Part shown: in pieces, positions 1 through 6,758 of the stretch
Layout of the letters: each line of letters begins with the position of its first letter
How positions within the stretch are numbered: position 1 is the first letter of the stretch
Assembly: GCA_012032215.1 (NCBI GenBank)
Contig: JAAURO010000095.1
Coordinates: forward strand, 1 to 6,758
Direction of reading: 5' to 3'
DNA: 6,758 nt
DNA from: Limnobacter sp.
GTDB taxonomy: Bacteria; Pseudomonadota; Gammaproteobacteria; Burkholderiales; Burkholderiaceae_B
Notes under the pieces: model-generated
The model's database searches: none
The model's input: the letters and a program-made list of their open reading frames with translations, nothing else
Told to the model about the DNA's origin: nothing
Translations under genes and position numbers: made by a program

Positions 1-225
1 ATTGCCGCTTTGGGCATAAAAATTGGCAAGGGCTGCACTTACCACGGCCTTGCCCTGAATGTAAACATGGATTTGCAACCGTTTTTGCAGATAAATCCCT
101 GTGGTTACCAGGGCTTACGCACCATTGATATGCGTTTGGCCGGTGTTACAATAGCTGCACACGACATGCGTTTCAACCTCGTGCACAAGCTGGGGCAAGC
201 GCTTATCGCCAATCAGCGGGTTTAA
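1..225 (+). CDS. lipB: Octanoyltransferase LipB, C-terminal part (5' end outside window)
   Basis: LipB moves the octanoyl group from octanoyl-acyl carrier protein onto the lipoyl domains of enzymes such as pyruvate dehydrogenase, in the cytoplasm; LipA then adds sulfur. The visible 74 residues are in frame from the first base and start [20 protein letters not shown], matching the well-conserved LipB core. The catalytic lysine of the family should lie immediately before the window. The catalytic cysteine is seen in NPCGY (codon at 100-102). The stop is TAA at 223-225. lipA follows on the same strand after a 68-base gap, the usual lipB-lipA order in betaproteobacteria. This part shows no frameshift. 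Confidence 0.93.
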
Positions 226-247
226 ACCAAAAGCCAGACTGGTTTAA
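222..247. repeat. Perfect 8-bp inverted repeat at the end of lipB
   Basis: TTAAACCA (222-229) and TGGTTTAA (240-247) are exact reverse complements with a 10-base loop, and the left arm includes the lipB stop codon. The stem is AT-rich and no T-run follows, so it is not a convincing intrinsic terminator. It could be an mRNA hairpin between lipB and lipA or chance. Confidence 0.45.
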
Positions 248-284
248 CGTGCCCCCGCCCTTATTTAAAATTGGCCCACCGCCC

Positions 285-288
285 GGAG
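285..288 (+). promoter_or_regulatory. Shine-Dalgarno site that decides the lipA start
   Basis: GGAG lies five bases before GTG 294. The in-frame GTG at 249 has no such site upstream, so 294 is the preferred start. Confidence 0.65.
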
Positions 289-293
289 TCACC

Positions 294-1302
294 GTGAGTT
301 CCAGCAACGAAAATTCGTCCAATTTGTCCAATCCATCTGCTGTAGTCAGGCAGACCGATAGGGCTACCGACCCCACCATCAAGCAAAAGGCGGCCGCCAA
401 AACCGCGCGCATTCCCATTAAAATTGTGCCCGCCGAAACCCTTAAAAAACCCAGCTGGATACGGGTAAAAGCAGGTTCTCCCAGCACGCGCTTTTACGAA
501 ATCAAGGAAATTTTGCGCGAGCACAAATTGCACACCGTGTGCGAAGAGGCTTCGTGCCCCAATATTGGCGAATGTTTTGGCAAAGGCACCGCCACGTTTA
601 TGATCATGGGCGACAAATGTACCCGCCGTTGCCCGTTTTGCGACGTAGGCCACGGCAGACCCGACCCCCTGGATGCCGATGAGCCCCACAACCTGGCCAA
701 AACCATTGCCGCCCTGCGTTTAAGTTACGTGGTAATTACCTCCGTAGACCGCGACGACCTGCGCGATGGCGGTGCCGCCCACTTTGTGGCCTGCATCGAA
801 CAAACCCGCGCGCTTTCGCCCAACACCCGCATAGAAATTCTGGTTCCCGACTTTCGAGGCCGCCTGGACCGCTCTTTGGGCATTCTTACCGCTGCTCCAC
901 CCGATGTTATGAACCACAATCTGGAAACCGTGCCGCGCTTGTACAAAGAGGCTCGTCCTGGCTCCGATTACCAGCACTCTTTGAAATTGCTGCAAGACTT
1001 CAAGGCGCTGCACCCCCATGTGCCCACCAAAAGCGGCCTGATGCTGGGCCTTGGCGAAACCGATGAAGAAATTCTGGAAGTCATGCAGGATTTACGTCGC
1101 CATGGGGTAAACATGCTCACGATTGGGCAATACCTGGCCCCTTCTGGCCACCACTTGCCCGTGCGCCGCTATGTGCACCCCGACACTTTTAAAATGTTTG
1201 AAGAAAAGCCTACGACATGGGCTTTAGCCATGCTGCGGTGGGCGCCAGGTCCGTTCCAGCTACCACGCCGATGAACAGGCCCACCAGGCTGGGCTTCTGT
1301 GA
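294..1302 (+). CDS. lipA: Lipoyl synthase LipA (C-terminus frameshifted as sequenced)
   Basis: Radical SAM enzyme that inserts two sulfurs into the octanoyl chain on lipoyl domains, the step after LipB. From GTG 294 the auxiliary 4Fe-4S cluster cysteines are C83, C88 and C94 (CEEASC-x5-C), and the radical SAM cluster cysteines are C109, C113 and C116 (CTRRCPFC). The core through [16 protein letters not shown] matches betaproteobacterial LipA. One base is then missing after 1208 (AAGCC where AAGGCC is expected) and a second near 1247 (AGG where ATGG is expected). As written, the frame runs out at TGA 1272-1274 with an unrelated tail. With both bases restored it reads [14 protein letters not shown] then [17 protein letters not shown] and stops at TGA 1300-1302, giving about 336 residues, normal for the family. 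The lost RSSYH segment contains the serine that ligates the auxiliary cluster, so a real frameshift would probably abolish activity. An upstream GTG at 249 would add 15 residues. Confidence 0.92.
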
Positions 1303-1321
1303 CAATGCCAACGCTTAACAT

Positions 1322-2275
1322 TCACCTCTCATGCATACGCAACAGTGTGCTTTTCCCAAACAGGCTTTCTATCAAATCGGTGGCCAGCTCGGCGGTTTGG
1401 TTGCGTACATCCAGGGCGGGGTTTAATTCCACGATGTCTAGCGATGCCAGCAGACCCGTGTCTGAAATCATTTCCATGCACAGTTGGGCTTCGCGGTAGG
1501 TGGGGCCACCGCGCACCCCAGTGCCTACACCCGGTGCCAAAGAAGGGTCCAGAAAATCGAGGTCGAAGCTCAGGTGCAGGTGGGTATTGGCATCCAGCCC
1601 CGCCAAGGCTTGTGTCATGGTTTCGCGCATACCGGTTTCATCGATGTAGCGCATGTCGAACACTTCAATGTGGTGCTTTTTAAGTAGGCGTTTTTCAGCT
1701 TCGTCTACCGATCGCACACCAATCTGCCGAATGTCACGTGCATCCATGACGGGGCAAAAGCCTGCAAGGTGGGTTAATGCCCTCGGGCCCAAGCCATTCA
1801 GGCAGGCTACAGGCATGCCGTGGGGGTTGCCCGATGGGCTGGTGGTCGAGTCGTTAAAGTCGGCGTGGGCGTCTAGCCACAACACGCGCAGTTTTTTGCC
1901 TTTTTCCTGGCAATGTTTGGCCACAGCGCTAATCGAACCAACCGCCAGGCAGTGGTCGCCCCCCAGCATAACGGGCATGCGGCTGGCTTTCAGGGTGGCG
2001 TACACGGCATCGAACACGGCCTGGTTCCAGGCCACGGCCTGTTCCAGGTTGCGAATGCTTTCTTTGGGCGTACCGTTTTCTGGCTTGCTTGCCTGGCTGC
2101 GTGGCGGCCCCTGCACATCGCCACAATCACGCACGGCGCAACCGTAGCGGGAAATGGCTTTTTCTATGCCGGCCACTCGCAAGGCTTCTGGTCCCATGCG
2201 GGCACCGGGTACGCCAGCGCCAATGTCGGTGGGAACCCCAATAATGCTGACTGGCTTAAGGCGCAGGTGGCTCAT
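1322..2275 (-). CDS. rocF: Arginase (arginine to ornithine and urea)
   Basis: Cytoplasmic Mn-dependent ureohydrolase of 317 residues, normal for arginase. All metal ligands are visible: H108 in GGDHC, D135, H137 and D139 in DAHADFN, D238 and D240 in SFDLDFLDP, plus E283 in ELNP. The NPHGMP segment near 150-155 is the usual arginase substrate-side loop and favours arginase over agmatinase. ATG 2275 is preferred: GGGG lies eight bases upstream and the ATG overlaps the ocd stop as ATGA, suggesting translational coupling. A GTG at 2284 would add three residues but sits on the ribosome-binding site. The gene is second in an ocd-arginase operon and converges on lipA with a 19-base gap. There is no frameshift. 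The family is very secure; the symbol rocF is by convention, and arcA or arg are also used. Confidence 0.93.
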   Translation of the reverse strand: MSHLRLKPVSIIGVPTDIGAGVPGARMGPEALRVAGIEKAISRYGCAVRDCGDVQGPPRSQASKPENGTPKESIRNLEQAVAWNQAVFDAVYATLKASRMPVMLGGDHCLAVGSISAVAKHCQEKGKKLRVLWLDAHADFNDSTTSPSGNPHGMPVACLNGLGPRALTHLAGFCPVMDARDIRQIGVRSVDEAEKRLLKKHHIEVFDMRYIDETGMRETMTQALAGLDANTHLHLSFDLDFLDPSLAPGVGTGVRGGPTYREAQLCMEMISDTGLLASLDIVELNPALDVRNQTAELATDLIESLFGKSTLLRMHER

Positions 2276-3343
2276 TGTGTGCACCCCACAGCTTGTGGTA
2301 TGAAAGAGAACAGGTTCTTGGGGTCATTCAGCTGGGGCACCAAAGACAAATTGCTACCTATCTCAAGCTTGCACGCGGCATCGCGCATAAAGCGCAAAGC
2401 CGAAAAATCTTCCAGCGCAAAGCCCACCGAGTCAAACACGGTCACTTCGTGCGGCTTGGTGCGTCCGGGCTGGTGCTGCGCAAGCACACGCCACAATTCG
2501 GTTACTTCAAAACCGGGTGGCATTTGCTGAATGTCGCCTTCCAGACGGGTTTGTGGTTCGTACTCTACAAACACGCGGCTGTTGCGCAGCACATCGGGGT
2601 GCAGCTCGGTTTTCCGGGGCTGTCGCCGCCTACTGCATTGATGTGCATGCCGGGTTCCAGCATGTCTGCCGTTAAAATGGCGGCACGGGTGTTGTCTGCT
2701 GTAATGGTGGTCACAATGTCTACCCCACGCACGGCTTCACGGGTAGATCCAAACGCACGGGCATTAAGCCCCAGGTGCATCAGGTTGTGCATCAATTTTT
2801 GGGTGGCAGTGGCATCGGTGTCGTACAGGTGAAATTCTTGCACACCCAGTTCGTGGGCAAACGCCAAAGCCTGAAACTCGCTTTGCGCACCGTTGCCAAT
2901 GAGGGCCATTTTTTGCGCGCCCGGCTTGGCCAGTGTGCGCGCAGCCAGGGCAGACATGGCCGCGGTGCGAATGGCGGTGGTCAGCGTGAGTTCGCTGACA
3001 AAAAGCGGCGCACCGGTAGGCACATCGGCCAGCACACCAAAGGCCATGACGGTAGACAAACCATGCTGGTGGTTAAGTGGGTGGCCTGTTCACGCATTTA
3101 AAACGAGTAGAGGTGGGTGTCCGAGATGGGCATCAGTTCTATGACACCTTGCTCGGAATAGTTGGCGATACGGGCGGTTTTTTCAAAAGACTCCCAGCGC
3201 AGAAAATCAGCATGAATGTATTTGATCATGCCTTGCACGCACTCGGGCAGCCCTAAGTTGCTTACCAACAATGCGGCGTCCTCGGCGCTGACAAAGCGCG
3301 TGGTGACTGTGTGGATGGCGGGGGTGTGCTTGGGCTTGCGCAT
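2272..3343 (-). CDS. ocd: Ornithine cyclodeaminase (frameshifted as sequenced)
   Basis: NAD-dependent enzyme of the OCD/mu-crystallin family that turns L-ornithine into L-proline and ammonia. With its arginase partner it forms an arginine-to-proline route. The start is ATG 3343, with AGGAG five bases upstream. Three stretches in different frames together give a full protein: residues 1-81 (ending SDTHLYSF), a middle part with the nucleotide-binding GNGAQS (about 149-154) and INAVGGDSPGK, and a last part with FVEYEPQTR and DSVGFALEDFSAL. The breaks are an extra base in the A-run 3100-3103, an extra base at 3087 (these two restore FKCVNGHPLN), and a missing base in the T-run 2610-2613 (restores GKTELHPDVLRN). 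The corrected length is 356 residues, usual for this proteobacterial subfamily. The stop overlaps the arginase start as ATGA. If the breaks are real, the gene is dead. Confidence 0.88.
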
Positions 3344-3380
3344 GCAATCTCCTGGGTGCTGCTACTGCTACCACACCATG

Positions 3381-3400
3381 TTGACTGAAAAATGTGTCAA
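3381..3400. promoter_or_regulatory. Inverted repeat TTGAC-N10-GTCAA, candidate operator
   Basis: Perfect 5-bp arms (3381-3385 and 3396-3400) have centres 15 bases apart and flank an AT-rich middle. This layout suits the dimeric, often degenerate Lrp/AsnC binding sites. The right arm coincides with the candidate -35 box of ocd, so occupancy would affect that promoter directly. No consensus for this particular regulator is known to me. Confidence 0.4.
3395..3400 (-). promoter_or_regulatory. Candidate -35 box for ocd-arginase
   Basis: Read on the minus strand this is TTGACA, an exact sigma-70 -35 consensus, about 52 bases before the ocd start. At normal spacing the -10 is poor (TGGTGT or similar), which would fit a promoter needing an activator such as the divergent Lrp-type protein. 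This is inference. Confidence 0.4.
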
Positions 3401-3421
3401 ACAAAATGCCAGAATATGCTT

Positions 3422-3446
3422 AAAATGGGCTTTAATGTGCCATTTT
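3422..3446. promoter_or_regulatory. Inverted repeat AAAATGG-N11-CCATTTT, second candidate operator
   Basis: The 7-bp arms at 3422-3428 and 3440-3446 are exact reverse complements. A related half-site, AAAATGCC, lies at 3403-3410, so an AAAATGSC-like word occurs three times in about 45 bases. Arrays of half-sites are typical of Lrp-type regulators, which wrap DNA as octamers. A -10-like TAAAAT (3421-3426) overlaps the left arm and could serve the regulator gene, which would give autoregulation. Confidence 0.4.
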
Positions 3447-3470
3447 GGTGGCGCTAATTGCTGTTTCGTC

Positions 3471-3490
3471 AGGCCTGTGGGCCTTTTTTT
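3471..3490 (+). terminator. Hairpin with T-run in the regulator's leader
   Basis: AGGCC (3471-3475), a TGTG loop and GGCCT (3480-3484) form a five-base-pair, GC-rich stem running into seven T's (3484-3490), the form of a rho-independent terminator on the + strand. It lies 52 bases upstream of the Lrp-type gene with no gene ending just before it. Any + strand transcript starting further upstream would meet it. It may attenuate the regulator or end a short RNA; a short stem leaves room for chance. Confidence 0.45.
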
Positions 3491-3531
3491 AGATTTGTCG
3501 GTTTGCAATGCGTTTAATACAGACGTTCTTC

Positions 3532-3537
3532 AAGGAG
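3532..3537 (+). promoter_or_regulatory. Shine-Dalgarno site of the Lrp/AsnC gene
   Basis: AAGGAG five bases before ATG 3543 fixes this start over longer in-frame readings, which extend back through the control region. Confidence 0.75.
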
Positions 3538-3542
3538 CAACC

Positions 3543-3965
3543 ATGGACACTCTGGACATGCAATTAATTGGTTTGTTGCGGCAAAACGCACGCATGCAAA
3601 TAGCCGAACTTGCCCACCGTTTAAAGGTAGCGCGTGGCACCGTAACCAACCGCATGGCGCGTCTGGAAAAAGAAGGCCTGATTATTGGCTACACCGTTCG
3701 TTTGCGGCCCGATGCGCAGCCCAACGAAATTAAAGCCTGGATGAGTATTCTAGTGGAAGGCAACCACACCATGGCGGTACAGGCCAGTTTGCTGGGCGAA
3801 CCAGGGGTCGTCGCAATACACGGTACCAATGGCCGGTGGGATTTGCTGGCCGAGCTACGCGCCGAAACCTTGCAGGGGTTGTCTGAGGTGTTAGAGCGTA
3901 TCCGCTTGATTCGTAAAATTCAAAACACAGAAACGAGTATTCATTTGTCGTCGTGGAAAGGGTGA
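3543..3965 (+). CDS. Lrp/AsnC-family transcriptional regulator
   Basis: A 140-residue DNA-binding regulator. Residues 1 to about 55 form the AsnC-type winged helix-turn-helix: MDTLDMQLIGLLRQNARMQI, then IAELAHRLKVARGTVTNRMARLEKEGLIIGY in its usual order. Residues from about 65 to the end form the ligand-binding RAM domain, with the GRWDLLAEL strand typical of the family. The protein is slightly shorter than the usual 150 or so residues. It is divergent from the ocd-arginase pair across a 199-base region rich in inverted repeats. The common arrangement in this family is a local regulator that senses an amino acid and controls the adjacent catabolic genes and itself. Arginine or ornithine is the obvious candidate ligand, by inference only. 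No frameshift is seen and base composition is like that of the left-hand genes. Confidence 0.9.
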   Translation: MDTLDMQLIGLLRQNARMQIAELAHRLKVARGTVTNRMARLEKEGLIIGYTVRLRPDAQPNEIKAWMSILVEGNHTMAVQASLLGEPGVVAIHGTNGRWDLLAELRAETLQGLSEVLERIRLIRKIQNTETSIHLSSWKG

Positions 3966-3974
3966 GGGTGGTTT

Positions 3975-3983
3975 TGCTACAAT
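3975..3983 (+). promoter_or_regulatory. Candidate extended -10 promoter ahead of the AT-rich gene
   Basis: TGCTACAAT is a TGn extended -10 followed by a five-of-six match to TATAAT. No good -35 is found at the proper spacing, as is tolerated with an extended -10. Transcription would start near 3990, leaving roughly 90 bases before ATG 4081. Confidence 0.4.
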
Positions 3984-4080
3984 CCGGTCTTTATTTTGAC
4001 CATGGCTGAAGTTATTTTCACTGGAGCGAGCGGCTTGCTGGTTGCTTGGGTGCTTTGGCACAATTACTCTTCGCTTAACA

Positions 4081-6758
4081 ATGACCGCACAAAAATTTTT
4101 TTCCTTCCTTCCCCCTTTTACTCACTCAGGAGCTTCTTCCGAAGAGGCTTTTTCATCGTCGCTTTTGCAGATTGGTTTTGAAGCCTCTACGAATGCAGTG
4201 AGACCCCATGAAAGGCAAGAATTCCTTGAGGAACAGAGGCTTGTTCAGGAAATATTTCCCACGCCGTCCCTGCGGAACTTGCAAAACGCGAGCGTTTGCA
4301 GTGCTTCCGAATTTTTCAACAACATCAAAACGGCTGAAGGGGTTGAATCCCATCATAAAGATTTTTACATCAATTTGGTTGTGTTGCTACATGCTTTCAA
4401 CCTGGCGCCTGAAAGTAATAGTGCTCTACGGACAAAGCTGGTGGTGCGCATTCTTAATTATTGCTACAAGTTTTCTACCTACCATTCTTTGGCTACCGTT
4501 CGTTATTCTACCAATCCAGTTCAGGAAGAAGATTGGGAGGCTGAGGGTTGTTATCACCGTTGCGAAGACACCAATTTAAGGAATGGGTTTTCAAATGCAC
4601 TTTCAAGAATTCTTAAGATACCTGTAAAAAACATAAAGCCTGTAACAAGTCCGCAGGTTCATTCTCTCCTCAAAAGAAATTATGTTTTACAAAATAACTC
4701 CAGAGTTCTTTCATGGAAAGATGGCGGAGCTTTATTTGCAGATGAAGAAAATAGTTCAGAAAAAAATGAATCATATTTCTCGATTTTTCCAAATATCAGC
4801 GAGTTAATTCTTCATGCAATGTCTGTAAGTCCGCGTAGCTTGTATTTTGATATTAGCGAAAGTCTGGCGTTACTCGCAAAATCTATAAAAAATCCGCAGG
4901 AAGTGGGGTTTTTTATTAAAACAATTCAAAATTTTCTGATCGATGTTATAGAGTACGGAGTTTCTGAAAGAATAAAATCAGAAAGTTCTTATTTTGAGAA
5001 AAAGGACGATAATGAAAAGCGTATTTATTTCGATGATAAGTTTAAAAATATGATTATTGATGTGTGCGAAAAAATAGTGATTGGCGGTGTTTTTAAAATA
5101 AATAATCAGTATGTTTTGTACAATGGGAAACTTCCTGTTTTTAAATATTTTAACGGGGATGTCTTCCAAAAGAACGAGATTTTGAGTGCCTCTGAAATGA
5201 TAAAAAAAATGAAAGATGCACACAGTAGATTTTCAGAAATACCAATCTATGATGAGAAATTGCGTGATGCAAGCAGTTTTCGCGCCGGCTTTACACCATC
5301 GCCAATTTTTATTATGGAAAGCTGGTTTGGTTTTTGTGGAGGTATTGAATCTATTTTCTCTGATTTAGGAATTAAGAAAGAGAATATTCTTTGTTTTACA
5401 AATAAAGATAAAAAATTTTCTGTTGAACAGATAGCAAATTTTTCATCTTTTTCTTAATCATAAAAAAATAGCTTCATTTGAAGAAATACTTAGTGGTTCT
5501 TCCGAATCATATCAAATAATTTTGCTAAAAATAACCCTGAAGCTAGTAAAAGGGCTTGGTTATTACCAAGTGGATGACGCATTTTCAGAAAATAACATGA
5601 TGCCGTTGCTTAATTTTTCCTGTAACCGAATGCTCGGGCATATGCAAAATGCTGTTTCACAAAAAGAAGATTTTTTGTCTTTTCTAAATTGCATTTCTTT
5701 AATACATGAGGAAGTCGCGACCATTCTGGCTATTGTGGAACCGTATAAAAAGGCCACTTTTAATCAATCAATGCATGAAATAATTGCACAAAACGCAAAT
5801 TTCAAGCATGTAATTGAACCAGTTTATTACTGTAAAAATTCTGGTATGAGCTGTTGTCAATCAGCTCTAAATGCCGCGGAATTCAGGAAGTCCGGTGGGT
5901 CTGATGGTATGAGTCCGGTCCTTAAAATTGGACTCGGTAAGAATAATTATCATGAAAACGGCTTTCTTTTACATTTTGGGGAATTGCATGATGTTTTTGA
6001 ATTTTCTGATGATCTTTTAAGCGCTATAGAAATAGATGCTTATTTTGGAAATTTTCATCCTTCTTTTAGTTTGAAGGCCTCGGTGTACAAACCATCTGAA
6101 ATTATTTCTGATGTGGAAAAATTGTTTACAGAAAAAATGGTATCAAATCATGTTCTTGTTGTTATAGACAGCACAATAGGGATGACTGATGATGGGAAGC
6201 TGGAGGAGTTTATATCGCATAATAAAGACAGAATAAATAATAAAGAAATGAGTGTGGTAAATCTCCGAAGTTTGCAAAAAATGATCAGTCCGGCATGGAT
6301 ATGCATGGAGGTGGCTTAATGGCAGTGTACTCAAAGTGTCCATTGTTACTGGAATATTTTAAGAGAGAAGATGAGGAATCCTCATTCTCGGCAATCAATT
6401 TCCAGGGCGTTATGCATTTTATGAAAAACCTTCAACCAGAGCTTAATGAAAGACGCTCGGAAATAATGAAAACGGCTATCAGACTTTCTACTCCAGGAGA
6501 TTCGATCGGATTTCCAGCTTCAATGTATACCAATGATTACAACGAATCACCTATTCAAGTTGTTCCAAATGAAGATCCTCAAACCGGTTTTGTACACTTG
6601 CGTTTGAATGCCCGTTGGGCTTTAAACGTGGGCGACTTTTTTGCTGATCATCTTGCTAGGGAACCCCTGAACAAACCACCAACCCCAAGACAGCGAAGCA
6701 AAAAGCAACAAATTTCTTATTTCTGCACAGATTTTGTATCAAAAACAGCCCCTCAACC
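4081..6758 (+). CDS. Large protein of unknown function, possibly PLP-dependent; split by two frameshifts, C-terminus outside window
   Basis: I do not recognise this family. Three stretches join into one protein of at least 892 residues: 4081 to about 5440, then about 5440 to 6280, then 6282 to the edge. Removing one T from the runs at 5439-5443 or 5448-5452 links EQIANF with LNHKKIASFEEIL and removes the TAA at 5455. Adding one A to the run 6276-6281 turns LQKMISP-stop into SLQKNDQSGMDMHGGG and continues to the end. In corrected numbering D696 lies in VVIDSTIG and K733 in SLQK. An Asp about 36 residues before a Ser-x-x-Lys, followed by a Gly-rich stretch, resembles the PLP site of fold-type I enzymes. 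SGGSDG occurs near 604. No signal peptide or clear membrane helix is seen. The start is uncertain: ATG 4081 lacks a Shine-Dalgarno site and the upstream frame is open to about 4042. The middle is strongly AT-rich, suggesting transfer. Alternatively these are two or three separate genes. Confidence 0.6.
4570..6300. other. AT-rich segment, probably horizontally acquired
   Basis: A hand count of 4981-5040 gives about 28% G+C, against about 65% at 661-720, 45% at 4201-4260 and 48% at 6601-6660. Codons are rich in A and T at third positions. No insertion sequence, integrase, tRNA or terminal repeat is visible in the window, so the mode of entry and the right boundary are unknown. Confidence 0.6.

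What the first reader, a model, noticed from the sequence alone, without database searches (positions are those of the whole stretch)
4081..6758. Three AT-rich open stretches form one unknown protein of at least 892 residues
The sequence shows three + strand open stretches in two frames. The second is open upstream across the first one's stop, and the third is open upstream to about 6244 across the second one's stop. Single-base changes in homopolymers (minus one T at 5439-5452, plus one A at 6276-6281) join them without leftover residues. I recognise no family, so this may be an undescribed large enzyme. Annotated as it stands, it would appear as several unrelated hypothetical proteins.
Basis: partly seen in the sequence, partly recalled or inferred. 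Interest (0 to 1): 0.75.

Follow-up and report, generated by a model that had tools for sequence, protein, structure and literature searches.

The report
Broken gene for unclassified vitamin-B6 enzyme
Three neighbouring reading frames in a Limnobacter genome are pieces of one gene that is cut off by what is likely a mobile insertion element, and its protein, likely about 985 residues long, is predicted to be a large vitamin-B6 (PLP)-dependent enzyme of a family that Pfam and NCBIfam do not name and that has relatives in a few small-genome bacteria.

Summary
Observation confirmed: three + strand open stretches (4081-5457, 5459-6319, 6244-end) in two frames. One metagenomic protein, P0002 (591 aa), aligns across both joins on the raw window DNA, so this is one gene. 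The missing C-terminus (120 aa, then stop) lies on contig C268 of the same genome. The whole would have about 985 residues. The genus is Limnobacter; the stretch is AT-rich. The C-terminal half is homologous (hhalign E 1.4e-12, 301 columns) to four large proteins in small-genome Gammaproteobacteria. The family carries elements of Cys/Met-type PLP enzymes (D-x-T, S-x-x-K, R-x-S/T-x-G-x-E), and profile comparison ranks that type first of 14 targets (E 2.3e-4, but HH probability only 45%). No Pfam or NCBIfam model matches over its cut-off. Best reading: a large unclassified fold-type-I PLP enzyme, probably acquired laterally, then inactivated by the insertion. The frame breaks are probably assembly errors. 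Substrate and the N-terminal ~390 residues remain unknown.

The parts
4081..5454 (+). Piece 1 (458 codons, frame 1): N-terminal region. Only the last ~65 codons (5260-5454) have a relative; the first ~390 residues have none in what was searched
   Evidence: P0002 residues 13-78 match at 5260-5457, 30% identity (17-67); padded search of 5.8 billion proteins returned only itself (the 7,989 candidates sharing most words scored)
5459..6280 (+). Piece 2 (frame 2): first part of the predicted PLP domain, with SGM at 5840, Tyr at 5948, Asp-Ser-Thr at 6167 and the predicted cofactor lysine codon at 6278
   Evidence: P0002 residues 61-348 match at 5405-6280, 40% identity; motif positions
6277..6659 (+). 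Piece 3 (frame 1): second part of the predicted PLP domain, up to the repeat; the last 4 bases (CTAG, 6656-6659) are the putative insertion target
   Evidence: P0002 residues 348-481, 52% identity over 6277-6678, the last few residues running into the repeat; repeat boundary
6660..6758 (+). End of a repeated, IS-like element (99 bases in the window, at least 229 bases in C280) that cuts the gene and ends the contig
   Evidence: 96-100% identical copies at C201, C243, C280, C105; bases before the common start: CTAG, TTAA, CTGA, TTAG, TGAG
3543..3962 (+). Lrp/AsnC-type regulator next to the gene; beside OCD and arginase as in the relative G008
   Evidence: Pfam; up to 71% identity in Limnobacter relatives; G008 neighbourhood

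Best explanation
The three stretches are one gene whose protein, likely about 985 residues in full, is predicted to be a pyridoxal-phosphate (PLP) enzyme related to the Cys/Met-metabolism type, and the gene is likely inactivated by what is probably an IS5-like insertion after codon ~860. Shown: the one-gene status (homolog across both joins); the repeat from 6660; a matching C-terminus on contig C268; homology of the C-terminal half to four large proteins of small-genome Gammaproteobacteria. Inferred: a PLP cofactor would be bound as a Schiff base by the lysine at 6278-6280, its ring nitrogen held by the Asp of Asp-Ser-Thr (6167), its phosphate by the Ser-Gly-Met loop (5840) and the Ser of S-x-x-K; the substrate's carboxylate would be held by the Arg of R-I-S-P-G-L-E on C268. 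Untested: the enzyme would take an amino acid through an external aldimine and eliminate or replace a beta or gamma substituent, as C-S lyases do. The N-terminal ~390 residues would give location, partner or substrate selection. Because the insertion separates the carboxylate-binding Arg from the rest, the copy in this assembly should be inactive. It was probably acquired laterally: GC 34-41% against 53-58% in the neighbouring genes, in a slot that holds other genes in the five Limnobacter relatives looked at.
For: One gene: P0002 found with E 1.3e-84; tblastn of P0002 on the raw window gives three collinear segments across both joins. C-terminus: P0002 residues 481-590 match C268 at 55%, open at the contig end and closed by a stop; the profile A4, which holds no Limnobacter sequence, finds that C268 piece at E 2.4e-6 and, besides its own members G667 and G762, nothing else at E 0.001 in 369 genomes. 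Family: P0002 hits G762; G762's protein hits three more, matches in 3 of 14 genomes of its order, itself included; hhalign A2 against A4 probability 97.7, E 1.4e-12, 301 columns. PLP type: profile of the four gammaproteobacterial domains against 14 targets gives Cys/Met E 2.3e-4, aminotransferase class I/II E 0.015, the other 12 E 0.099 or worse; in the printed alignment D-x-T and S-x-x-K fall in register. R-[LIMV]-[ST]-x-G-[LIVM]-E is in 5 of 5 family proteins and in the C268 piece, in 8 of 22 Cys/Met proteins, 1 of 23 aminotransferases and 0 of 169 background ORFs. Residue roles in methionine gamma-lyase: PMC9865163 (passages). Genus: G014 equals Limnobacter humi.
Against: No Pfam or NCBIfam model matches any family member over its cut-off. 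hhalign's own probability for the Cys/Met match is only 44.6% (four domains) and 15.9% once P0002 is added (E 0.0016); the match covers 127-139 columns and stops before the R-x-S-x-G-x-E element; in the printed alignment the SGM of P0002 itself sits in an insert and the column with GM holds another Met of P0002. The AlphaFold2 model of P0002 is useless (mean pLDDT 33.6) and Foldseek gave nothing at E 0.001 or better. The PDB profile hit to cystathionine gamma-lyase is only E 0.24, behind tRNA methyltransferase 10C at 0.013-0.018. A Tyr-x-Arg element was not seen before the SGM loop (by eye). The first P0002-G762 link alone was weak (E 5.1e-4 in one of 369 genomes). A4 did not reach the window's own pieces 2 and 3 at E 0.001. 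The motif pattern was chosen after looking. C219 and C268 are joined only by homology; about 6 residues between them are in neither contig.
Confidence: 0.73

Rival explanations
1. One gene, same family, but the PLP site is a relic: the protein is a non-catalytic scaffold or host-directed protein that kept the fold and lost the chemistry.
For: Strong divergence (18-27% identity of three members to L064), no match to any enzyme model over cut-off, the residue before the lysine is Gln in P0002 and the window and Ala in L064 and L067.
Against: Asp and Thr of D-x-T, Ser and Lys of S-x-x-K and Arg, Gly and Glu of R-x-S/T-x-G-x-E are among the 25 columns invariant in the four, which is what selection on the cofactor site would give.
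Confidence: 0.25
2. The frame breaks are real lesions: the gene was a decaying pseudogene already before the insertion, not a sequencing artefact.
For: The gene is interrupted by an IS-like element, sits in a variable AT-rich slot, and the assembly carries five copies of that element end.
Against: Conserved genes are broken at a similar rate in the same assembly: two frame changes in OCD and two in lipA within about 3.4 kb of four conserved genes of this contig, none in arginase and the regulator, PEP synthase on C280 and SecF on C243.
Confidence: 0.25
3. The C-terminal half is a fold-type-I PLP protein nearer to class I/II aminotransferases than to the Cys/Met type.
For: Asp-to-Lys spacing of 37 residues in P0002 is nearer to the 36 recalled for aspartate aminotransferase than to the 25 recalled for methionine gamma-lyase; class I/II is the second-best of 14 profile targets (E 0.015).
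Against: Cys/Met is better by nearly two orders of magnitude (E 2.3e-4) and the R-x-S/T-x-G-x-E element is rare in class I/II (1 of 23).
Confidence: 0.2
4. Separate hypothetical genes, as the ORF table would annotate them.
For: Stops at 5455 and 6317 in the DNA as given.
Against: P0002 is one continuous protein across both.
Confidence: 0.02

Closest known systems
Cys/Met metabolism PLP-dependent enzymes (PF01053; methionine gamma-lyase, cystathionine gamma-lyase/synthase)
   Same: Order of elements: Met loop, Tyr, Asp-x-Thr, Ser-x-x-Lys, Arg-x-Ser/Thr-x-Gly-x-Glu; best profile-profile match of 14; Lys-to-Arg distance 159 in P0002 against 164 in a methionine gamma-lyase (Lys209, Arg373 in PMC9865163, passages)
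   Different: No match to the Pfam model; Asp-to-Lys spacing 37; no Tyr-x-Arg element seen; about 585 residues before the SGM loop in the window protein against about 85 in that lyase (Gly86); the 17 Cys/Met proteins used here have 391-472 residues
Class I/II aminotransferases (PF00155)
   Same: Fold-type-I element order; Asp-to-Lys spacing of about 36 (recalled)
   Different: Weaker profile match (E 0.015); R-x-S/T-x-G-x-E element absent in 22 of 23
P0002, JGI metagenome hypothetical protein, 591 aa
   Same: 46% identity over the searched region, across both joins and into the C268 piece
   Different: Its match starts at residue ~393 of the window protein; it begins with Val, so it may be cut at its contig's edge (inference); not interrupted
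Large unnamed proteins of an order of 0.7-1.4 Mb Gammaproteobacteria (L064 1199 aa; L067 748 aa; L068 at least 1266 aa; L069 965 aa)
   Same: The PLP-like domain over 301 columns
   Different: N-termini without detectable similarity to the window's or P0002's (hhalign no better than reversed control); long C-terminal extensions in three of four

Membership tests
PF01053 Cys/Met metabolism PLP enzymes | Score over the curated Pfam cut-off | tested here: not met
   No PF01053 match for P0002 and the four relatives at E up to 10 or for the window pieces at E up to 1
PF01053 Cys/Met metabolism PLP enzymes | Schiff-base lysine in Ser-x-x-Lys after Asp-x-Thr | tested here: met
   5 of 5 family proteins; in register with Cys/Met proteins in hhalign; window 6167 and 6278. 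The covalent bond itself is untested
PF01053 Cys/Met metabolism PLP enzymes | Gly-Met phosphate loop and a Tyr at the substrate amino group | tested here: inconclusive
   SGM and Tyr are present in P0002 (205-207, 241) and the window (5840, 5948), but hhalign placed P0002's SGM in an insert; the four distant relatives keep only Met and Tyr
PF01053 Cys/Met metabolism PLP enzymes | Arg-x-Ser-x-Gly-x-Glu, Arg binding the substrate carboxylate | tested here: met
   Motif in 5 of 5 with Ser or Thr, and in the C268 piece, against 8 of 22 Cys/Met proteins; outside the hhalign match. Role of Arg375 from PMC9865163 passages; that it lies in this motif is recalled
PF01053 Cys/Met metabolism PLP enzymes | Tyr-x-Arg of the neighbouring subunit (recalled) | tested here: not met
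   No Y-[ST]-R seen in the residues before the loop printed (by eye)
PF01053 Cys/Met metabolism PLP enzymes | Gamma or beta elimination/replacement activity | not testable with these tools
   Needs purified protein
PLP fold type I | Three-dimensional fold | tested here: inconclusive
   AlphaFold2 mean pLDDT 33.6; Foldseek none at E 0.001 or better
New family (P0002, window, L064, L067, L068, L069) | Homology over the whole PLP-like domain, both directions | tested here: met
   hhalign E 1.4e-12 over 301 columns; A4 finds the C268 piece, E 2.4e-6, though not the window's pieces 2 and 3
IS5-type insertion sequence | Repeated element with YTAR target site | tested here: inconclusive
   Copies on five contigs; CTAG, TTAA, TTAG fit YTAR, CTGA and TGAG do not; YTAR for IS5 from PMC10359306 passages; no transposase gene or second end was recovered

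The most novel reading that the evidence does not exclude
A new superfamily branch of giant PLP enzymes: a fast-evolving Cys/Met-type catalytic core set between unrelated long N- and C-terminal regions, traded between host-associated small-genome Gammaproteobacteria and a Limnobacter that also carries an F-box protein, and used as enzymes delivered into a protist or algal host to act on its sulfur or amino-acid pool.
Probability: 0.22. Interest if true: 0.75.

Novelty: new variant of a known kind. Interest (0 to 1): 0.5.

Why it matters
A stretch that annotation would list as unrelated hypothetical proteins is one protein of a family that Pfam and NCBIfam do not cover, with a predicted cofactor and catalytic residues that can be tested at once on an uninterrupted relative. 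If right, it widens the size and architecture range of PLP enzymes, links a Limnobacter to small-genome Gammaproteobacteria, and shows how frame errors plus an insertion can hide such a protein from homology searches: pieces 1 and 2 searched apart found no relative among 5.8 billion proteins, while a query spanning pieces 2 and 3 found one.

Tried and rejected
Pieces apart: Pfam, NCBIfam, PHROGs, PADLOC gave nothing credible (best E 0.0066 PADLOC, 0.0092 PHROGs, 0.055 Pfam, all over short stretches). PDB by sequence: best E 0.1 for pieces, 1.5 for P0002, 0.54 for A4. Plasmids by tblastn: pieces 1 and 2 and P0002, no match. Viral contigs: three pieces and P0002, no relative. Genome contigs with piece 1: no relative among 77 pattern matches. 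60 genomes (own and relatives) with piece 1: only itself. 399 genomes of the order with piece 2: besides the own genome two weak hits, G055 and G423; the G055 hit (L043) lies antisense to what I recognise as electron-transfer flavoprotein genes and the G423 hit did not hold up in BLAST, so both were dropped as chance. Padded piece 1 against 5.8 billion proteins: only itself (the 7,989 candidates sharing most words were scored); padded piece 2: nothing among 1,453 candidates. Piece 3 alone was not searched there.

Considered and rejected: phage or plasmid origin (no match in viral contigs and plasmids, calls above; the 'phages' record collection was not searched); an RNA gene or tRNA beside it; promoter- and terminator-like sites, no more than shuffles explain; N-terminal homology to the gammaproteobacterial proteins (no better than reversed control); trusting the structure model or its Foldseek list, in which omega-transaminases stand among insignificant hits. 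In A1 MAFFT misplaced part of the end of piece 1, so A2 and A6 leave it out. Two paper searches gave nothing that I used for the residue roles.

Not done: no deeper alignment for a fold, because relatives from the genome search are not among the sequences that structure prediction says it takes; not sent. The carbonic-anhydrase control found no members and was dropped from the 14-target comparison. Cys/Met set: 22 of 24 loci gave a usable ORF, 17 after removing near-duplicates; aminotransferase set: 23 of 30, then 17.

Full report
What is in the sequence. The window is the whole of contig C219 of an incomplete genome (1.94 Mb, 306 contigs, 65.7% complete). The contig reads lipB end, lipA, arginase (-), ornithine cyclodeaminase (-), an Lrp/AsnC regulator (+), then the AT-rich stretch (the names lipB, lipA and ornithine cyclodeaminase are recalled from the translations, with a Radical_SAM/LIAS match for lipA). 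GC falls from 53-58% in the neighbouring genes to 34-41% in the pieces.

One gene. Pieces searched apart found no relative (piece 3 was searched apart only in viral contigs and family libraries). A query with the three pieces in a row and an X at each join, scored on residues 520-860, found one protein, P0002, 591 residues, from a JGI metagenome contig of 6,514 bases, E 1.3e-84, 46% identity. The check that does not depend on that query is tblastn of P0002 against the window DNA as it stands: residues 17-67 on frame 1 (5272-5424), 61-348 on frame 2 (5405-6280, the codons up to the TAG at 5432 being overhang), 348-481 on frame 1 (6277-6678, the end running into the repeat). The profile search extends the first to residues 13-78 (5260-5457). 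One continuous protein therefore crosses both joins. At the second join no residue is lost; at the first the two frames overlap in the alignment, and the exact point is read by eye.

The end of the gene. Bases 6660-6758 also stand on C201, C243, C280 and C105 with 96-100% identity, next to different genes and within 250 bases of a contig end. The bases before the common start are CTAG, TTAA, CTGA, TTAG and TGAG; three of five fit YTAR, the target of IS5 (PMC10359306, passages). I read this as one end of an IS5-like insertion sequence; no transposase gene or second end was recovered, so that is an inference. P0002 residues 481-590 match the end of another contig of the same genome, C268:5219-5548 (-), at 55%. 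There the frame is open at the contig end and closes after 120 residues; fructose-1,6-bisphosphatase follows on the other strand. With about 860 residues in the window, about 6 not covered, and 120 on C268, the whole protein would have about 985. That C268 follows C219 rests on homology alone.

Errors or lesions. Of four conserved genes in this contig (about 3.4 kb), OCD changes frame twice against a Limnobacter relative and lipA twice near its end, while arginase and the regulator do not (lipA read by eye in three frames). PEP synthase on C280 and SecF on C243 are split in the same way (names recalled, Pfam PPDK_N/PEP-utilizers and SecD_SecF_C). The two breaks in 2.6 kb of this gene are what such an assembly gives.

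Relatives. At E 0.01 P0002 finds one protein among 369 genomes of the class besides the window's own: a 1199-residue protein of G762, a 1.1 Mb genome, E 5.1e-4. That protein finds three more in its order (matches in 3 of 14 genomes, itself included): 748, at least 1266 and 965 residues. The single link is weak, so it was tested by profiles: P0002 with the window pieces and the C268 piece (A2) against the four domains (A4) gives hhalign probability 97.7, E 1.4e-12, 301 columns. In the other direction, the profile A4, without any Limnobacter sequence, run over 369 genomes, returns its members G667 and G762 and the C268 piece at E 2.4e-6, and nothing else at E 0.001; it does not reach the window's pieces 2 and 3. 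The family is therefore real and rare in what was searched. None of its members matches Pfam or NCBIfam over a cut-off (one sub-threshold NCBIfam match at 0.068).

What kind of protein. The four distant members keep Asp and Thr of D-x-T, Ser and Lys of S-x-x-K, Gln and Asp after it, and Arg, Gly and Glu of R-x-S/T-x-G-x-E near the end of the domain. P0002 and the window have the same elements and also a Ser-Gly-Met and a Tyr (P0002 205, 241, 311, 348, 507; window 5840, 5948, 6167, 6278; C268 5470). In methionine gamma-lyases the Gly-Met loop and a Ser hold the PLP phosphate, the lysine carries PLP, Tyr114 and Arg375 hold the substrate (PMC9865163, passages). That Arg375 lies in the R-x-S-x-G-x-E element, and the pairing of Asp with the PLP nitrogen, are recalled. 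As a test, the profile of the four domains was aligned with Cys/Met enzymes and class I/II aminotransferases collected from relatives, with five unrelated families, and with the reversed form of each of the seven: Cys/Met E 2.3e-4 (probability 44.6%, 139 columns), class I/II 0.015, the other 12 from 0.099 to 0.74. With P0002 added: 0.0016 (probability 15.9%, 127 columns), 0.016, and 0.077 to 0.91. In the printed alignment D-x-T and S-x-x-K are in register; a Met of the family stands on GM, but the SGM of P0002 itself is in an insert, and the match ends before the R-x-S element. The combined pattern D-x-T, S-x-x-K, D, then R-x-S/T-x-G-x-E occurs in 5 of 5 family proteins, 0 of 169 background ORFs, 0 of 23 aminotransferases and 0 of 10,000 shuffles (its first half alone in 429 of 10,000), but also in only 1 of 22 Cys/Met proteins, five of the six printed lacking the Asp after the lysine; the pattern was set after looking. 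The structure model is not usable.

How it would work. On this reading the C-terminal half binds PLP on the lysine, takes an amino acid as an external aldimine, and eliminates or replaces a side-chain substituent. The N-terminal ~390 residues have no relative in what was searched and no similarity to the N-termini of the four distant members, so they may serve location or partner choice. The insertion removes the Arg that would hold the substrate, so this copy should be dead unless other alleles are intact.

Setting. In the five Limnobacter relatives whose locus I fetched, the slot beside the same regulator holds a Fic protein (G008 by Pfam, G012 by similarity to it), an AtuA-like gene (G003, G011) or other genes (G014) (AtuA name recalled). 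The same assembly has an F-box ORF next to another copy of the repeat (C243; Pfam E 4e-4, just over the cut-off). A host-directed role is therefore possible but untested, and no secretion signal was looked for.

Verdict. Observation confirmed; one gene confirmed; length corrected; a predicted PLP enzyme of an unclassified, rare family; probably acquired laterally and interrupted. It is a new variant of a known kind rather than a new kind.

Noticed in passing
6660-6758; L033 5068-5296, ends of L034, L035, L036: A repeated IS-like element end sits on five contigs near their ends, so this element probably breaks the assembly in at least five places.
   Followed up: partly
L035 (C243) 130-426, - strand: A 98-aa ORF with an F-box (Pfam 20.6 bits against a cut-off of 20.5) beside another copy of the repeat: a domain typical of eukaryotes in a Limnobacter assembly.
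   Followed up: partly
L037:6218-7354 (-) and L038:6528-7664 (+): In two Limnobacter relatives a 378-aa Fic-type protein (Pfam match for L037; L038 by similarity) occupies the slot beside the Lrp gene that holds the PLP-type gene here.
   Followed up: partly
L034 (C201) 3777-5111 and 5641-7188, + strand: Two large ORFs (444 and 515 aa) without any Pfam match at E 0.01, the second ending inside the repeat.
   Followed up: no
window 1195-1320, 2595-3101; L033 1161-1332; L035 4138-4387: lipA, ornithine cyclodeaminase, PEP synthase and SecF are split by frame changes: indel errors seem common in this assembly.
   Followed up: partly
L033 (C280) 4251-4805, + strand: A HipA-C-like fragment of 184 aa lies close to the repeat copy on C280.
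   Followed up: no
L043 1516-2100: The best hit of piece 2 among 399 genomes outside its own is antisense to what look like electron-transfer flavoprotein genes: a chance tblastn hit with E 2e-7 in a one-locus search without composition correction.
   Followed up: yes
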